A stretch of DNA of 64,000 nucleotides from positions 1,116,001-1,180,000 of the forward strand of contig LVKA01000011.1 in assembly GCA_001709035.1 (NCBI GenBank). Direction: 5' to 3'. Below are positions 1 to 64,000 of the stretch, one piece after another. A program made the position numbers and the translations under genes. Below the pieces are notes generated by a model. That model did not search any database. It saw only the letters and a program-made list of their open reading frames with translations, and was not told the DNA's origin. Numbering within the stretch: position 1 is the stretch's first letter; every line of letters begins with the position of its first letter. Source of the stretch: Candidatus Thiodiazotropha endoloripes. Lineage in GTDB: Bacteria > Pseudomonadota > Gammaproteobacteria > Chromatiales > Chromatiaceae.

Positions 1-3372
<3,372 letters not shown>

Positions 3373-3380
3373 GCAGATTC

Positions 3381-3403
3381 AAGGCTGTTGACAGCTCAGC
3401 CTT
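3381..3403. terminator. Hairpin between convergent genes
   Basis: AAGGCTG and CAGCCTT form a perfect 7-bp stem around a 9-base loop in the short gap between the stop codons of dnaE and the opposing methyltransferase gene. There is no U tract. The position suggests a shared bidirectional terminator; this is inference. Confidence 0.4.
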
Positions 3404-4490
3404 TGCGCATGATATAGAAGTTGTTCTGGATATCGTGATCGAGCTGATGCACGGCGACCGAATCAAAACCGGCAATGCTCAACATCTCCAACGCCTGCTC
3501 TTCGCCCCACATGGTGCCCAGACCTGCCCCGCCATTGGCCAGGGAGACGGTCATGCAGTGCATGGTGGAGAGGGTATAGAGCAAGGGGCCGATGGGATGA
3601 TCGATATTTTTCTCCAGATGACTCGAAGCCCTGATGTCCTGCATCAGAAAGGTGCCACCTGACTTCAAGGTTTTATGTATGCCGTTGAGAACGCTTTGCG
3701 GTGTGGTCTGATCGTGAATGGCATCGAAGGCGGTTACCAGGTCGAACTCATCCGTTTCCGCTCGCTTTTCAAATCCGCTCAGATCACGTTGTTCGAATCG
3801 GAGGTTGTCCAGCCCCATCTGCCTGGCGACATCACGGGCATAGTCGAGCGCCTCTTCTGAGAGCTCATAACCGACAAACCGGCTGTTGGGAAAGCGGGCG
3901 GCGAGATGGCAAAGCGCCCGGCCACGGCCACACCCGATGTCCAGAACCCGGATACCCGATTCGAGTGATGGGATCAGTGGTTCGATCAGCGGCAGGATAT
4001 GTTCGTCCAGGGCCGCCAATACCGTCTGGCCACTGTCGTCCGCCATCACTTCATGAAAGCGTGGGTAGTGTTCATAGCCAACTCCGCCGCCAAGGCGAAA
4101 ACAGTCGATCACTTTATCCTCAACCTGGCCCATCAAGCCGATATACTGGGCGAATACCGCCATATTGTCGGGAGAGGCAGAGCGGGTCAGCAGGGCGGCA
4201 TGACTGTCAGGCAGGCTGTAGTGCTGCTGTTGTGGATCGTAATCCAGGATGCCTCCCGATACCATGGCGGCAAGCCACTCTTTGACATAGCGTTGATTGA
4301 GGCCGGTATGATTGACGAGTTGGGACAGCGTGGTCGCCGGGAGTTCTGCCAAGGCATCGAACAGGCCGGTACGATGACCGATCGAGACCATCAGGGAGAG
4401 CGCGCCCTGATTCAGCATATCCATCATTTGGTCGGCAAAGGCCTCGACGCTTTTGCCCTGGGTGGGCATGGGTATACAGGCATTACACAT
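3396..4490 (-). CDS. SAM-dependent methyltransferase with N-terminal winged helix (Rv2258c-like)
   Basis: A 364-aa class I methyltransferase. The N-terminal part (about residues 15-90) resembles the winged-helix domain found in O-methyltransferase-like and Rv2258c-like proteins, including LFDALAELP and LNQRYVKEWLAAMVSGG. The Rossmann core carries the SAM motif VLDIGCGRGRA near residue 185, followed by the acidic strand end FVGYELS and the motif LVTAFDAIHDQ. Its start has a good ribosome site (GGAGG, 6-7 bases upstream). It is divergent from a TetR-type gene, which probably controls it. A palindrome, CCTAGCCTAGG at 4530-4540, lies about 40 bp upstream and could be the operator. The substrate is unknown; such pairs often act on small hydrophobic or toxic compounds. 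Confidence 0.85.
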   Translation of the reverse strand: MCNACIPMPTQGKSVEAFADQMMDMLNQGALSLMVSIGHRTGLFDALAELPATTLSQLVNHTGLNQRYVKEWLAAMVSGGILDYDPQQQHYSLPDSHAALLTRSASPDNMAVFAQYIGLMGQVEDKVIDCFRLGGGVGYEHYPRFHEVMADDSGQTVLAALDEHILPLIEPLIPSLESGIRVLDIGCGRGRALCHLAARFPNSRFVGYELSEEALDYARDVARQMGLDNLRFEQRDLSGFEKRAETDEFDLVTAFDAIHDQTTPQSVLNGIHKTLKSGGTFLMQDIRASSHLEKNIDHPIGPLLYTLSTMHCMTVSLANGGAGLGTMWGEEQALEMLSIAGFDSVAVHQLDHDIQNNFYIMRKG

Positions 4491-4529
4491 TTTGATTCCT
4501 CCGGTGGTTTGAATTCTGTGTGCGGTAAC

Positions 4530-4540
4530 CCTAGCCTAGG
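4530..4540. promoter_or_regulatory. Possible operator for the TetR/methyltransferase pair
   Basis: CCTAGCCTAGG is a perfect 11-base palindrome in the AT-rich gap between the two divergent genes. On the minus strand it overlaps a weak -10-like TAGGCT, 18 bases after TTGTCT. TetR proteins bind palindromes and commonly control divergent neighbours, so this is a candidate site; nothing else supports it. Confidence 0.3.
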
Positions 4541-4734
4541 TGAAAGGATTTTAAGCAGACAATACAGCTATGGAAATTAATTTATATGACTGTAAACCAA
4601 TGAATATAAAAGAAATAATATGATTTGATTGATGGGTGGCCTGCCGCTTGAGCTACAATTGGGCCGGGTTTCTGACCTGTGGTATAAAATCAACAGATAA
4701 AAACCGGGAAACGCGTTTAGACTTGGAGCCAACT

Positions 4735-5352
4735 ATGCCCCGTGACGGTACGATTACCCGCAACAAGATTATGGATGTAGCCCAACAGATGGTGCTCAAT
4801 GTTGGACTCACCGGTACCTCGGTAGATAAAGTCATCGATGAGGCCGGGGTGACCAAAGGGACCTTTTTCTACCATTTTAAAACCAAGCATGATCTGGCGG
4901 CGGCCCTGATCGAACGTTATGCCGATCAGGATCAGCACCACTTTCATGACTATATGGCAAAGGCTGAACAGTTGGCCCGGGATCCACTGCAGCAGCTACT
5001 GATCTTCATCGGCCTGTTTATCGAAATGACGGAGCAGCTTGAGGATCCGTTTCCCGGTTGCCTGTATGCGGCCTACTGTTATCAGAGCGGCGCCATCTCA
5101 AAAGGTGTGATGGGCAGAATCGAGGAGATGATGCACTTCTGGCGGGACCAGTTAAGCCATAAACTTGATGCGGTCAATGAGCTTTACACACCCCAGCTAC
5201 CGGTCACGCATACTCAGGTTGCCGATCATTTGCTGACCACTTTTGAAGGTGCTTTTGTGCTGTCAAAAGTGATGAATGAACCTAAGCTTGCATCCGAGCA
5301 GCTGATTCAGTGTAGAAATTACCTGGAGCTACTCTATCGGGCAGACGCGTAG
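4735..5352 (+). CDS. TetR/AcrR family transcriptional regulator
   Basis: A 205-aa regulator. The DNA-binding helix-turn-helix occupies about residues 8-55 with the family signature GTSVDKVIDEAGVTKGTFFY followed by HFKTKHDLAAAL; the helical C-terminal part should form the ligand-binding, dimerising domain. The ATG at 4735 is preferred because it sits just before the conserved HTH and has a GGAG site 7 bases upstream; the frame stays open to 4636 but that extension is unrelated to the family. It is divergent from the methyltransferase gene, which suggests local and self regulation. The ligand cannot be told. Confidence 0.9.
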   Translation: MPRDGTITRNKIMDVAQQMVLNVGLTGTSVDKVIDEAGVTKGTFFYHFKTKHDLAAALIERYADQDQHHFHDYMAKAEQLARDPLQQLLIFIGLFIEMTEQLEDPFPGCLYAAYCYQSGAISKGVMGRIEEMMHFWRDQLSHKLDAVNELYTPQLPVTHTQVADHLLTTFEGAFVLSKVMNEPKLASEQLIQCRNYLELLYRADA

Positions 5353-5682
5353 TCTGACGAGAGAGATTGGTTGCCATCATGGATAGCGTCGGTATAACCG
5401 CAGTCCATCCAGCGGGATAACATCCATGGATTATGTTTCCGCCAGGCTGCCACCGACGATCTTTTCACAAGTTCCCCTCAACACCAGCATCCAGACATTG
5501 CGCTGCGCATTGGTAGTGGAGGAGCTGGCACAGCTGGTACCCGACCCTGTCTGCAAACGTGAGTTACTCGAGGGGTGTGAAAAGTGCCACTTGGTATTCA
5601 ATCGGAACAACCAAACGTCACACTTCGCACCTTGTTTGACGCTATTGCTGGAGTACCAGGCTCTCTGTAAGGCCAGACTGAT
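5353..5682. other. Intergenic stretch, nothing convincing
   Basis: About 330 bp between the TetR gene and the small exported protein. An open frame runs from 5426 to 5848 on the plus strand, but it lacks a ribosome site, has no recognisable family and overlaps the better-supported minus-strand gene. I see no clear promoter or terminator here. Confidence 0.4.
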
Positions 5683-6015
5683 TCAGTCACATCCATCCTG
5701 TTCGATGAGAATCTCGCCAGTCAGCGGGTCCTGTTTCGGTAAGCCCGCACTGTCGGTGATGATCACACTGGTGAACATCATTGCATCAATTCGATTGAAA
5801 TGCCGATCCAGTGCAGAGGAGATCTGTTTGTCCGTCAATCCATCGTAGATCATTACCTGTCCTGCAGACTCCGCTCGAACTTCACTCTCAGAAGGTGACA
5901 TGAGTCGCCGCATCTGCCAGTCATCGGGATCGAATTCAGCAGAGACAGCCTGGCAGTTTGAGACTGTGATCAGACTGATCACGATGGGGATAAAGGTTAT
6001 GTAGCTAGCTTTCAT
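5683..6015 (-). CDS. Small exported protein of unknown function
   Basis: 110 aa. The ATG at 6015 has a strong GGGGGAG ribosome site and opens directly into a signal peptide: two residues after the lysine comes a hydrophobic stretch (about 7-20) with likely cleavage after AVSA near residue 25. The frame extends upstream to 6057 but that part would spoil the signal peptide. The mature part is acidic and contains DPDDWQMRRLMSPSESEVRAE and a C-terminal stretch, TDSAGLPKQDPLTGEILIE, ending in QDGCD. A single cysteine lies within the signal peptide and another near the end. I do not recognise a family; it is likely periplasmic and transcribed alone. Confidence 0.65.
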   Translation of the reverse strand: MKASYITFIPIVISLITVSNCQAVSAEFDPDDWQMRRLMSPSESEVRAESAGQVMIYDGLTDKQISSALDRHFNRIDAMMFTSVIITDSAGLPKQDPLTGEILIEQDGCD

Positions 6016-6247
6016 TTTGACTCCCCCGGAGCTTAAGAAGCGAAAAACCGTTAGCAAGAACTACATGGGTGACCGATAGATTACACCTGGCTGTTTATTA
6101 AGATGAGTAACTATTGCCATTTGAATGTGTGAAGTATGCACATCTGCATCAATAGCCGTATTGATCAGTAAGCGCCATTGGGAAGGTCAGAGGGAGTATC
6201 AACAGGAGAGGTGGCTTCCCGATTTGTCAGGGGAGGGGATTGTGCAA

Positions 6248-6859
6248 TCAATCCAGTTGCAATAGTGCGTTGACGCGGCCCTTAAACAGATTGCCTTTCG
6301 CTTCGTCGTCGATATCCAGCACCATGTTATCAATTAGCTTATGCACACTATTGAGGCTGATTTGTGTGGGTTGGGATTTCATATATTCATCACAGACAAT
6401 TCTGGCTATCGGGCCGACGAACTCGGTCGATTCTTTGACAACAATCTCACATACTTCATTTTTATTGAATACTCTGCCCAAGCTAGATTGATTGTTTATG
6501 GGTTTTGAGTTTGTTGACTTGTGATTGGTGCCTTTAGGCCGGCTTTTCCTTTCGTGGCTCCGTGTATTGATCAGTTTCAGTATTTCGGGTGTGGTTGGTA
6601 GCGTCTGTTTGCCTATGGTCAGTTTAAGTGAAGGGTTGAAACTCATCCTGCCACTGTCGATCAAACGAATCGCCTCAATGGCCTCTGCGCCCCGATGTTC
6701 ACCAAAGGCTAGCCAGCTGATTTCGCCGCGATTCATGACAATACGCGCAGATAAGCCGCTGCTGAGGTTGTAGAACACCGTCCCGCTGGATCTTTCTCTG
6801 CATAGGGTGACCAGTGCCTTGATGAATTGTCGATGATCAAGAATACCGCCGTCAACCAT
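6248..6859 (-). CDS. DUF4388-like protein with C-terminal GPIA-type helical domain
   Basis: 203 aa, predicted cytoplasmic. Residues about 8-75 (FIKALVTLCRERSSGTVFY, then NRGEISWLAFG and GAEAIEAIRLIDSGRMSF) look like the DUF4388/PATAN-type module found in signalling proteins. A polar, low-complexity linker rich in Lys, Ser and Asn follows (about 100-128). The C-terminal part contains EFVGPIARIVCDEY, resembling a small helical domain seen at the ends of bacterial kinases and cyclases. No catalytic motif is present, so an adaptor role is inferred. The AAGGGA ribosome site is weak. It stands alone beside a long non-coding stretch. Confidence 0.7.
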   Translation of the reverse strand: MVDGGILDHRQFIKALVTLCRERSSGTVFYNLSSGLSARIVMNRGEISWLAFGEHRGAEAIEAIRLIDSGRMSFNPSLKLTIGKQTLPTTPEILKLINTRSHERKSRPKGTNHKSTNSKPINNQSSLGRVFNKNEVCEIVVKESTEFVGPIARIVCDEYMKSQPTQISLNSVHKLIDNMVLDIDDEAKGNLFKGRVNALLQLD

Positions 6860-8272
6860 GTTGTTTTCCCTTATGTGTACATGAAATCCATATCAAGCGA
6901 CTCGTTTTCAGTTAAAACGCGATTGTAATACGGAAAGCATGGATGTTATGACCGATGTTTTCCCGGTGCTGAGAGAGTACACACCACTTTGCAGGCCTGT
7001 ATGCATGATACAGCGATGCCGCTTGGCCGGTTGTGGTTGAGGAGATAAGACGAGGTTGTGTTGAGCGTTTGCAAACGATTGAGTTTTTCCAAAGTAACAA
7101 TGATTTCCAGTTTGTCTTCTACAGGCACTCTGTATCAGCGTGGTTGGTGAGTAACTGATGGAATCCGGCATGCTTACTTGATCCGATAGAAGATCCTTCT
7201 AATTCTCCGTTAAATGTCTGCGGTTTCCATACACGCAATACTTCAGAATAGTTAGACTATCAATTGATCCTTGTGTGTCATGCATTGGTTCGGTGACGAG
7301 TAAAAGTATAAAAAGTCACCGGAACGCGTAATTACAACATCAATTGTATGTCATTTCACTATTCAATTAGCCCAATTGTCAATTATTTTTAAGGATTTAG
7401 AGTGACTAAAAAAATAACGCTGTTATATTAATAGGCCTTCGAATCGATATTGAAAATATGAAAAACAGTTGTAATCTCAATTGGCTTGGATGATAAGAAT
7501 TCGCCAGTTGTATCGCTTCTTAAGCGAAACTTAATCCACAATCACTACCGCTTACCAATCTTCACCCGAGAGAAGAGTTCTTGTGGTACTTGGCGGTCAC
7601 AGTTGAAGGTGTAATCATCCTGCCTCCAATACCCAACAAGCCAGTGACAGTGTATGCGATTCTAAACGCCATAAATTCCGTAGTCTGGTATCGGCTTAGG
7701 TATCCAGCAGTGGATTAGGCAACGGATCGTGAAACTGCCGCTGCTTTTGAAAGACTGGAATATCCGAGTTTTCAGTCATCGCCTCGGTCTGCCTGGGATA
7801 GACTTCAGATCGGGAGCTATTGGCTCTCACTGGTTCATATGACCGATTAACGCCATGCCTCAATCTCATTCCTATCTCATATAATCATCGCTCCATCTCT
7901 TTGTAACTATCACCTTTGTCGTCCGTCATTGGTGAGAGGCTTTGATCTCGATGGCGCTTGAGCTGTTGCGGGTTGTGGTCAGCTCTGCTTTCAGAGCGGT
8001 AATACAAATCAGCTGATTGACACATGGGGTATACTCCATGCTGTTGAAGGTATCTGACAATAGACAAATTCAAATAGAGCTTTCGAAATGTTCAGTCGAT
8101 CTATAAGATCTTCTCTGTTCTGCAGTTTTGTGTCGATCTCTTACGCCGCGTCGGCTCTACATCGACTCTTCGATTGCCGGAGTCATAGTTCAACCAACTT
8201 GAGTAATGGAACATTATCCAATACCCGATATGGGACCGGCCATGCTACTGGTTTTTTATTTATCAGAACTCC
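6860..8272. other. 1.4-kb region without a convincing gene
   Basis: Several short open frames exist (for example 6908-7171, 7885-8073 and 8088-8276), but none combines a ribosome site with a recognisable family, and they overlap on both strands. The part from about 7200 to 7560 is clearly more AT-rich than the genes around it. The frame at 7885-8073 (minus) faintly recalls the start of a CHC2-type primase fragment, but too weakly to call. Probably decayed accessory DNA. Confidence 0.5.
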
Positions 8273-9802
8273 ATGACTAATCATAATCTCTATCTTCGAC
8301 TTGTTGGTGATCGCTTTGAAAAAGCGTCAGACCAACCCTTTCTGATTACGCCAGGGCGCCGACCGCTTCTGTTTTCAGAGTTGGACAGAATGACCGGCCT
8401 TATCGCGGCAAGACTGCAGTCGCTCGATGTCGATCCTGGCGATCGGGTGATGGTGCAGGTGGCGAAATCGCCTGAATCAGTGCTTGTCTATCTGGCCTGT
8501 CTGCGTGTCGGCGCCATCTATGTCCCGCTCAATACAGCCTATACTCCGGCCGAGGTCAGCTATTTTATCGCGGATGCAAAACCACAACTGTTTATCTGTC
8601 AGCCGAGAGAGCGGGAGAGCTTGTTCACGCTGCCCCAGGCGTGCGATGTGCCTCATACCAGAACCCTGGGTAGTGAAGGCGATGGGGATCTATTGGTTGG
8701 CATAGAAAGTTTGGCGCCTGAAGTGTCTGTGGTAGAACGAGAAGCCGACGATCTGGCGGCAATCCTCTATACTTCGGGCACAACCGGTCGTTCCAAAGGC
8801 ACCATGTTGTCGCATCATAATCTGGCCTCGAATGCAGAGGTGCTTCACGGTTATTGGCATTGGCAGGACCGATATGATGTGTTGCTGCATGCACTGCCGG
8901 TGTTTCATGTGCATGGCCTGTTCGTAGCGTTGCATTGTGCGCTGTTGGGTCAATCCTCGGTACACTTTCTTGCCCAGTTCAATCCGGATCAGATTATAGA
9001 TTCTCTGCCTGACTGTACGGTCATGATGGGTGTGCCGACGTTCTATACAAGACTCCTGAGTGATTCGAGGTTGACTGATCAGTTATGCAGTAAGATGCGA
9101 CTGTTCATATCCGGTTCCGCTCCTTTGTTGGCGGAGACCCATCGTGAGTTCGAACAACGTACCGGATTTCAGATATTGGAACGATACGGCATGACAGAAG
9201 CGGGAATGATTACCTCAAATCCCTATCATGGCGATCGTCTGGCCGGCACAGTCGGCTTTGCGCTGCCCGGTGTTTCTGTGCGCATTGTCGACAACAATGG
9301 AGATGAAATGCCTCGGGGTGAAACCGGTGTGTTGGAGTTGAAAGGTCCAAACGTTTTCAAGGGCTATTGGCAGAAGCCGGAAAAGACCGCTGCAGAGTTC
9401 CGTCAGGGCGGGTGGTTCATATCCGGAGACAATGCAATCATGGACCAGACTGGCCGTATTTCCATCGTCGGTCGTGCCAAGGATCTGATCATCTCCGGAG
9501 GTTACAATATCTACCCGAAGGAGATTGAAGCGGAAATCGATACCATCCCAGGGGTGGCGGAGTCTGCCGTAGTCGGTGTGCCCCATCAGGATTTCGGTGA
9601 AGCTGTGGCAGCCATCGTGGTCAAGGATGGCAGTCGTCAGCTTGATGAACAGGAGATCATTGAACCTCTGCAGGGGAGGCTGGCACGCTTCAAGCAACCC
9701 AAGCTGGTCTTTTTTGTCGATGAGTTACCGCGTAATACCATGGGCAAGGTGCAGAAGGCACAGTTGCGCGACACCTACAAAGAGAGTTTCAGTTCAAAAT
9801 GA
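8273..9802 (+). CDS. matB: Malonyl-CoA synthetase (acyl-CoA ligase family)
   Basis: 509-aa ANL-superfamily ligase that would activate malonate to malonyl-CoA using ATP. Visible motifs: the P-loop ILYTSGTTGRSKG (about residues 164-176), PVFHVHGLFVALH, ERYGMTEAGMITSNPY, the hinge region IVGRAKDLIISGGYNIYPKE and the C-terminal catalytic lysine in RNTMGKVQK. The combination of HVHGLF, RYGMTE with TSNPY and RNTMGKVQK matches MatB rather than general fatty-acyl ligases, so the substrate call is family-based. The start ATG has only a weak ribosome site. Its stop overlaps the start of the following thioesterase relic (ATGA), showing they were once an operon. accA downstream also concerns malonyl-CoA, possibly by chance. 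Confidence 0.88.
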   Translation: MTNHNLYLRLVGDRFEKASDQPFLITPGRRPLLFSELDRMTGLIAARLQSLDVDPGDRVMVQVAKSPESVLVYLACLRVGAIYVPLNTAYTPAEVSYFIADAKPQLFICQPRERESLFTLPQACDVPHTRTLGSEGDGDLLVGIESLAPEVSVVEREADDLAAILYTSGTTGRSKGTMLSHHNLASNAEVLHGYWHWQDRYDVLLHALPVFHVHGLFVALHCALLGQSSVHFLAQFNPDQIIDSLPDCTVMMGVPTFYTRLLSDSRLTDQLCSKMRLFISGSAPLLAETHREFEQRTGFQILERYGMTEAGMITSNPYHGDRLAGTVGFALPGVSVRIVDNNGDEMPRGETGVLELKGPNVFKGYWQKPEKTAAEFRQGGWFISGDNAIMDQTGRISIVGRAKDLIISGGYNIYPKEIEAEIDTIPGVAESAVVGVPHQDFGEAVAAIVVKDGSRQLDEQEIIEPLQGRLARFKQPKLVFFVDELPRNTMGKVQKAQLRDTYKESFSSK

Positions 9803-10226
9803 ATGGTAGCCCATTGGAACAGCGCATCCGCGAAGGTATTCCGATCGCAGCACAGATGGTGTTTCGTGTGCAATCCCTCACGGATGTTGGGATTACGGTT
9901 GCTGGTGAAAGCGATGAGAACCATAACGGTCATGGCACCGCATTTGCCGGTTCTCTCTATGCGATCGCCACTCTCTCCGCCTGCCTGAGGGGCAGAACTG
10001 GTAATGGCAAGAGGTGAGATAGATTACCGCAAGCCGGTAATCGGTGATATCGTTGCCCACTGCAACATAGAGAGAGACCTTCGACAGCTTTCTCCATCAT
10101 CTGCAACTGAAGGGCAGGGCGCGCCTCAAGGCGGCGTCCACAATAGAGAGCGATACAGGAGTGGCTGCTGAATTCAGTGGATTACTCCATGCTCGCGTGA
10201 GACAGGCTGCAGGTGCGGCCGATTGA
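9799..10226 (+). pseudogene. Broken YiiD C-terminal-type (hotdog) thioesterase gene
   Basis: Three frames together reproduce the YiiD_C thioesterase pattern. Frame one (9799-10017) gives IPIAAQMVFRV and ENHNGHGTAFAGSLYAIATL. The match then continues two frames over from about 9992 with AELVMARGEIDYRKPVIGDI, and from about 10083 in the third frame with DSFLHHLQLKGRARL, TGVAAEFSGLLHARV and a stop at 10224-10226. Compared with the family, roughly 10 residues are also missing at the first break. The start overlaps the matB stop by 4 bases, so the intact ancestor was translationally coupled to matB. Two frameshifts plus a deletion argue for real decay, though assembly error is possible. The residual 72-aa product would lack half the fold. 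Confidence 0.8.
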
Positions 10227-10289
10227 ATTCGCCGGCCCTTCAGTAACCGCTGTCGTGTAGGTCCGATGTGAAGTTTTCAGGAGCATAAA

Positions 10290-10544
10290 ATGCCGACATA
10301 TGATTACAGATGTGAGGCCAATGGCCGGGTGGTTGAGGTCAGCCATCGAATGAGTGAAGAGATTCATAATTGGGGAGAACTCTGCGGCAAAGCGGGTATT
10401 GAAGCAGGGGATACTCCGGCTGAAAGCCCGGTGAAACGTCTCGCCACCGGAGGTAATGTGATAACCGGCGGAGTTGGCAGTGATCCCGTTCCCCCCTGTG
10501 CAACCGGCGGTGGATGTCCCGGCGGTAGCTGTGGGATTGGTTGA
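10290..10544 (+). CDS. FmdB-like small zinc-ribbon-type protein with missing cysteines
   Basis: 84 aa. It begins MPTYDYRCEANGRVVEV, the FmdB-family N-terminal pattern, which normally has a CxxC pair there; here the second cysteine of the first pair is absent and only a single cysteine remains in ELCGKAG. The tail is glycine- and cysteine-rich (PPCATGGGCPGGSCG), so metal binding may have moved to the C terminus. A clear AGGAG ribosome site precedes the ATG. Function unknown. It is followed by a weak inverted repeat (CTAAG/CTTAG) and a run of eight T at 10595-10602 that may end transcription. Confidence 0.75.
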   Translation: MPTYDYRCEANGRVVEVSHRMSEEIHNWGELCGKAGIEAGDTPAESPVKRLATGGNVITGGVGSDPVPPCATGGGCPGGSCGIG

Positions 10545-10674
10545 TCTCAGCTAAGAGCCAGAGGTAATTGGTCTAAGTCAATAACTTCTTAGGCTTTTTT
10601 TTCACCCGCTCCGGCCTGTATCAGCATTCAGGCTGGGCTGTCCCAATCGGCTGTTTTCCGGTATATTTCCCGTT

Positions 10675-11634
10675 ATGGACCTGAACTTTCTAGAATTCGA
10701 ACAACCGATCGCAGAACTCGAGGCGAAGATTGAAGAGCTTCGCCTGGTGGGCAGCGATAATGAAATCAATATCCAGGACGAGATCACCCGACTGGAAACC
10801 AAATGCCAGTCGCTGACAGAGTCGATCTTTTCCAACCTCAAGCCGTGGGATATCTCCCAGCTTTCACGTCATCCACAACGGCCCTATGTGCTCGATTATA
10901 TCGATCGGATCTTTGATGAATTCCATGAGCTGCATGGTGACCGCGCTTTCGCGGACGATCATGCCATAGTCGGTGGAATGGCCCGTCTGGAGGGGCGTCC
11001 GGTGATGGTGATCGGCCATCAGAAAGGGCGTGACACCAAGGACAAGCTGCATCGGAATTTTGGCATGCCCCGCCCTGAGGGCTACCGCAAGGCGTTGCGA
11101 CTGATGGAGCTGGCCGAGCGTTTCAAGCTGCCGATCATGACCTTCATCGATACACCGGGAGCCTATCCTGGTGTCGGTGCTGAGGAGCGGGGGCAGAGTG
11201 AGGCGATTGCACGTAATCTCAAGGTGATGTCCGGTCTGAGAACGCCGATTATCTGCACGGTGATTGGCGAAGGCGGTTCCGGTGGCGCCCTGGCGATTGG
11301 GGTCGGTGACCGGATTTTGATGCTGGAGTACAGCACCTATTCGGTGATTTCGCCGGAGGGGTGTGCCTCGATCCTGTGGAAGAGCGCAGAAAAGGCGCCC
11401 CTGGCAGCGGAAGCCATGGGGATTACCTCCGATCGGCTGAAAGAGCTCGGATTGATTGATGAAATCGTTGCCGAGCCCCTTGGTGGAGCCCATCGGGATA
11501 TCGAAACCATGGCGAAAAACCTCAAGCATGCGCTGCTCGAAGGCATCGACAACATCACCAGTATGGCCATCGACAAGCTGCTCGATACCCGCTATCAGCG
11601 ATTGATGCAGTACGGCCAGTTCTCCGGGGACTAA
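10675..11634 (+). CDS. accA: Acetyl-CoA carboxylase carboxyltransferase alpha subunit
   Basis: 319 aa, the normal family length. Works with AccD to transfer carboxyl from carboxybiotin to acetyl-CoA, the first step of fatty acid synthesis. The N-terminal coiled-coil (about residues 5-50) precedes the crotonase-like core, with [36 protein letters not shown] and [15 protein letters not shown] as family signatures. The short distance to tilS (16 bp) indicates an accA-tilS operon, as in other gammaproteobacteria, where dnaE usually lies directly upstream. Here dnaE is about 7.3 kb away. Confidence 0.98.
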
Positions 11635-11650
11635 TCCCCAGGGATCTGCC

Positions 11651-12988
11651 GTGTCCCTCTCACCTGACCAATTGAAACAGACTCTCGACAGCCTGCCACA
11701 GGCAGGCTGTTGTTATCTGGCATTCAGTGGCGGTCTGGACTCGTGCGTGCTGCTCCATCTACTGCATGAGCTTGGCCCACAGCTCCCTTATCCCCTGCAG
11801 GCGATACATGTCCACCACGGTTTGCAGACCGGAGCGGATGCCTGGCAGCAGCACTGCGAAGCGGTGTGTGCCGACTATCGCATTCCCCTGATCTCCCTGG
11901 AGCTGGATCTGGTACCGAAGAAGGGTGACAGTCTGGAGGCTGTGGCCCGCGAAGCCCGTTATCAGGCTTTGGCCCGACAGCTCGCACCCGGCGACCTGTT
12001 ACTTACAGCTCAACACCAGGATGACCAGGCGGAAACCCTGTTGCTGCAGCTGCTGAGAGGTGGTGGTCCTGCCGGTCTGGCGGCAATGCCTCTGCTCAGC
12101 GAATTCTCTACGGGCTGGTTGGCAAGACCCCTGTTGCATGAATCCAGGCAGTCGATCGAGGCCTATGCAGAAGAGAAGGGGCTGCATTGGCAGGAGGATC
12201 CATCCAATCAGGATCAGCGGTTTGATCGCAACTTTATCCGCCACAGTGTGATGCCTTTGCTGCAGTCCCGTTGGCCGTCGGCTCCAGTGACCCTCGCCCG
12301 GTCTGCTCGCTTCAGCGGTGAGATGCTGAGCCTGGCTAAGGAAGAGATGGCCGTGGAGCTGGAGCGGGTAGAAAACTCCCCGTCTGGCAGCCTCTCGGTG
12401 GCGCTGTTGAGGGAGATGTCTTCCGTGCGGATCAGGCACCTGTTGCGCTATTGGATCGATCTCAACAGGGCGCCAATGCCCAACTCAAAAAAGCTGATGC
12501 GGATTGAAAAAGAGTCGATTCACGGGCGCGAGGATGCAAAGCCGTTGGTTGCCTGGAGCGGCTGGGAGATTCGCCGCTATCGGGATGATCTGATCCTCAG
12601 ACAGAGCAGACCTGCGGAATCCCTGCCGGAGTCCATCGTCTGGCAGGATAAAGAGAAGCTGGTACTGCCGGGTGGACTGGGCACCCTGATTGCGACAAAC
12701 GGTTCAACAGGCCTGGATAGACAGCGTTGGCAGCAAGGAAAGGTTGAAGTCAGATTCCGCCAGGGAGGAGAGCGCTGTATTCCAGCCGGTCGTAGTCATC
12801 ACAAGTCCTTGAAAAAGCTTTTCCAGGAGAGTGGTGTGCCCCCTTGGGAAAGGGATCAAACACCCTTAATCTATATCGATGGAGAGCTGGCTGCTGTTCC
12901 CGGAATAATGATCTGTGAAGGATTTTCGGTGGCTGACAACGAACAGGGGGTTCTGCTTCAAATGTCCCTATGCACCACCGAATTGTGA
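11651..12988 (+). CDS. tilS: tRNA(Ile)-lysidine synthase
   Basis: 445 aa. Modifies C34 of the CAU-anticodon tRNA-Ile to lysidine, converting it to read AUA. The N-terminal N-type ATP pyrophosphatase domain carries the PP-loop FSGGLDSCVLLHLL (about residues 24-37), then HVHHGLQ, ARYQAL and LLTAQHQDDQAETLLLQLLR. The small middle and C-terminal tRNA-binding domains (RFRQGGERCIPAGRSHHKSL, FQESGVPPWERDQTPLIY) are present. The start is GTG at 11651 with an AGGGA site. Translated close behind accA. Confidence 0.95.
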   Translation: MSLSPDQLKQTLDSLPQAGCCYLAFSGGLDSCVLLHLLHELGPQLPYPLQAIHVHHGLQTGADAWQQHCEAVCADYRIPLISLELDLVPKKGDSLEAVAREARYQALARQLAPGDLLLTAQHQDDQAETLLLQLLRGGGPAGLAAMPLLSEFSTGWLARPLLHESRQSIEAYAEEKGLHWQEDPSNQDQRFDRNFIRHSVMPLLQSRWPSAPVTLARSARFSGEMLSLAKEEMAVELERVENSPSGSLSVALLREMSSVRIRHLLRYWIDLNRAPMPNSKKLMRIEKESIHGREDAKPLVAWSGWEIRRYRDDLILRQSRPAESLPESIVWQDKEKLVLPGGLGTLIATNGSTGLDRQRWQQGKVEVRFRQGGERCIPAGRSHHKSLKKLFQESGVPPWERDQTPLIYIDGELAAVPGIMICEGFSVADNEQGVLLQMSLCTTEL

Positions 12989-13323
12989 TCCTGGCATAGA
13001 CGCTGGCTCTGCTTCAACCATCCTGCTATTTGGCCTGACGTGCAATCGCTTCATTGAGCCAGTGCATGAATCAGCGGATCTTCTGTTCTGTCCAGCTTTG
13101 CGCAGATGGCGTGTCCGGCTTAATTCTTGTTTAAATACTAAGCAGACTGAAGAATCCGAGATTTCATGGATTAACGGACTCATGTTTCCTGGCTACCGAC
13201 AAGCAAAATTGAAAATGAATAAAATTGTCGTCCATTGGGAAAGTTAGACCAATCACCGGCGTATTTCAGAATCAGCGGTTATCAAACTATAATTGCTTTG
13301 AGAACCAACACCAACGACCAATA
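12989..13323. other. Intergenic stretch, nothing convincing
   Basis: About 335 bp between tilS and the next plus-strand gene. Both strands have short frames without ribosome sites or family resemblance. No hairpin with a U tract is evident. Confidence 0.4.
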
Positions 13324-13767
13324 ATGAATTACGATACGCTACTAGAAGGACTTCGGGAGTTGTCGAATACCGCATTCCCCAGGGTTTGTACTAACTGTGG
13401 TAAGGAGTACCCCGATTTAAAAACCTTCATCTCTGAAACTCAGCAGTTGGAGGGACGGAGCGGACTCATGGAGAATATCGGTTGCCCCGAGGAAGGGGAT
13501 GATCCGATCGTTGAACTCTATCGGAACTGTAGTTGTGGTTCTACATTGATGGAGTTTTTTTCAGATCGCCGGGATACTTCAGAGATTGGCTTGCGAAGAC
13601 GGCATTTGTTTGACGAGCTATTAGCGCAATTGGTTGAGATGGGTATCGCAAGTGAGGAAGCCAGGAACGAATTAAAATTATTCTTAAGAACAGGAGAAAG
13701 CCACCGGTTGCAGAAAATGGGTATTCGTACTTCGTTCGGAACGCCTGGTAAATCTCCTGAACCCTGA
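13324..13767 (+). CDS. Uncharacterised zinc-ribbon-like protein
   Basis: 147 aa with CTNCGKEYPDLKTF near residue 22 and NCSCGSTLMEFFSDRRD near residue 77. The CxxC and CxC pairs could bind one zinc ion. The C-terminal part is helical and charged. The ATG at 13324 begins a sensible protein (MNYDTLLEGLREL), but there is no Shine-Dalgarno-like sequence before it; the frame is open back to 13225 with unpromising sequence. I do not recognise a named family and cannot assign a function. It is followed by a dispersed-repeat copy at about 13842-13895. Confidence 0.65.
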   Translation: MNYDTLLEGLRELSNTAFPRVCTNCGKEYPDLKTFISETQQLEGRSGLMENIGCPEEGDDPIVELYRNCSCGSTLMEFFSDRRDTSEIGLRRRHLFDELLAQLVEMGIASEEARNELKLFLRTGESHRLQKMGIRTSFGTPGKSPEP

Positions 13768-13841
13768 AATCAACAAGACATCCCGCTCTAATTAGTCTGG
13801 ACTTCTGATGGATGAGGGTTCATTAGAGATGAATCATCTGC

Positions 13842-13895
13842 TGTAGGGTGGGGCCATGCCCCACAAAATAGGGTTTGAGTAAGCACCATTCAGGT
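13842..13895. repeat. Partial copy of the miniature inverted-repeat element
   Basis: GTAGGGTGGGGCCATGCCCC followed after a short spacer by GAGTAAGCACCATTCAGG. The same two blocks, in the same order, form the right arm of the complete element at 34222-34368 (there as TAAGTAAGTACCATTCGG). Only one arm is present here, so this is a degenerate or truncated copy. Confidence 0.65.
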
Positions 13896-13980
13896 CTGTT
13901 TAGTATTACCCTGTGCAGACTATCAATCTTTGATTGTGAGTCACTGCCATGGCTTATACCATTCAAACCCTAGGAGAGTT

Positions 13981-14514
13981 TTACCAGATTAAATCGTCAG
14001 GTACCTGATAATCAGAATAGGGATCATCCTCTGAGGTTGGCTTTTCCTCAGTCAGGTCGATGACCAGACTGGGATTACGTTGACGGATTTTTTCGGCGAT
14101 ATCATTCGGAACCAACTCGAATACTCCGTTGCAATTCACAATGATGAGTTTTTTAGAGATGATCAGTTTATGGGTCTCCGCTGATACATACATCTGTTTG
14201 ACTTTGCCTTTATTATCGAAATAGAAGGGTTTGTCATCTTCGTGATTGCTGCGTGGGTGGCGATGGGTATCGACCAGCTGTTTGATCTGTCCGGCAATTT
14301 CCCGCTGTTTTCGAGCCTCTTCACGGCGCAGGTTGAGTTCCCGGTCTTTGGCCGCTTTCTCCTGCTGTCTCAGTTGTTGTGCGGTAGGTTGGGCAGTCTG
14401 TTTTTTGTTTCGCTGCTGGCGTGACTGCTTGCGAAGCTCTTTGTCGGCTTTGTTGGCCTTGTTTTTATCTATCAATCCAGCTTTCAGGAGTTGATCTTGA
14501 AGTGTATTTCCCAC
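13981..14514 (-). CDS. DUF2058 family protein (YaiL-like)
   Basis: 177 aa. The first 90 residues are a highly charged helical region (KANKADKELRKQSRQQRNKK onward), and the C-terminal part has YFDNKGKVKQMYVSAETHK, LIIVNCNGVFELVP and AEKIRQRNPSLVIDL, the conserved core of DUF2058 nucleoproteins. E. coli YaiL is the reference member; its role is not well defined, but a nucleic-acid association is suggested by the basic coiled region. Transcribed alone on the minus strand. Confidence 0.85.
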   Translation of the reverse strand: MGNTLQDQLLKAGLIDKNKANKADKELRKQSRQQRNKKQTAQPTAQQLRQQEKAAKDRELNLRREEARKQREIAGQIKQLVDTHRHPRSNHEDDKPFYFDNKGKVKQMYVSAETHKLIISKKLIIVNCNGVFELVPNDIAEKIRQRNPSLVIDLTEEKPTSEDDPYSDYQVPDDLIW

Positions 14515-14748
14515 GGTAGTACGCCTCGTATAGAGTCAGTCTATATAGATGGATGAGGAGGTCGGCTAATAGAGAAACTTGCATCTGGTCAGGTTATGAG
14601 TGGGCATGTCGCACCTAAAACAGACCGTCTCTGTCAGATTGAGAATTATACTGCTTTGGTAAGAATTGCCAACAGCTTGCGGATAGTGATGTGAAGGGTA
14701 AGAGATGGTGAGATCTGATCCGATATATCGGGTAGACGATCTATCATC

Positions 14749-16611
14749 TCAATACACATCATCCTCTTTCCACATCTCCGGGATAAAACGGAGAACCTTA
14801 TTGCGCCCGGTATCTTTTGCCTGGTAGAGGGCAACGTCCGCATACTTGACCACTTGCCAGAAGCTACTGCTGTCATCGGGGTAACCGGAGACACCCACAG
14901 AAATGGTTCTCTGGACGACCGTGCCTGTCAGCTCGACTTTCATGTTTTCGATGGCTTCACGTATTTTCTCGGCAACCTGCAGACCCTTTTCCGGATCAGT
15001 ATCACGTAAAACAATCAGAAACTCCTCACCACCGTAACGGATCACAAGATCTGAGGCTCTTACGCAGCTGGTCAGTGTCTTGGCCAGTGCCTTCAGTGTG
15101 GCATCCCCAGCTTCATGTCCGTAGGTGTCGTTGATCTGTTTGAAATAGTCCAGATCCGCCATCAGCACGGAAAAGCTGGTTTTGTTACGATCGGTGTAGG
15201 AGACAAGAATGTCCACGTACTCTTGCAGAAATCGTCTGTTGTGAAGGCCGGTCATCGGGTCACGTAACGCTGATTCCCTCAGGGTACTCATCAGTCTTTT
15301 CGCTTCCAGTACCGGTGCGGCCTCTCGCAAGTAGACTTCGATAAAGGGCATCATGTTGCAGGCCAGTGCCTTACGGTCCCGGTCGGTCACTACCTGTACA
15401 ACACCGCCTACGGAGCCCGACTGTATCATCGGTATGCAGACGTGATAAGCATCCGCCTGATCATCCCTGGGGGAGAAGGCTGTGCAGATGCCGGTCGTGC
15501 TCATCCCATCCACCACATGTCCGGTACGTTTGGCGCGGCAGGCATCGGCACGGACCAGGATCTGTGGGTCACACCAGCAGCAGTCCTGTCCCGGAATCCC
15601 ATCAACCACCATCGGCGTGAGTTTGTTTTTACTTGAGGCCACTTCATAGATTGAGAAGTGATCGATCATGAAATCGTCGTTGATGACTTTTGAAAGGCGC
15701 CAGTAGACCTCCTCCTTGGTTTCATCTTCTTCGATCGCCTGTTTGAAACGGGAGACGTCCTCAAGACTCTCCACCATTTCGATGGTTGTCGCCAGCTGAT
15801 TCTCACCAATCGGTTGGTTATAGCGTATCAATCCAGCCACTTTGTGGGCGATTCCTTCAAGGCCCTTGCTCAACAGAACCAGCAGGACATTGAGGTCTTT
15901 TGCAATCTGTCCCACCTCATCGTCGCTTTGATGCTGGATTCTGGCAGAAAAATCCCCTTTGCGTGCCCCGTGAACCGCATGCTGTACCGCTTCAGCTGTA
16001 TCGATCAGCGGTTTGATCAAGCGTCTCGAGAATCCCATGGAGACAACGGCAAACAATCCAATCACTAAAGCCATGAACAGGACGATCAGAAATGCCTGGT
16101 CACGTTGTTCCTCGATTGAGAGGTAGAGTGATACAGCGCCCAGCACATCGCCTTTTGCCACCTGATGGCACTGCAGGCAGTGTGGCTCATTTTCACTCTG
16201 TGCCACGTATGGGATGGTGGCGCGAAACAGTTGGTTACCATTGGAATCGACCAGGCCGAAGAAGGGTTTTGCCGTTTGAATTACCTGTTTGTCGATGGAG
16301 TCGAGTTGCTGTTCAGACTTCAGACCGGGGCCGAACTGTTTGACCACACCAGGTCCCCGCACCACTCTGACATCGAACAGTCCCTTGACCGCAGCCAACC
16401 GATCGAGAAAAGTCTTGCGTTTATCGATCGTCCCATTGACCATCGACTCGGTAAGATGCACCCGGACGATTTCTGCGGCTGTTCGGGCCTGATCTTCGGC
16501 GGTGCTGAGAGCAAAATACCTGAAAGAGAAAAGGCTGGCCCCCACCAGGGCAGCCACCATGATCACAGTGAGGATGAAAAAAAATGTGGTTGTCTTTCGT
16601 TTGAGGCCCAT
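14749..16611 (-). CDS. Membrane diguanylate cyclase with periplasmic c-type haem motif, HAMP and GAF-like domain
   Basis: 620 aa. Order: transmembrane helix 1 (about residues 8-28), a periplasmic sensor with a single haem-attachment motif CLQCH (about 143-147), transmembrane helix 2 (about 170-190), HAMP linker, a GAF-like cytosolic region with an unusual cysteine cluster (DCCWCDPQ, then ADACRAKRTGH), and a C-terminal GGDEF domain with DPMTGLHNRRFLQEY and an intact GGEEF active site (about residue 527). It should make cyclic di-GMP in response to something sensed by periplasmic haem, such as redox state or a gas; the signal is inferred. The ATG at 16611 is chosen over 16632 because GGAGGGG lies 7 bases before it. 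Confidence 0.92.
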   Translation of the reverse strand: MGLKRKTTTFFFILTVIMVAALVGASLFSFRYFALSTAEDQARTAAEIVRVHLTESMVNGTIDKRKTFLDRLAAVKGLFDVRVVRGPGVVKQFGPGLKSEQQLDSIDKQVIQTAKPFFGLVDSNGNQLFRATIPYVAQSENEPHCLQCHQVAKGDVLGAVSLYLSIEEQRDQAFLIVLFMALVIGLFAVVSMGFSRRLIKPLIDTAEAVQHAVHGARKGDFSARIQHQSDDEVGQIAKDLNVLLVLLSKGLEGIAHKVAGLIRYNQPIGENQLATTIEMVESLEDVSRFKQAIEEDETKEEVYWRLSKVINDDFMIDHFSIYEVASSKNKLTPMVVDGIPGQDCCWCDPQILVRADACRAKRTGHVVDGMSTTGICTAFSPRDDQADAYHVCIPMIQSGSVGGVVQVVTDRDRKALACNMMPFIEVYLREAAPVLEAKRLMSTLRESALRDPMTGLHNRRFLQEYVDILVSYTDRNKTSFSVLMADLDYFKQINDTYGHEAGDATLKALAKTLTSCVRASDLVIRYGGEEFLIVLRDTDPEKGLQVAEKIREAIENMKVELTGTVVQRTISVGVSGYPDDSSSFWQVVKYADVALYQAKDTGRNKVLRFIPEMWKEDDVY

Positions 16612-16902
16612 ATTGGAACCCCTCCAGGTCATGCTAGGACGGAATTCTCAGGTTATTCATTAACCTAGAAATGAATAGCGGCGGGCTTCTCCACTTCTTT
16701 AAATCCTAATTAGTCAGGTTTCGTGACCGCTTTGGCACATATCTCAGAACTGGCGGAATGTGCTGATAGTCTGGTGGCGACTGAAATTAGCGAGGTGGTG
16801 AATGAGCGGGTTAAGCTGACATCAGATTTGCCTGAAGGTCAGGGGATGTCGGGTGAGTTATGAGCGAATAGGCAATAACTTTTTGACGCTGGCGGCACCG
16901 GT

Positions 16903-16933
16903 AATGGTCATCCCGGCGCAGGCCGGGATTCAG
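16903..16933. repeat. Palindromic REP-like element
   Basis: ATCCCGGC-gca-GGCCGGGAT forms a strong stem in the gap between the diguanylate cyclase gene and the 3' end of cnoX. The motif resembles the dispersed CATTCCGGCGAAGGCCGGAAT palindromes common in proteobacterial intergenic DNA. On the minus strand it could also help end cnoX transcription. Only one copy is in the window. Confidence 0.55.
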
Positions 16934-16962
16934 CAATTTCAATCAGCTCCTAATGTATGGAC

Positions 16963-17826
16963 TCAATGCAGGAAGTTAAACATCCTGTTGCGAAAACGCT
17001 TCACCAGTTCACCCTGACCGCCGAGCATTTCGAATACCTTCAGCATCTCTTTCTGTGCCAGGTTATCTCCGTATGCACGATCCTTTTGTAGCAGGGTCAT
17101 CAGCAGCTCAAGTGCAGCCTCATGGTCGTTTTCCATGATTTTGTGAGAGGCCAGCAGATGCAGGGCTTCGCTATCGGCCGGATTTTCCTGAAGTCGCTTT
17201 TCCAGCTCTTCAACCGGTGGGCTGTCGGCTGTGGCACGGTCAAACTGGATGCGGGTCAACATGGCCATCACGTCCGGGTTCTGTTTCTCTTCATCCGGCA
17301 GCGCATTGAGGATGTTCTCAGCCTCTTCCAGCTTACCCAGTGTTGCCAGATAACGGGCATAGGCCAGGCGGATTCTTGGGTTCTCCGGATCCTGGTCGCT
17401 GGCTTGTTTCAACAGAGTGCCTGCCTGTTCCGTATTCCCCTGCAGTAGGAGTGCTTCGGCTTGCTCCACGAGTCCGTCCGACTCCCTGGGAATGACTTTG
17501 TCGAGGATCTTGCGAATCTCCGCTTCCGGCAGGGCGCCCATGAACTCATCGACCTCCTGGCCCTGAAAAAAGAGCTTAACAGTGGGGATGCTGCGGATCT
17601 GAAAATGTCCGGCAAGGGGTTGCTGCTCTTCCGTATTGACCTTTGCCAGGAGGAATTTCCCCTGGTACTCATCGGCCAGTTTGGCAAGGATCGGCATCAA
17701 GGCTTTGCACGGATTGCACCATTCCGCCCAGAAGTCCACCAGTACCGGCCTCTCCATGGATGCAGCCAGGACCATTTGCTGAAAATTTTCAGCGGTTGCA
17801 TCGAAGATGTATGGTGAGTCCGCCAT
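16963..17826 (-). CDS. cnoX: Thioredoxin-TPR chaperedoxin (CnoX/YbbN)
   Basis: 287 aa. An N-terminal thioredoxin domain (about residues 1-110) is followed by a helical TPR-like C-terminal region, the CnoX/YbbN layout. CnoX holds unfolding proteins during oxidative stress and passes them to chaperonins. The active-site motif is WCNPCK, so it has both cysteines, whereas E. coli YbbN lacks the first; this protein may therefore have redox activity like the Caulobacter form. The cis-proline segment SIPTVKLFF is present. It is divergent from trxC, with about 215 bp between the starts that probably holds promoters for both. Confidence 0.92.
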   Translation of the reverse strand: MADSPYIFDATAENFQQMVLAASMERPVLVDFWAEWCNPCKALMPILAKLADEYQGKFLLAKVNTEEQQPLAGHFQIRSIPTVKLFFQGQEVDEFMGALPEAEIRKILDKVIPRESDGLVEQAEALLLQGNTEQAGTLLKQASDQDPENPRIRLAYARYLATLGKLEEAENILNALPDEEKQNPDVMAMLTRIQFDRATADSPPVEELEKRLQENPADSEALHLLASHKIMENDHEAALELLMTLLQKDRAYGDNLAQKEMLKVFEMLGGQGELVKRFRNRMFNFLH

Positions 17827-18042
17827 GTTCAGTTCCTCTGTCGGTTTTTTGCAAAAGGAGCGACATTATACTGAAAAATCACAAACCTATAGAGTCTTGA
17901 AATCAGATCCTCTCGCCCCAACTGATTAACCAACCTGAAGAGGTTTCGAAAAACTGCTGCCCAGACCGGGTATGGGTCTGCCTGGGTGGTGAGATTGTCA
18001 ATAGCGGCCGATAGCCCAGGTGTGGCGAATAGGTAAGTTGTA

Positions 18043-18486
18043 ATGAGTGAATTTACGCATTTGGTATGCCCCCATTGTGATGGCATCAATCGTCTTCCGG
18101 CTGGTCGTTCAGCGGAACAGGCTAATTGCGGCAAGTGCCATCAGCCACTGTTTGCCGGGCAGCCTCTGTCGCTCAATGAGGGGCGTTTTTTACGTCATCT
18201 GCAAAAGAGTGACCTGCCTCTGCTGGTTGATTTCTGGGCCCCCTGGTGCGGGCCTTGCAGAATGATGGCACCGGCTTTCGAAGCGGCGGCGAAACAGTTA
18301 GAGCCGCAAATCCGGCTGATCAAGGTGAATACTGAAGAGGCTCAACAGCTTGGTATGCAGTATGGTATCCGCAGTATTCCCACTTTGATGCTGATCCACC
18401 GGGGTAAGGAGCTGGCCCGCCAGGCTGGCGCCATGGATCAGGCCGGTATCGTCAGCTGGACCAGAAACCAATTGATAGGAATCTAG
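18043..18486 (+). CDS. trxC: Thioredoxin 2 with N-terminal zinc finger
   Basis: 147 aa. The N terminus has two CxxC pairs (CPHCDG and CGKCHQ) that bind zinc in TrxC, followed by a thioredoxin fold with the catalytic WCGPCRMMAP motif (about residue 69) and the cis-proline region SIPTLMLI. Reduces protein disulfides in the cytoplasm and is tied to oxidative stress in E. coli. Its placement back to back with cnoX makes a thiol-stress pair. A U-tract hairpin follows at 18596-18626. Confidence 0.94.
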   Translation: MSEFTHLVCPHCDGINRLPAGRSAEQANCGKCHQPLFAGQPLSLNEGRFLRHLQKSDLPLLVDFWAPWCGPCRMMAPAFEAAAKQLEPQIRLIKVNTEEAQQLGMQYGIRSIPTLMLIHRGKELARQAGAMDQAGIVSWTRNQLIGI

Positions 18487-18497
18487 GATCAAGTGGA

Positions 18498-18527
18498 TAG
18501 ACAGATTTACCCGACATAAAGTACAAT
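18498..18527 (+). promoter_or_regulatory. Candidate sigma-70 promoter upstream of carA
   Basis: TAGACA and TACAAT are separated by 18 bases. If used, the transcript would run through the hairpin at 18596-18626 before carA. Read by eye only. Confidence 0.4.
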
Positions 18528-18595
18528 ATACGGCCATCAGATCCGGGGTGATTCTTAACACTTTTCATTCCCGGAGCAGCATTTGAATTTTTTAG

Positions 18596-18626
18596 GGGGC
18601 AGGCACTTAGCGGTCTGCCCCTTTTT
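18596..18626 (+). terminator. Rho-independent terminator, or attenuator before carA
   Basis: GGGGCAG pairs perfectly with CTGCCCC (7 bp, 12-base loop) and is followed by TTTTT. It may end trxC transcription (110 bp upstream). It also lies between a candidate promoter and the carA start, so it could act in the carAB leader. No leader peptide is visible, which favours the simple trxC terminator. Confidence 0.75.
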
Positions 18627-18649
18627 GCACGCCTGTAACGGAGAGATCC

Positions 18650-19786
18650 TTGAGAAAACCAGCAGTTCTGGTCCTGGAAGATGGCAGCCAATTCCAGGGT
18701 GAGTCCATCGGTGCCGAGGGACAAACCGTCGGTGAGGTGGTTTTCAACACCGCCATGACCGGCTATCAGGAAATATTGACTGATCCGTCCTATCGTCAGC
18801 AGATTGTCACGTTGACCTATCCCCATATCGGTAATACCGGTATCAATCAGGAGGATGAGGAGTCCGGCCAGATTCATGCCGCAGGCCTGGTGATACGGGA
18901 TCTGCCTCTGATAACCAGTAACTGGCGCTCGGAAGAGTCGCTGGATCACTATCTGGAGCGTAATGGTGTGGTTGCCATCGCCGGTATCGATACCAGGCGA
19001 CTGACCAGGATTCTGCGTGAAAAGGGTGCTCTGAGCGGCTGTATCATCGCCGGTGATGCCCCGGATCTCTCAGCGGCCGGCAAGTTGGCTCAGGGGTTCC
19101 CCGGTCTTAAAGGTATGGATCTCGCCAAAGAGGTCACCACCTCAGCCAGCTATCAGTGGTCTCAGGGCACCTGGTCACTGGAAGAGGGGCTGCCGGATGG
19201 CGCAGCCTCCGAGTCGCTGCCATACCATGTGGTCACCTACGATTTTGGCGTCAAACGCAACATTCTGCGGATGTTGTCGGACCGGGGTTGTCGCCTCACC
19301 GTGGTGCCTGCCCAGACACCCGCCGAAGAGGTTCTGGCGATGCAGCCTGACGGGGTGTTTCTCTCCAATGGCCCGGGTGATCCGGAACCCTGTGACTATG
19401 CCATTGAAGCCATCGGAAAGATTATCGACAGCGATCTGCCGGTATTCGGCATCTGTCTCGGGCATCAACTGCTGGCCCTGGCATCGGGCGCCAAGACAGT
19501 GAAGATGAAATTCGGCCATCACGGCGCCAACCATCCGGTGCAGGATCTGGAAAAAGGCAACGTGATGATCAGTAGCCAGAACCATGGCTTTGCCGTGGAC
19601 GAGGCCTCACTGCCTGACTGCCTGACCCCCATACATCGCTCACTGTTTGACGGTACGTTGCAAGGTATCCACCGCACCGACAAACCGGCATTCAGTTTCC
19701 AGGGACACCCGGAAGCCAGCCCCGGTCCACATGATGTGGCCCCAGTCTTCGATCACTTTATCGAGTTGATAGAAGTCCGCAAATAA
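18650..19786 (+). CDS. carA: Carbamoyl phosphate synthase small (glutaminase) subunit
   Basis: 378 aa. Hydrolyses glutamine and channels ammonia to CarB for carbamoyl phosphate, the precursor of arginine and pyrimidines. Visible: the N-terminal CPSase domain with [17 protein letters not shown], and the C-terminal class I amidotransferase domain with the nucleophile in [11 protein letters not shown] and the His-Glu pair in [11 protein letters not shown]. The start is TTG at 18650 with GGAGAG 4 bases upstream. The final residues VRK and the stop codon lie inside the left terminal repeat of the inserted cassette, so the cassette has shaped the carA 3' end. Confidence 0.97.
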
Positions 19787-20240
19787 ACGCGAATGAACGC
19801 AAATGGATTTGTAGGTGATCGGCAAGGAGAGGCCATATCCAAACGCGTCATTGGATGTGGTTTTGAGGGCAGCAATGTACTGGAGGCGGGTTTTTTAAGC
19901 TGGTTTACGAGAATGCACTCTGTCAGGAACTCAAACGTGTTGGGTTGGCTTTTGAGAGGCAGAAGAATTTACATGTCAGATACAAAGGACAGGCTGTTGG
20001 GCGCTACGTGGCAGATATTGTTGCTGAGAACAAACTGCTGGTGGAACTCAAGGCTTTGTCGCAACTGACTAGGGAGCATCATGCCCAGGTGATGAACTAC
20101 CTTCGAGCGACTGGGTTAAGTGTTGGATTGTTGCTGGATTTTGGTACACCTCGTCTAGGCGTACGAAGAGTCTTTTGGCAACATGACGATAGATCGATTA
20201 TTTAGTTTATATTTGCGTTCATTCGCGTTTTTTTGCGGAC
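19775..20240 (+). mobile_element. 466-bp inverted-repeat cassette inserted between carA and carB
   Basis: The left end (19775-19804) begins GTCCGCAAATAAACGCG and the right end (20211-20240), read on the other strand, begins GTCCGCAAAAAAACGCG; the two 30-bp ends match at 29 positions. The ends are built from repeated AACGCGAAT/GAACGCAAAT-like units. Between them lies a frameshifted GxxExxY gene. The cassette ends 10 bp before the carB start, leaving its ribosome site (AAGAG) intact. No target duplication is evident. Related ends occur at 49350-49508 and a single end at 24410-24425. The mechanism of movement is unknown. Confidence 0.8.
19793..20205 (+). pseudogene. GxxExxY family (PD-(D/E)XK-like) gene with one frameshift
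   Basis: The first frame gives KRVIGCGFEGSNVLEAGF from the ATG at 19793. After the TTTTTT run at about 19889-19894 the family match continues one base over as KLVYENALCQELKRVGLAFE, then GRYVADIVAENKLLVELKAL, HHAQVMNYLRATGL and LLDFGTPRLGVRR, stopping at 20203-20205. The D...ExK pattern (ADIVAENKLLVELK) fits the PD-(D/E)XK nuclease fold assigned to this family (PDDEXK_3). A single-base change in the T run would restore about 137 residues. The N-terminal few residues are encoded by the terminal repeat. Frameshift by slippage, true decay and assembly error are all possible. No enzymatic function is established for the family. Confidence 0.85.
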
Positions 20241-20250
20241 TCAAGAGTTA

Positions 20251-23200
20251 ATGCCAAAACGTACAGATATACAAAGCATCATGATCATTGGCGCCGGCCC
20301 GATTGTCATCGGCCAGGCCTGTGAATTCGATTACTCCGGCGCTCAGGCCTGTAAGGCTCTGAAAGAGGAGGGGTACCGGGTCATCCTGGTGAACTCCAAT
20401 CCAGCCACGATCATGACTGATCCCGATATGGCCGATGCCATCTACATCGAGCCGATCACCTGGCGTACCCTTGAGCGGATCATCGAGAAAGAGCGACCGG
20501 ATGCCCTGTTGCCCACCATGGGTGGACAGACCGCACTCAACTCGGCGCTGGATCTGGTGCGCGAAGGGGTGCTGGAAAAATATGGCGTGGAGATGGTCGG
20601 CGCCTCCAGAGAGGCGATCGACAAAGCGGAGGACCGGGATCTGTTCCGTCAGGCGATGCGTAAGATCGGTCTGGACATGCCCCGCTCGGTGATTGCCCAC
20701 AGTCTGGAAGAGGCACAGCAGGTACAGGTTCAAATCGGTTATCCGGCGATCATCCGCCCCTCCTTCACCATGGGTGGCAGCGGTGGTGGTATCGCCTACA
20801 ACCCGGAAGAGTTTGTTGAGATCTGTACCCGCGGACTCGATCTCTCTCCCACCAGTGAACTGCTCATCGAGGAGTCGATCCTCGGTTGGAAAGAGTATGA
20901 GATGGAGGTGGTACGGGACAGAAATGACAACTGCATCATCATCTGTTCGATCGAAAACCTCGATCCCATGGGGGTGCATACCGGTGACTCGATCACCGTG
21001 GCGCCGGCCCAGACGCTGACCGACAAGGAGTACCAGATCATGCGTGACGCCTCCCTGGCGGTATTGCGTGAGATCGGTGTAGAGACCGGTGGTTCGAACG
21101 TGCAGTTCGCCATCAATCCGGAAAACGGGCGGATGATCATCATCGAGATGAATCCCCGGGTCTCCCGCTCCTCGGCGCTGGCCTCCAAGGCCACCGGCTT
21201 CCCAATCGCCAAAGTGGCGGCCAAGCTGGCGGTTGGGTATACCCTGGATGAGTTGCAGAACGAGATCACCGGTGGCGCCACACCGGCCTCCTTCGAACCG
21301 AGCATCGACTATGTGGTCACCAAGGTGCCCCGGTTTGCGTTTGAAAAATTCCCTCAGGCCGATGACCGCCTGACCACCCAGATGAAATCCGTGGGTGAGG
21401 TGATGGCGATTGGCCGTACCTTCCAGGAGTCGATGCAGAAGGCGCTGCGCGGGCTTGAGATCGGTAAGTATGGCCTCAACGAGATCCTCGATCTCAACGA
21501 AGAGCATGTTAAAGATACTCTGGTGCGAGAGATCCGGCTGCCCGGACCGGCCAGGCTCTGGTATGTGGCCGAGTGTTTCCGCTATGGCATGAGCCTGGAA
21601 GAGATCTTCGATATCTGTGCCATTGATCCCTGGTTCCTGATCCAGATTGAAGAGCTGATCAACATCGAGCGAGAGATTTCCGGACAGGGTCTTGAAGGTC
21701 TGGATGAGCAGCGGCTGCGTTTTCTGAAACGTAAAGGCTTTGCCGACCGGCGTATCGCGGAACTGGTGGATGCCAGTGAAACCGAGATCCGTCAGCGTCG
21801 CCACCAGGCTGGAATCCGCCCGGTATTCAAACGGGTCGATACCTGTGCAGCAGAGTTTGCCACCAGCACCGCTTACATGTACTCCACCTATGAGGAGGAG
21901 TGTGAGGCGCTACCCAGTGAGCGTAAAAAGATCATGGTGCTGGGTGGTGGCCCGAACCGTATCGGCCAGGGAATCGAGTTCGATTACTGTTGTGTCCATG
22001 CTGCATTCGCGATGCGTGAAGATGGTTATGAGACCATCATGGTCAACTGTAATCCGGAAACCGTCTCCACCGACTACGATACCTCAGACAGACTCTACTT
22101 TGAGCCGCTGACACTGGAGGATGTGCTCGAGGTCATTCATAAAGAGCAGCCTGCCGGCGTGATCGTCCAGTACGGTGGTCAAACCCCACTGAAACTGGCC
22201 AACGACCTGGAGGCGGCCGGTGCGCCGATCATCGGCACCAGTCCCGATTCCATCGATCTGGCGGAAGATCGGGAGCGTTTCCAGCAATTGGTCGAGAAAC
22301 TCAATCTCAAACAGCCGCCAAACCGTACCGCCCGTGATTCGGAGAGTGCGGTCAAACTGGCAGAAGAGATCGGCTATCCCCTGGTGGTGCGCCCCTCATA
22401 CGTACTGGGTGGCCGGGCGATGGAGATTGTCTATCGCGAGAACGAATTGCGCCGCTATATGCGGGAAGCGGTGAGTGTCTCCAACGACTCTCCGGTGTTG
22501 CTCGATCGCTTTCTGGATGACGCCATCGAGGTGGATATCGACGCGATCTGCGACGGTGAGGAGGTCCTCATCGGCGGTATCATGGAGCATATCGAACAGG
22601 CGGGTGTTCACTCCGGTGATTCCGCCTGCTCACTGCCTCCCTATACCCTGTCTGCCGCCATTCAGGACCGGATGCGTGAGCAGATGCGCAAGCTGGCGCT
22701 GGAGTTGAAAGTGGTGGGTCTGATGAACGCTCAGTTTGCCATCAAGGATGATCAGATCTATCTGCTGGAGGTGAACCCACGAGCTTCCCGGACCGTGCCA
22801 TTTGTCTCCAAGGCGACCGGTATGCAGCTGGCAAAAATTGCGGCCCGCTGTATGGCGGGAACCAGTCTGAAAGAGCAGGGCATCGTCAAAGAGGTGGTGC
22901 CTGAGAACTATTTCGTGAAAGAGGCGGTATTCCCGTTCGTCAAATTCCCCGGTGTGGATACCGTATTGGGGCCGGAGATGAAATCAACCGGTGAAGTGAT
23001 GGGTGTCGGCGTCACGTTTGGTGAAGCCTACAACAAGTCGATCATGGGTGCGGGCTATCAGTTGCCCCAGGGTGGCAAGGCCCTGCTCAGTGTGCGCAAC
23101 GCGGACAAGGTGCGTGCCGTACAGGTGGCACAGGATCTGGTTGAGCTCGGCTTTACCCTGAGCGCCACAGGTGGTACCTGTCAGGCACTGCTTGATGCGG

Positions 23201-23463
23201 GGCTTGAATGTACCCGGGTGAATAAGGTGATGGAGGGGCGCCCCCACATCGTCGACTCGATCAAGAATCAGGAAGTCAGTTTCATCATCAATACCACTGA
23301 AGGTGTCCAGGCGATTGCCGATTCAGCGGAGATCAGACGCGCCGCTCTGCAGCACAAGGTCAACTACACCACCACCATTTCAGGTGCCGAGGCGACCTGT
23401 CTGGCCCTCAAACAGTTGGATGAACTGAACGTCAACCGACTGCAAGATCTGCATCAGCAGTAA
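20251..23463 (+). CDS. carB: Carbamoyl phosphate synthase large subunit
   Basis: 1070 aa from the ATG at 20251 ([10 protein letters not shown], matching the E. coli N terminus); an in-frame TTG at 20233 would begin inside the cassette repeat and is rejected. Two homologous ATP-grasp halves are seen, each with its own preATP-grasp and ATP-binding signature ([18 protein letters not shown] and [17 protein letters not shown]), then the C-terminal MGS-like allosteric domain ([17 protein letters not shown]). Makes carbamoyl phosphate from bicarbonate, ammonia and 2 ATP. The 464-bp distance to carA is unusual and due to the inserted cassette. Confidence 0.98.
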
Positions 23464-23487
23464 CCGGCTTAACAGAGGAAGAGTGCA

Positions 23488-23964
23488 ATGAACAAGGTAC
23501 CGTTGACTGCTCGTGGAGCTGCTAATCTGCAAGATGAGCTGAAGCAATTGAAAACTGTCGAGCGACCCAAAGTGATCAAAGCGATTGCGGAAGCCCGTGA
23601 GCATGGTGATCTGAAAGAGAATGCGGAATATCACGCGGCCCGTGAGCAGCAGAGCTTCATTGAGGGGCGTATCAAAGATATCGAGGGTAAGCTCTCTCAT
23701 GCCCAGATCATCGATGTCACCAAGCTGGATGCGGGTGGTAAAGTGGTCTTTGGCGCCACCGTGGTGGTGCTGGAACTGGATAACGATGAAGAGTTTACCT
23801 ACCAGATCGTGGGTGATGACGAGGCCGATATCAAGCATGGCCTGATTTCTGTCAGTTCACCGATTGCCAGAGCATTGATCGGTAAACAGGAAGGGGATGA
23901 TGTGTTCCTCAACACACCGGGCGGTGACCGGGAATTTGAGATTCTGGAAGTGCGTTACGTATAG
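23488..23964 (+). CDS. greA: Transcription elongation factor GreA
   Basis: 158 aa, standard length. Rescues backtracked RNA polymerase by stimulating transcript cleavage. The N-terminal coiled coil (about residues 1-75) includes [20 protein letters not shown] with the conserved acidic tip residues, and the C-terminal FKBP-like domain includes [12 protein letters not shown] and [18 protein letters not shown]. It starts 24 bp after carB with an AGAGGAAG ribosome site, so it is probably in the carAB transcript. Confidence 0.97.
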
Positions 23965-24037
23965 GCTCGCCTGAGGCTGTTTCGGCCAGCATGATCAGTC
24001 TCTGATCTGCTATGCCGATGACCCACGGTATCTATTA

Positions 24038-24334
24038 TCAAATGACGATTCTGTTCTTCTTCTTGTTGGGATTCGCCCGGTAGAATATCGCCACCCGTCC
24101 GATAATTTGCACCAGTTCTGCTGAGAGACGCTCTACGATGGCGGCACTCAGTGCCTCCCGGTCGCTTTTATCTGCGCCTGCCAGTTTAACTTTGATCAGC
24201 TCATGCACATCGAGACTGGTGTCGATTTCGCCGATAACGCCTTCACTCAAACCGTGCTGGCCAATCATCACCACCGGTTTCAGGTGGTGGGCGAGTTTTT
24301 TCAGGGATCTGGTCTGCTCGGAGGTCAGGGGCAT
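24038..24334 (-). CDS. yhbY: Ribosome assembly RNA-binding protein YhbY
   Basis: 98-aa single CRM-domain protein; binds pre-50S particles. It carries the family start LTSEQTRSLKKLAHHLKPVV, the GQHGLSEGVIGEID loop, and a basic C terminus (YRANPNKKKNR). Convergent with greA and divergent from rlmE, as in E. coli (greA-yhbY-rlmE-ftsH). Confidence 0.95.
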   Translation of the reverse strand: MPLTSEQTRSLKKLAHHLKPVVMIGQHGLSEGVIGEIDTSLDVHELIKVKLAGADKSDREALSAAIVERLSAELVQIIGRVAIFYRANPNKKKNRIVI

Positions 24335-24682
24335 TGTATTGGCCGTGTCGATTAAGGGAGGCGGATTCTATCCTGATTCCCTGGATTGAGAAAGTGTTTA
24401 AGAATTAAAGTCTGCAAATGAACGCCAACTTTCTGACGTACTAAGGCAGAATTCCAGCTCTACTTGCCGGTTTCAGATCTATGTGAGTGTGATGAGTGGA
24501 AATACTCGTAACATCATTACCCTGTAACAATTTGCATTTATTGGCGTGCATTTGCCGACAGAAAAATAGCCATAATAAACATGTGGTTTGGTGTGTTGCA
24601 GGGTTGAAACTCCTATGTCAGAAAAGAACTTTCAGCCGGGTTAAAATAATAGTGGTGGTAATAGAGCGGGTAAGCAGATCTC
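24335..24682. other. Divergent intergenic region yhbY/rlmE
   Basis: About 350 bp, more AT-rich than the flanking genes. It should carry promoters for both directions; I see no single convincing sigma-70 pair. It contains GTCTGCAAATGAACGC at 24410-24425, a one-ended relative of the cassette ends in carAB and nuo. Confidence 0.5.
24410..24425 (+). repeat. Solo end of the GTCCGCAAAT-type cassette
   Basis: GTCTGCAAATGAACGC matches the first 16 bases of the left end at 49350 (GTCCGCAAATGAATGC) at 14 positions. No partner end lies nearby, so it may be a relic or coincidence. Confidence 0.35.
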
Positions 24683-25303
24683 ATGAAGCGCAGCAAAAGC
24701 AGTCGTAAGTGGCTGGACAGACATTTTAACGATACCTATGTGAAGCAGGCACAGAAGGCGGGGTATCGTTCCAGAGCCGCTTTCAAGCTACTGGAAATTC
24801 AGGAAAAAGACAGATTAATCAAACCCGGAATGAAGGTGGTGGATCTGGGAGCGGCCCCTGGGGGCTGGAGTCAGATTGCGCGGGATCTGGTTGGGGAGAA
24901 AGGGCAGGTGTTTGCCCTCGATATTCTGCCGATGGACCCGATTGCCGGGGTTGAGTTCATTCAGGGTGACTTTCGTGAGACAGAGCCTCTCGAATCGTTG
25001 CGAAATCTACTGGACGGTGCGGCGATAGACCTTGTAATTTCTGACATGGCGCCCAATGTTACAGGTATGGCCAGTGTGGATCAGCCAAGATCGATCTATC
25101 TTTGCGAACTGGCGCTGGATTTTGCCCGTGAAACCCTCAAGCCAGGTGGTGGGTTTGTCGTTAAAGTATTTCAGGGCGAAGGCTTTGATGACTATTTGCG
25201 GGAGGTACGCAGCTCTTTCACCCGGGTAGTCAGCCGTAAGCCGGATTCATCGCGGGCCAAGAGCAGGGAGATCTATTTAGTAGCAGGGAACTTTAAGATG
25301 TAG
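24683..25303 (+). CDS. rlmE: 23S rRNA (uridine-2'-O)-methyltransferase RlmE
   Basis: 206 aa (FtsJ/RrmJ). Methylates U2552 in the ribosomal A loop. SAM site [15 protein letters not shown] and the K-D-K-E catalytic set are visible in [26 protein letters not shown] and SREIYLV. Lies upstream of ftsH in the usual order; the gap of about 185 bp could hold an ftsH promoter. Confidence 0.97.
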
Positions 25304-25489
25304 TACCGTACCAACCAGTAAGCCCTAAAAAATCAGATGTTTGCACATTTTTATTCAGGTTTTTAGCCGCCAAATCGGTTATTCCTTACAGCCAGTGAGT
25401 AGAGATGTCACAGAATAACCACCACACGGATGCCAGTGTGGATAGATATACCGGCAGCTGCCGGAGTGAGATCAAGAGGTTCTTACGTT

Positions 25490-27430
25490 TTGAATGACAT
25501 GGCAAAAAACTTAATTCTCTGGGTAGTGATCGCCATCGTATTGATGACGGTGTTCAACAATTTTTCAACTACCCAGCCCAAGGCTCAACCTATGAGCTAT
25601 TCGGAATTCATCTCCAACGTCAAGACCGGACAAGTGAAGGAGGTGGAATTAGTCGAGGTCGGGAATAATGGCCATGAAATCAGTGGTGCCCTGACCTCGG
25701 GCCAGAGGTTCTCTACCTACAGCACGGGCGACAATATGCTGGTCAGCGATCTGTTGAACAGCAATGTGGAGATCGTGGCCAAGCGACCTGAGAAACCCTC
25801 CCTGTTGATGAATATCCTCATCAACTGGTTTCCCCTGTTTGTGCTGATCGGCCTGTGGATCTTCTTCATGCGACAGATGCAGGGTGGTGGTGCCGGAAGA
25901 GGCGCCATGTCATTCGGCAAGAGCAAGGCGCGCATGTTGAGTGAAGATCAGGTTAAGGTTACGTTCAGCGATGTGGCCGGTGTGGAAGAGGCCAAGGAGG
26001 AGGTCACCGAGATGGTGGACTTCCTGCGTGATCCTTCAAAATTCCAGAAGCTCGGCGGCAAGATTCCCAAGGGTGTGCTGATGGTCGGTTCACCGGGTAC
26101 CGGTAAGACCCTGCTGGCGAAGGCCATTGCCGGTGAAGCCAAGGTACCTTTCTTCACCATCTCTGGTTCTGACTTTGTGGAGATGTTCGTCGGTGTGGGT
26201 GCCTCGCGGGTACGTGACATGTTCGAACAGGCCAAGAAACATGCCCCTTGCATCATCTTCATCGATGAGATCGATGCGGTAGGTCGTCATCGCGGCGCCG
26301 GTCTTGGCGGTGGACACGATGAGCGTGAACAGACCCTCAACCAGCTGTTGGTGGAGATGGATGGTTTCGAAGGCAATGAAGGTGTGATCGTGATCGCGGC
26401 CACCAACCGGCCTGATGTACTCGATCCAGCACTGCTGCGTCCAGGACGATTTGACCGTCAGGTGGTGGTACCACTGCCCGATGTGCGCGGTCGTGAGCAG
26501 ATTCTCAAGGTACACCTGCGCAAGGTGGCTGCCGGTGAAGATGTGAAACCGGCGATCATCGCCCGGGGTACACCGGGATTCTCCGGAGCCGATCTGGCCA
26601 ACCTGGTGAATGAAGCCGCACTGTTTGCCGCCCGGGCCAACAAAACCCTGGTAGGTATGGAAGAGCTGGAAAAGGCCAAAGACAAGATCATGATGGGTAC
26701 TGAACGCCGTACCATGGTAATGAGCGAGGATGAGAAGAAACTCACCGCTTACCATGAGTCCGGGCATGCCATTGTCGGTCGACTGGTGCCTTCCCACGAT
26801 CCGGTCTATAAGGTGAGTATCATTCCCCGGGGACGGGCACTGGGTGTGACCATGTTTCTGCCGGAAGCGGATCGTTACAGCTACAGCAAAGAGCATCTTG
26901 AGAGCCAGATCTCCAGCCTGTTCGGCGGCCGTATTGCTGAAGAGTTGATCTTTGGTATCGACAAAGTGACCACCGGCGCCTCCAACGACATCAAGCGAGC
27001 CACAGAGTTGGCGCGCAACATGGTGACCAAATGGGGTCTGTCGGAACGCCTCGGACCGCTGATGTACAGCGAGGAAGAGGAAGAGGTATTCCTGGGACGC
27101 TCGGTGACCCAGCACAAGAATGTCTCTGACGACACCGCTCATACCATTGATGAAGAGATCCGAAATTTCATCGACCGCAACTATGACCGGGCTGAGAGTA
27201 TTCTCAATGAGAACCTGGAAAAATTGCATGTGATGGCCGACGCGCTGATGAAGTACGAAACCATTGATACGCAACAGATCAATGACATCATGGAAGGCAA
27301 GCCCCCTCGGCCGCCGAAGGATTGGGTGGATAACGATATGGATTCAGATGATGGCGCCAGACCTTCCGGTGAGTCCCCATCCTCCGATGATGTGTCGGGC
27401 CCCATTGGTGGTCCTGCAGGCCAGCATTAA
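25490..27430 (+). CDS. ftsH: ATP-dependent zinc metalloprotease FtsH
   Basis: 646 aa. Membrane-bound AAA protease degrading membrane and short-lived regulatory proteins. Two N-terminal transmembrane helices flank a periplasmic domain; then Walker A GSPGTGKT, Walker [13 protein letters not shown], the second region of homology [18 protein letters not shown], and the zinc motif HESGH. Walker A has Ser where GPPGTGKT is usual, a mild oddity. The start is uncertain: TTG at 25490 has an AAGAGG site 10 bases upstream and gives [11 protein letters not shown], like the long E. coli form; ATG at 25499 (MAKNLILW) is the alternative. The usual next gene, folP, is 8.4 kb downstream. Confidence 0.97.
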
Positions 27431-27438
27431 AACCTCAC

Positions 27439-27466
27439 CAGCGGCCAGCTTTGATGCTGGCCGCTG
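27439..27466. terminator. Strong hairpin between convergent ftsH and mazG
   Basis: CAGCGGCCAGC and GCTGGCCGCTG form a perfect 11-bp GC-rich stem with a 6-base loop just after the ftsH stop. There is no U tract. Its place between convergent genes fits a bidirectional transcription barrier. Confidence 0.6.
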
Positions 27467-27550
27467 ATCCTCTCCAAAACCCTCTCTGTCATCACGGCCT
27501 GCTTTCGTTTTCCCTATACCGATCCTAATCCGGAAAGTCATCGCCTTTGA

Positions 27551-28348
27551 TCAATTCTGCTGCTCTGCTTTTTTGGCTTGCTCCCAGACCGCATCAAGTT
27601 GCTCCAGGCTTTGAGTCTGTAAGTCAGTAATCCCCTGTTGCTGCAGCGTCTGTTCCAAGGCGCGAAATCGTCTCTCAAACTTCATGTTGGCTTGTGTCAA
27701 AGTCTGTTCCGCATCCATACCCAACAGGCGTACCACGTTGACCATGGCAAATATCAGGTCCCCCAGTTCATCCTGCAGCTGTTGCCGATTGAAGTTTTCC
27801 AGCTCATGACGAACTTCATCGAACTCCTCGCTGACTTTATCGAATGCTCCTTGTGCATCGGGCCAGTCAAATCCGACCCGGGCAGCCCGTTTCTGCAGTT
27901 TTTCCGCTCTGATCAGTGCCGGTAAGGCATGAGCTACCCCATCCATATGACTTGTTTGCGCGGATTGTTTCTGCTCAACACGCTCATCTGCTTTTTGCTG
28001 TTCCCAGGCCTGGCGTAACTGCTCGTCACTTTGATACTCGGCATCGGCAAATACATGGGGGTGGCGCCGGACCATTTTTTCACAGATCCCGGTAGCCACA
28101 TCGTTGAAATCAAAATGACCCTCTTCCCGGGCAATCTGGCTGTAAAAGACAATTTGGAACAGCAGATCGCCCAGTTCATCCCGCAGCTCCCCCATCTCAC
28201 CCCGCTGAATGGTGTCTGCAACTTCATAGGCCTCTTCAAGGGTATAGGGCACGATGGTGCTGTAGGTCTGGCGCAGATCCCAGGGGCAACCTCTATCTGG
28301 ATCCCGTAACTGGCCCATGATTTCGAGTAATCGTTGCATAGCTTCCAT
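27551..28348 (-). CDS. mazG: Nucleoside triphosphate pyrophosphohydrolase MazG
   Basis: 265 aa, two MazG-fold halves. Hydrolyses (d)NTPs to monophosphate and pyrophosphate. The N-terminal half includes LRDPDRGCPWDLRQTYSTI, LEEAYEVAD and ELRDELGDLLFQIVF with the metal-binding ExxE/ExxD pattern, and RRHPHVFAD; the second half repeats it as FDEVRHEL and DELGDLIFAMVNVVRLL. It is convergent with ftsH; no obvious partner upstream. Confidence 0.96.
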   Translation of the reverse strand: MEAMQRLLEIMGQLRDPDRGCPWDLRQTYSTIVPYTLEEAYEVADTIQRGEMGELRDELGDLLFQIVFYSQIAREEGHFDFNDVATGICEKMVRRHPHVFADAEYQSDEQLRQAWEQQKADERVEQKQSAQTSHMDGVAHALPALIRAEKLQKRAARVGFDWPDAQGAFDKVSEEFDEVRHELENFNRQQLQDELGDLIFAMVNVVRLLGMDAEQTLTQANMKFERRFRALEQTLQQQGITDLQTQSLEQLDAVWEQAKKAEQQN

Positions 28349-28604
28349 AGGGATTGTTTCCGGCTTAACGTTGCTGGTTCTGACTAACCTCTATTAATGC
28401 AAGAATTACTACGGATAGCTATCATTTTTATACCGATACAGTCCGTTGATCTGTATCTGAGAGATCATTTGGATGGAATGGGTCAATTAAGAGATTACCT
28501 TGGGGTGGAAGAGCCGGAGGCATCATACACAACATGCTCTGCCCGCAGGATAGTTTAGTGTCCATTCACGGTCAAAAGAGATCCCTCTATCTTAAACGGC
28601 AGGT
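28349..28604. other. Intergenic, no gene seen
   Basis: Together with the terminator that follows, about 320 bp separate mazG from kbp. This part should carry the mazG promoter on the minus strand. No open frame of note. Confidence 0.4.
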
Positions 28605-28632
28605 AAAAAAAATCCCCGTTGTTACGGGGATT
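28605..28632 (-). terminator. Rho-independent terminator of the kbp transcript
   Basis: On the minus strand AATCCCCG and CGGGGATT form an 8-bp stem with a 6-base loop followed directly by a run of U (AAAAAA on the plus strand at 28605-28610). It lies about 38 bp past the kbp stop. Confidence 0.9.
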
Positions 28633-28669
28633 CAATGAGCCAACCATGCCTTATTATCAGCTTAATCGG

Positions 28670-29101
28670 TTAATCCATGGGTATGCGGATCTTTTGTCCA
28701 GGATAGATCAGATTGGGATCCTTGATCACTTCCCGGTTTGCTTCAAAAATCTTCGGGTAAGCCGAGGCATTGCCGAGGAAACGTTTGGCGATTGCTGATA
28801 GCGTATCACCACTGACGATCGTATAGTATTCCACCTTCGCCTGTTGCTCCGGTGCTGTCACACCATCGGCACTCACTTCGCTGACACCGACAACATTCCC
28901 GGCGATCAATACGCCCTTTTCCAAAGCGTCAGCAGTTTCCGCATTGCCTGACAGGATCACCTTGCCGTTATCATAGCTGACATCCAGATCCTGAATCCCC
29001 GGATTGTCCGATTCAATCTGCTGTTTTATCTTCTCTGCCGGATCGTCATCCTTACCAAACAGTTTTTTGCCTAAATCGGTTGCGAAATCGAACAGTCCCA
29101 T
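28670..29101 (-). CDS. kbp: BON-LysM protein, potassium-binding Kbp/YgaU family
   Basis: 143 aa (E. coli Kbp is 149). Begins MGLFDFATDLGKKLFG, followed by a BON domain (about residues 20-85, with LDVSYDNGKVILSGNAET) and a C-terminal LysM domain (about 92-140, VEYYTIVSGDTLSAIAKRF and PNLIYPGQKIRIP). Despite the LysM domain no signal peptide is seen, so it is cytoplasmic; E. coli Kbp is a cytoplasmic potassium sensor. Follows dodecin at 72 bp on the same strand. Confidence 0.93.
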   Translation of the reverse strand: MGLFDFATDLGKKLFGKDDDPAEKIKQQIESDNPGIQDLDVSYDNGKVILSGNAETADALEKGVLIAGNVVGVSEVSADGVTAPEQQAKVEYYTIVSGDTLSAIAKRFLGNASAYPKIFEANREVIKDPNLIYPGQKIRIPMD

Positions 29102-29173
29102 TGCTGTATGCTCCTATCGTAATTTATGTTGTTGTGTGGTCTCAGCTGCTGAATACCCCGCTCGATGGGTCAT

Positions 29174-29377
29174 TCAGTCCTTCAATACAAAGGTGACTTT
29201 CAGGGTTACCCGGTACTCGGTGATCTTGCCATTGCTTACCGACAGTTGTTGGTCCTTAACCCAGGCCCCTTTGATGTTTTTCAGTGTCTTGTTGGCCCGT
29301 TTAATTCCTTTGGTGACAGCGTCATCAAAACTCTTACTGGATGAAGTGATGATTTCAGTAACTTTTGCAACTGACAT
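29174..29377 (-). CDS. Dodecin (flavin-storage protein)
   Basis: 67 aa. MSVAKVTEIITSSSKSFDDA, RANKTLKNIKGAWVKDQ and YRVTLKVTFVL match the dodecin fold, a dodecamer that stores flavins or coenzyme A. The start at 29377 has GAGGAG 7 bases upstream; the frame extends to 29539 but upstream codons do not fit. Probably cotranscribed with kbp. Confidence 0.92.
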   Translation of the reverse strand: MSVAKVTEIITSSSKSFDDAVTKGIKRANKTLKNIKGAWVKDQQLSVSNGKITEYRVTLKVTFVLKD

Positions 29378-29616
29378 ATGGTCTCTCCTCATGGGGTGGG
29401 TGATCCGTGATTCAACATCAATCACAAAGTCGAAATTTTTTTCTTGGCAATGTCGGATGGTGTTTTTCAGCAACCTCAGACACAGTCTGTAGCATAGGTG
29501 ACCGGGAAAATTACGCCAGATGGTGGGCGGGAAAGACACAAAAGTTTTAAATTTGCTTCAGCAGTAAGTCAATGTTGTGCCTGTTGGATTGTTCAGAGTC
29601 CATGTAAGTCAAATGG

Positions 29617-29796
29617 TTACACAGCGGCGTGGTCTTCTCTCAACACACAATCTGTGCTCAGAGAAAACCACGCCTTGCGCAGGTTTTGTTTCTCCTTCCT
29701 ACGTTTGGCCTTGGTGGATTTATCATGCACACCACCTTTGCGCAGCATCGGGTGATTGTGCAACAGATTGCGTGACCTGTGAGCTTTTTTCTTCAT
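29617..29796 (-). CDS. Small basic protein downstream of rtcB
   Basis: 59 aa, beginning MKKKAHRSRNLLHNHPMLRK and continuing with a Lys/Arg-rich stretch (GGVHDKSTKAKRRKEKQ), ending near LREDHAAV. A clear GAGGAG site precedes the ATG at 29796. It lies 52 bp past rtcB on the same strand, so it is likely the last gene of the rtcB operon. The charge suggests RNA or ribosome binding (inference). Similar short basic proteins are familiar from proteobacterial genomes but I know no function. Its 3' third contains a 15-base inverted repeat (29626-29640 with 29660-29674, one mismatch). Confidence 0.7.
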   Translation of the reverse strand: MKKKAHRSRNLLHNHPMLRKGGVHDKSTKAKRRKEKQNLRKAWFSLSTDCVLREDHAAV

Positions 29797-29828
29797 CAGA
29801 AACTCCTCATTATTAACCCTATAATAAA

Positions 29829-29847
29829 TGGGCCTTGCCCCGGCCCA
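29829..29847 (-). terminator. Hairpin just after rtcB
   Basis: TGGGCC and GGCCCA form a 6-bp stem with a 7-base loop directly after the rtcB stop; on the minus strand TTTATTATAG follows. A weak or partial terminator that would lower expression of the 59-aa gene. Confidence 0.45.
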
Positions 29848-29848
29848 C

Positions 29849-31048
29849 TTAACCTTTTACACACATCACCTGCTTCAGGGTGTGTACCACTTCAACCAGG
29901 TCGTTCTGGTTGGTCATCACCTGGTCGATGTCCTTATAGGCACCGGGAATCTCATCGATCACCCCTTTGTCCTTGCGACACTCCACGCCCTGGGTCTGGG
30001 ATTCCAGATCGGCCCGGTTGAATTGTCGTTTGGCCTTGGAACGGGACATACGGCGTCCCGCACCATGGGAGCAGGAGCAGAACGAGGCCTCACTACCTTT
30101 GCCTCGGACGATATAGGATTTGGCGCCCATCGAACCGGGGATGATTCCCAGCTCCCCTTCACCTGCACGTATGGCGCCTTTACGGGTGACATAGACTTCG
30201 GCGCCGTAGTGGTGTTCCCGCACCACATAATTGTGGTGACAGTTGATTGCCTCTTTGGTGATGGTGAAGTGAGGCAGATGCCTCCCCAACAGATCCAACA
30301 ACTGCTGCATCATCTCCCGGCGATTGATCATGGCATAGTCCTGGGCCCAATCGACCGCCTCGAAGTAATCATCGAAATGCTGAGCGCCCTCACTGAAGTA
30401 GGCCAGGTCCCGGTCCGGTAGTCTTCCCAGCTGATCCCCCATATCCTTGCGTGCCAGCTCGATGAAATAGCGACCAATCACATTGCCGATACCCCGGGAA
30501 CCGGAGTGCAGCATGACCCAGACTGCGTCATTTTCATCCAGGCAGAGCTCGATGAAATGATTGCCGCCTCCCAGAGTCGCCAGTTGCCGAACCCAGATGT
30601 CGTAGGGTCGCTTGCGCTGCATCCTGGCGATCGCCGGATGCCGATTGAGAATCTGATCCAGCCGTTTTGCCAAAGGCACAATGGTTGAGCGTTTGACCGG
30701 ATCCCGATCGTGCATTTCGAATCCGACCGGAATCGCCTGCTCGATACGATTACGCAGCATACGCAGGCTATCTGGCAGTTCGTCTGCTTTCAGGGAGAGC
30801 CGGATGGCATTCATACCACAACCGATGTCTACACCAACCGCTGCCGGCACAATCGCTCCCTTGGTGGGAATTACTGAGCCGACCGTTGCACCGATACCCG
30901 CATGAACATCGGGCATGGCCGCCACATGGTGATGGATGAAAGGCATACGGGATACATTCTCCAGCTGGTTCAGTGCGGTGGATTCCGTATCGCCGGTCCA
31001 GATATGGACCGGCACCTTTCCTTTGTTGAGTGTTTGCAGAATAGGCAT
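29849..31048 (-). CDS. rtcB: RNA-splicing ligase RtcB
   Basis: 399 aa. GTP- and Mn-dependent ligase that joins 2',3'-cyclic phosphate (or 3'-phosphate) RNA ends to 5'-OH ends; repairs cleaved tRNA and rRNA. Visible: VGVDIGCGMNAIRL with the metal cysteine, GGGNHFIELC, HSGSRGIGN, NCHHNYVVREHHYG and the guanylation histidine in SCSHGAGRRMSR. The start at 31048 (MPILQTLNKG) has GGAGGG 7 bases upstream; the longer frame to 31132 overlaps the previous gene and is rejected. Third protein-coding member of a slipin-unknown-rtcB set. No rtcA or rtcR is in the window. Confidence 0.96.
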   Translation of the reverse strand: MPILQTLNKGKVPVHIWTGDTESTALNQLENVSRMPFIHHHVAAMPDVHAGIGATVGSVIPTKGAIVPAAVGVDIGCGMNAIRLSLKADELPDSLRMLRNRIEQAIPVGFEMHDRDPVKRSTIVPLAKRLDQILNRHPAIARMQRKRPYDIWVRQLATLGGGNHFIELCLDENDAVWVMLHSGSRGIGNVIGRYFIELARKDMGDQLGRLPDRDLAYFSEGAQHFDDYFEAVDWAQDYAMINRREMMQQLLDLLGRHLPHFTITKEAINCHHNYVVREHHYGAEVYVTRKGAIRAGEGELGIIPGSMGAKSYIVRGKGSEASFCSCSHGAGRRMSRSKAKRQFNRADLESQTQGVECRKDKGVIDEIPGAYKDIDQVMTNQNDLVEVVHTLKQVMCVKG

Positions 31049-31061
31049 GGTTTTACCCTCC

Positions 31062-32009
31062 TCATAGTTCCAGTTTATAAAAACGAGGCGAAATTTTTCC
31101 CCGGCGTAATCGTTTGATCGTACGTCTGTCACTCAGCAGACCAGGCAGTTGATCTGTCAGTTCGAAACAGAACTGCTTTGGCAGGCTGGTGTAGAGTGAT
31201 CTCGGTGGCGCATAGCTGTCCTTGATACGCTTCAGATAGTTACCGACTTCCCAGTTGTGGAACCAGATCCGTTTCAGGCCCAGTTCACGGTGGATAAAGT
31301 CGATGGTTGCTGCAAGCATCGCCTGACTCCACTGTTTGAGCAGTGGTTCGATGAATTTCAAATAGCGACCTGCCAGTGCGGCGGTGGTTTTGAAGCTGTA
31401 GCAATGCATCGGATGCTCATCGGTTGCGCAGCATTGATGCCACTTGTTCAACCAGCTGACATCTCTGATCCAGTCGCTCTGGATCTCTTCGATCAGCACT
31501 TCACCCAGTTGAAGGTCGATATCCAGCCGTGACCAGGCCAGAGTCTCCCGGTAGTAGCGGCGATCACCTCGCTGCAGTACCGGATGACCCCAGTTATTGA
31601 ACGCACCATCCTCAACCGGGTGGATCGATTGACGAAACATCTGGTCATGTTGATGGTTGAAGTTCAGACGCAACACCAGATTGATGCCGGGCCTGGAGGT
31701 CTGTGCAGTTCGGTCGGATTTGCTGCCCCAGGTACCGGCGGTAACCAGGTAGGTGGTGCCGGGTTCCTGCCAATAGCTGTTCAGCAGTTCGCTGCTGATG
31801 TCGCCATTGCCGCAATTGCTGAGTAGCGTGGTAATCGATGGTTTGTTGAGCAGTCGGCCAAACCTGGACCCCTTCAAGGCCTGGATCGACGGATGCTTCT
31901 CTGCTGCGAGTTGCAGCAGTTGCACTGCGTAGTAATCCTGACAATAGGGATAGAGGGTTCTCTCTTTAGGCAGACATGCCAACAGCTCCTGTAAGTCGTT
32001 CTGCTCCAT
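31062..32009 (-). CDS. Uncharacterised 315-aa protein of the rtcB operon
   Basis: Begins MEQNDLQELLACLPKERTLY with AAGGAGA 8 bases upstream and ends 13 bp before the rtcB start, so the two are almost certainly cotranscribed. No signal peptide or transmembrane segment. Notable segments: TYLVTAGTWGSKSDRTAQTS, LVLRLNFNHQHDQMF, a pair of Trp-rich parts (EEIQSDWIRDVSWLNKWHQ and KRIWFHNWEVGNYL), and a strongly basic C terminus (DRRTIKRLRRGKISPRF) that could bind RNA. I recognise no catalytic motif. Context implies a role in RNA repair or in control of RtcB. Confidence 0.8.
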   Translation of the reverse strand: MEQNDLQELLACLPKERTLYPYCQDYYAVQLLQLAAEKHPSIQALKGSRFGRLLNKPSITTLLSNCGNGDISSELLNSYWQEPGTTYLVTAGTWGSKSDRTAQTSRPGINLVLRLNFNHQHDQMFRQSIHPVEDGAFNNWGHPVLQRGDRRYYRETLAWSRLDIDLQLGEVLIEEIQSDWIRDVSWLNKWHQCCATDEHPMHCYSFKTTAALAGRYLKFIEPLLKQWSQAMLAATIDFIHRELGLKRIWFHNWEVGNYLKRIKDSYAPPRSLYTSLPKQFCFELTDQLPGLLSDRRTIKRLRRGKISPRFYKLEL

Positions 32010-32096
32010 GTTCTATCTCCTTGGTTGTTAAGGCGCAGATAGTTTGGCTGTTTGGAGGTTGGATTTTGTACATGGTTGACTCCCGATGTGTTTGCT

Positions 32097-32140
32097 TAGG
32101 GCCTGGTAACAGGCCCTAGGTGCCCGGCCTAATGGCCGGG
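32097..32140. repeat. Two adjacent hairpins between slipin and the 315-aa gene
   Basis: TAGGGCCTG/CAGGCCCTA (9 bp, loop GTAA, 32097-32118) and CCCGGCC/GGCCGGG (7 bp, loop TAAT, 32123-32140). No U tract follows on the minus strand, so they more likely protect or process the polycistronic RNA. The first hairpin shares its arms with an inverted repeat at 58101-58133, so it may be a dispersed element. Confidence 0.65.
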
Positions 32141-32149
32141 TTAATACGG

Positions 32150-33292
32150 TTAGACATTGATCTTCACAGTATCCTTGAGGACACCGTCAAGACCGCCGAA
32201 GACGGTGAGACGATCCACCTTGTCGGTTACCTTTTCCAGAGTCTCCAGCTCCTTCAAACGTAACAGGGTAGGGTTCTCGTCCATCAGCTTTGCGGTGTTC
32301 AGCAGCGAACGGGCCGCTGCGGTCTCCTCACGCCGCTTGATCACGTTGGCCTGAGCCGCCTTCTCGGCCTGAACCACCTGGTTGAGAATCTCCTTCATCT
32401 CACCGGGTAGAATGACATCCTTCAGGCCGACACTGCGCAACTCAAAACCATTTTCCGCTGCTCTGACCGCGACCTTGTCAAACACCTCCCGGTCGACACG
32501 CTCCTTGTCTTCCAGCAGCTTATCCAGGTCACGGGAGCCCACCGCCTGTCGCAGGCCGAATTGCAACTCCCGATAGATCCAGTCAAGGGGCTGCTGCAGC
32601 TTTGAGCGAGCCATTACCGGGTCCACAATCTGAAACTGAGCACCCAGGTTCAGACGCAGCGAAACCTTGTCGCGGGAGAGGATCTCCTGACCCTGCACCT
32701 CCATCGACTGCACACGGGTATCCAACTGCTCTACCTTAACGTGCCGCTTGACCGCCCAAAAGGCGTGAAAGCCAGGCTTCAGGGTTTCGCGTAACTCACC
32801 GTCAACCAGCAGCAGACCGAGGTAGTGGTCCGATACTTCGGCGGTATGGATATAGGGCTGCAGCTCTCGCGCCACAACGCCACCCCGGGAACGGAAGACC
32901 GTCTCCACCAGATGCCTGGAGACCGGTAGATCGTTGTGCAGATCGACTCGGTCGACACGCAAGCTGTAGGGCTGCTTCCAGTAGATCCTGCGCTCACCCG
33001 GCGCCAGCAGATCGATGAACTTGTTGTCCCGATAGACCACACCGATCTGATGCTCGGTCAGGTCCACCAGTTCCAGGTAGGAGCCCAGTAGATCCTTGGC
33101 GTCCTGCAACAGGAACTCAGCATTTTTATTGCTGCATACCGCCTGGCCCAGGTCGTGCAGTTCGATCTTTACACGATTGAATGGGTCGAAGTGGCGATAG
33201 ACACCAGGCTCCAGCACCTCGATCAGCTGACTGTCACGAAACAGAAAACCGCGCTCGTGCTGGGCCACAACGATGCGCTTAGTTGCAAACAT
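32150..33292 (-). CDS. Slipin family (SPFH/band 7) protein
   Basis: 380 aa. The SPFH domain is central to C-terminal (LGLLLVDGELRETLKPGFHAF interrupted here only by motif choice, then VQGQEILSRDKVSLRLNLGA and FELRSVGLKDVILPGEMKE), followed by a helical segment (NQVVQAEKAAQANVIKRR). The N-terminal part repeats a band-7-like half (QHERGFLFRDSQLIEVLEPG). No clear transmembrane helix is present, so membrane attachment is uncertain. Slipins are frequent companions of rtcB in proteobacteria, but their part in RNA repair is not defined. AAGGAGAAAAAC precedes the ATG. First large protein gene of the operon. Confidence 0.92.
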   Translation of the reverse strand: MFATKRIVVAQHERGFLFRDSQLIEVLEPGVYRHFDPFNRVKIELHDLGQAVCSNKNAEFLLQDAKDLLGSYLELVDLTEHQIGVVYRDNKFIDLLAPGERRIYWKQPYSLRVDRVDLHNDLPVSRHLVETVFRSRGGVVARELQPYIHTAEVSDHYLGLLLVDGELRETLKPGFHAFWAVKRHVKVEQLDTRVQSMEVQGQEILSRDKVSLRLNLGAQFQIVDPVMARSKLQQPLDWIYRELQFGLRQAVGSRDLDKLLEDKERVDREVFDKVAVRAAENGFELRSVGLKDVILPGEMKEILNQVVQAEKAAQANVIKRREETAAARSLLNTAKLMDENPTLLRLKELETLEKVTDKVDRLTVFGGLDGVLKDTVKINV

Positions 33293-33567
33293 TGTTTTTC
33301 TCCTTGTTGATTAATGATTGCTTTTTCGAAACACACCGGATGATGTGTTTCGGAAAAGCTTGGCCCCACACCTGCAGCGCGGGATCGGTTGGGGCGAGAG
33401 GGTGGGCGGGAATGCGGTCGACAAAACAAAACGACACTCCATTGCCGGGTTGTCTGTTGATGGCGTTCCAGCTGACCCAATGCACCATGTCGAACGCGGG
33501 CGCTGCAAGTGTTGCAGCGATCCATTAAAAAACATCTCAATGAATGCCGCTGGGGCGTTGCTTGGTT
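33293..33567 (-). other. Leader between tRNA-like elements and slipin
   Basis: About 275 bp without a supported gene. It contains a large inverted repeat next to the slipin start (listed separately). Short minus-strand frames here lack ribosome sites. I find no good sigma-54 promoter (GG-N10-GC) of the kind expected for an RtcR-controlled operon. Confidence 0.5.
33320..33359 (-). promoter_or_regulatory. 16-bp inverted repeat in the slipin leader
   Basis: GCTTTTTCGAAACACA pairs with TGTGTTTCGGAAAAGC (one mismatch) around an 8-base loop, starting 28 bp before the slipin start. As RNA it would be a stable hairpin in the 5' leader; as DNA it could be an operator. A terminator is less likely, as no U tract follows. 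Confidence 0.6.
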
Positions 33568-33624
33568 GTGGAAACTAAGCGGAGTTGAACCGCTGGGCGT
33601 GAAGGCCCTTACCAGAGTCGGATA
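33568..33624 (-). other. Second tRNA-like segment (T-arm and hairpin, no 5' acceptor)
   Basis: On the minus strand, directly after the tRNA-Lys-like sequence, come a D-loop-like CTCTGGTAAG, a hairpin GGGC-cttcac-GCCC, and a perfect T-arm AGCGG-TTCAACT-CCGCT. It has no 5' acceptor strand of its own, but its 3' TTTCCAC can pair at six of seven positions with the 5' GTGGATA of the preceding tRNA-like element, which would enclose both in one RNA domain. Confidence 0.55.
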
Positions 33625-33688
33625 GGAGGAGTCGAACCTCCGTTCAATCGATTAAAAGTCGATTGCTCTACCACTGAGCTATATCCAC
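33617..33688 (-). tRNA. tRNA-Lys(UUU)-like element, degenerate acceptor
   Basis: All tRNA arms can be drawn: D arm GCTC-AGTGGTA-GAGC, anticodon arm ATCGA-CTTTTAA-TCGAT with anticodon TTT, 5-base variable loop, T arm GGAGG-TTCGACT-CCTCC. The acceptor GTGGATA pairs with TATCCGA at only six positions (one a wobble), the 1-72 pair is G-A, and no CCA is encoded. It may be a genuine but divergent tRNA or a tRNA mimic. It lies within the minus-strand transcript leading to slipin and rtcB. Confidence 0.6.
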
Positions 33689-33807
33689 GTGGTGTCTTCA
33701 AGCTACTCGTGTGCGGTACACAGGATTGCACGGCAAGCTGTGCCGGCGGGCCATGCCGAGACCCGGCCGCTGTCACTTTGAGTCTTTATGAGGACTTGTG
33801 TCAACCG
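33689..33807 (-). other. GC-rich hairpin region between tRNA-like elements
   Basis: On the minus strand this holds several short GC-rich inverted repeats, for example CGGCA-cagct-TGCCG and GTGTACCGCACAC. No open frame with a ribosome site. It looks like part of a structured RNA rather than coding sequence; boundaries are not known. Confidence 0.4.
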
Positions 33808-33860
33808 CGAGGAGTCGAACCTCGGCGGATGAGAGATCTATTCATGATCTGAAATAGTTG
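33808..33860 (-). other. Isolated tRNA T-arm with adjacent anticodon-like hairpin
   Basis: CGAGG-TTCGACT-CCTCG is a perfect T arm (33808-33824), extended by CCG/CGG. Just 5' of it AGATC-ATGAATA-GATCT forms a 7-base-loop hairpin with GAA in the anticodon position. I cannot find matching acceptor or D-arm halves, so this is a tRNA fragment or mimic, not a complete tRNA. Confidence 0.5.
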
Positions 33861-33866
33861 TCTCTG

Positions 33867-34043
33867 TTAGTGCTTTCGTAGCACTTGCTTTGCAGACAAC
33901 AGTTTTTGAAATCTATGGCCGGATCCACATGGGCAGGGATCGTTTCGACCGAGCTTTTCGATCAGCTCCTTGTCACCATGAACGAGTCGAACACCGCGCT
34001 TAACCTGTGTCTCGGAGGGAAAGCCTTTGCGTCGTTTACTCAT
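33867..34043 (-). CDS. SEC-C motif mini-protein with an eroded C terminus
   Basis: 58 aa: [20 protein letters not shown], then [37 protein letters not shown]. The [14 protein letters not shown] segment is the SEC-C zinc motif (as in SecA and other nucleic-acid-associated proteins), but the usual closing CC or CH is replaced by LL, so zinc binding may be impaired. The ATG at 34043 is preceded by a short leader frame (34048-34089) whose stop is 4 bases upstream, suggesting translational coupling. Sits between a tRNA and tRNA-like sequences on the same strand as slipin-rtcB. Confidence 0.7.
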
Positions 34044-34047
34044 GCTC

Positions 34048-34089
34048 TCAAAAGGAGTGGTCTGTTTTATCGTATCGGTTGTGTTTCAT
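34048..34089 (-). CDS. 13-codon leader peptide upstream of the SEC-C mini-protein
   Basis: [13 protein letters not shown] and a stop, with a near-ideal TTTTGGAGGTG ribosome site 5 bases before the ATG. The SEC-C start follows in another frame 4 bases past the stop. The site is far better than any before the SEC-C gene, so coupling through the leader is likely. The tRNA 3' end lies about 30 bases upstream. No run of one amino acid suggests a classical attenuator. Confidence 0.5.
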
Positions 34090-34119
34090 GTCGCACCTCC
34101 AAAAAAGTGTTTTTTCGGT

Positions 34120-34196
34120 TGGTAGGGATGGTGAGATTCGAACTCACAACAAACAGGTTCTGAACCAGCTGCGTCTGCCAATTGCGCCACATCCCC
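34120..34196 (-). tRNA. Class I tRNA with CAG (Leu-decoding) anticodon, CCA encoded
   Basis: Complete cloverleaf: acceptor GGGGATG/CATCCCT, D arm with AATTGGCAGA loop, anticodon arm GCTGG-TTCAGAA-CCTGT (one mismatch and one wobble), T arm GTGAG-TTCGAAT-CTCAC, discriminator A and encoded CCA. The anticodon CAG reads leucine CUG codons, yet the variable loop has 5 bases, while bacterial tRNA-Leu has a long variable arm. It is therefore unlikely to be a normal tRNA-Leu. It is the first element of the minus-strand series leading to rtcB. Confidence 0.75.
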
Positions 34197-34221
34197 ATGG
34201 AAAAATCTTAGGGGTGATTCC

Positions 34222-34368
34222 CCGTATGGTACTTACTTAAGCACTATTTGGTGGGGCATGGTCCCACCCTACTGTTGAATTCATGGTGTAGGGTGGGGCC
34301 ATGCCCCACCAAGACCCTTTAATGCAACTAGATGCAATGAGTTTTAATGCTTAAGTAAGTACCATTCG
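34222..34368. mobile_element. Miniature inverted-repeat element (MITE-like), about 145 bp
   Basis: ATGGTACTTACTTAAGCA at 34226-34243 is repeated perfectly in inverted orientation at 34348-34365; three further bases (CCG) match outside after one mismatch. Inside are two inverted copies of GTGGGGCATGGCCCCAC-type palindromes with GTAGGGTGGG edges. No coding capacity. A one-armed relative is at 13842-13895. Such elements are usually moved by a transposase encoded elsewhere; none is in this window. Confidence 0.8.
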
Positions 34369-34389
34369 GTTGATTACCACACTTAAATT

Positions 34390-34416
34390 GGTCCGCTTAC
34401 CCAGAGTCAGCGGACC
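34390..34416. other. Hairpin GGTCCGCT/AGCGGACC
   Basis: A perfect 8-bp stem with an 11-base loop beside the miniature element. It is the 3'-most hairpin of a densely structured, non-coding stretch (34390-34750) when read on the minus strand. Confidence 0.5.
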
Positions 34417-34684
34417 GGTGCTTCGGGTATCCGTCGAGACTTCTCCCCTGGCACTGCACAGCTGCGCTTGTCGTTTCATGATTCGATTCGAACAGCAGCA
34501 CTACCTCTTGTCCCTGGTCGGACAGGTGACCATTCCCGGCCCATAACCGAGACATGAGGGGACGAGGCTTGCTTGGTATTTGCCCCAAGCGGCCACAAAC
34601 CCTGTCCATACACAGGACAGGGATTAATCGTTTTCCTTATTGTTAAAGAGCGTCCGGGATTCAGCCCGGGTTTTCCCCGGGCAA
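34417..34684 (-). other. Structured non-coding region upstream of the tRNA/rtcB operon
   Basis: No supported gene. Contains CCCTGTCC-atacaca-GGACAGGG (34600-34622) and GCCCGGG-ttttc-CCCGGGC (about 34667-34685). On the minus strand it also includes CTGTTCGAATCG, recalling a T loop, without its stem. This might hold a small structured RNA (for example a Y-RNA-like molecule with tRNA mimicry), but that is speculative. Confidence 0.4.
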
Positions 34685-34719
34685 TAAAAAACCCCCGGGG
34701 TTTTCACCAACCGGGGGTT
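34685..34719 (-). terminator. Strong Rho-independent terminator, minus strand
   Basis: AACCCCCGG and CCGGGGGTT form a perfect 9-bp stem with a 12-base loop; on the minus strand six U follow (AAAAAA at 34685-34690). No annotated gene points into it, so it ends an unrecognised minus-strand transcript or insulates the downstream rtcB block from the XRE promoter region. An 8-bp inverted repeat AGGTGTCA/TGACACCT follows at 34727-34749. Confidence 0.8.
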
Positions 34720-34973
34720 GTTCCGGGAGGTGTCAGTAGTGCATGACACCTTCCCGTATGTTTTGGGGTGTAGGCGTCAGGTCATACCTGTTATGTCCCT
34801 GCTGTTAAGCAGGAAGCTGACAGTTTGTATATTTGCTGGATACGCAGCCACGCAAGCAGACCCGGTTTCCAGGGATGCTGGTGTGTGGATGTTGCGTAAG
34901 TCCGATAGATACATAGTCAGTTTCCGTTTCAATAAATGTGGGAGAAGCGACAGTCGATTTGACGCTTCCCATA

Positions 34974-34993
34974 ACTTGGTGCGCAAGTATAAT
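34974..34993 (+). promoter_or_regulatory. -10 box and overlapping palindrome before the XRE regulator gene
   Basis: A perfect TATAAT (34988-34993) is overlapped on its left by ACTTG-gtgcg-CAAGT (34974-34988). No good -35 box stands at 16-18 bases, which suits an activated or repressor-covered promoter. The palindrome is a candidate autoregulatory operator for the XRE protein. Confidence 0.5.
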
Positions 34994-35028
34994 ACTGATC
35001 TTTTATTTTGCAAGAGAAAATTTTGCAT

Positions 35029-35655
35029 ATGACAAAAAATAATTCAATCGGCCAGTCGCGCAGTAAAGACCCGGTCGCGGTGAAGATTGGTAAGCGTATT
35101 GCTCAGGCCCGCAAGATGGCCGGCTTCAAGACAGCCAAGACCTTCAGGGAGAAGTTACCGAAGTGGCCGGAAAACAGGCTCTCCTGGTATGAGGCCGGTT
35201 ACTCCATGCCCCATCCCGGCCATGTTGAGATCATTGCCAGGGCCACAGGCACATCGACCTGCTGGATCATGTTCGGACTTGGTCCGATCCGTTCCGGCGA
35301 GCGGGATCTGCAAGCGGTAAGGCATCAGAACCTGGTCTTCCTTTATCGCCAGACAGAGACGGAAGGACCGAAGGCGATCGCTGAATTTCTCATGGCCAGC
35401 CGGTTCAAGGCCGCTCAGCTGGCCGACCATATTGACAATCCCTTCAAACATATTGGCGAGCGTCTAGCGCGCAACATCGAAAAGGCCAGTGACAGACCAG
35501 TTAAATGGTTGGATGAGCAACATATTGAGTCGGATGGCTTATGTGGATCATTTCCTGATGATCTGCGGGAGCTGATGACAATCTATTCAGAGATGAACAG
35601 CAAATCGAGGAAGATGCTGATTGCCATGGCGCGAACCATGTCTGAACATGTTTGA
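35029..35655 (+). CDS. XRE-family helix-turn-helix regulator
   Basis: 208 aa. Residues about 18-85 fit an XRE/Cro-C1 HTH domain (VKIGKRIAQARKMAGFKTAK, then LSWYEAGYSMPHPGHVEIIA and ATGTSTCWIMFG). The rest is helical, without a LexA-like peptidase signature. The ATG at 35029 is chosen since the HTH follows directly; AAGAG is 12 bases upstream. It sits between the rtcB block and folP, faces away from the rtcB operon, and could control itself or the neighbouring minus-strand transcript. Phage-like origin is possible but no other phage gene is near. Confidence 0.85.
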   Translation: MTKNNSIGQSRSKDPVAVKIGKRIAQARKMAGFKTAKTFREKLPKWPENRLSWYEAGYSMPHPGHVEIIARATGTSTCWIMFGLGPIRSGERDLQAVRHQNLVFLYRQTETEGPKAIAEFLMASRFKAAQLADHIDNPFKHIGERLARNIEKASDRPVKWLDEQHIESDGLCGSFPDDLRELMTIYSEMNSKSRKMLIAMARTMSEHV

Positions 35656-35791
35656 AGCCTGTTATGGGCAATTCCAAACGAGAGGCCCTGAGCGGTACGA
35701 CAATTAAAGGAAATCCGTCAGCCTGACGATGGTAATCTATCGTTTACAGCTTTGCTTTTCGGTTTTGCTCTGAATAAGGAAACACATATCT

Positions 35792-36634
35792 GTGCCTAAG
35801 GTTCTTGACTGCGCTGGTAAAAAGCTCGACCTGAGTCAGCCTCGGGTGATGGGGATCCTCAATTTGACCCCGGATTCATTCTCCGATGGGGGGCGCTTCA
35901 CCGCCCGGGATGCTGCCATCGAACATGCCATGCAGATGGTCGATGAAGGGGCGGCGATTATCGATATTGGTGGTGAGTCAACCCGACCAGGCGCCCAACC
36001 GGTAACCGCGCAACAGGAGATGGACCGGGTGATTCCACTGATCGAAGCGCTGGCCGGTGAAATCCCACTACCCATTTCAGTCGACACCAGTAAGGCGGAG
36101 GTGATGCGAGAGGCTGTCTCCGCCGGTGCGGGAATGATCAATGATGTGATGGCATTGCGCGATTCCGGCGCCCTGGAGGCCGCCGCTGAAGCCGCCGTGC
36201 CAGTCTGTCTGATGCACATGCAGGGTGAGCCCCGTACCATGCAGTGCAATCCTCACTATGATGATGTGGTTGAGGATGTTAAAACCTTTCTTAAGCAGCG
36301 ACTGGATGCTTGTGTGGCGTCGGGTATCCCCCAGGATCGGCTGATTGTTGATCCCGGGTTCGGCTTCGGTAAAACCCTGGCGCATAATCTTGCGCTACTC
36401 GACAATCTGCAAAATCTCGATCAGCTTGGTGTGCCGGTGTTGGTGGGAATATCCAGAAAGTCTATGATAGGGACACTGCTTGGAGAACGTCCTGTTGAAG
36501 ATCGTCTGTATGGCAGCCTGGCGGCTGCGGTGCTGGCTGCCATGAAAAAGAGTGCCATTTTAAGGGTACATGATGTACAAGCCACAGTTGACGCCTTGAA
36601 GATAGTGTCGGCTGTTCAGGCGCCGGGTTCATAA
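35792..36634 (+). CDS. folP: Dihydropteroate synthase
   Basis: 280 aa TIM barrel. Joins dihydropterin pyrophosphate and p-aminobenzoate in folate synthesis; target of sulfonamides. Signatures GILNLTPDSFSDGGRF, IDIGGESTRPGAQPV, NDVMALRD and VGISRKSMIG are intact. GTG start at 35792. Followed by glmM after 25 bp, the usual folP-glmM pair; ftsH, its usual upstream neighbour, is separated by the rtcB block. Confidence 0.97.
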   Translation: MPKVLDCAGKKLDLSQPRVMGILNLTPDSFSDGGRFTARDAAIEHAMQMVDEGAAIIDIGGESTRPGAQPVTAQQEMDRVIPLIEALAGEIPLPISVDTSKAEVMREAVSAGAGMINDVMALRDSGALEAAAEAAVPVCLMHMQGEPRTMQCNPHYDDVVEDVKTFLKQRLDACVASGIPQDRLIVDPGFGFGKTLAHNLALLDNLQNLDQLGVPVLVGISRKSMIGTLLGERPVEDRLYGSLAAAVLAAMKKSAILRVHDVQATVDALKIVSAVQAPGS

Positions 36635-36659
36635 GCGATAAATAACTGAGGAATAATCT

Positions 36660-38003
36660 GTGAGTCGAAAGTATTTTGGAACCGATGGTGTGCGTGGCCG
36701 TTTTGGTGAAGGGGCGATTACACCTGAGTTTGTGTTGAAGCTGGGCTGGGCTGTCGGACGGATTCTGGGTACAGAATCAAAGAGCCGGGTGTTGATCGGC
36801 AAGGATACCCGTATCTCCGGCTATCTGCTCGAATCGGCCCTGGAGGCCGGACTCACAGCAGCAGGCGTCAATATCACCCTGCTCGGCCCCATGCCCACCC
36901 CCAGTGTGGCCTACCTGACCCGAACCCTTCATGCCCAGGCGGGTATCGTCATCAGCGCCTCCCACAATCCCTACACCGACAATGGCATCAAGTTCTTTTC
37001 CGCCGATGGACTCAAGCTGCCGGACCGGGTGGAGAGTGCCATCGAGGCGGAGATGGAGAAGCCGCTCACCACCGTGGATTCCGCCAATCTGGGGCGAGCG
37101 GAAAAAATGGATGCAGAAGGGCGCTATATCGAGTTCTGTAAAAGCACCATCCCACTCAAGACTCGCTTCAAAGGTATGAAAATCGTCGTGGATTGCTCGA
37201 ATGGGGCCGCCTACAACATCGCACCCTACGTCTTCGATGAAATGGGTGCCGATGTGATTGCAATTGGTAATCAGCCGGATGGTTTCAATATCAATGACGG
37301 GGTGGGTTCCACCCATCCCGAGTATCTGAGAGCCGCGGTCCTGGAGCATAGCGCCGATCTGGGTATCGCCCTGGACGGGGATGGCGATCGTCTGATCATG
37401 ATCGATGATCAGGGCAATGAGGTGGATGGGGATGAGATTCTCTATATCATCGCCTGTTCCCGGATGCGGCTCGGAGAACTCAAGGGGGCAGTTGTCGGTA
37501 CCCTGATGAGCAACCTCGGGCTGGAGCATGCGCTACGTGAACATGGCGTGGTGTTTGAGCGGACCAACGTGGGTGATCGCTACATCATGGAGCGCCTCTC
37601 CAAAAAGGGCTGGGTGCTCGGCGGTGAGCAGTCTGGCCATATCATTTGCCTGGATCGCACCACCACCGGAGATGGCATTGTCTCCGCGCTACAGGTTCTG
37701 GCGGAAGTTCATGCCACAGGGCGCTCTCTACGAGAGCTCAGTGACGGGATGAGCAAATACCCGCAAAAGCTGACCAACATTCACCTGGGTGGAACCAGCG
37801 CCCAGGAGATTATGGAGTCGGATGCGGTCAAAAGATCGGTGCGTGAAGCTGAAGTGGAGATGGGCAGCTCAGGCCGGGTACTGCTCAGACCTTCCGGTAC
37901 CGAGCCGCTGATGCGTGTGATGGTGGAGGGTAGTGACGGTGAGCAGGTCGAAGTGCTGTCGTCACAGATCGCCAGTACCGTCGAGGCATTGGTAACCGGC
38001 TGA
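36660..38003 (+). CDS. glmM: Phosphoglucosamine mutase
   Basis: 447 aa (E. coli 445). Converts glucosamine-6-phosphate to glucosamine-1-phosphate for cell-wall precursors. The active-site serine is in [17 protein letters not shown] (about residue 103); the metal loop is [25 protein letters not shown] and the phosphate-binding [15 protein letters not shown] are present. GTG start with GAGG upstream. Confidence 0.97.
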
Positions 38004-38171
38004 TGCGGAGGCTACTGCGGTTTGGCCGGCGGTGAGCCCCGATTCTCGCCATTCCAGGGGGGAATTGGATCCAATCTGCAGAAAATGACCAGGAAAGACC
38101 TTCTGAAGATTGATTTCGGAGGCGTTGGCCGTTAAGCTACCGCGCTTTCTTTTTATAGCAGGAGTGTAAGC

Positions 38172-38924
38172 ATGCGTAGACCGCTAGTTGCCGGAAATTG
38201 GAAAATGAACGGTTCGCTTGAGAGTGTTCGTAGCTTATTGGATGGTATCAAGGAGGGTGCTGGCGCGGTCACCAACGCTGAAGTTGCGGTCTGCCCCACG
38301 GCCATTTTCATTCCTGAGGCTCAACAGCGACTGAGTGGCACCAATATTGCCTGGGGTGGTCAGGATCTCTCCACAGAGACATCCGGTGCCTATACCGGTG
38401 AAGTGGCCGCTTCGATGCTGAATGACTTCGCCTGTAAGTATGTCATCGTAGGGCACTCCGAGCGCCGCACCTATCACAACGAAAGTGATGAGCTGGTTGC
38501 TAAAAAGTTTGCCACCGCGCGGGCCGCCGGTCTGGCACCGATCCTGTGTGTCGGTGAGACCCTGGAAGAGCGTGAGTCCGGTGTCACCAACGAGGTCGTG
38601 GCGCGTCAGCTGAATGCGGTGATCGATCTCGAGGGTGTGGCGGCACTGGCGGAGGGCGTCATCGCCTATGAGCCGGTCTGGGCGATCGGTACCGGTAAAA
38701 CCGCGACCCCTGAGCAGGCCCAGGAGGTACACGCCTTCATTCGCTCCCTGGTGGCGGAGAAGAGTGCCGAGGTGGCCGAGGGTGTACGCATCCTCTACGG
38801 TGGCTCGATGAAGCCTGGAAACGCCAAAGAGTTGATTGACAAAGCAGATATCGATGGCGGCCTGATTGGTGGCGCATCCCTGGCTGCGGAAGATTTCCTG
38901 GGAATCTGTACAGCAGCAAATTAA
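38172..38924 (+). CDS. tpiA: Triosephosphate isomerase
   Basis: 250 aa. Interconverts dihydroxyacetone phosphate and glyceraldehyde-3-phosphate. NWKMNGS with the catalytic Lys, VIVGHSERR with the catalytic His, [19 protein letters not shown] with the catalytic Glu and loop 6, and [11 protein letters not shown] are all present. An AGGAG ribosome site precedes it. Placed between glmM and secG, as in many gammaproteobacteria outside the enterics. Confidence 0.97.
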
Positions 38925-38986
38925 TTTTTTCAGGGTTGTGGGTCAGCTGCTGACTGACTGGATACCCTCTATTAGGTAACGCAGAC

Positions 38987-39499
38987 ATGCAAACGATATT
39001 GACCGTGTTTCACATCTTTCTGGCCGTTGGGTTGGTTGGGTTGATTCTGATTCAACACGGTAAAGGTGCGGATATGGGCGCTGCCTTTGGCAGTGGTGCT
39101 TCAGGCACCGTATTCGGCTCCAAGGGGTCGGCCTCTTTTCTGACCCGCGCTACGGCGATTCTGGCAACCCTGTTTTTCGTTACCAGCATGGTTATGGCCT
39201 ATTTCGCTGCCCAGACCAACGAGCCGGAAGGGCTGATGGAAAATATGGGCACAGCACCTGTGATCGAAGCGCCGGCGCCGGAAACTGATCTTCCTGCGGT
39301 ACCCGGTGGTAATAGCGATCTGCCAGCAGTACCTGCGGCTGACAGCGTGCCACAAGTTCAGTCTGAAGAGATGCCGCCGGTCCAGGCCAGTGAATCCATG
39401 GCTGAAATGGATGCTCCGGCTTCAGAGGCAGTGGCCGAATCGTCCGAGGGGGCTGCGAGCGAAGAGCAGCAACCGGCTGCAGTGGGCGGAAAAGAGTAA
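38987..39499 (+). CDS. secG: SecG translocase subunit with a long acidic C-terminal tail
   Basis: 170 aa. The first 70 residues are typical SecG: a first membrane helix, LIQHGKGADMGAAFGSGASG with GSKGSASFLTRATA, then a second helix. The remaining 100 residues are rich in Ala, Pro, Glu and Ser with repeated LPAVPGGNSDLPAVPAADS-like units, far longer than the 110-aa E. coli protein. The tail is likely disordered and, by SecG topology, periplasmic. Followed directly by tRNA-Leu, the conserved secG-leuU arrangement. Confidence 0.95.
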   Translation: MQTILTVFHIFLAVGLVGLILIQHGKGADMGAAFGSGASGTVFGSKGSASFLTRATAILATLFFVTSMVMAYFAAQTNEPEGLMENMGTAPVIEAPAPETDLPAVPGGNSDLPAVPAADSVPQVQSEEMPPVQASESMAEMDAPASEAVAESSEGAASEEQQPAAVGGKE

Positions 39500-39519
39500 G
39501 CAGCAGGGAAACAGTTTTT

Positions 39520-39604
39520 GCCGATGTGGTGGAATTGGTAGACACGCTATCTTGAGGGGGTAGTGGCGTAAGCCGTGCCGGTTCAAATCCGGCCATCGGC
39601 ACCA
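39520..39604 (+). tRNA. tRNA-Leu (GAG)
   Basis: Class II tRNA: acceptor GCCGATG/CATCGGC, anticodon stem CTATC/GGTAG with loop TTGAGGG (anticodon GAG), long variable arm TGGCGTAAGCCG, T arm with TTCAAAT, discriminator A and encoded CCA. Same position as leuU in E. coli (after secG). Confidence 0.97.
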
Positions 39605-39614
39605 TCCAATAAGA

Positions 39615-39650
39615 ACGGTACACACCATTTTGGTGTGATACCGTTTTTTT
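39615..39650 (+). terminator. Rho-independent terminator after tRNA-Leu
   Basis: ACGGTACACACC and GGTGTGATACCGT form a long stem (ACGGT/ACCGT and ACACC/GGTGT with a small internal loop) followed by seven T. It separates the secG-tRNA transcript from the nuo operon. Confidence 0.9.
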
Positions 39651-39709
39651 ATGCCTCTAGAAGTATTATAACTAATTGAATTTTATATAGTTATTACTTT
39701 TTGCCCCAC

Positions 39710-39739
39710 TTGACATTGTTGCGGGCCAGAGGATAGACT
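39710..39739 (+). promoter_or_regulatory. Candidate sigma-70 promoter of the nuo operon
   Basis: Perfect TTGACA at 39710-39715 and TAGACT at 39734-39739 with an 18-base spacer, about 65 bp before nuoA and just after the terminator. Confidence 0.6.
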
Positions 39740-39805
39740 GCCTGCCTTCCCTGAAGTTTCACCTAAGAACATAACGATTGAATTAACTGGGGGGTCAGCT
39801 TTCTG

Positions 39806-40162
39806 ATGCTTGAAAATTATTTGCCCATCATGATTTTCCTAACGGTCGCTTTCGTGTTGGGTGGCATTGTCATCGGATTGGGTTTTCTGCTTGGTACAAG
39901 TAAGCCGGACGACGAAAAAAACTCTCCTTACGAATGCGGTTTCGAGGCCTTCGAGGACTCCCGCATGAAGTTCGACGTTCGCTACTATCTGGTAGCCATC
40001 CTGTTCATTATCTTCGATCTCGAGATCGCTTTTCTCTTCCCCTGGGCCGTGGTGCTCGACCAGATCGGCATGGTGGGTTTTATCGCCATGATGGTGTTTC
40101 TGGGTATTCTGGTAATCGGTTTTATTTACGAATGGAAGAAAGGGGCTCTGGAGTGGGAGTAA
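39806..40162 (+). CDS. nuoA: NADH-quinone oxidoreductase subunit A
   Basis: 118 aa, three membrane helices. Core membrane subunit of Complex I near the quinone site. [20 protein letters not shown], the conserved cytoplasmic loop, and [15 protein letters not shown] are intact. First gene of a complete nuoA-nuoN operon. Confidence 0.98.
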
Positions 40163-40201
40163 TCAAGATTTTAAGCGCTGTAATCCTTCGGGAGGCTAAG
40201 A

Positions 40202-40678
40202 GTGGGCATTGAGGGCATTCTTGAGAAAGGTGTAATCACCACCTCCGCAGACAAGTTGATCAACTGGGCGCGCACCGGCTCGATGTGGCCGATGACCTTT
40301 GGTCTGGCCTGTTGTGCGGTGGAGATGATGCAGGCAGCTGCAGCACGCTATGACATGGATCGTTTCGGCATTGTTTTCCGGCCCAGCCCACGCCAATCGG
40401 ATGTGATGATCGTAGCCGGTACCCTGGTCAATAAGATGGCCCCGGCACTGCGTAAAGTGTATGACCAGATGGCTGAACCCCGCTGGGTGATCTCCATGGG
40501 CTCCTGCGCCAATGGCGGTGGCTACTATCACTACTCATACGCCGTGGTCAGAGGTTGTGATCGGGTTGTGCCGGTGGATATCTATGTCCCCGGTTGTCCT
40601 CCGACAGCAGAGGCGTTGCTGTACGGTGTGCTTCAGTTGCAGGACAAGATTCGCCGGACCAGTACCATAGCGCGTTAA
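40202..40678 (+). CDS. nuoB: NADH-quinone oxidoreductase subunit B
   Basis: 158 aa. Carries the terminal iron-sulfur cluster N2 that passes electrons to quinone: the adjacent cysteines in [11 protein letters not shown], then GSCANGGG and [15 protein letters not shown] start at 40202 with a GGGAGG-type site (cgggaggctaag). Confidence 0.98.
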
Positions 40679-40693
40679 GGTGGTAGATAGATC

Positions 40694-41413
40694 ATGAGTA
40701 GCGGTTCCCAAAACGGTATGCAAGGTCGACTGGATCAGCTGGCCTCGACACTTGAAGAGCGCTTTTCCGATTTGAGTTGTCAGGTGGAGAGAAGCTGTGG
40801 TGAGGTCACCCTGGTGGTGCCGACCGACAAGCTGATCGAAGTCGCCAACACTTTGCACGACGATGACGAGTTTGGTTTCAATGAGTTGATCGACGTCTGC
40901 GGCGTCGACTACTCGGATTATGGCATTTCCGAGTGGCAGACTGACGGTGCGCCAAATACCGGTTTCGGCCGGGGTGTGGCCGAGCAGGCGGGGGATGAGC
41001 CCGAACAGAACCGGCGCTTTGCCGCGGTCTACCATCTGCTCTCCATCAGCAACAACACCCGTCTTCGGTTACGGGTATTTGTCGACACCGATCAACCGAT
41101 TGTCGCCTCAGTGGTTCCGGTCTGGGCCAGTGCCAACTGGTTCGAGCGTGAGGCCTTCGATCTGTACGGCATCCTGTTTGACGGACACCCGGATCTGCGC
41201 CGAATCCTCACCGACTACGGATTCATCGGCCACCCCTTCAGAAAAGACTTTCCGCTGATCGGTCAGGTGGAGATGCGCTACGACGAACAGCAGGCGCGGG
41301 TGATCTACGAACCGGTGAGCATCGATCCGCGCACCTTGGTGCCCAGGGTTACCCGTGAAGACAACCGTTATCTGAATGAAGATGACACAACGCAGGATGC
41401 CGCCGATGCCTGA
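40694..41413 (+). CDS. nuoC: NADH-quinone oxidoreductase subunit C
   Basis: 239 aa. Peripheral-arm subunit. [20 protein letters not shown], then [19 protein letters not shown], is the family signature. It is a separate gene (not fused to nuoD as in E. coli) and overlaps nuoD by 8 bases. Confidence 0.97.
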
Positions 41414-42659
41414 AATTCGTAACTACACCCTCAATTTCGGTCCCCAGCATCCGGCTGCCCATGGTGTACTGCGACTGGTTCTGGAGATGGACGGTGAGGT
41501 CATCGAGCGTGCTGATCCACACATTGGACTGCTGCATCGAGCCACCGAGAAGCTGGCTGAGAGCAAACCCTATAACCAAAGCATTCCCTACATGGATCGC
41601 CTCGACTATGTGTCGATGATGTGTAACGAGCATGGCTATGTTCGTGCGATCGAGAAGCTGCTTGGGGTGGAGGCGCCGATTCGGGCTCAATACATCCGCA
41701 CCATGTTCGATGAGATCACCCGCATTCTCAACCACCTGATGTGGCTGGGCACCCACGCCCTGGATGTGGGGGCGATGACTGTGTTTCTCTACGCCTTCCG
41801 GGAACGGGAGGATCTGATGGATTGCTACGAGGCTGTCTCCGGTGCGCGTATGCACGCCGCCTACTACCGCCCTGGCGGTGTCTACCGGGATCTACCGGAA
41901 AAGATGCCTCAATACCAGGCAAGCCAGTGGGTAACCGGACGTGATGTAGCCGCCCGCAACGAAACCCGCCAAGGATCTCTGCTCGATTTTATCGAGGATT
42001 TTGCGAACCGATTTCCCGGACTGGTGGACGAGTACGAGACTTTGCTCACCGACAACAGAATCTGGAAACAGCGTACCGTCGGAATCGGTGTGGTTTCACC
42101 GGAAAGGGCACTGCAGCTCGGCTTTACCGGCCCCATGCTGAGAGGCTCGGGCATTGCCTGGGATCTGCGTAAGAAACAGTCCTACGCGGCCTATGACCAG
42201 GTGGATTTCGACATCCCGGTGGGCCAGAACGGTGACTGTTACGATCGCTACCTGGTGCGCATTGGTGAGCTGCGGGAATCAAACCGCATCATCAAGCAGT
42301 GTATTGAATGGCTGAGAGCCAACCCGGGTCCGGTGATGGTCGACGATCATAAGATTGCCGTACCCAGCCGGGACGAGATGAAGGACGATATGGAGGGGTT
42401 GATTCACCACTTCAAGCTCTTCACAGAAGGTTATTGCCCACCCGAGGGAGAGGTCTACGCAGCGGTTGAGGCACCGAAAGGGGAGTTTGGCTGTTACATC
42501 GTCTCCGATGGCGCCAACAAGCCTTACCGATTGAAAATCAGAGCGCCGGGTTTCTCTCACCTGGCTGCCATGGACGAAATGGTGAACGGCCATATGCTTG
42601 CCGACGTTGTGGCGGTGATTGGCACCATGGATGTGGTATTTGGTGAGATCGACCGTTAG
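41406..42659 (+). CDS. nuoD: NADH-quinone oxidoreductase subunit D
   Basis: 417 aa. Forms the quinone-binding pocket with Nuo[33 protein letters not shown] and [15 protein letters not shown] are typical. The start is the ATG at 41406 ([12 protein letters not shown]), within the nuoC end; an upstream in-frame ATG at 41376 is less likely. Confidence 0.98.
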
Positions 42660-42671
42660 AGCAATTGAAAA

Positions 42672-43175
42672 ATGACAGTAACAGTTAAAGACAAAACGGA
42701 ACTTTTCTCCCCGCAAATCTGTGCGGAAATTGATCGCTGGATTGCCAAGTATCCCGCTGAGTGGAAACAGTCCGCCGTGATGGGCGCCTTGATGATCGTG
42801 CAGGATGAGAATGGTGGCTGGTTGACCACGGAACTGATGGACCGGGTTGCCGACTATCTGGATATGCCGCCGATTGCGGTCTATGAAGTGGCGACCTTCT
42901 ACTCCATGTATGAGCTGAAGCCGGTAGGCAAACACAAGATCTGTGTTTGCACCAACGTCTCCTGCATGACCAATAAATCTGATCTGATTGTCGAGCATCT
43001 TGAGAAAAAACTCGGTATCAGCTTTGGCGAAGTTACCGAGGATGGCCGCTTCTCCATGAAAGAGGTGGAGTGTCTCGGGGCCTGTGGTGGCGCACCCATG
43101 ATGCAGATCGGCAAACAGTATTATGAAAATCTCACACCGGAAATCGTCGATGCGATTCTGGAAGGTCTGGAGTAA
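42672..43175 (+). CDS. nuoE: NADH-quinone oxidoreductase subunit E
   Basis: 167 aa thioredoxin-like subunit with the [2Fe-2S] cluster N1a: cysteines in [12 protein letters not shown] and [10 protein letters not shown]. Accepts electrons beside FMN. Starts 12 bp after nuoD. Confidence 0.97.
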
Positions 43176-43180
43176 CAGCC

Positions 43181-44455
43181 ATGGTCAATGAAGTCTGTCT
43201 GCGAACCCTGGATCTTGAGCGCCCCTGGTTGATGGAGCAATATCAGAGCCGTGGTGGCTATGAAGTATTGAAGCAGGTACTCACAGAGAAACGGGCGCCT
43301 GAAGCTATCATTGAAGAGGTGAAAAAGTCCGGACTGCGCGGACGTGGCGGGGCAGGTTTCCCAACCGGCCTGAAGTGGAGTTTTATCTCCCGCAATGCGC
43401 CAGGACAGAAATATGTGGTGTGTAACTCGGACGAAGGCGAGCCGGGGACTTTCAAAGATCGGGATATCCTGCGATACAACCCCCATCAACTGATCGAGGG
43501 GATGATTCTGGCCGGTTATGCGATCGGCGCAACCCGCGGTTACAACTATATCCGGGGTGAGTTCTGGGAACCCTACGAGCGCTTCGAACAGGCGCTGCAG
43601 GAGGCCCGCGAAGCCGGTTTTCTTGGCGACAACCTGCTGGGATCGGGATTCGACTTTGATCTGCATACCCACCTGGGTGGTGGCGCCTACATCTGCGGTG
43701 AAGAGACCGCCTTGCTGGAGTCGATCGAAGGCAAGAAGGGTCAGCCCCGTTACAAGCCTCCATTTCCGGCCCACTTCGGCCTGTATGGCCGGCCGACCAT
43801 CATCAACAACACCGAGAGTCTGGCCTCGATTCCCATGATCCTGGAGAAGGGTGGTGAGTGGTTTGCCGATATCGGTGTGAAGAACAGCGGTGGCTCAAAA
43901 CTGTTTTCAATCTCCGGCAATATCAATAATCCGGGGGTATTCGAAATTCCGATGGGAACGCCGTTTTCCGAGCTGCTTGAGATGGCCGGGGGAATGAAAG
44001 ACGGTCGCAAGATCAAAGCGGTGATTCCCGGTGGTTCATCGGCACCGGTGATTCCCGGTGAACAGATGATGGATCTGAATATGGACTACGACTCCATCGC
44101 CGGCGCCGGCTCCATGTTGGGTTCAGGTGCGGTGATCGTGCTGGACGACACCAACTGTATGGTCAAGACCCTTGAGCGTATGTCCTATTTCTACCACGAA
44201 GAGTCCTGTGGTCAGTGTACTCCCTGCCGTGAGGGTACCGGCTGGCTCTATCGGGTCGTGCACCGCATCGAATCCGGACAGGGACGCCAGGAGGATCTGG
44301 ACCTGCTGGATGATGTGGCAGACAAAATCAGCGGCAAAACCATCTGCGCCCTGGGAGACGCTGCAGCTTTGCCGGTACAGGGCATGCTGCGCCACTATCG
44401 GGATGAGTTTCAATATCACATCGACCATCAGCGTTGTATGGTCGGGGCTGGCTGA
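43181..44455 (+). CDS. nuoF: NADH-quinone oxidoreductase subunit F
   Basis: 424 aa. Binds NADH, FMN and cluster N3. [16 protein letters not shown] and [18 protein letters not shown] (nucleotide and flavin sites) and the 4Fe-4S motif [15 protein letters not shown] are present. 5 bp after nuoE. Confidence 0.98.
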
Positions 44456-44473
44456 GGTCTTACAGTAACCACG

Positions 44474-46831
44474 ATGACAGATAAGTTAGTCACCATAGAA
44501 GTAAACGGGCAGGAACTGCAGGCGGAAGCCGGCATCATGCTCATTGAAGCCACGGATGCAGCCGGTATCAACATACCGCGCTTCTGTTATCACAAGAAAC
44601 TTTCCGTCTCAGCCAACTGCCGTATGTGCCTGGTTGAAGTGGAGAAGGTGCCGAAACCTCTCCCGGCCTGCGCCACGCCGGTGTCTGACGGCATGAAAGT
44701 CTACACCCGATCTCCAAAAGCGCTGGCGGCGCAGAAAGGCACCATGGAGTTCCTGCTGATCAATCACCCGCTCGACTGTCCGATCTGTGATCAGGGTGGC
44801 GAGTGTGAGCTGCAGGATGTGGCGATTGGTTACGGGCGGGATGTCTCCCGCTACAGTGAGGGTAAACGGGTCGTTGCCGACAAGAATATCGGGCCATTGA
44901 TTGCCACCGATATGACCCGCTGTATCCATTGTACTCGTTGTGTAAGATTTGGCGAAGAGATCGCCGGTATCCGCGAGATGGGCGCCACCGGTCGTGGTGA
45001 GCATATGGTGATCGGCACCTATATCGAAAAGAGCGTGGACTCCGAGTTGTCCGGCAACATCATCGACCTCTGTCCGGTAGGTGCGTTGACCTCGAAACCT
45101 TTCCGTTTCAATGCTCGCGCCTGGGAGCTGACTCAGGTGGAAGCGATCGCACCGCACGACAGTCTGGGTTCCAATCTGAACCTGCACCTGCGTGATAACA
45201 AAGTGATGCGGGTGCATCCCAAAGACAATGAATCGATCAACGAGACCTGGATCTCCGATCGGGACCGTTTCAGTTACGAAGGGCTCTACAGCAGTGACCG
45301 GCTCACTTCACCGATGGTGAAAAAAGGTGGCGAATGGAAAGAGGTCAGCTGGGAGATGGCTCTGGAGATGGCAGCGGCCAGTCTCAAAGAGATCGGCGAT
45401 GGTGATCAGATCGGAACCCTGTTAGCCCCAACCTCAACCCTTGAAGAGCTGTTTCTCGCTCAGAAACTGATGCGCGGACTGGGTTGTAACAATATCGACA
45501 GCCGTCTACGTCAAGGCGACTTCCGAATGGATGCAACCCAAAACAGCGTCCACTGGCTGGGCAGTAGCCTCAGTGATATGGATCAGATGCAGACCGTTTT
45601 TGTGGTCGGCGGGAACATTCGAAAAGAGCAGCCGATTCTGGCGCATCGCCTGCGTAAGGCCGCCGTGAATGGGGCCAAGCTTCACTACCTGAATCCCATC
45701 CAAATCGATCTGAATCACCGTGGTGACCAGGATGTCTGTACGCCGGGCGAGATGGCTGGCCGTCTGGCGGCGGTTGCCAAAGCGGCCGGTGTCAAAGCCT
45801 CTGGCGGGGGTGCCTCCCTGCTGGGTGCCGCTAAAGTGGATGAGTCCGCGAAACAGACAGCCGCCAACCTGAAGGCTGCCGATGGCGCACTGGTCATGCT
45901 TGGGGCGATGGCTCAGGCTCACCCGGACTACGCACTGCTGCATACCCTCGCGGCTGCATTGGCTGAAGCGACCGGCGCGCAGCTCTCTATACTGCCGACA
46001 TCGGCCAACTCGGTTGGCGCCCAGCTTGCCGGTGCGGTGCCTCACCTGCAAGCCGGAGGCACAGCGGCTGAGCGTGCTGGCCTGGATACCCTGCGGATGC
46101 TGAAGATGCCCCGCAAAGGCTATCTGCTGCTGGGGGTGGAGCCCGGTCGTGACTTCTGGAATGGTTCTCTGTCGATGAGTGCACTGCAGAGCGCCGATAT
46201 GGTGGTTGCGATCAGTGCCTTCCGCAGTCCTGAACTGGAAGCCTGTGCGGATATCATGCTGCCGATGGCGATCTTTACCGAAACCTCAGGAACCTATGTC
46301 AACGCGGAGGGGCGCTGGCAGCAGAGTCGCGGAGTGGTCAGGCCTCAGGGAGAGAGTCGTCCTGGTTGGAAGATTCTGCGGGTGCTCGGCAACCTGACGG
46401 ATCAGCCAGGTTTCGATTACATCGATTCACAACAGATTCATGATGAGCTTCACAAACTGTGTGAATCCTCAACACTCGATAACAAGCAGGCAGAACCTCA
46501 AAATCTTGAGCCGCTGCTGAGCGCCGATGTGCTCCTGAGAGGCGGGGATACACCGCTGTATGCCTGCGATCCGCTGGTGCGTCGCGCCACGGCCTTGCAG
46601 CAGACCCAGGATGCGGGCTCGGATACCATCCGTCTGCACCCGCAAGAGGCGGCCCGACTGGGACTCGATGGCAGCGATACGGCATTGGTAAAACAGAACG
46701 GCAATCAGATCGATCTGCCCCTGCAGCTGGACGAGCGCATTCCTCAGGGGTGTGTCTGGATATCCACCGGCCTGGCGCGCACATCGACACTGGGTCAGCC
46801 ATTTGGTGAAGTGACCGTGGAGAAGGCATAA
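44474..46831 (+). CDS. nuoG: NADH-quinone oxidoreductase subunit G
   Basis: 785 aa. N-terminal ferredoxin-like [2Fe-2S] domain (CYHKKLSVSANCRMCLVEVE), a His/Cys-ligated 4Fe-4S cluster (LDCPICDQGGECELQD), a further cluster (TRCIHCTRCVRFGEEI), and a molybdopterin-oxidoreductase-like C-terminal domain that no longer binds molybdenum in Complex I. Ends 3 bp before nuoH. Confidence 0.98.
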   Translation: MTDKLVTIEVNGQELQAEAGIMLIEATDAAGINIPRFCYHKKLSVSANCRMCLVEVEKVPKPLPACATPVSDGMKVYTRSPKALAAQKGTMEFLLINHPLDCPICDQGGECELQDVAIGYGRDVSRYSEGKRVVADKNIGPLIATDMTRCIHCTRCVRFGEEIAGIREMGATGRGEHMVIGTYIEKSVDSELSGNIIDLCPVGALTSKPFRFNARAWELTQVEAIAPHDSLGSNLNLHLRDNKVMRVHPKDNESINETWISDRDRFSYEGLYSSDRLTSPMVKKGGEWKEVSWEMALEMAAASLKEIGDGDQIGTLLAPTSTLEELFLAQKLMRGLGCNNIDSRLRQGDFRMDATQNSVHWLGSSLSDMDQMQTVFVVGGNIRKEQPILAHRLRKAAVNGAKLHYLNPIQIDLNHRGDQDVCTPGEMAGRLAAVAKAAGVKASGGGASLLGAAKVDESAKQTAANLKAADGALVMLGAMAQAHPDYALLHTLAAALAEATGAQLSILPTSANSVGAQLAGAVPHLQAGGTAAERAGLDTLRMLKMPRKGYLLLGVEPGRDFWNGSLSMSALQSADMVVAISAFRSPELEACADIMLPMAIFTETSGTYVNAEGRWQQSRGVVRPQGESRPGWKILRVLGNLTDQPGFDYIDSQQIHDELHKLCESSTLDNKQAEPQNLEPLLSADVLLRGGDTPLYACDPLVRRATALQQTQDAGSDTIRLHPQEAARLGLDGSDTALVKQNGNQIDLPLQLDERIPQGCVWISTGLARTSTLGQPFGEVTVEKA

Positions 46832-46834
46832 CCG

Positions 46835-47890
46835 ATGGAATTCCTTATCAGTCTCTGGGAAGCGCTTCCCTACGAACTTCAATATCTGATCTGGACCATG
46901 ATCAAGATCGTGGCGATTGTCCTGCCGATGATGCTGCTGGTGGCCTACTACACCTACGCGGAACGCAAGATCATCGGTTACATGCAGGTGCGCGTCGGTC
47001 CCAACCGGGTAGGGCCCAAGGGTTGGCTGCAGCCCATTGCGGATGCCTTGAAGTTGATGTTCAAAGAGATCATCATTCCCGCGAATGCCAATAAACTGCT
47101 GTTTCTGATGGCGCCGGCCATCACGCTGGCGCCGGCGTTGGCTGCCTGGGCCGTCTTCCCCTTCGATGAAAAACTGGTGTTTGCAGACATCAATGCGGGT
47201 CTGCTTTACATCCTGGCGCTGACCTCGGTCGGGGTTTATGGGGTGATCATTGGTGGTTGGGCGTCGAATTCAAAATACGCTTTCCTCGGCACCATGCGTT
47301 CCGCGGCACAGATCGTGGCCTACGAGATCGCCATGGGATTTGCCCTGGTCGGGGTTCTGGTGGCTGCCGGCAGCCTCAACCTGGGTGAGATCATCCGCGC
47401 CCAGGAGGGTGGGATCTTCTCCTGGTTCTGGCTACCACTGTTGCCGCTGTTTGCCGTGTATGTGATTTCCGGTGTGGCGGAGACCAACCGCGCCCCGTTT
47501 GACGTGGCGGAAGGTGAATCCGAGATCGTCGCCGGTTTCCATGTGGAATACTCCGGTATGGCCTTTGCGGTCTACTTTCTGGCGGAATACGCCAACATGA
47601 TTCTGATCTCCGCGCTGACGGCGGTGATGTTTTTCGGTGGCTGGCTCTCCCCGTTTCAGGGGTGGCCGGTACTTGGACCTCTATTCGATTGGGTGCCCGG
47701 ATTCTTCTGGTTGGTGATCAAGACCGGGTTCTTCATGTTTCTTTTTCTCTGGCTGCGTGCCACCTTTCCCCGCTACCGCTATGACCAGATCATGCGACTC
47801 GGTTGGAAGGTGTTCATTCCGATTACCATTGTCTGGATTGCAGTGGTCGGCCTGGCAGTGGTCTATCAAGTACCCTGGTGGTTCGACTGA
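46835..47890 (+). CDS. nuoH: NADH-quinone oxidoreductase subunit H
   Basis: 351 aa, eight predicted membrane helices. Joins the peripheral and membrane arms and lines the quinone tunnel. [20 protein letters not shown] and [20 protein letters not shown] are the classic signatures. Confidence 0.98.
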
Positions 47891-47898
47891 GGTCTTCT

Positions 47899-48387
47899 AT
47901 GAACGTGTTTAAAAACTATTTCAAGAGCCTTTTTCTGCTGGAGCTGTTCCGTGGACTGAGTGTGACAGGGCGTTACCTGTTCCGTAAGAAGTTCACCATC
48001 ATGTATCCAGAAGAGAAAGCGCCGGTCTCCCCCCGCTTTCGTGGATTGCACGCCTTGCGCCGCTATCCCAACGGTGAGGAGCGCTGTATCGCCTGTAAGC
48101 TCTGCGAAGCGACCTGTCCGGCGCTGGCGATCACCATCGAAGCGGAACCCAGGGAGGATGGCTCCCGGCGGACCACCCGCTACGATATCGATCTGTTCAA
48201 GTGCATCTATTGCGGTTATTGCCAGGAGGCCTGTCCGGTGGATGCCATCGTTGAGACGCGAATCTATGAGTACCACTTCGAGAATCGCGGTGAGAACATC
48301 ATGACCAAGGAGAAGTTGTTGGCAGTGGGTGATAAATGTGAAGCGCAGCTGGCTGCGGATATCGAAGCCCAGGCGAAAGTTCGCTGA
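47899..48387 (+). CDS. nuoI: NADH-quinone oxidoreductase subunit I
   Basis: 162 aa ferredoxin-like subunit with two 4Fe-4S clusters: [12 protein letters not shown] and [12 protein letters not shown]. The start is the ATG at 47899 ([12 protein letters not shown]) with GAGG upstream; the frame extends back into nuoH but without meaning. Confidence 0.98.
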
Positions 48388-48423
48388 CCCACAGGCAACC
48401 TTGGAGATAACGGGAATCCGTAT

Positions 48424-49029
48424 ATGACACTTGAAAAGCTGATTTTTTATGTACTGGCAGCTGTCGTTCTGGCGGCGGCAGTGATGGTGGTGACCCGACG
48501 CAACCCGGTTCATTCGGCGCTGTTTCTGATCCTCGCCTTCTTTGCCAGCAGCGGCATCTGGTTATTGGCGGAAGCGGAGTTTCTCGCCATCGTGCTGGTG
48601 TTGGTCTACGTGGGTGCGGTCATGGTGCTGTTCCTGTTCGTGCTGATGATGTTGGATATCGATATTGCGGTACTGAGGTCCGGATTCATCAAGATGCTGC
48701 CGCTCGGGGTGGTGATGGCGATAGCCATGGCCGCGGAACTGATTCTGATCGTCGGGCCAGGCAACTTCGGCCTGGAAAAATACGCCGCTCCGGCCAGACA
48801 CGCCGCCGATTATAGCAATACCGAAGAGCTGGGCAGCGTACTCTATACCGTCTACATGTACCCCTTCGAGATAGCGGCGGTGATCCTGCTGGTGGCGATC
48901 ATTGCAGCGATTGGATTGACCATGCGGCGGCGCACCGATACCAAGTTTATCGATCCGTCTACCCAGGTTGTGATCAAGAAGGGGGACGATCGCATCCGAA
49001 TGGTCTCCATGGACGCGGAAAAAGGCTAA
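48424..49029 (+). CDS. nuoJ: NADH-quinone oxidoreductase subunit J
   Basis: 201 aa, five membrane helices, with [20 protein letters not shown] and [19 protein letters not shown]. Proton-channel region subunit of Complex I. Confidence 0.97.
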
Positions 49030-49033
49030 CGAC

Positions 49034-49339
49034 ATGATTGCACTTTCAGACTATCTGATCCTTGGCGCCATCCTCTTCGCTATCAGTGTGGCGGGGATCT
49101 TCATCAACCGCAAAAACGTCATCGTGCTGTTGATGTGTGTGGAGCTGATGTTGTTGGCGGTGAATATCAACTTTGTCGCATTTTCCCATTTTCTCCAGGA
49201 TACGGCAGGGCAGGTGTTCGTATTCTTCATCCTCACGGTGGCGGCCGCTGAAGCAGCGATCGGCTTGGCCATACTGGTGGTGCTGTTCCGCAGCAAACGC
49301 AGTATCAACGTCGAGGATATGGATGCCCTGAAGGGTTGA
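49034..49339 (+). CDS. nuoK: NADH-quinone oxidoreductase subunit K
   Basis: 101 aa, three helices; the conserved membrane glutamate is in [19 protein letters not shown]. Starts 4 bp after nuoJ. Followed by the short inverted-repeat cassette, not directly by nuoL. Confidence 0.97.
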
Positions 49340-49349
49340 TTGATAAGAA

Positions 49350-49508
49350 GTCCGCAAATGAATGCTGATGAACGCAAAGATGGTTTGTGGTTATTGGCGA
49401 AGTTATACGGACTGGATATACAGAATTGAAACATAGGTTAATGAAAGTCGGTAAATGAAAACGCTTACGCATAAACACACTTGCGATCATCAGCGTTCAT
49501 TCACGGAC
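49350..49508. mobile_element. 159-bp gene-less inverted-repeat cassette between nuoK and nuoL
   Basis: The left end (49350-49377) begins GTCCGCAAATGAATGCTG and the right end, read on the other strand (49508 back to 49481), begins GTCCGTGAATGAACGCTG; 24 of 28 positions match. The ends closely resemble those of the carA/carB cassette. The inner 100 bp have no open frame or visible GxxExxY remnant. It starts 10 bp after the nuoK stop and ends 22 bp before nuoL, interrupting an otherwise tightly packed operon. Confidence 0.75.
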
Positions 49509-49530
49509 CAAATTTAAGAAGAAACGGTTT

Positions 49531-51519
49531 ATGGAAAATATCTATCTGACAATCGTATTGGCGCCTCTGGTCGGCGCGATATTGGCCGGTTTCTTTGGCA
49601 GTACGTTGGGGCGCAAGGGGTCGCACTGGGTCACCAGTACCGGGGTCGGCATCTCCGCCTTGCTCTCGCTCTATGTACTGAAAGGCTTTATGTACGATGG
49701 CCTGGAGACCTTCAACGGTACGGTCTACACCTGGATGGTGAGCGGTGGACTGAGCATGGAGGTGGGCTTTCTGGTCGACCATCTGACGGCGGTGATGATC
49801 ACTGTGGTCACCTTCGTCTCTTTCTGTGTACATATCTACACCATCGGCTACATGGCGGATGATGAGCACAACTGGCCAAAGACCAGTCTGGCCGGTAAAA
49901 ACAGTTATCAGCGCTTCTTCAGCTACATCTCTCTGTTTACCTTCTCCATGTTGATGTTGGTTATGGCCAACAACTTCATGCAGCTGTTTTTCGGCTGGGA
50001 GGCCGTTGGTCTGGTCTCCTATCTGCTGATCGGTTTCTGGTCGGTCAGACCCACGGCGATCTTCGCCAATCTGAAGGCCTTTCTGGTCAACCGGGTGGGT
50101 GATTTCGGTTTCATTCTCGGCATTGCCGCGATTGTCATGTACACCAACAGTCTCGATTATGCCGAAGTGTTTGCGTTGGCGCCGGGACTGGTCGATACCC
50201 AGGTCCAGATCTGGGGTGACAGCAGCTGGTCACTGATGACCGTGATCGGCATTCTGCTGTTTATCGGTGCGATGGGTAAATCGGCTCAGGTACCGCTGCA
50301 TGTCTGGCTGCCCGACTCCATGGAAGGCCCGACCCCGATCTCAGCACTGATCCATGCGGCCACCATGGTCACCGCCGGTATCTTTATGGTGGCGCGTATG
50401 TCACCGCTGTATGAGCTCTCCGAGACAGCCCTCAGTTTCATCCTGGTGATCGGCGCCACCACCGCCTTCTTCACCGGTCTGATCGGTATTGTGCAGAACG
50501 ATATCAAACGGGTGGTGGCCTACTCGACCCTGTCGCAGCTGGGTTACATGATGGTGGCTTTGGGCGCCTCCGCCTATGCCGCCGGCATCTTCCACCTGAT
50601 GACCCACGCCTTCTTCAAGGCGCTGCTGTTCCTTGCTGCCGGTTCAGTCATCATTGGCATGCACCATGATCAGGATATCCGCAACATGGGTGGGGTGCGC
50701 AAATACATGCCGATCACCTACTGGACCTCATTGCTCGGTTCCCTGGCCCTGATCGGTTTTCCCGGCTTCTCCGGTTTCTTCTCCAAGGATGCGATTATCG
50801 AGGCCGTGCATCACTCAACCATAGCCGGTTCCGGCTATGCCTATTGGCTGGTGCTGGCCGGTGTGTTTGTCACCGCCCTCTACAGCTTCCGTATGTTCTT
50901 CCTGGTGTTCCACGGTGAAGGCCCCCGTGACGAACATGCCAAGGCGCATCTCCATGAATCACCCAAGGTGGTGACCATACCGCTGATTCTGCTCGCCATC
51001 CCCTCGGTGTTCCTTGGTTACCTGACCATTGACGCGATGCTGTTCGGCGACTGGTTCAAAGATGCACTCTATGTGCTGCCCGAGCACGATACGCTGGCGG
51101 CGGTACAGACGATGGTTCACAGTGGCAATGGCATGCTGGCGCATACCTATGCAAGCTACGCCTTCTATCTGGCGATGGCCGGACTGGCTCTGGCTTTCTA
51201 TCTCTATATGATGAATCCCGCCCTGGCGGAGAAGATTAAAAATACCCTGGCGCCGCTACACACGATGCTGGATAAGAAATATTGGTTTGATGAGGTCTAC
51301 CAAGCCGTGTTTGCCGCAGGCAGCCGGGGTATTGGCAAGTTCCTCTGGCTGGTCGGTGACCGGGGCCTGATTGACGGATTGGCGGTGAATGGCTCCGCCC
51401 ATACCGTGGGTTGGCTGGCTTCGATCGTACGCCACGTCCAGACCGGTTACCTCTATCACTACGCCATTGCCATGATTCTGGGTCTGCTGCTGTTGCTGAC
51501 CTGGTTTGTATATCTATAA
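49531..51519 (+). CDS. nuoL: NADH-quinone oxidoreductase subunit L
   Basis: 662 aa antiporter-like proton-pumping subunit with about 16 helices and the long lateral helix. FFGWEAVGLVSYLLIGFW, PLHVWLPDSMEGPTPISALI and HAATMVTAGIFMVAR are present, with the key Lys and Glu residues of the family. Confidence 0.98.
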   Translation: MENIYLTIVLAPLVGAILAGFFGSTLGRKGSHWVTSTGVGISALLSLYVLKGFMYDGLETFNGTVYTWMVSGGLSMEVGFLVDHLTAVMITVVTFVSFCVHIYTIGYMADDEHNWPKTSLAGKNSYQRFFSYISLFTFSMLMLVMANNFMQLFFGWEAVGLVSYLLIGFWSVRPTAIFANLKAFLVNRVGDFGFILGIAAIVMYTNSLDYAEVFALAPGLVDTQVQIWGDSSWSLMTVIGILLFIGAMGKSAQVPLHVWLPDSMEGPTPISALIHAATMVTAGIFMVARMSPLYELSETALSFILVIGATTAFFTGLIGIVQNDIKRVVAYSTLSQLGYMMVALGASAYAAGIFHLMTHAFFKALLFLAAGSVIIGMHHDQDIRNMGGVRKYMPITYWTSLLGSLALIGFPGFSGFFSKDAIIEAVHHSTIAGSGYAYWLVLAGVFVTALYSFRMFFLVFHGEGPRDEHAKAHLHESPKVVTIPLILLAIPSVFLGYLTIDAMLFGDWFKDALYVLPEHDTLAAVQTMVHSGNGMLAHTYASYAFYLAMAGLALAFYLYMMNPALAEKIKNTLAPLHTMLDKKYWFDEVYQAVFAAGSRGIGKFLWLVGDRGLIDGLAVNGSAHTVGWLASIVRHVQTGYLYHYAIAMILGLLLLLTWFVYL

Positions 51520-51531
51520 AGGACGTTGAGC

Positions 51532-53046
51532 ATGATTGCCGATTGGCCCATCCTAAGTCTTACGGTCTGGCTGCCCATCGTGGGTGGCTTCATGGTGCTT
51601 GCCAGTGGCGACCGGGAAGCGAACGCCACCAAGTGGACCGCCCTGACCATCGCCATTCTGACCTTCATTGTCAGCCTGCCTCTCTGGTTCGCGTTCGACA
51701 GCGCCACGGCAGATATGCAGTTTGTCGAGCGGGTGCCCTGGGTTCCCGGTTTCGATATCGAGTACTACATGGGTGTGGACGGCATCTCCATGCCGCTGAT
51801 CATTCTCACCACCTTCATCACCCCGCTGGTTGTGATCGCCGGTTGGGAAGTGATCCAGTATCGTCCCTCCCAATACATGGCTGCCTTCCTGATCATGGAA
51901 GGTGTGATGGTCGGTGTCTTCTCCGCGCTGGACGCGATGCTGTTCTATGTCTTCTGGGAAGCGATGCTGATTCCCATGTTCCTGATCATCGGGGTCTGGG
52001 GTGGACCGAACCGGGTCTACGCCACCATCAAGTTCTTCCTCTATACCTTTTTCGGTTCGGTGTTCATGCTGGTCGCCCTGATCTACATGTATTTCCAGTC
52101 CGGCAGCTTCGATATCCTCGGTTTCCATACCCTCAAGCTTGGGCTGACCGAACAGATCCTGATCTTCATCGCCTTCCTGCTCGCGTTTGCGGTGAAAGTG
52201 CCGATGTGGCCGGTTCATACCTGGTTGCCTGACGCACACGTGGAAGCGCCCACCGGTGGGTCGGTGATCCTGGCGGCGATCATGCTGAAGATCGGTGGCT
52301 ACGGTTTTCTCCGTTTCAGCCTGCCGATCACGCCGGACGCCAGCCATACCCTGGATTGGCTGATCATTGGCATGTCATTGATCGCTGTGGTCTACATCGG
52401 TTTTGTGGCGCTGATCCAGCAGGACATGAAAAAACTCATCGCCTACTCGTCGATCGCCCATATGGGTTTTGTCACCCTCGGCTTCTTTATCGTCTTTATC
52501 ATCAGTCAGAACAGTGATAACAGTGCTGGTGCAGTACTCGGTATCGAGGGAGGCATGGTTCAGATGGTATCCCATGGCTTCATCTCTGCCGCCATGTTCC
52601 TCTGCGTCGGTGTGCTCTACGATCGTTTGCACAGTCGGGAGATCAAAGATTACGGCGGGGTGGTGAACACCATGCCGGTATTCGCCGCCTTCATGGTCTT
52701 CTTTGCGATGGCCAATGCGGGGCTGCCCGGCACCTCCGGTTTTGTCGGTGAGTTCATGGTCATCCTGGCCAGTTTCCAGGCCGACTTCTGGTACGCATTC
52801 CTGGCGGCAACCACCTTGATTATCGGCGCCGCCTATACCCTATGGATGGTCAAGCGGGTGGTCTTCGGTGATGTCACTTCCGATGGTGTGGCTTCGCTTG
52901 AGGATATGAACCGACGTGAATTCATTGTCCTGGGCACCCTGGCAGCAGCGGTATTGTTGCTGGGTTTGTGGCCCGCACCCCTGGTTGAAGTGATGGACGC
53001 CTCTGTCAACAACCTGCTGCAGCATATAGCTGTGTCCAAGTTATAA
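51532..53046 (+). CDS. nuoM: NADH-quinone oxidoreductase subunit M
   Basis: 504 aa antiporter-like subunit. YVFWEAMLIPMFLIIGVWGG, VKVPMWPVHTWLPDAHVEAP and IAYSSIAHMGFVTLG are typical. The ATG at 51532 has GGACG 8 bases upstream; a TTG at 51526 is the alternative. Confidence 0.97.
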   Translation: MIADWPILSLTVWLPIVGGFMVLASGDREANATKWTALTIAILTFIVSLPLWFAFDSATADMQFVERVPWVPGFDIEYYMGVDGISMPLIILTTFITPLVVIAGWEVIQYRPSQYMAAFLIMEGVMVGVFSALDAMLFYVFWEAMLIPMFLIIGVWGGPNRVYATIKFFLYTFFGSVFMLVALIYMYFQSGSFDILGFHTLKLGLTEQILIFIAFLLAFAVKVPMWPVHTWLPDAHVEAPTGGSVILAAIMLKIGGYGFLRFSLPITPDASHTLDWLIIGMSLIAVVYIGFVALIQQDMKKLIAYSSIAHMGFVTLGFFIVFIISQNSDNSAGAVLGIEGGMVQMVSHGFISAAMFLCVGVLYDRLHSREIKDYGGVVNTMPVFAAFMVFFAMANAGLPGTSGFVGEFMVILASFQADFWYAFLAATTLIIGAAYTLWMVKRVVFGDVTSDGVASLEDMNRREFIVLGTLAAAVLLLGLWPAPLVEVMDASVNNLLQHIAVSKL

Positions 53047-53076
53047 CCTGACGGAGCCTGACTCGGTAGCGAAATC

Positions 53077-54525
53077 ATGCAATTCGATGCAACACAACTG
53101 ATCCCGGTCTTACCGGAAATTTCCTTGCTGACCCTGGCCTGTTTGGTCCTGTTGGTTGATCTTTTCATCCGTGAAGAGCAACGCATCGCCAGCTATGTCA
53201 TCACCCAGGTGGGTCTGCTGGTCACCGTGGCGGTCACCCTGGCCGTGGCCAGTTCCGAGACCCAGATTCTGTTCGATGGCAGCTACATCCGGGATCCCAT
53301 GAGCGATCTGCTGAAGGTTGGAGTGCTGCTGGTTACGTTTATCTCCTTTCTCTATGCCAAGGACTATCTGATCCAACGGGATCTGTTCAAGGGAGAGTTC
53401 TACACCCTCGGCCTGTTTGCGGTTCTGGGTATGACAGTGATGATCTCCGCCAACAGTTTTCTCACCATCTATCTTGGCTTGGAGCTGCTGGCTCTCTGTC
53501 TGTATGCCCTGGTCGCCTTCAATCGTGATTCTCCCGAGGGTGCTGAGGCGGGCATGAAGTACTTTGTGCTGGGTGCACTGGCCTCGGGTATGCTGCTCTA
53601 CGGCATATCCATGATCTACGGCACCACCGGCACGCTGCAGTTCGATGAGCTGGCAAAAGTTGTGAGCAAGGGGGACATGAACGAGATCGTGATGATCTTC
53701 GGTATCGTCTTTCTGGTAATCGGCTTGGCCTTCAAGCTGGGTGCAGTACCTTTTCATATGTGGGTGCCCGATGTCTACCACGGTGCACCGACCGCAGTGG
53801 TCGCGTTTCTTGCCAGTGCCCCGAAAATCGCCGCCTTCGCTCTGGCGATGCGCTTACTGGTGGATGGCCTGGCTGAGCTGAATGGTGGCTGGCAGGGCTG
53901 GCAGGGGATGCTGATCATCCTGGCGGTGCTCTCCATGGGTGTGGGTAATCTGATTGCCATCGCGCAGACCAACATCAAACGTATGCTGGCCTACTCAACC
54001 ATATCCCACGTGGGTTTCATCATGCTGGGCATCCTTGCAGGGACCAAAGAGGGCTATACCGCAGCCATGTTCTACACCCTGGTCTACGCACTGATGTCGG
54101 CTGGTGCCTTCGGTATCATCATTGCCCTCAGCCGCAAAGGCTTCGAGGCTGAGAATCTGGATGATATGAAGGGCCTGAATCAGCGTAATCCCTGGTTTGC
54201 CGGAATGATGCTGCTGCTGATGTTCTCCATGGCCGGCGTACCCCCTACCGTGGGCTTTTTCGCCAAACTGTTCGTTCTCGATGCGGTTGTTTCGGTAGAC
54301 CTGACCTGGCTGGCCCTGGTCGGTGTGGCCTTCTCGATCATCGGCGCCTTCTACTACATCCGTGTGGTCAAGCTGATCTATTTCGATCAGCCAGAGGATG
54401 AAACACCGCTCTCAATCGGGGTGGACACTCAGGTGATGCTCTCCATCAATGGTCTCTCCATGCTGGTGCTGGGACTTTTCCCCGCAGGCCTGCTGTCTCT
54501 CTGTGCTGCAGCGATAGGCAGCTGA
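53077..54525 (+). CDS. nuoN: NADH-quinone oxidoreductase subunit N
   Basis: 482 aa, last antiporter-like subunit and last gene of the operon. YLGLELLALCLYALVAF, GAVPFHMWVPDVYHGAPTAV and RMLAYSTISHVGFIMLG are present. Confidence 0.97.
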   Translation: MQFDATQLIPVLPEISLLTLACLVLLVDLFIREEQRIASYVITQVGLLVTVAVTLAVASSETQILFDGSYIRDPMSDLLKVGVLLVTFISFLYAKDYLIQRDLFKGEFYTLGLFAVLGMTVMISANSFLTIYLGLELLALCLYALVAFNRDSPEGAEAGMKYFVLGALASGMLLYGISMIYGTTGTLQFDELAKVVSKGDMNEIVMIFGIVFLVIGLAFKLGAVPFHMWVPDVYHGAPTAVVAFLASAPKIAAFALAMRLLVDGLAELNGGWQGWQGMLIILAVLSMGVGNLIAIAQTNIKRMLAYSTISHVGFIMLGILAGTKEGYTAAMFYTLVYALMSAGAFGIIIALSRKGFEAENLDDMKGLNQRNPWFAGMMLLLMFSMAGVPPTVGFFAKLFVLDAVVSVDLTWLALVGVAFSIIGAFYYIRVVKLIYFDQPEDETPLSIGVDTQVMLSINGLSMLVLGLFPAGLLSLCAAAIGS

Positions 54526-54548
54526 CCCCAGCTTCTGGCCAGTTGATT

Positions 54549-54611
54549 CGAGGTGATTCATCCTGGGTCACCTCGCAAATCCCTCAAGGGTAGATCTGTT
54601 TAGGCTTTTTT
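54549..54611 (+). terminator. Probable nuo operon terminator region
   Basis: CGAGGTGA and TCACCTCG form a perfect 8-bp stem (54549-54575) 24 bp after nuoN. A run of eight T lies a little further (54606-54613), too far for a classical terminator, so termination here is likely but not certain. Confidence 0.5.
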
Positions 54612-54749
54612 TTCCAGTTTTTTCTGTCTGAAAAAGCGTTGAAATTTCTGCCTTTCCGGGCTGTCTAATCTAATGTTTCAAATCTTTTAAAATTTTTTTA
54701 TAAAGGGCTTGTCATCCAGGTCCATCACAGGTAGTATTCCCCACCTTGA

Positions 54750-54826
<77 letters not shown>

Positions 54827-54834
54827 ACAATTGA

Positions 54835-54880
54835 AAAGGCCTGAAATACGCTAGCTATAGTGGTGTTTCGGGCCTTTTTC
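54835..54880 (+). terminator. Rho-independent terminator of tRNA-fMet
   Basis: AAAGGCCTGAAA pairs with TTTCGGGCCTTT (one G-U) around a 19-base loop, ending in a T run. Confidence 0.85.
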
Positions 54881-55355
54881 TTTTCAGTCGAAATCACACC
54901 CATCTGCTGTTTTTCGTCGGCTCTTCCAGGTGCCGGTTTTCCCAGTATTCAGTGGAGCCAAACAGCTCTGGTGATATGAGAAAGCCAATCACACAGTTTT
55001 TCTGAGACATTGAAGTGGTGGAACCCGGTCTTCTTTATGAAACACCTGGGTGCCAGAAATTGACACGCATTGATCCGATCGATTTCGCGATAGCGTTAGT
55101 TTGAAAGTACGACGCACGATCGTCAGATAATCGGGGAACGCCTCTTTTCATTTGAGTGGGTAAGCGGGAAAAGTCACCTTTGGAAAATGATGATTGGAAA
55201 AAAGTGACTCACTTTGTTTTCTTGATTAACCGGCACACAGGTCCCCTGAATATCTTATGTTTCAGTCGCTGACAAGATATTAGGGGATACAGTTTGTTTT
55301 TTATCCAGGCAGATGGCCAAGTACAACACTCCTCTTGCTCATCAGACGCTTTTCA
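54881..55355. other. Intergenic, no gene seen
   Basis: 475 bp of moderate AT content between the tRNA terminator and the 3' end of the lipoprotein gene. No open frame of note and no hairpin with U tract that I can see. Confidence 0.5.
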
Positions 55356-57629
55356 TCAGTGAACCGTCCCGCCCACGGGGATTGATAACGGACTGTTTAT
55401 TGCATTATCCGAGACGATCGAAAAGCTTCCACTGAGATTGCCAGGACCACTCACATTACAATTGAATCGAAGTGATACGGTGGATGGAGCTATGCCGCTT
55501 GCAGGCGCTACATCCAGCCATGGGATAGTATGCTCAATCCTCCAGGTCAAAGTGCCATCGCCACTGTTGCCGATATTGAGTTGACCAATCTCCTGGGGAC
55601 AGGGTGACTCACCGATGTAGTGATCAAATATGAAGGCAGTCTGTTCGACTACGTCAATTTCAGGGTTAGTTGTCGGTGGTGGTGGTTCTGTAACTTCCTC
55701 TTCCTCTTCCGGCGGGGGGTCCTCTATTACCGTGTCTTCACAGACTACTTCAATATTGACACGTCGATGAATACCGCCAGCCTGTACTGAAATGGCATCG
55801 GCCGAGCCTGCTTCTGATGGTGCTGTGTAGGTTATTGATCGTTGAAAGATAAAATTGTCTACGCCATCTTTGTAGTGTTTTACGACCAACGGGTTGGCAC
55901 GTTCGTTTGCGGGTATTTCCCGCTCATTCTCAACGCCGTCCCCATTGAGTTTTGCTGAGCCGCCGATATTCCGTTCAAAGTGGATGACCGATTCGTTTCT
56001 GCAGGTGTTGTTGTACATATAGAGTGTTTTCTCTTGCCCGCAGGCAACAACGATATTTTCAACATATAACGAACCTGTTTGTGGACGGGTATTCTCTTGG
56101 TATCGTGCGGAACGTTGAATGATGCTTGGTGCAGTTTCAGACAGATAAAGGCCTCGTTGTTCGGTGTCATAGTCAATCCATTGACAGTTCCTTTTCTTAT
56201 GATTGTCATGACATCCGATTGGTTCATACAACTCATCGATACTATCCGAGAATATGCGTAAGATTTCGACAGCTCGATAGGCGAAATCTCCCCGCTCATT
56301 AGTACAGCAGTTGTGCAGTACCGATTCATGGCAGGTAGAGCCAAGGTAGACTTGGACTTCGGTCACTGAATCGGTTTGTGGTTCAGCGTCAGGACCGGCG
56401 AGTGGGCCATCATAGTCCAAGCAACAGGGATACGTATTGTAATCCTCCTTGCAATTTCCTGAGACACCCTCATCGCCTTGTTCTTCGAACGGCCGTATCG
56501 GAGGTAAATGGATATGCCCATGATTGATATGATGTACTGCACCGCCTTTCTCAGCGATGGCTGGGTTATGACAAACGTCACCATCCATACCGCATGGTCT
56601 CGGGAAAGTACCCTTGATGTCGATTACTGCCGGGTTTGAGGCATCGGTGCTCAACTTGTGCAGTGGAAAGGTAAATAACGGCTTTTCATCTGTTACTTCT
56701 CTAACGACAACCGCCAGGCCGGAGCCTGGGTCTGTTACTGGATCTAAGGTAAAGAAGCCGTCAGGATCGATCATAACCTTCTGGTTCTGTGTCACAATCC
56801 AATTGCCCTTTTGAGGTATGGGGCCAAATACAATCGTATTGGGATCATCTTCAGATACTTCCAAAAGCGTTGAATCCAGAAGAGCAGGGTCATCCATGAT
56901 CGCCTGAACTTCTTCCTCTGTGGCCAGTTTTTTGACTAGGCTCAGAGTCAATTGGCCATATAACGGCATATCCAGCGGAATGGAACAAGCGTCACCCAGG
57001 CCATCCTGATCTGTATCTTCCTGGTCTGGATTTGATTCATAGGGGCAGTTATCGCTTTCATTATCGATGCTGTCGTTATCAATGTCTTGGTTGGAGAGTA
57101 ATACAGATAGATTGAAATCTGCATCCATTCCATCTGCGACACCATCCCCATCCCGGTCTTGATAGAGCAACGGGTTTCGTTGCAGAAGCGCTATATCCTG
57201 GTCAGGCAACAGAAGGACGTTGCCGATATCTTCATTTGCACCCAGTGGAAGTTGGAATCGATCGATGAACTCCTCCAGAGTTCCACCCTGACTGATACGA
57301 GGATTCTCGTAGATCACTACGCCAACATCGCTTTCTGAAGCATCAACAAATTTGAGAGAGACTGGTGTCTCTGCTGGAATATCAACGGTAAAATCGCATC
57401 CCTGTGCGATCTCGACTTGCGAAACCGTATCACCATCCTGCAAAACCAAAATCTTAACAGCCGTACTGGGACAGATAGTGGAAGATTCATCTGAATCAGC
57501 GTTGGTAATCAATTGGCCCGATATTGTTGTGCTGGGTTCACTTTCATCCGAATCGGAATGATTGCACCCAGCCAGGATTGCAAAGATAATTAGAAGTATT
57601 GGGAAGTAGAGTAGTTTTATATTAGACAT
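55356..57629 (-). CDS. Large surface lipoprotein with thrombospondin type 3-like calcium repeats
   Basis: 757 aa. A lipoprotein signal ends in LAGC (lipidated Cys22) followed by a Ser/Asp/Glu-rich stretch. Calcium-binding type 3 repeats lie at about residues 158-216 (DRDGDGVADGMD and DNDSIDNESDNCPYESNPDQ then DTDQDGLGDAC). A cysteine- and histidine-rich middle (HHINHGHIHLPP, YPCCLDYDG, HNCCTN, CHDNHKKRNC) suggests further metal or disulfide sites. A Pro/Glu linker (DPPPEEEEEVTEPPPP) leads to a C-terminal BACON/Ig-like domain (NIGNSGDGTLTWRIE, ISIVSDN-type strands). Probably outer-membrane, surface facing; role (adhesion, protective layer) not shown by sequence. Confidence 0.85.
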   Translation of the reverse strand: MSNIKLLYFPILLIIFAILAGCNHSDSDESEPSTTISGQLITNADSDESSTICPSTAVKILVLQDGDTVSQVEIAQGCDFTVDIPAETPVSLKFVDASESDVGVVIYENPRISQGGTLEEFIDRFQLPLGANEDIGNVLLLPDQDIALLQRNPLLYQDRDGDGVADGMDADFNLSVLLSNQDIDNDSIDNESDNCPYESNPDQEDTDQDGLGDACSIPLDMPLYGQLTLSLVKKLATEEEVQAIMDDPALLDSTLLEVSEDDPNTIVFGPIPQKGNWIVTQNQKVMIDPDGFFTLDPVTDPGSGLAVVVREVTDEKPLFTFPLHKLSTDASNPAVIDIKGTFPRPCGMDGDVCHNPAIAEKGGAVHHINHGHIHLPPIRPFEEQGDEGVSGNCKEDYNTYPCCLDYDGPLAGPDAEPQTDSVTEVQVYLGSTCHESVLHNCCTNERGDFAYRAVEILRIFSDSIDELYEPIGCHDNHKKRNCQWIDYDTEQRGLYLSETAPSIIQRSARYQENTRPQTGSLYVENIVVACGQEKTLYMYNNTCRNESVIHFERNIGGSAKLNGDGVENEREIPANERANPLVVKHYKDGVDNFIFQRSITYTAPSEAGSADAISVQAGGIHRRVNIEVVCEDTVIEDPPPEEEEEVTEPPPPTTNPEIDVVEQTAFIFDHYIGESPCPQEIGQLNIGNSGDGTLTWRIEHTIPWLDVAPASGIAPSTVSLRFNCNVSGPGNLSGSFSIVSDNAINSPLSIPVGGTVH

Positions 57630-58187
57630 TGTATGATGTGTTGGATTTATAAAGTAGAGCTCAAAGGTGGATCCAAAACAGCCATAACCCCCCTCAATGC
57701 GGTTGTTTTCAAAACCATAATTTATACTTTAGATTAGGATGGCGGGTAACGGAAGTTAAATAATTACGTAGTTATAATGATGTTATCGACTATAACTCGA
57801 TTGATAAAAGAATCTCCTGGGATACGAATTAACCCGGACATCCACCATTTTATTTGATTATTCAGATTGAGGTTCTTTGATCTTTGATATTGAGTGAAGC
57901 ACAGAATTCACCTGATATCGGTAAAGGTTATCCAATAGGCCAGATAGGAATCAATGGTGTTACTTCAGTTGTTCTTCATCGCACTTGATTAGTCAGTGGC
58001 GCCAAATACAACCCGGAAGACATGTAAAAGGGTAGGTCACTTTATGCCTTTCCAGGGTTGTGTGAGCAATAAGATTAACTATCGGGATATGCAAATAGCA
58101 TAGGGCCTATTGGATTAGTGTTAACAGGCCCTAGTTGAAATGATCAGAGTCCTCTGCTTCATTTTTTGCCGGTAGTACGAAAAGATT
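57630..58187. other. Intergenic, mostly featureless
   Basis: About 560 bp of AT-rich DNA holding the lipoprotein promoter on the minus strand. The only structure seen is the inverted repeat TAGGGCCT/AGGCCCTA at 58101-58133, which lies 55 bp past the sulP stop and shares its arms with the hairpin at 32097-32118. Confidence 0.5.
58101..58133. repeat. TAGGGCCT inverted repeat, relative of the one at 32097
   Basis: TAGGGCCT and AGGCCCTA flank 17 bases that end in GTTAAC. The copy at 32097-32118 reads TAGGGCCTGGTAACAGGCCC. Both share TAGGGCCT and TAACAGGCCCTAG, suggesting a dispersed palindromic unit. Located downstream of sulP, it could influence 3' end formation. Confidence 0.5.
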
Positions 58188-59771
58188 TTAGACTTGATTA
58201 TGTTGGATGAACTGAACCGGCTGCCCAGCCATTTTGATTTCAAACTGGTTTTGCAATCTTTTCGAGCTCAGTTTGACTGCAAAGAAGGTACTCTCCTGAT
58301 CCCGGTTGGCCAGTTCCTTGGTGATTGCTTCTGTAGCTGACAGATCAAGGTAAGTGACAACACTGAGGTCTAGAACGACACTCTCATGACGGTGCTCTTT
58401 GAGTATCTGACTGAGTTGGTCGATCGATGCATAGAACAAGTGGCCCTCTACGCGAATTCTGACCGAGACACTCTCCCGTTCGGCTATAAGTTCAAGGCTC
58501 GAGGCGGAGATCACAAACAGCAAAACAGATAACACCAATGCGACGACCAATCCGGTCTGTAATCCAAGGAAAAGAATACAGAACAGCGTTGTTGCGAATA
58601 CAGCCAATTCTCCTCGCCAGTTGAACAAGCGTTTGATCTCATCTGTCTTGATCATACCAATACCTACCAACATCAACGTGCCGGATATGGCAGGCATTGG
58701 CAGGTAGGTCAGCACAGGGCCAAGCAGCAAGATCAGAACCAGTACGATGCCAGCTGAGACTATGCCGGTTAGAGGTGTCTCAGCATGCAGCGATTGATTG
58801 ACTTGGGTACGATTGAAACTTCCGGATCCTGCAAAACTTGAAAAAAACGGGGCAAGTAGATTAGCTATGCCTTGAGCAAACACCTCTTTATCCGGTTGTA
58901 TTGGTTGGTCCGTATCATTACGCAGTTGTTTGACGATTACCATCGATTGAGCTAAACCGATCAGTGCGATGATCAATGCGTCGGGTAACATGGCCAGACC
59001 GGTAATCAGGTAGTCTGTCCCCATAGGGGGATGTGAAACAGGTAATGGGTTGATCGGCAAATGTCCCAGTAATTCAAGTTCCATCTCCACCTGGGAATAG
59101 TATGCCATCAGCACCAAGCCATAGAGATAACCGGCCGTGATGGCGATTAGAATGACATACCGGGTCTTATAGTGGCGCGCTATCATACCGGCAATTACGG
59201 TGGTCGCACCGATGGTAAAGCTGAAAGGATTGATTAAACTTTCTGCATCATCAAATAGAAAATAGAGTTTATGGTAGAAAAAATGGGTATCCGAGGATGA
59301 CAGACCAAAGATACCATCAAGTGATGATAGTATTAGAATGAATCCCACCCCGGTAGTGATGCCGGTAATTGCTGCAGGACTCAGGTACATAAAAAACCGC
59401 CCACCCCGCAACAACCAGATGGTAAGTTGTATCAAGCCAACCATGAAGCTGAGTAGTAAAACATACTCAATGTAGAGTGGGCTTCCCCGTCCGGCAAAGG
59501 GAGCGACCGCGACACCGATCAGAATCGCAACGGCTGTATTGGGTCCACCCAGCATGGAACTGGTACCAAAGAGACTCGCAAAGAGCGTTACAAAAATTGC
59601 TGTGTATATACCGTACTCAGGAGGAAGTCCGGCGAGATAGGCAAAGGTGATCCCTTGAGGTATTACCAGAATGGCGCCGATCAGCGCTGCAAACAATTCA
59701 CTTCTGATACTTAAGCCAGGAGAGTGACTGGGACGCCATGGTGTTATATCCGTTAGCAGGTTTAATGCCAT
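58188..59771 (-). CDS. SulP family inorganic anion transporter
   Basis: 527 aa. About 10-12 membrane helices with the SulP signatures VIPQGITFAYLAGLPPEYGIY and SMLGGPNTAVAILIG, and GSGSFNRTQVNQSLHAETPL, then a cytoplasmic C-terminal STAS domain (about residues 435-520, VVLDLSVVTYLDLSATEAI). Family members carry sulfate, bicarbonate or other anions; the substrate cannot be fixed. The gap to the TsdA-like cytochrome gene upstream is about 60 bp on the same strand, so sulfate export or uptake linked to thiosulfate metabolism is a reasonable idea, but bicarbonate uptake is equally possible. Confidence 0.92.
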   Translation of the reverse strand: MALNLLTDITPWRPSHSPGLSIRSELFAALIGAILVIPQGITFAYLAGLPPEYGIYTAIFVTLFASLFGTSSMLGGPNTAVAILIGVAVAPFAGRGSPLYIEYVLLLSFMVGLIQLTIWLLRGGRFFMYLSPAAITGITTGVGFILILSSLDGIFGLSSSDTHFFYHKLYFLFDDAESLINPFSFTIGATTVIAGMIARHYKTRYVILIAITAGYLYGLVLMAYYSQVEMELELLGHLPINPLPVSHPPMGTDYLITGLAMLPDALIIALIGLAQSMVIVKQLRNDTDQPIQPDKEVFAQGIANLLAPFFSSFAGSGSFNRTQVNQSLHAETPLTGIVSAGIVLVLILLLGPVLTYLPMPAISGTLMLVGIGMIKTDEIKRLFNWRGELAVFATTLFCILFLGLQTGLVVALVLSVLLFVISASSLELIAERESVSVRIRVEGHLFYASIDQLSQILKEHRHESVVLDLSVVTYLDLSATEAITKELANRDQESTFFAVKLSSKRLQNQFEIKMAGQPVQFIQHNQV

Positions 59772-59832
59772 GGCAATATGACTTTTAGCCTCCTGGCCAA
59801 CCTCAAACGTCTATACCCTCCATGGTAAATAT

Positions 59833-60687
59833 TCATCGATCGAAAAACCAAGAAACTGTCTCGAACAGTTTTAAGAGTTTGTATTCTCTGGGGTCGCCAG
59901 GACGAATCTGCATATTGATATATGCCGCTACATCCAGGGCCTGTTGATGGCTGAGCGTACGTTCCTGCCCCAGAGGCATATTGGCCCAGATGAACCCGGC
60001 TGCTCGATGCACTCTCGCCATACCGGCCCCCTCATTATAGGCATCCATACCCCAAAGCGGTGGTATGCCTGGTATCCCCTGGCCGTCAGCACCATGGCAG
60101 GCGGCGCACATCTGGTCATAGATTGCTTTGCCTGATGCCGGATTCGGATCATAACCGGTATCCGGTAGTGTGGGGACGCCTCGGCCGGCAGGGGCTTTAC
60201 CGATAATCTCTCCATGTGAAAGATATGAGATATAGGCGGCTACCGCCATCACCTCAGGAGCGTCTTCAGGGGGCATGATGCCATTCAGACTGTAGACGAA
60301 ACACTCACGGATGCGTAAGCCGATACCATTGCGTCGACCGTTCTTGCTTCGCCACTTGGGATACATTCCGGCAACATTCAACGGGAGGGCATTTTGCTTA
60401 CGGCCGGCGTCCAGATGACAATTTGTACAGCGCAGGTTATTGCCAGTATAACGAGCGCCATATTTTTCAGTTTCTGTGACGATTCGATAGCCATACACTA
60501 CATTGCTGTAGTAGTCATCAAGATAACTGCGCTGCAGCAGGCTCTCGATTGGAAGCTGCTCGGATTGAACCGGGCTGGCTGAACATAGTACCAACAGGAG
60601 GAGTGGTATCCTGAATATATGGTTTTTGGGGTGTTTCAATAATCGAGGGTAATTATCGAAATGGAATCGTATCAACCAGTCAACCAT
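59833..60687 (-). CDS. Dihaem cytochrome c, thiosulfate dehydrogenase (TsdA)-like
   Basis: 284 aa with an N-terminal signal peptide (hydrophobic PLLLLVLCSASPVQS). Two c-type haem motifs: CTNCH (about residue 87), within GNNLRCTNCHLDAGRKQNA, and CAACH (about 193), within CAACHGADGQG. RIRECFVYSLNG (about 127) carries a cysteine matching the unusual Cys haem ligand of TsdA, and PPLWGMDAYNEGAGM fits the second domain. TsdA oxidises thiosulfate to tetrathionate (or the reverse) in the periplasm. ATG at 60687 is preferred; a TTG at 60699 is possible. The alternative is another dihaem cytochrome of similar fold. Confidence 0.85.
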   Translation of the reverse strand: MVDWLIRFHFDNYPRLLKHPKNHIFRIPLLLLVLCSASPVQSEQLPIESLLQRSYLDDYYSNVVYGYRIVTETEKYGARYTGNNLRCTNCHLDAGRKQNALPLNVAGMYPKWRSKNGRRNGIGLRIRECFVYSLNGIMPPEDAPEVMAVAAYISYLSHGEIIGKAPAGRGVPTLPDTGYDPNPASGKAIYDQMCAACHGADGQGIPGIPPLWGMDAYNEGAGMARVHRAAGFIWANMPLGQERTLSHQQALDVAAYINMQIRPGDPREYKLLKLFETVSWFFDR

Positions 60688-60754
60688 CTGAAAAATCAAT
60701 CTCCATTGAATCAGAATTCAGCGAAATCCGTGGTAAAGTCAGTTTTACCGGGTG

Positions 60755-63094
60755 CTAAAAGTCATAACTTGATTGAACATAGTCTGCAGCGTCAGACCAG
60801 TACAGACTGACTTGGTCGAATTTATCAACACGCGGCAAGATGATTTTTGCATTTAGTGAGTGAATCTGAGTTGCAATATCATTGATTTCTTCAAATTCAG
60901 CCTTCAGAAGTGTGAAATGGGGACGTACACCATCAGCATTCAGATAGGCAAGGACCTTATAGGCAGTTTCATTGCAGGCAAAATTGGCGAGCAGAGTGTC
61001 GATGCCTAAAGATGACAGTTCACCGAGAAGATGACGGGCCTTTTTTAGATCCTTTGCGAGTGCCGGTAGGTTGAATTCCATGATCAGACCGGTACCAACC
61101 AACTGAAGTCGACGTAATTCTGATTTGATGAAGTCGATAAATGTATCACTATGGATTGCATGAGCGGAGATTGGCAGTAATATCTTCTTTGCTGATCCAC
61201 TCAATGCGGCTTTACCCAAGAAGTTCAATCCATATTGGCAGATATACTGGTCAAGTTTATCACTGAGTTGATAGTGCTCTGCAGTTAGAAATATGCTGTC
61301 AGAGATCAGAATAATATCAGTTGCCGGTGCTGGTCTGGGGCTCAGCTCGATGATCTGATTACCGCTCTGGTTTGTAGCACTGAAGGTCTGCTCCTTAAAC
61401 TCAATAAGATTGGTTACAAGAGCATTACTGAACTGTTGCTGCTGGAACTGATCCGGGGATTTTTCATCCGTATCTAAAACTTCAGTTTGATCCTGATGAG
61501 TAAGATAGCCACTGGCTTGCTGGCGAAACGCGTTGAGCGAGGCAGTTTCAGCCTGGAGCAGATAGGCATCGGTATCTTCCTGAGTATTGTCTACATAGGC
61601 CAAACCGATGCCAAAGTTACCGGATTGTGATTCTGTTGATGATTTTTTCAGGACTTCCTTGATAAGGTCATAAATTGTAGCACTGAATTGTTCGATCGCT
61701 GCTGCGCTTTCACGTAATATCAACACTCCTATGCTGGTTACCGATGTGCGGGCAATTTTGTCATTGGCATCGAGTGTAGTTTTCAAGACTTTTACAGTTT
61801 CAAGCAGGACTGCGGTGTAATTTTCACTATCAATATGTTGGTCTGGATCTGCAAACGTGATAGAAATCATACCCTGAGCAGTATTGTTTGTCGGATACTG
61901 CTGTATACGACAATCGAGACTGCGCAATAATATCTTTCTGGTCTCTAAACCTGTTGTGTGGTCGATGTAACCTTTATCACCTGCAGTAAAAACCACCTCT
62001 GCTCTGCTGATCCGGGTTTTCACTGTTGCTAACAAATGCTGTGGTCTAACAGGTTTGGTCAAGAAATCATCGGCGCCGGAGTGGAGGGCTAGGAGCTTTT
62101 TCTCCATATCATCCTCACCGGATAAAAAGACGATCGGTATAGGCAGTAATTCAACTTTTTCACGTATTACCTGGGTGAGCTCAATACCATTTGCACCAGG
62201 CATGTAGAGATCCATCAGGATCAGGTCGGGTTGAAACTGCTGTACAGCTTCGAGGACACTTAGTGGATTGGTGATCGAAAGGGTTTTTAGCCCGCCTTTT
62301 TTAAGAAGAGCCGTGGCAAAATTAGCTTGTGACTCGTCATCCTCAACCACCAGAACCCGTTTGCTGGGTACATGTTGAGGTGAGACGATTTTGCTGATGC
62401 TTAGTATTAAGTCATTGATGTTTATAGGCTTGGTAAAGCACTGAGTGACGCCTGTCCGCAGTACCTGGAGGCGTATCTCGATATCACAATCCGGTGTCAA
62501 AAAAATCAGTTCTGGACGGTTTTTCTTCTGTACAGACAACTGGTCGAGTACTTGATTAACCTGATCAACACTCTGCAGGTATTGTGTGTCTATGAGGATA
62601 ACCTTGGTCGTTTCGAAACTGTTTGCTTCAAACAGTTCTTCAATGGTCTCGATACTCAGAACCTGCCATCCATTATTTTGAATGGCCTCAATGATCTGGT
62701 TGTCACTGGGTTTTGAATTGTGTAGATAGATCAGGTCGTTAATCTGACGTTCAGAAGGGGCAGACGCTCTTTGATTATGAATGCTCTGAATCTTCAGCTG
62801 TAACTCTTCGAGCAGGTGATTGAGCCTGTCAATATCTACAGGATCAGGCTGTTGGGCATTTTGGAAAACATTGGTGATGTTATTGTCTATCGACTGGGCA
62901 ATGTCCGTGACACTGATCAATCCTGCCTGCCGACTTTTTCTCGTGAGCTCACTCAAATGTCTCAGAGCGGTCATCACAGAAGAGGCATTCCAGATACCTG
63001 AAGGTAGAATTGGCCATGCTGATTTCAGTTGCTGCAGATTTTCAGCTAAAAGGTGCAATAGCTGATTGTTTTCGTTCTCTCCGCTCATCGCCAT
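60755..63094 (-). CDS. Multi-domain response regulator with degenerate GGDEF and EAL domains
   Basis: 779 aa, cytoplasmic. Order: helical N-terminal part that may be Hpt-like without an obvious phospho-His (about 1-110); a degenerate receiver (about 120-235) ending in CFTKPINI; an intact receiver (about 245-365) with VLVVEDDESQ, phospho-acceptor in LILMDLYMPGANG and FLTKPVRP; a GGDEF-derived domain (about 380-530) that starts DHTTGLETRKILLRSLD but lacks GGDEF; and an EAL-derived domain (about 590-775) where ELTG/EAL-type catalytic residues are not seen. This recalls FimX/LapD-type non-catalytic effectors that bind cyclic di-GMP, but binding residues cannot be confirmed by eye. Confidence 0.85.
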   Translation of the reverse strand: MAMSGENENNQLLHLLAENLQQLKSAWPILPSGIWNASSVMTALRHLSELTRKSRQAGLISVTDIAQSIDNNITNVFQNAQQPDPVDIDRLNHLLEELQLKIQSIHNQRASAPSERQINDLIYLHNSKPSDNQIIEAIQNNGWQVLSIETIEELFEANSFETTKVILIDTQYLQSVDQVNQVLDQLSVQKKNRPELIFLTPDCDIEIRLQVLRTGVTQCFTKPININDLILSISKIVSPQHVPSKRVLVVEDDESQANFATALLKKGGLKTLSITNPLSVLEAVQQFQPDLILMDLYMPGANGIELTQVIREKVELLPIPIVFLSGEDDMEKKLLALHSGADDFLTKPVRPQHLLATVKTRISRAEVVFTAGDKGYIDHTTGLETRKILLRSLDCRIQQYPTNNTAQGMISITFADPDQHIDSENYTAVLLETVKVLKTTLDANDKIARTSVTSIGVLILRESAAAIEQFSATIYDLIKEVLKKSSTESQSGNFGIGLAYVDNTQEDTDAYLLQAETASLNAFRQQASGYLTHQDQTEVLDTDEKSPDQFQQQQFSNALVTNLIEFKEQTFSATNQSGNQIIELSPRPAPATDIILISDSIFLTAEHYQLSDKLDQYICQYGLNFLGKAALSGSAKKILLPISAHAIHSDTFIDFIKSELRRLQLVGTGLIMEFNLPALAKDLKKARHLLGELSSLGIDTLLANFACNETAYKVLAYLNADGVRPHFTLLKAEFEEINDIATQIHSLNAKIILPRVDKFDQVSLYWSDAADYVQSSYDF

Positions 63095-63594
63095 GAACCA
63101 TACCCGAGTCTGCTACTCACGCTTCTGTTGGAAGCAAATGATATCTACATAAAAAAGTGGGTTATTTATACTCCATATAATTAATAAATAACAGTAGTCG
63201 CATCAAGTTATTGCTTAGAAATGAGATGGTTACTTGATTTTTATGTGCGAATCATTTGTGAGGGGCTTAATACCTGGGGTTTGCTTTAATTAGACTAACT
63301 CTAAATAACCATTTTGAGGGGAAATTCGATAAGATATTAAACCTTCTCAGGCAATTAGCATCTGGTTAAATACTTATTTATTTTGACTGAAATTGCTCTG
63401 ATTTTTGGGCTGATTGCCTATGTTGTTTGTGATCAACAGATAGGAAGCGGCTCTGTATGTGATGCTGGATGCCTGACTCTGGTAAGAAATTGTTCAGAAC
63501 CAGAAAATAGCGCCCTCTCCGGTGGAGAGGGCAATTGAGAATTGTTAGAGGTTAAACGATCTGTGATCCAATAGTGTCTCGAATCAATTCGAGG
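63095..63594. other. Intergenic with one hairpin
   Basis: 500 bp, AT-rich in its first 350 bp, which should hold the promoter of the response-regulator gene on the minus strand. GCCCTCTCC and GGAGAGGGC form a 9-bp stem at about 63511-63531, placed to end the minus-strand transcript of the next gene, though only a short T-rich stretch follows. Confidence 0.5.
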
Positions 63595-64000
63595 CTACTC
63601 TTTGTTCATGGAGTCGATGACTTCACTCCCTTTTTCTTTACCGGCTTCGTAGAGTTCACCTGTTTCGCTCTTTGCAGCATCATAAGCTTCACCACTCTCT
63701 TTGCTGGCAGTTGACATCATTTCACTCGTCTCTTTTTTGACCGTACTACCAACCTCAGAAGCCGTCTGTTTGGTGTTTTCGTAGAGCTCCTTCGACTTGT
63801 CGCTGACTGTGTCTGCTGCATCACTGCCCATCTGTTTCGCATCTTCATAGACTTTCTTACTACTGTCGACGACCGTATTTGTCGCATCTTTACTCATCTG
63901 CTTGGTTTTTTCCCAAGTATCCTTGCTTGTTTCTACGATCTTCTCCGTAACCGATTTATTAGAATCTCCCTGAGCGGAAGCTGTGCTCTTGTCAGCGTCA
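63595..64000 (-). CDS. Repeat-rich helical protein, 5' end outside the window
   Basis: The frame is open from the window edge (64000) down to the stop at 63595, giving at least 134 residues; an internal ATG at 63897 need not be the start. The sequence consists of imperfect repeats of about 11-22 residues, for example VVDSSKKVYEDAKQMGSDAA, SDKSKELYENTKQTASEVGS and DAAKSETGELYEAGKEKGSE, rich in Lys, Glu, Ser, Ala and Thr with regularly spaced Tyr. This is typical of amphipathic, LEA- or apolipoprotein-like helices, which often serve in stress protection or membrane contact. A signal peptide could lie upstream of the window. Confidence 0.8.
   Translation of the reverse strand, partial: DADKSTASAQGDSNKSVTEKIVETSKDTWEKTKQMSKDATNTVVDSSKKVYEDAKQMGSDAADTVSDKSKELYENTKQTASEVGSTVKKETSEMMSTASKESGEAYDAAKSETGELYEAGKEKGSEVIDSMNKE

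Follow-up and report, generated by a model that had tools for sequence, protein, structure and literature searches.

An RNA-repair operon in a Candidatus Thiodiazotropha-like genome, recognizable as such by its RtcB ligase gene (PF01139), carries conserved tRNA-like elements; an earlier note on this DNA had described the arrangement, which is real and larger than was thought. Within the 64,000-nt stretch that we analyzed (the window), a composite RNA that joins a non-tRNA 5′ domain, a cloverleaf, and a T arm precedes the gene for an RtcB-associated slipin, and its best reading from sequence is that of a tRNA-mimic RNA serving RNA repair, probably as a bait for anticodon nucleases or as a docking RNA. 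RtcB operons are widespread and their repair targets and partners are mostly unknown; a conserved tRNA-mimic RNA at such a locus represents a concrete candidate substrate, bait, or scaffold, and it links slipins to RNA repair. A covariance model of this RNA also finds part of the slipin/RtcB loci by the RNA alone.

Layout of the operon

All parts listed in the earlier note were recovered on the minus strand, in the order leader open reading frame (ORF) with terminator-like hairpin, 77-nt tRNA-Leu-like element, SEC-C gene, T-arm hairpin, composite RNA, slipin, a 315-aa protein (p315), rtcB, and a 59-aa protein. The features of the locus are as follows.

35008..35655, plus strand: 215-aa divergent regulator, helix-turn-helix/XRE-like by reading, no match in a Pfam scan
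34986..35013, minus strand: sigma-70-like promoter TTGCAA-16-TATACT, a consensus match only
34974..34988, minus strand: inverted repeat ACTTG-N5-CAAGT, putative operator, by reading; similar motif in relatives
34777..34914, minus strand: 45-aa leader ORF, from sequence, aligned in 8 loci
34686..34756, minus strand: putative attenuator of two strong predicted hairpins, of which the second resembles a terminator in its GC stem and T run
34370..34684, minus strand: conserved post-terminator leader segment (alignment A6, 8 loci)
34120..34196, minus strand: element 1, tRNA-Leu(CAG)-like, 77 nt, encoded CCA, short variable loop (ARAGORN, Rfam, alignment)
33842..34043, minus strand: SEC-C mini-protein, conserved +1 frame
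33802..33831, minus strand: T-arm hairpin 1, a 6+5-bp stem with one unpaired base and a T-loop cap, one mismatch here, by reading
33550..33775, minus strand: composite RNA unit (R2 family; 184.2 bits, training member)
33689..33775, minus strand: non-tRNA 5′ domain of the composite unit (R3 family; 65.5 bits, training member)
33617..33688, minus strand: element 2, tRNA-Lys(UUU)-like cloverleaf, no CCA, acceptor position 1 unpaired (ARAGORN, Rfam, alignment)
33578..33608, minus strand: short hairpin and T arm 2 (helices 10 and 11; composite-unit alignment)
32150..33292, minus strand: slipin (Band_7), 380 aa, RtcB-associated type (Pfam, class scan)
31062..32009, minus strand: p315, no known family (Pfam scan, predicted structure)
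29849..31048, minus strand: rtcB, RNA ligase (PF01139, 434 bits, whole profile), start codon ATG 31048
29617..29796, minus strand: 59-aa basic protein, which also follows rtcB in relatives of the genus

The gene identities proposed earlier agree with Pfam matches to Band_7, RtcB, and SEC-C, and the 315-aa and 59-aa proteins matched no family. Profile and PDB sequence searches with p315 returned no known family and no PDB sequence relative; its predicted structure gives a weak indication that the C-terminal part is GNAT-like. None of five proteins matched the PADLOC anti-phage defence models, and carriage of this slipin type by phages was not seen in 50,697 records at E 1e-20. Many relatives within the order also have the 215-aa regulator next to the locus, but it is not found at the loci of family f143.

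ARAGORN and the Rfam tRNA model (54.2 and 64 bits) both detected the two tRNA-like genes, at 34196-34120 and about 33688-33617. The first had been taken for a complete tRNA; its anticodon reads Leu(CAG), but its variable loop is short, whereas Leu tRNAs elsewhere in the genome have a long variable arm, those seen being 85-87 nt long and including a canonical CAG one. The SEC-C mini-gene is likewise recognizable by Pfam, but its motif is whole only after a conserved +1 shift following UUU (slip 33911-33908), which supplies the CC of the motif, and is not intact in a single frame. Both isolated T arms were found and recur in relatives; a 12-bp minihelix was rejected as a reading of the first, being wrong by one base. 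From the tRNA to rtcB the sequence shows no strong terminator by reading, as the earlier note had it, but a strong terminator-like hairpin lies upstream, behind the leader ORF, at 34723-34686.

A composite RNA under covariation

The cloverleaf and the second T arm had been recorded as separate items; both exist, but they are parts of one structured RNA that begins with the non-tRNA 5′ domain. In an alignment of 13 sequences (A7, which leaves out L071, L075, L176, L178, L182, and the f143-family loci), 31 of 47 pairs had compensatory changes, and 95.9% of cells were paired, compared to 78.5% after shuffling and 34-45% when the structure was slid. The 5′ domain alone had compensatory changes in 10 of 13 pairs, a count reached in 4 of 500 shuffles.

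Element 2 forms a cloverleaf in which the D, anticodon, and T stems are fully paired (4/4, 5/5, and 5/5 pairs). The class I tRNAs of the genome have a 7-bp acceptor and an encoded CCA, the latter present in all 29 seed tRNAs, whereas element 2 has 6 of 7 acceptor pairs and the tail CTCT. Its anticodon is not kept among orthologues, reading TTT, TTT, CAT, and TTA in four close loci, where 6 of 7 anticodon-loop columns vary compared to 10 of 61 other columns (p 4e-4, counting columns of four related sequences). As conservation of the stems and T loop goes together with an anticodon loop that changes even from one close locus to another, and as CCA is missing here, element 2 is not a fixed decoding tRNA, and it makes a poor decoder. 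In the 13-row alignment, the entropy of the anticodon loop (0.91) exceeds that of the T loop (0.35) and D loop (0.47), but is no higher than in the variable region and the stems that covary (0.85-1.12), and relaxed rather than diversifying change could therefore account for it. At the level of sequence, anticodon loops that differ between close loci would speak more for a bait or a substrate than for a fixed guide. Across 70 aligned tRNA-like elements, a few of which are ordinary neighbouring tRNAs, most look sound. The loop has 7 nt in 57 elements and 5, 6, 8, or 9 nt in 13, and a terminal CCA is present in 46.

The elements follow slipin across genomes

Conservation of the tRNA-like elements beside rtcB in related genomes had been proposed as a check on the arrangement. 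They are indeed conserved in slipin/RtcB loci, preceding the RtcB-associated slipin in 19 of 21 genomes compared to none of 8 generic band-7 loci (which cover about 1.5 kb each side of the match); the tie to rtcB itself is looser. A match to the tRNA model R1 (E up to 0.001) lies upstream in 29 of 32 slipin loci; among p315 loci that lack a full-length slipin, it does so in 4 of 31 (Fisher p 2e-10), or 4 of 28 (p 1.5e-9) once three p315 loci whose contigs end within 411 bases upstream (L074, L083, L096) are removed. The other 27 of the 31, many with rtcB, have no such element, and the association thus follows slipin more closely than rtcB. It recurs over many families, which rules out stray tRNA genes. 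The locus L160, with a partial slipin match, has no tRNA-like element upstream.

The count of 4 of 31 excludes L099, where a tRNA-Phe(gaa) lies 4.1 kb upstream of p315, and also L068 and L069, whose matches to element 1 were too weak for the cut (E 0.12 and 0.36). L135, cut by a contig end, was scored as a miss (19.5 bits, E 0.0055). Copies of one locus were counted once (L003/L065, L002/L063, L004/L067, L010/L082), L097 and L170 represent one genome, L005 is the same contig as L083, and L011 was left out for its partial p315 match.

The whole-unit model R2 gave 11 best matches, above 95 bits, all at slipin loci. Below 95 bits it was rejected as evidence, as it matched all 369 gammaproteobacterial genomes, often within the cloverleaf part alone (positions 95-162); R3, without the tRNA part, was therefore built. 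R3 matched in 12 of the 369 genomes, in all 12 just upstream of this slipin type on the same strand (9 in the training set and 3 outside it); candidates scored per genome in the class were 5 for R2, 5 for A3, 11 for R3, and 6 for A1, with strict filters for R2 and R3, such that absence elsewhere is not strict. The class scan recognized the 5′ domain in only 12 of the 21 slipin genomes, with a few more weakly. Among 138 sampled genomes of the phylum, R3 matched the window's genome only, and this search thus gave no sign of the 5′ domain beyond Gammaproteobacteria. The sample includes G348, however, and a search of its locus L183 by itself gave an R3 match at E 1.3e-4; the strict filters evidently miss members.

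In five p315/rtcB loci within the genus, slipin and the composite RNA are both missing, and in two of them a remnant of element 1 runs, by reading, into the slipin 3′ end. Where ARAGORN calls an element, the nearest lies 200-1355 bp from the slipin start. Several loci contain two to three separate tRNA-like elements, and L175 and L177 contain tRNA arrays. Related slipin loci occur in E. coli, Citrobacter, Photobacterium, and Burkholderia; those of Burkholderia have tRNA-like elements in the corresponding position. The E. coli and Citrobacter loci have only a T arm and hairpins, with no anticodon arm, and R1, R2, and Rfam found no cloverleaf there; in E. coli, slipin is followed by RlaP, of an RNA-repair nucleotidyltransferase family. 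RtcR is present in 7 of the 21 slipin genomes. That distant relatives carry related RNAs in this position suggests a repair system that makes use of tRNA mimics.

Promoter and leader

The sigma-70-like pattern occurs twice in the stretch compared to 3.9 times expected by shuffling. The region 34805-34684 folds at -48.7 kcal/mol (z -3.9), and the putative attenuator hairpins are conserved in 8 loci with mostly invariant pairs. Covariation support for the attenuator failed, with both-side changes in only 8 of 52 pairs (alignment A10) and a nearly invariant terminator. Control by sigma-54 and RtcR was rejected for this operon, the sigma-54 pattern being at chance level in the window and RtcR (PF06956) being absent from its genome. 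Apart from tRNA, no Rfam structure reached the gathering score in the leader; miRNA-type matches at 34240-34318 correspond to the hairpin of a repeat element and are below the cut-off.

Possible roles of the tRNA-mimic RNA

One explanation, to which we give a little less than an even chance, is that this is a repressed operon in which the tRNA-mimic unit acts as an anticodon-nuclease bait while its 5′ domain docks at slipin or RtcB. The fold, its covariation, the tie to this slipin type, and the stems kept beside a differing anticodon loop are read directly from the sequences. We infer from them that the locus would be silent until tRNA or translation is damaged, held by a repressor and the leader attenuator here and by RtcR in some other lineages, and would then be transcribed as one RNA. 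With its elbow and anticodon stem-loop, the tRNA-shaped unit would be a substrate for anticodon-loop ribonucleases, taking cuts that would otherwise fall on real tRNA and perhaps being sealed again by RtcB; its 5′ domain would probably dock it on the slipin/RtcB machinery at the membrane. We count in support the RlaP gene after slipin in E. coli, the co-loss, the specificity of R3 and R2, the covariation, and the varying anticodons, together with the presence of RtcR in a third of the slipin genomes, as RtcR is described in the consulted part of PMC7790460 as sensing tRNA fragments. This interpretation must be made cautiously; a pure anticodon bait does not explain the E. coli/Citrobacter form, and the sound appearance of most of the 70 elements and the L175/L177 arrays would fit a supply of spare tRNAs. 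A wider version, in which the chromosomal family across Gammaproteobacteria, together with the Burkholderia elements and the E. coli T-arm form, is an evolving bait whose anticodon loop tracks the attacker while the fold and docking domain stay, is on balance doubtful.

One may postulate instead that the RNA only docks, as Y RNAs do, its 5′ domain binding slipin, p315, or RtcB and its tRNA-like module tethering tRNA-handling enzymes or damaged tRNA. Here only the elbow would matter and the anticodon loop would be free to vary, which agrees with the conservation of the D arm, T arm, and T loop and with a T arm that persists in E. coli without an anticodon arm; the tRNA-like domain in YrlA of rtcBA operons, as given in the consulted part of PMC7790460, is a precedent. 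The window's genome has neither a Ro60 partner nor a Y RNA match, and we consider this somewhat unlikely. It is also unlikely that the fold is an mRNA operator, bound by RtcB, p315, or a tRNA enzyme or cut by RNase P or an anticodon nuclease, that tunes slipin and rtcB. Such a role would suit its position in the slipin 5′ region at the distances given above, the leader ORF with its terminator-like hairpin, and the frameshift-dependent SEC-C gene upstream, but an operator would be expected to keep the recognized loop, which differs between close loci, and the long spacing to the start codon and the multiple elements of several loci also argue against it. Finally, the elements could be a shrunken array of spare or nuclease-resistant tRNAs from which translation is restocked after tRNA cleavage, a role that has been put forward for the Anabaena trn operon and for tRNAs of phages. 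The arrays, the CCA of element 1 and of the 46 aligned elements, and the joint repression of a 26-tRNA array, rtcB, and a slipin gene by Anabaena TrcR (PMC10272220, in the part consulted) point in this direction; the missing CCA and first acceptor pair of element 2, the aberrant loops in 13 elements, the anticodons that change between sister loci, and a non-tRNA 5′ domain under covariation make it quite improbable.

Comparison with known systems

The likeness to Y RNAs drawn in the earlier note holds as an analogy in logic but not as identity. Rfam Y RNA models gave no match at gathering score in the window and none at E up to 1 over 33290-35020, and Ro60/TROVE (PF05731) is absent from the window's genome, with partial matches in 2 of the 21 slipin genomes. 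YrlA is not known to form a full cloverleaf with an anticodon arm, which the RNA of the window has. YrlA and YrlB of rsr-yrlBA-rtcBA operons resemble it in that a non-coding RNA with a tRNA-like domain is encoded with RtcB (PMC7790460, in the part consulted); the window operon differs in having a slipin partner, in a genome without Ro60/Rsr. The RtcR/sigma-54 rtcBA operon of E. coli and Salmonella is also an RtcB operon linked to tRNA damage, but the present genome has no RtcR, the sigma-54 pattern is at chance level in the window, and no rtcA was found among ten neighbouring proteins scanned.

In Anabaena sp. PCC 7120, the consulted part of PMC10272220 places the 26-tRNA trn operon, rtcB (all3526), slipin (alr0740), and an HNH gene (all8564) in the TrcR regulon, so that tRNA genes, RtcB, and slipin again come together under one stress-relieved repressor. 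There the genes are scattered over a regulon rather than gathered in one locus, the regulator is an RHH protein, and that part of the report mentions no embedded structured RNA. Phage tRNAs that evade tRNA-targeting defences (PMC10264068, in the part consulted) share tRNA-like elements with changed anticodon loops, whereas the elements described here are chromosomal, lie beside repair genes within a composite RNA, and in some cases cannot decode. The tRNA array units of mycobacteria and phages (PMC5966550, in the part consulted) resemble clusters such as that in L177, whereas the window has two elements, one of them degenerate and part of the composite RNA.

Gene content of the locus

The locus lies on the minus strand of the window (G000:C10:1116001-1180000), whose nearest relatives, by protein and by contig, are Candidatus Thiodiazotropha and other symbionts of lucinid clams. 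The slipin, rtcB and SEC-C genes read by an earlier note were confirmed with Pfam, which assigned no family to p315 (the 315-aa protein between slipin and rtcB) or to the 59-aa protein. The complete tRNA and tRNA-Lys-like cloverleaf of that note were likewise recovered as two tRNA-like genes by ARAGORN and Rfam (element 1, Leu(CAG), and element 2, Lys(UUU)), labels that rest on the anticodon only. The features considered here are:

35008-35655, plus strand: regulator gene of 215 aa, XRE-like by reading, divergent from the operon
34914-34686, minus strand: 45-aa leader ORF together with a pair of strong hairpins directly after its end, the second of them resembling a terminator
34043-33842, minus strand: SEC-C mini-gene, in which frame 0 truncates the motif and the +1 frame after UUU continues it
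Composite RNA, in order: two-helix 5′ domain, cloverleaf, hairpin, short hairpin, T arm 2

A tRNA-like element usually accompanies slipin

At genus level, profile searches placed p315 in 13/22 genomes; the figures were 21/210 for the order, 13/369 for sampled gammaproteobacteria and 12/109 for a second order, and gene order differed among the loci. Loci with a full-length slipin of the window's type mostly carry a tRNA-like element upstream of it on the same strand. The earlier note had made its reading depend on conservation of such elements beside rtcB. In a count by slipin, R1, a tRNA model trained on 29 canonical tRNAs from the window's genome with the operon elements left out, matched at 29 of 32 slipin loci at E up to 0.001; among the 31 p315 loci that lack a full-length slipin, it matched at four (L071, L072, L076 and L077; Fisher p 2e-10, or 1.5e-9 when three contig-cut loci are left out).

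A slipin search of the 369 gammaproteobacteria split cleanly, with 21 genomes at 347-641 bits and the next at 145, then at most 104 bits. The tRNA-like element was present in 19 of these 21; the remaining two (G448, G269) have T-arm matches only, plus a D-arm-less remnant (by reading). R1 found no element at generic band-7 loci (0/8). In named records it placed one in five of seven, from four Burkholderia species and Photobacterium, at a distance of 260-830 bases ahead of slipin; the E. coli and Citrobacter slipin records had none. Reading of the latter operons (L230 5676-5994, L231 5680-5997) revealed a sigma-54-like site and a conserved leader, which contains an isolated T arm as well as a hairpin in which one change is compensatory.

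Natural deletions, which represent few events of possibly shared ancestry, were found at five loci of the genus (L063, L066, L067, L068, L069), where p315 and rtcB are kept and slipin and the composite RNA are both absent. L068 and L069 retain a SEC-C gene, and element 1 is weakly matched there. By reading, the beginning of element 1 is continued by the 3′ end of slipin in L063 and L066; in L071 the cloverleaf is joined to a slipin remnant.

Structure of the composite RNA

Alignment of 13 loci placed the Lys-like cloverleaf within a larger conserved unit; the cloverleaf and second T arm of the earlier note are thus present, but as parts of this unit rather than as separate elements. The hairpin after the cloverleaf is absent in the four Thiodiazotropha rows. 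RNAalifold gave 47 pairs, 31 of them changed on both sides. Compensatory cells numbered 108, against 30 in shuffles, and 95.9% of cells were paired, against 34-45% in slid controls, a comparison biased towards the structure, which was taken from the same alignment. In the 5′ domain alone, 10/13 pairs carried signal, a count reached by 4/500 shuffles, and the covariation score of 0.618 (versus 0.274) was reached by none.

R3, a model of this domain with no tRNA part (11 candidates scored per genome), matched 12/369 genomes, in 12/12 directly upstream of slipin; nine of these had been used to train it, whereas G491, G477 and G448 had not. At locus level R3 also matched L071, L183 and, at E 0.002, L184; loci of the f143 family were weak or missed. 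Of the loci without full-length slipin, L071, with its slipin remnant, was the only one matched at E up to 0.001. Judged from sequence, the tRNA-mimic RNA tied to slipin/RtcB loci is real, conserved and covarying.

Possible roles: bait, docking, cis control or spare tRNA

We propose that the composite RNA would act as bait, a mechanism that we regard as plausible, if somewhat short of probable; its rivals are docking, cis control and a spare tRNA. The genome has 46 tRNA matches, elements 1 and 2 included, and neither element fills a tRNA gap because canonical Lys(UUU), Leu(CAG) and Leu(UAG) are among the matches listed. In sequence element 1 is similar to the Leu(UAG) of this genome, down to a T-T mismatch in the anticodon stem, but it lacks the long variable arm. 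Element 2 in the window has no CCA and is missing acceptor pair 1. In the close loci (window, L003, L064, L070), 6 of 7 anticodon-loop columns of element 2 vary versus 10 of the 61 remaining (Fisher p 4.4e-4), and the anticodons read TTT, TTT, CAT and TTA. By these sequence features, element 2 is not a fixed decoding tRNA.

The 70 aligned tRNA-like matches, which include a few ordinary tRNAs from the neighbourhood, mostly preserve the T loop and the stems of the D, anticodon and T arms. Acceptor stems are shorter than seven pairs in 39, the CCA tail is missing from 24 and 13 have anticodon loops of 5, 6, 8 or 9 nt; a 7-nt loop and a CCA tail thus remain the majority state. Over the 13 aligned rows, the anticodon loop had an entropy of 0.91, compared with 0.47 in the D loop and 0.35 in the T loop; the anticodon loop is not uniquely variable at this depth, since covarying stems and the variable region reach 0.85-1.12.

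Several ordinary-looking tRNAs with CCA occur in L177 and L175, in tRNA gene arrays around slipin (L177 940-4317; L175 2451-3646, slipin set on plus); L177 also has a partial rtcB upstream. Three other elements were unusual: a tRNA-Leu(CAG)-like element with a very long insert replacing the variable arm (by reading) and an HNH gene downstream (L073 2947-3104); a tRNA-Tyr-like element whose T loop, TGCAATT, lacks the usual TTC (L076 7214-7299, p315 set on plus); and, elsewhere in the window's genome, a 72-nt tRNA-Met(CAT)-like gene with a degenerate D arm (33.3 bits; G000:C7:367895-367963, L118).

Probable frameshift and regulation

The +1 frame of the SEC-C gene after UUU reads K-x-C-C-L-Q-S-K in the window, L003/L065, L064, L070, L068 and L069. 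The slip contexts are UUU-UAA or UUU-CAA, with the stop at the slip point in L064, L070, L068 and L069, and scoring the +1 product lifts the Pfam match from 30.3 to 37.6 bits. This pattern is likely that of a programmed +1 shift, comparable in logic to prfB.

The leader ORF and hairpins possibly form an attenuator of the RNA-repair operon, of which covariation gave no proof; a sigma-70-like box overlaps an inverted repeat. RtcR, a tRNA-damage sensor, was found in 7 of the 21 slipin genomes (by coordinates within ~3 kb of slipin in G441, G348, G530 and G269), and so the regulator's role may fall to RtcR in some genomes and to the XRE-like gene in others. Between the leader and element 1 lies a MITE-like element (34365-34226) with terminal inverted repeats of ~18 bp, shorter in L003 (by reading).

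Comparison with known systems

In the portions of the literature consulted on rtcB, slipin, tRNA-like RNA, Y RNA, RlaP, RtcR and anticodon nucleases, we found no description of the composite RNA; a prior mention in an RNA-repair survey (Burroughs and Aravind, 2016) is possible. RFH-RtcB and RlaP have been described (PMC6514570, PMC7824862), YrlA has a tRNA-like domain and RtcR senses tRNA fragments (both PMC7790460). The closest parallel in the literature consulted is Anabaena, in which rtcB, a slipin gene, an HNH gene and an array of tRNAs are all under a single repressor (PMC10272220).
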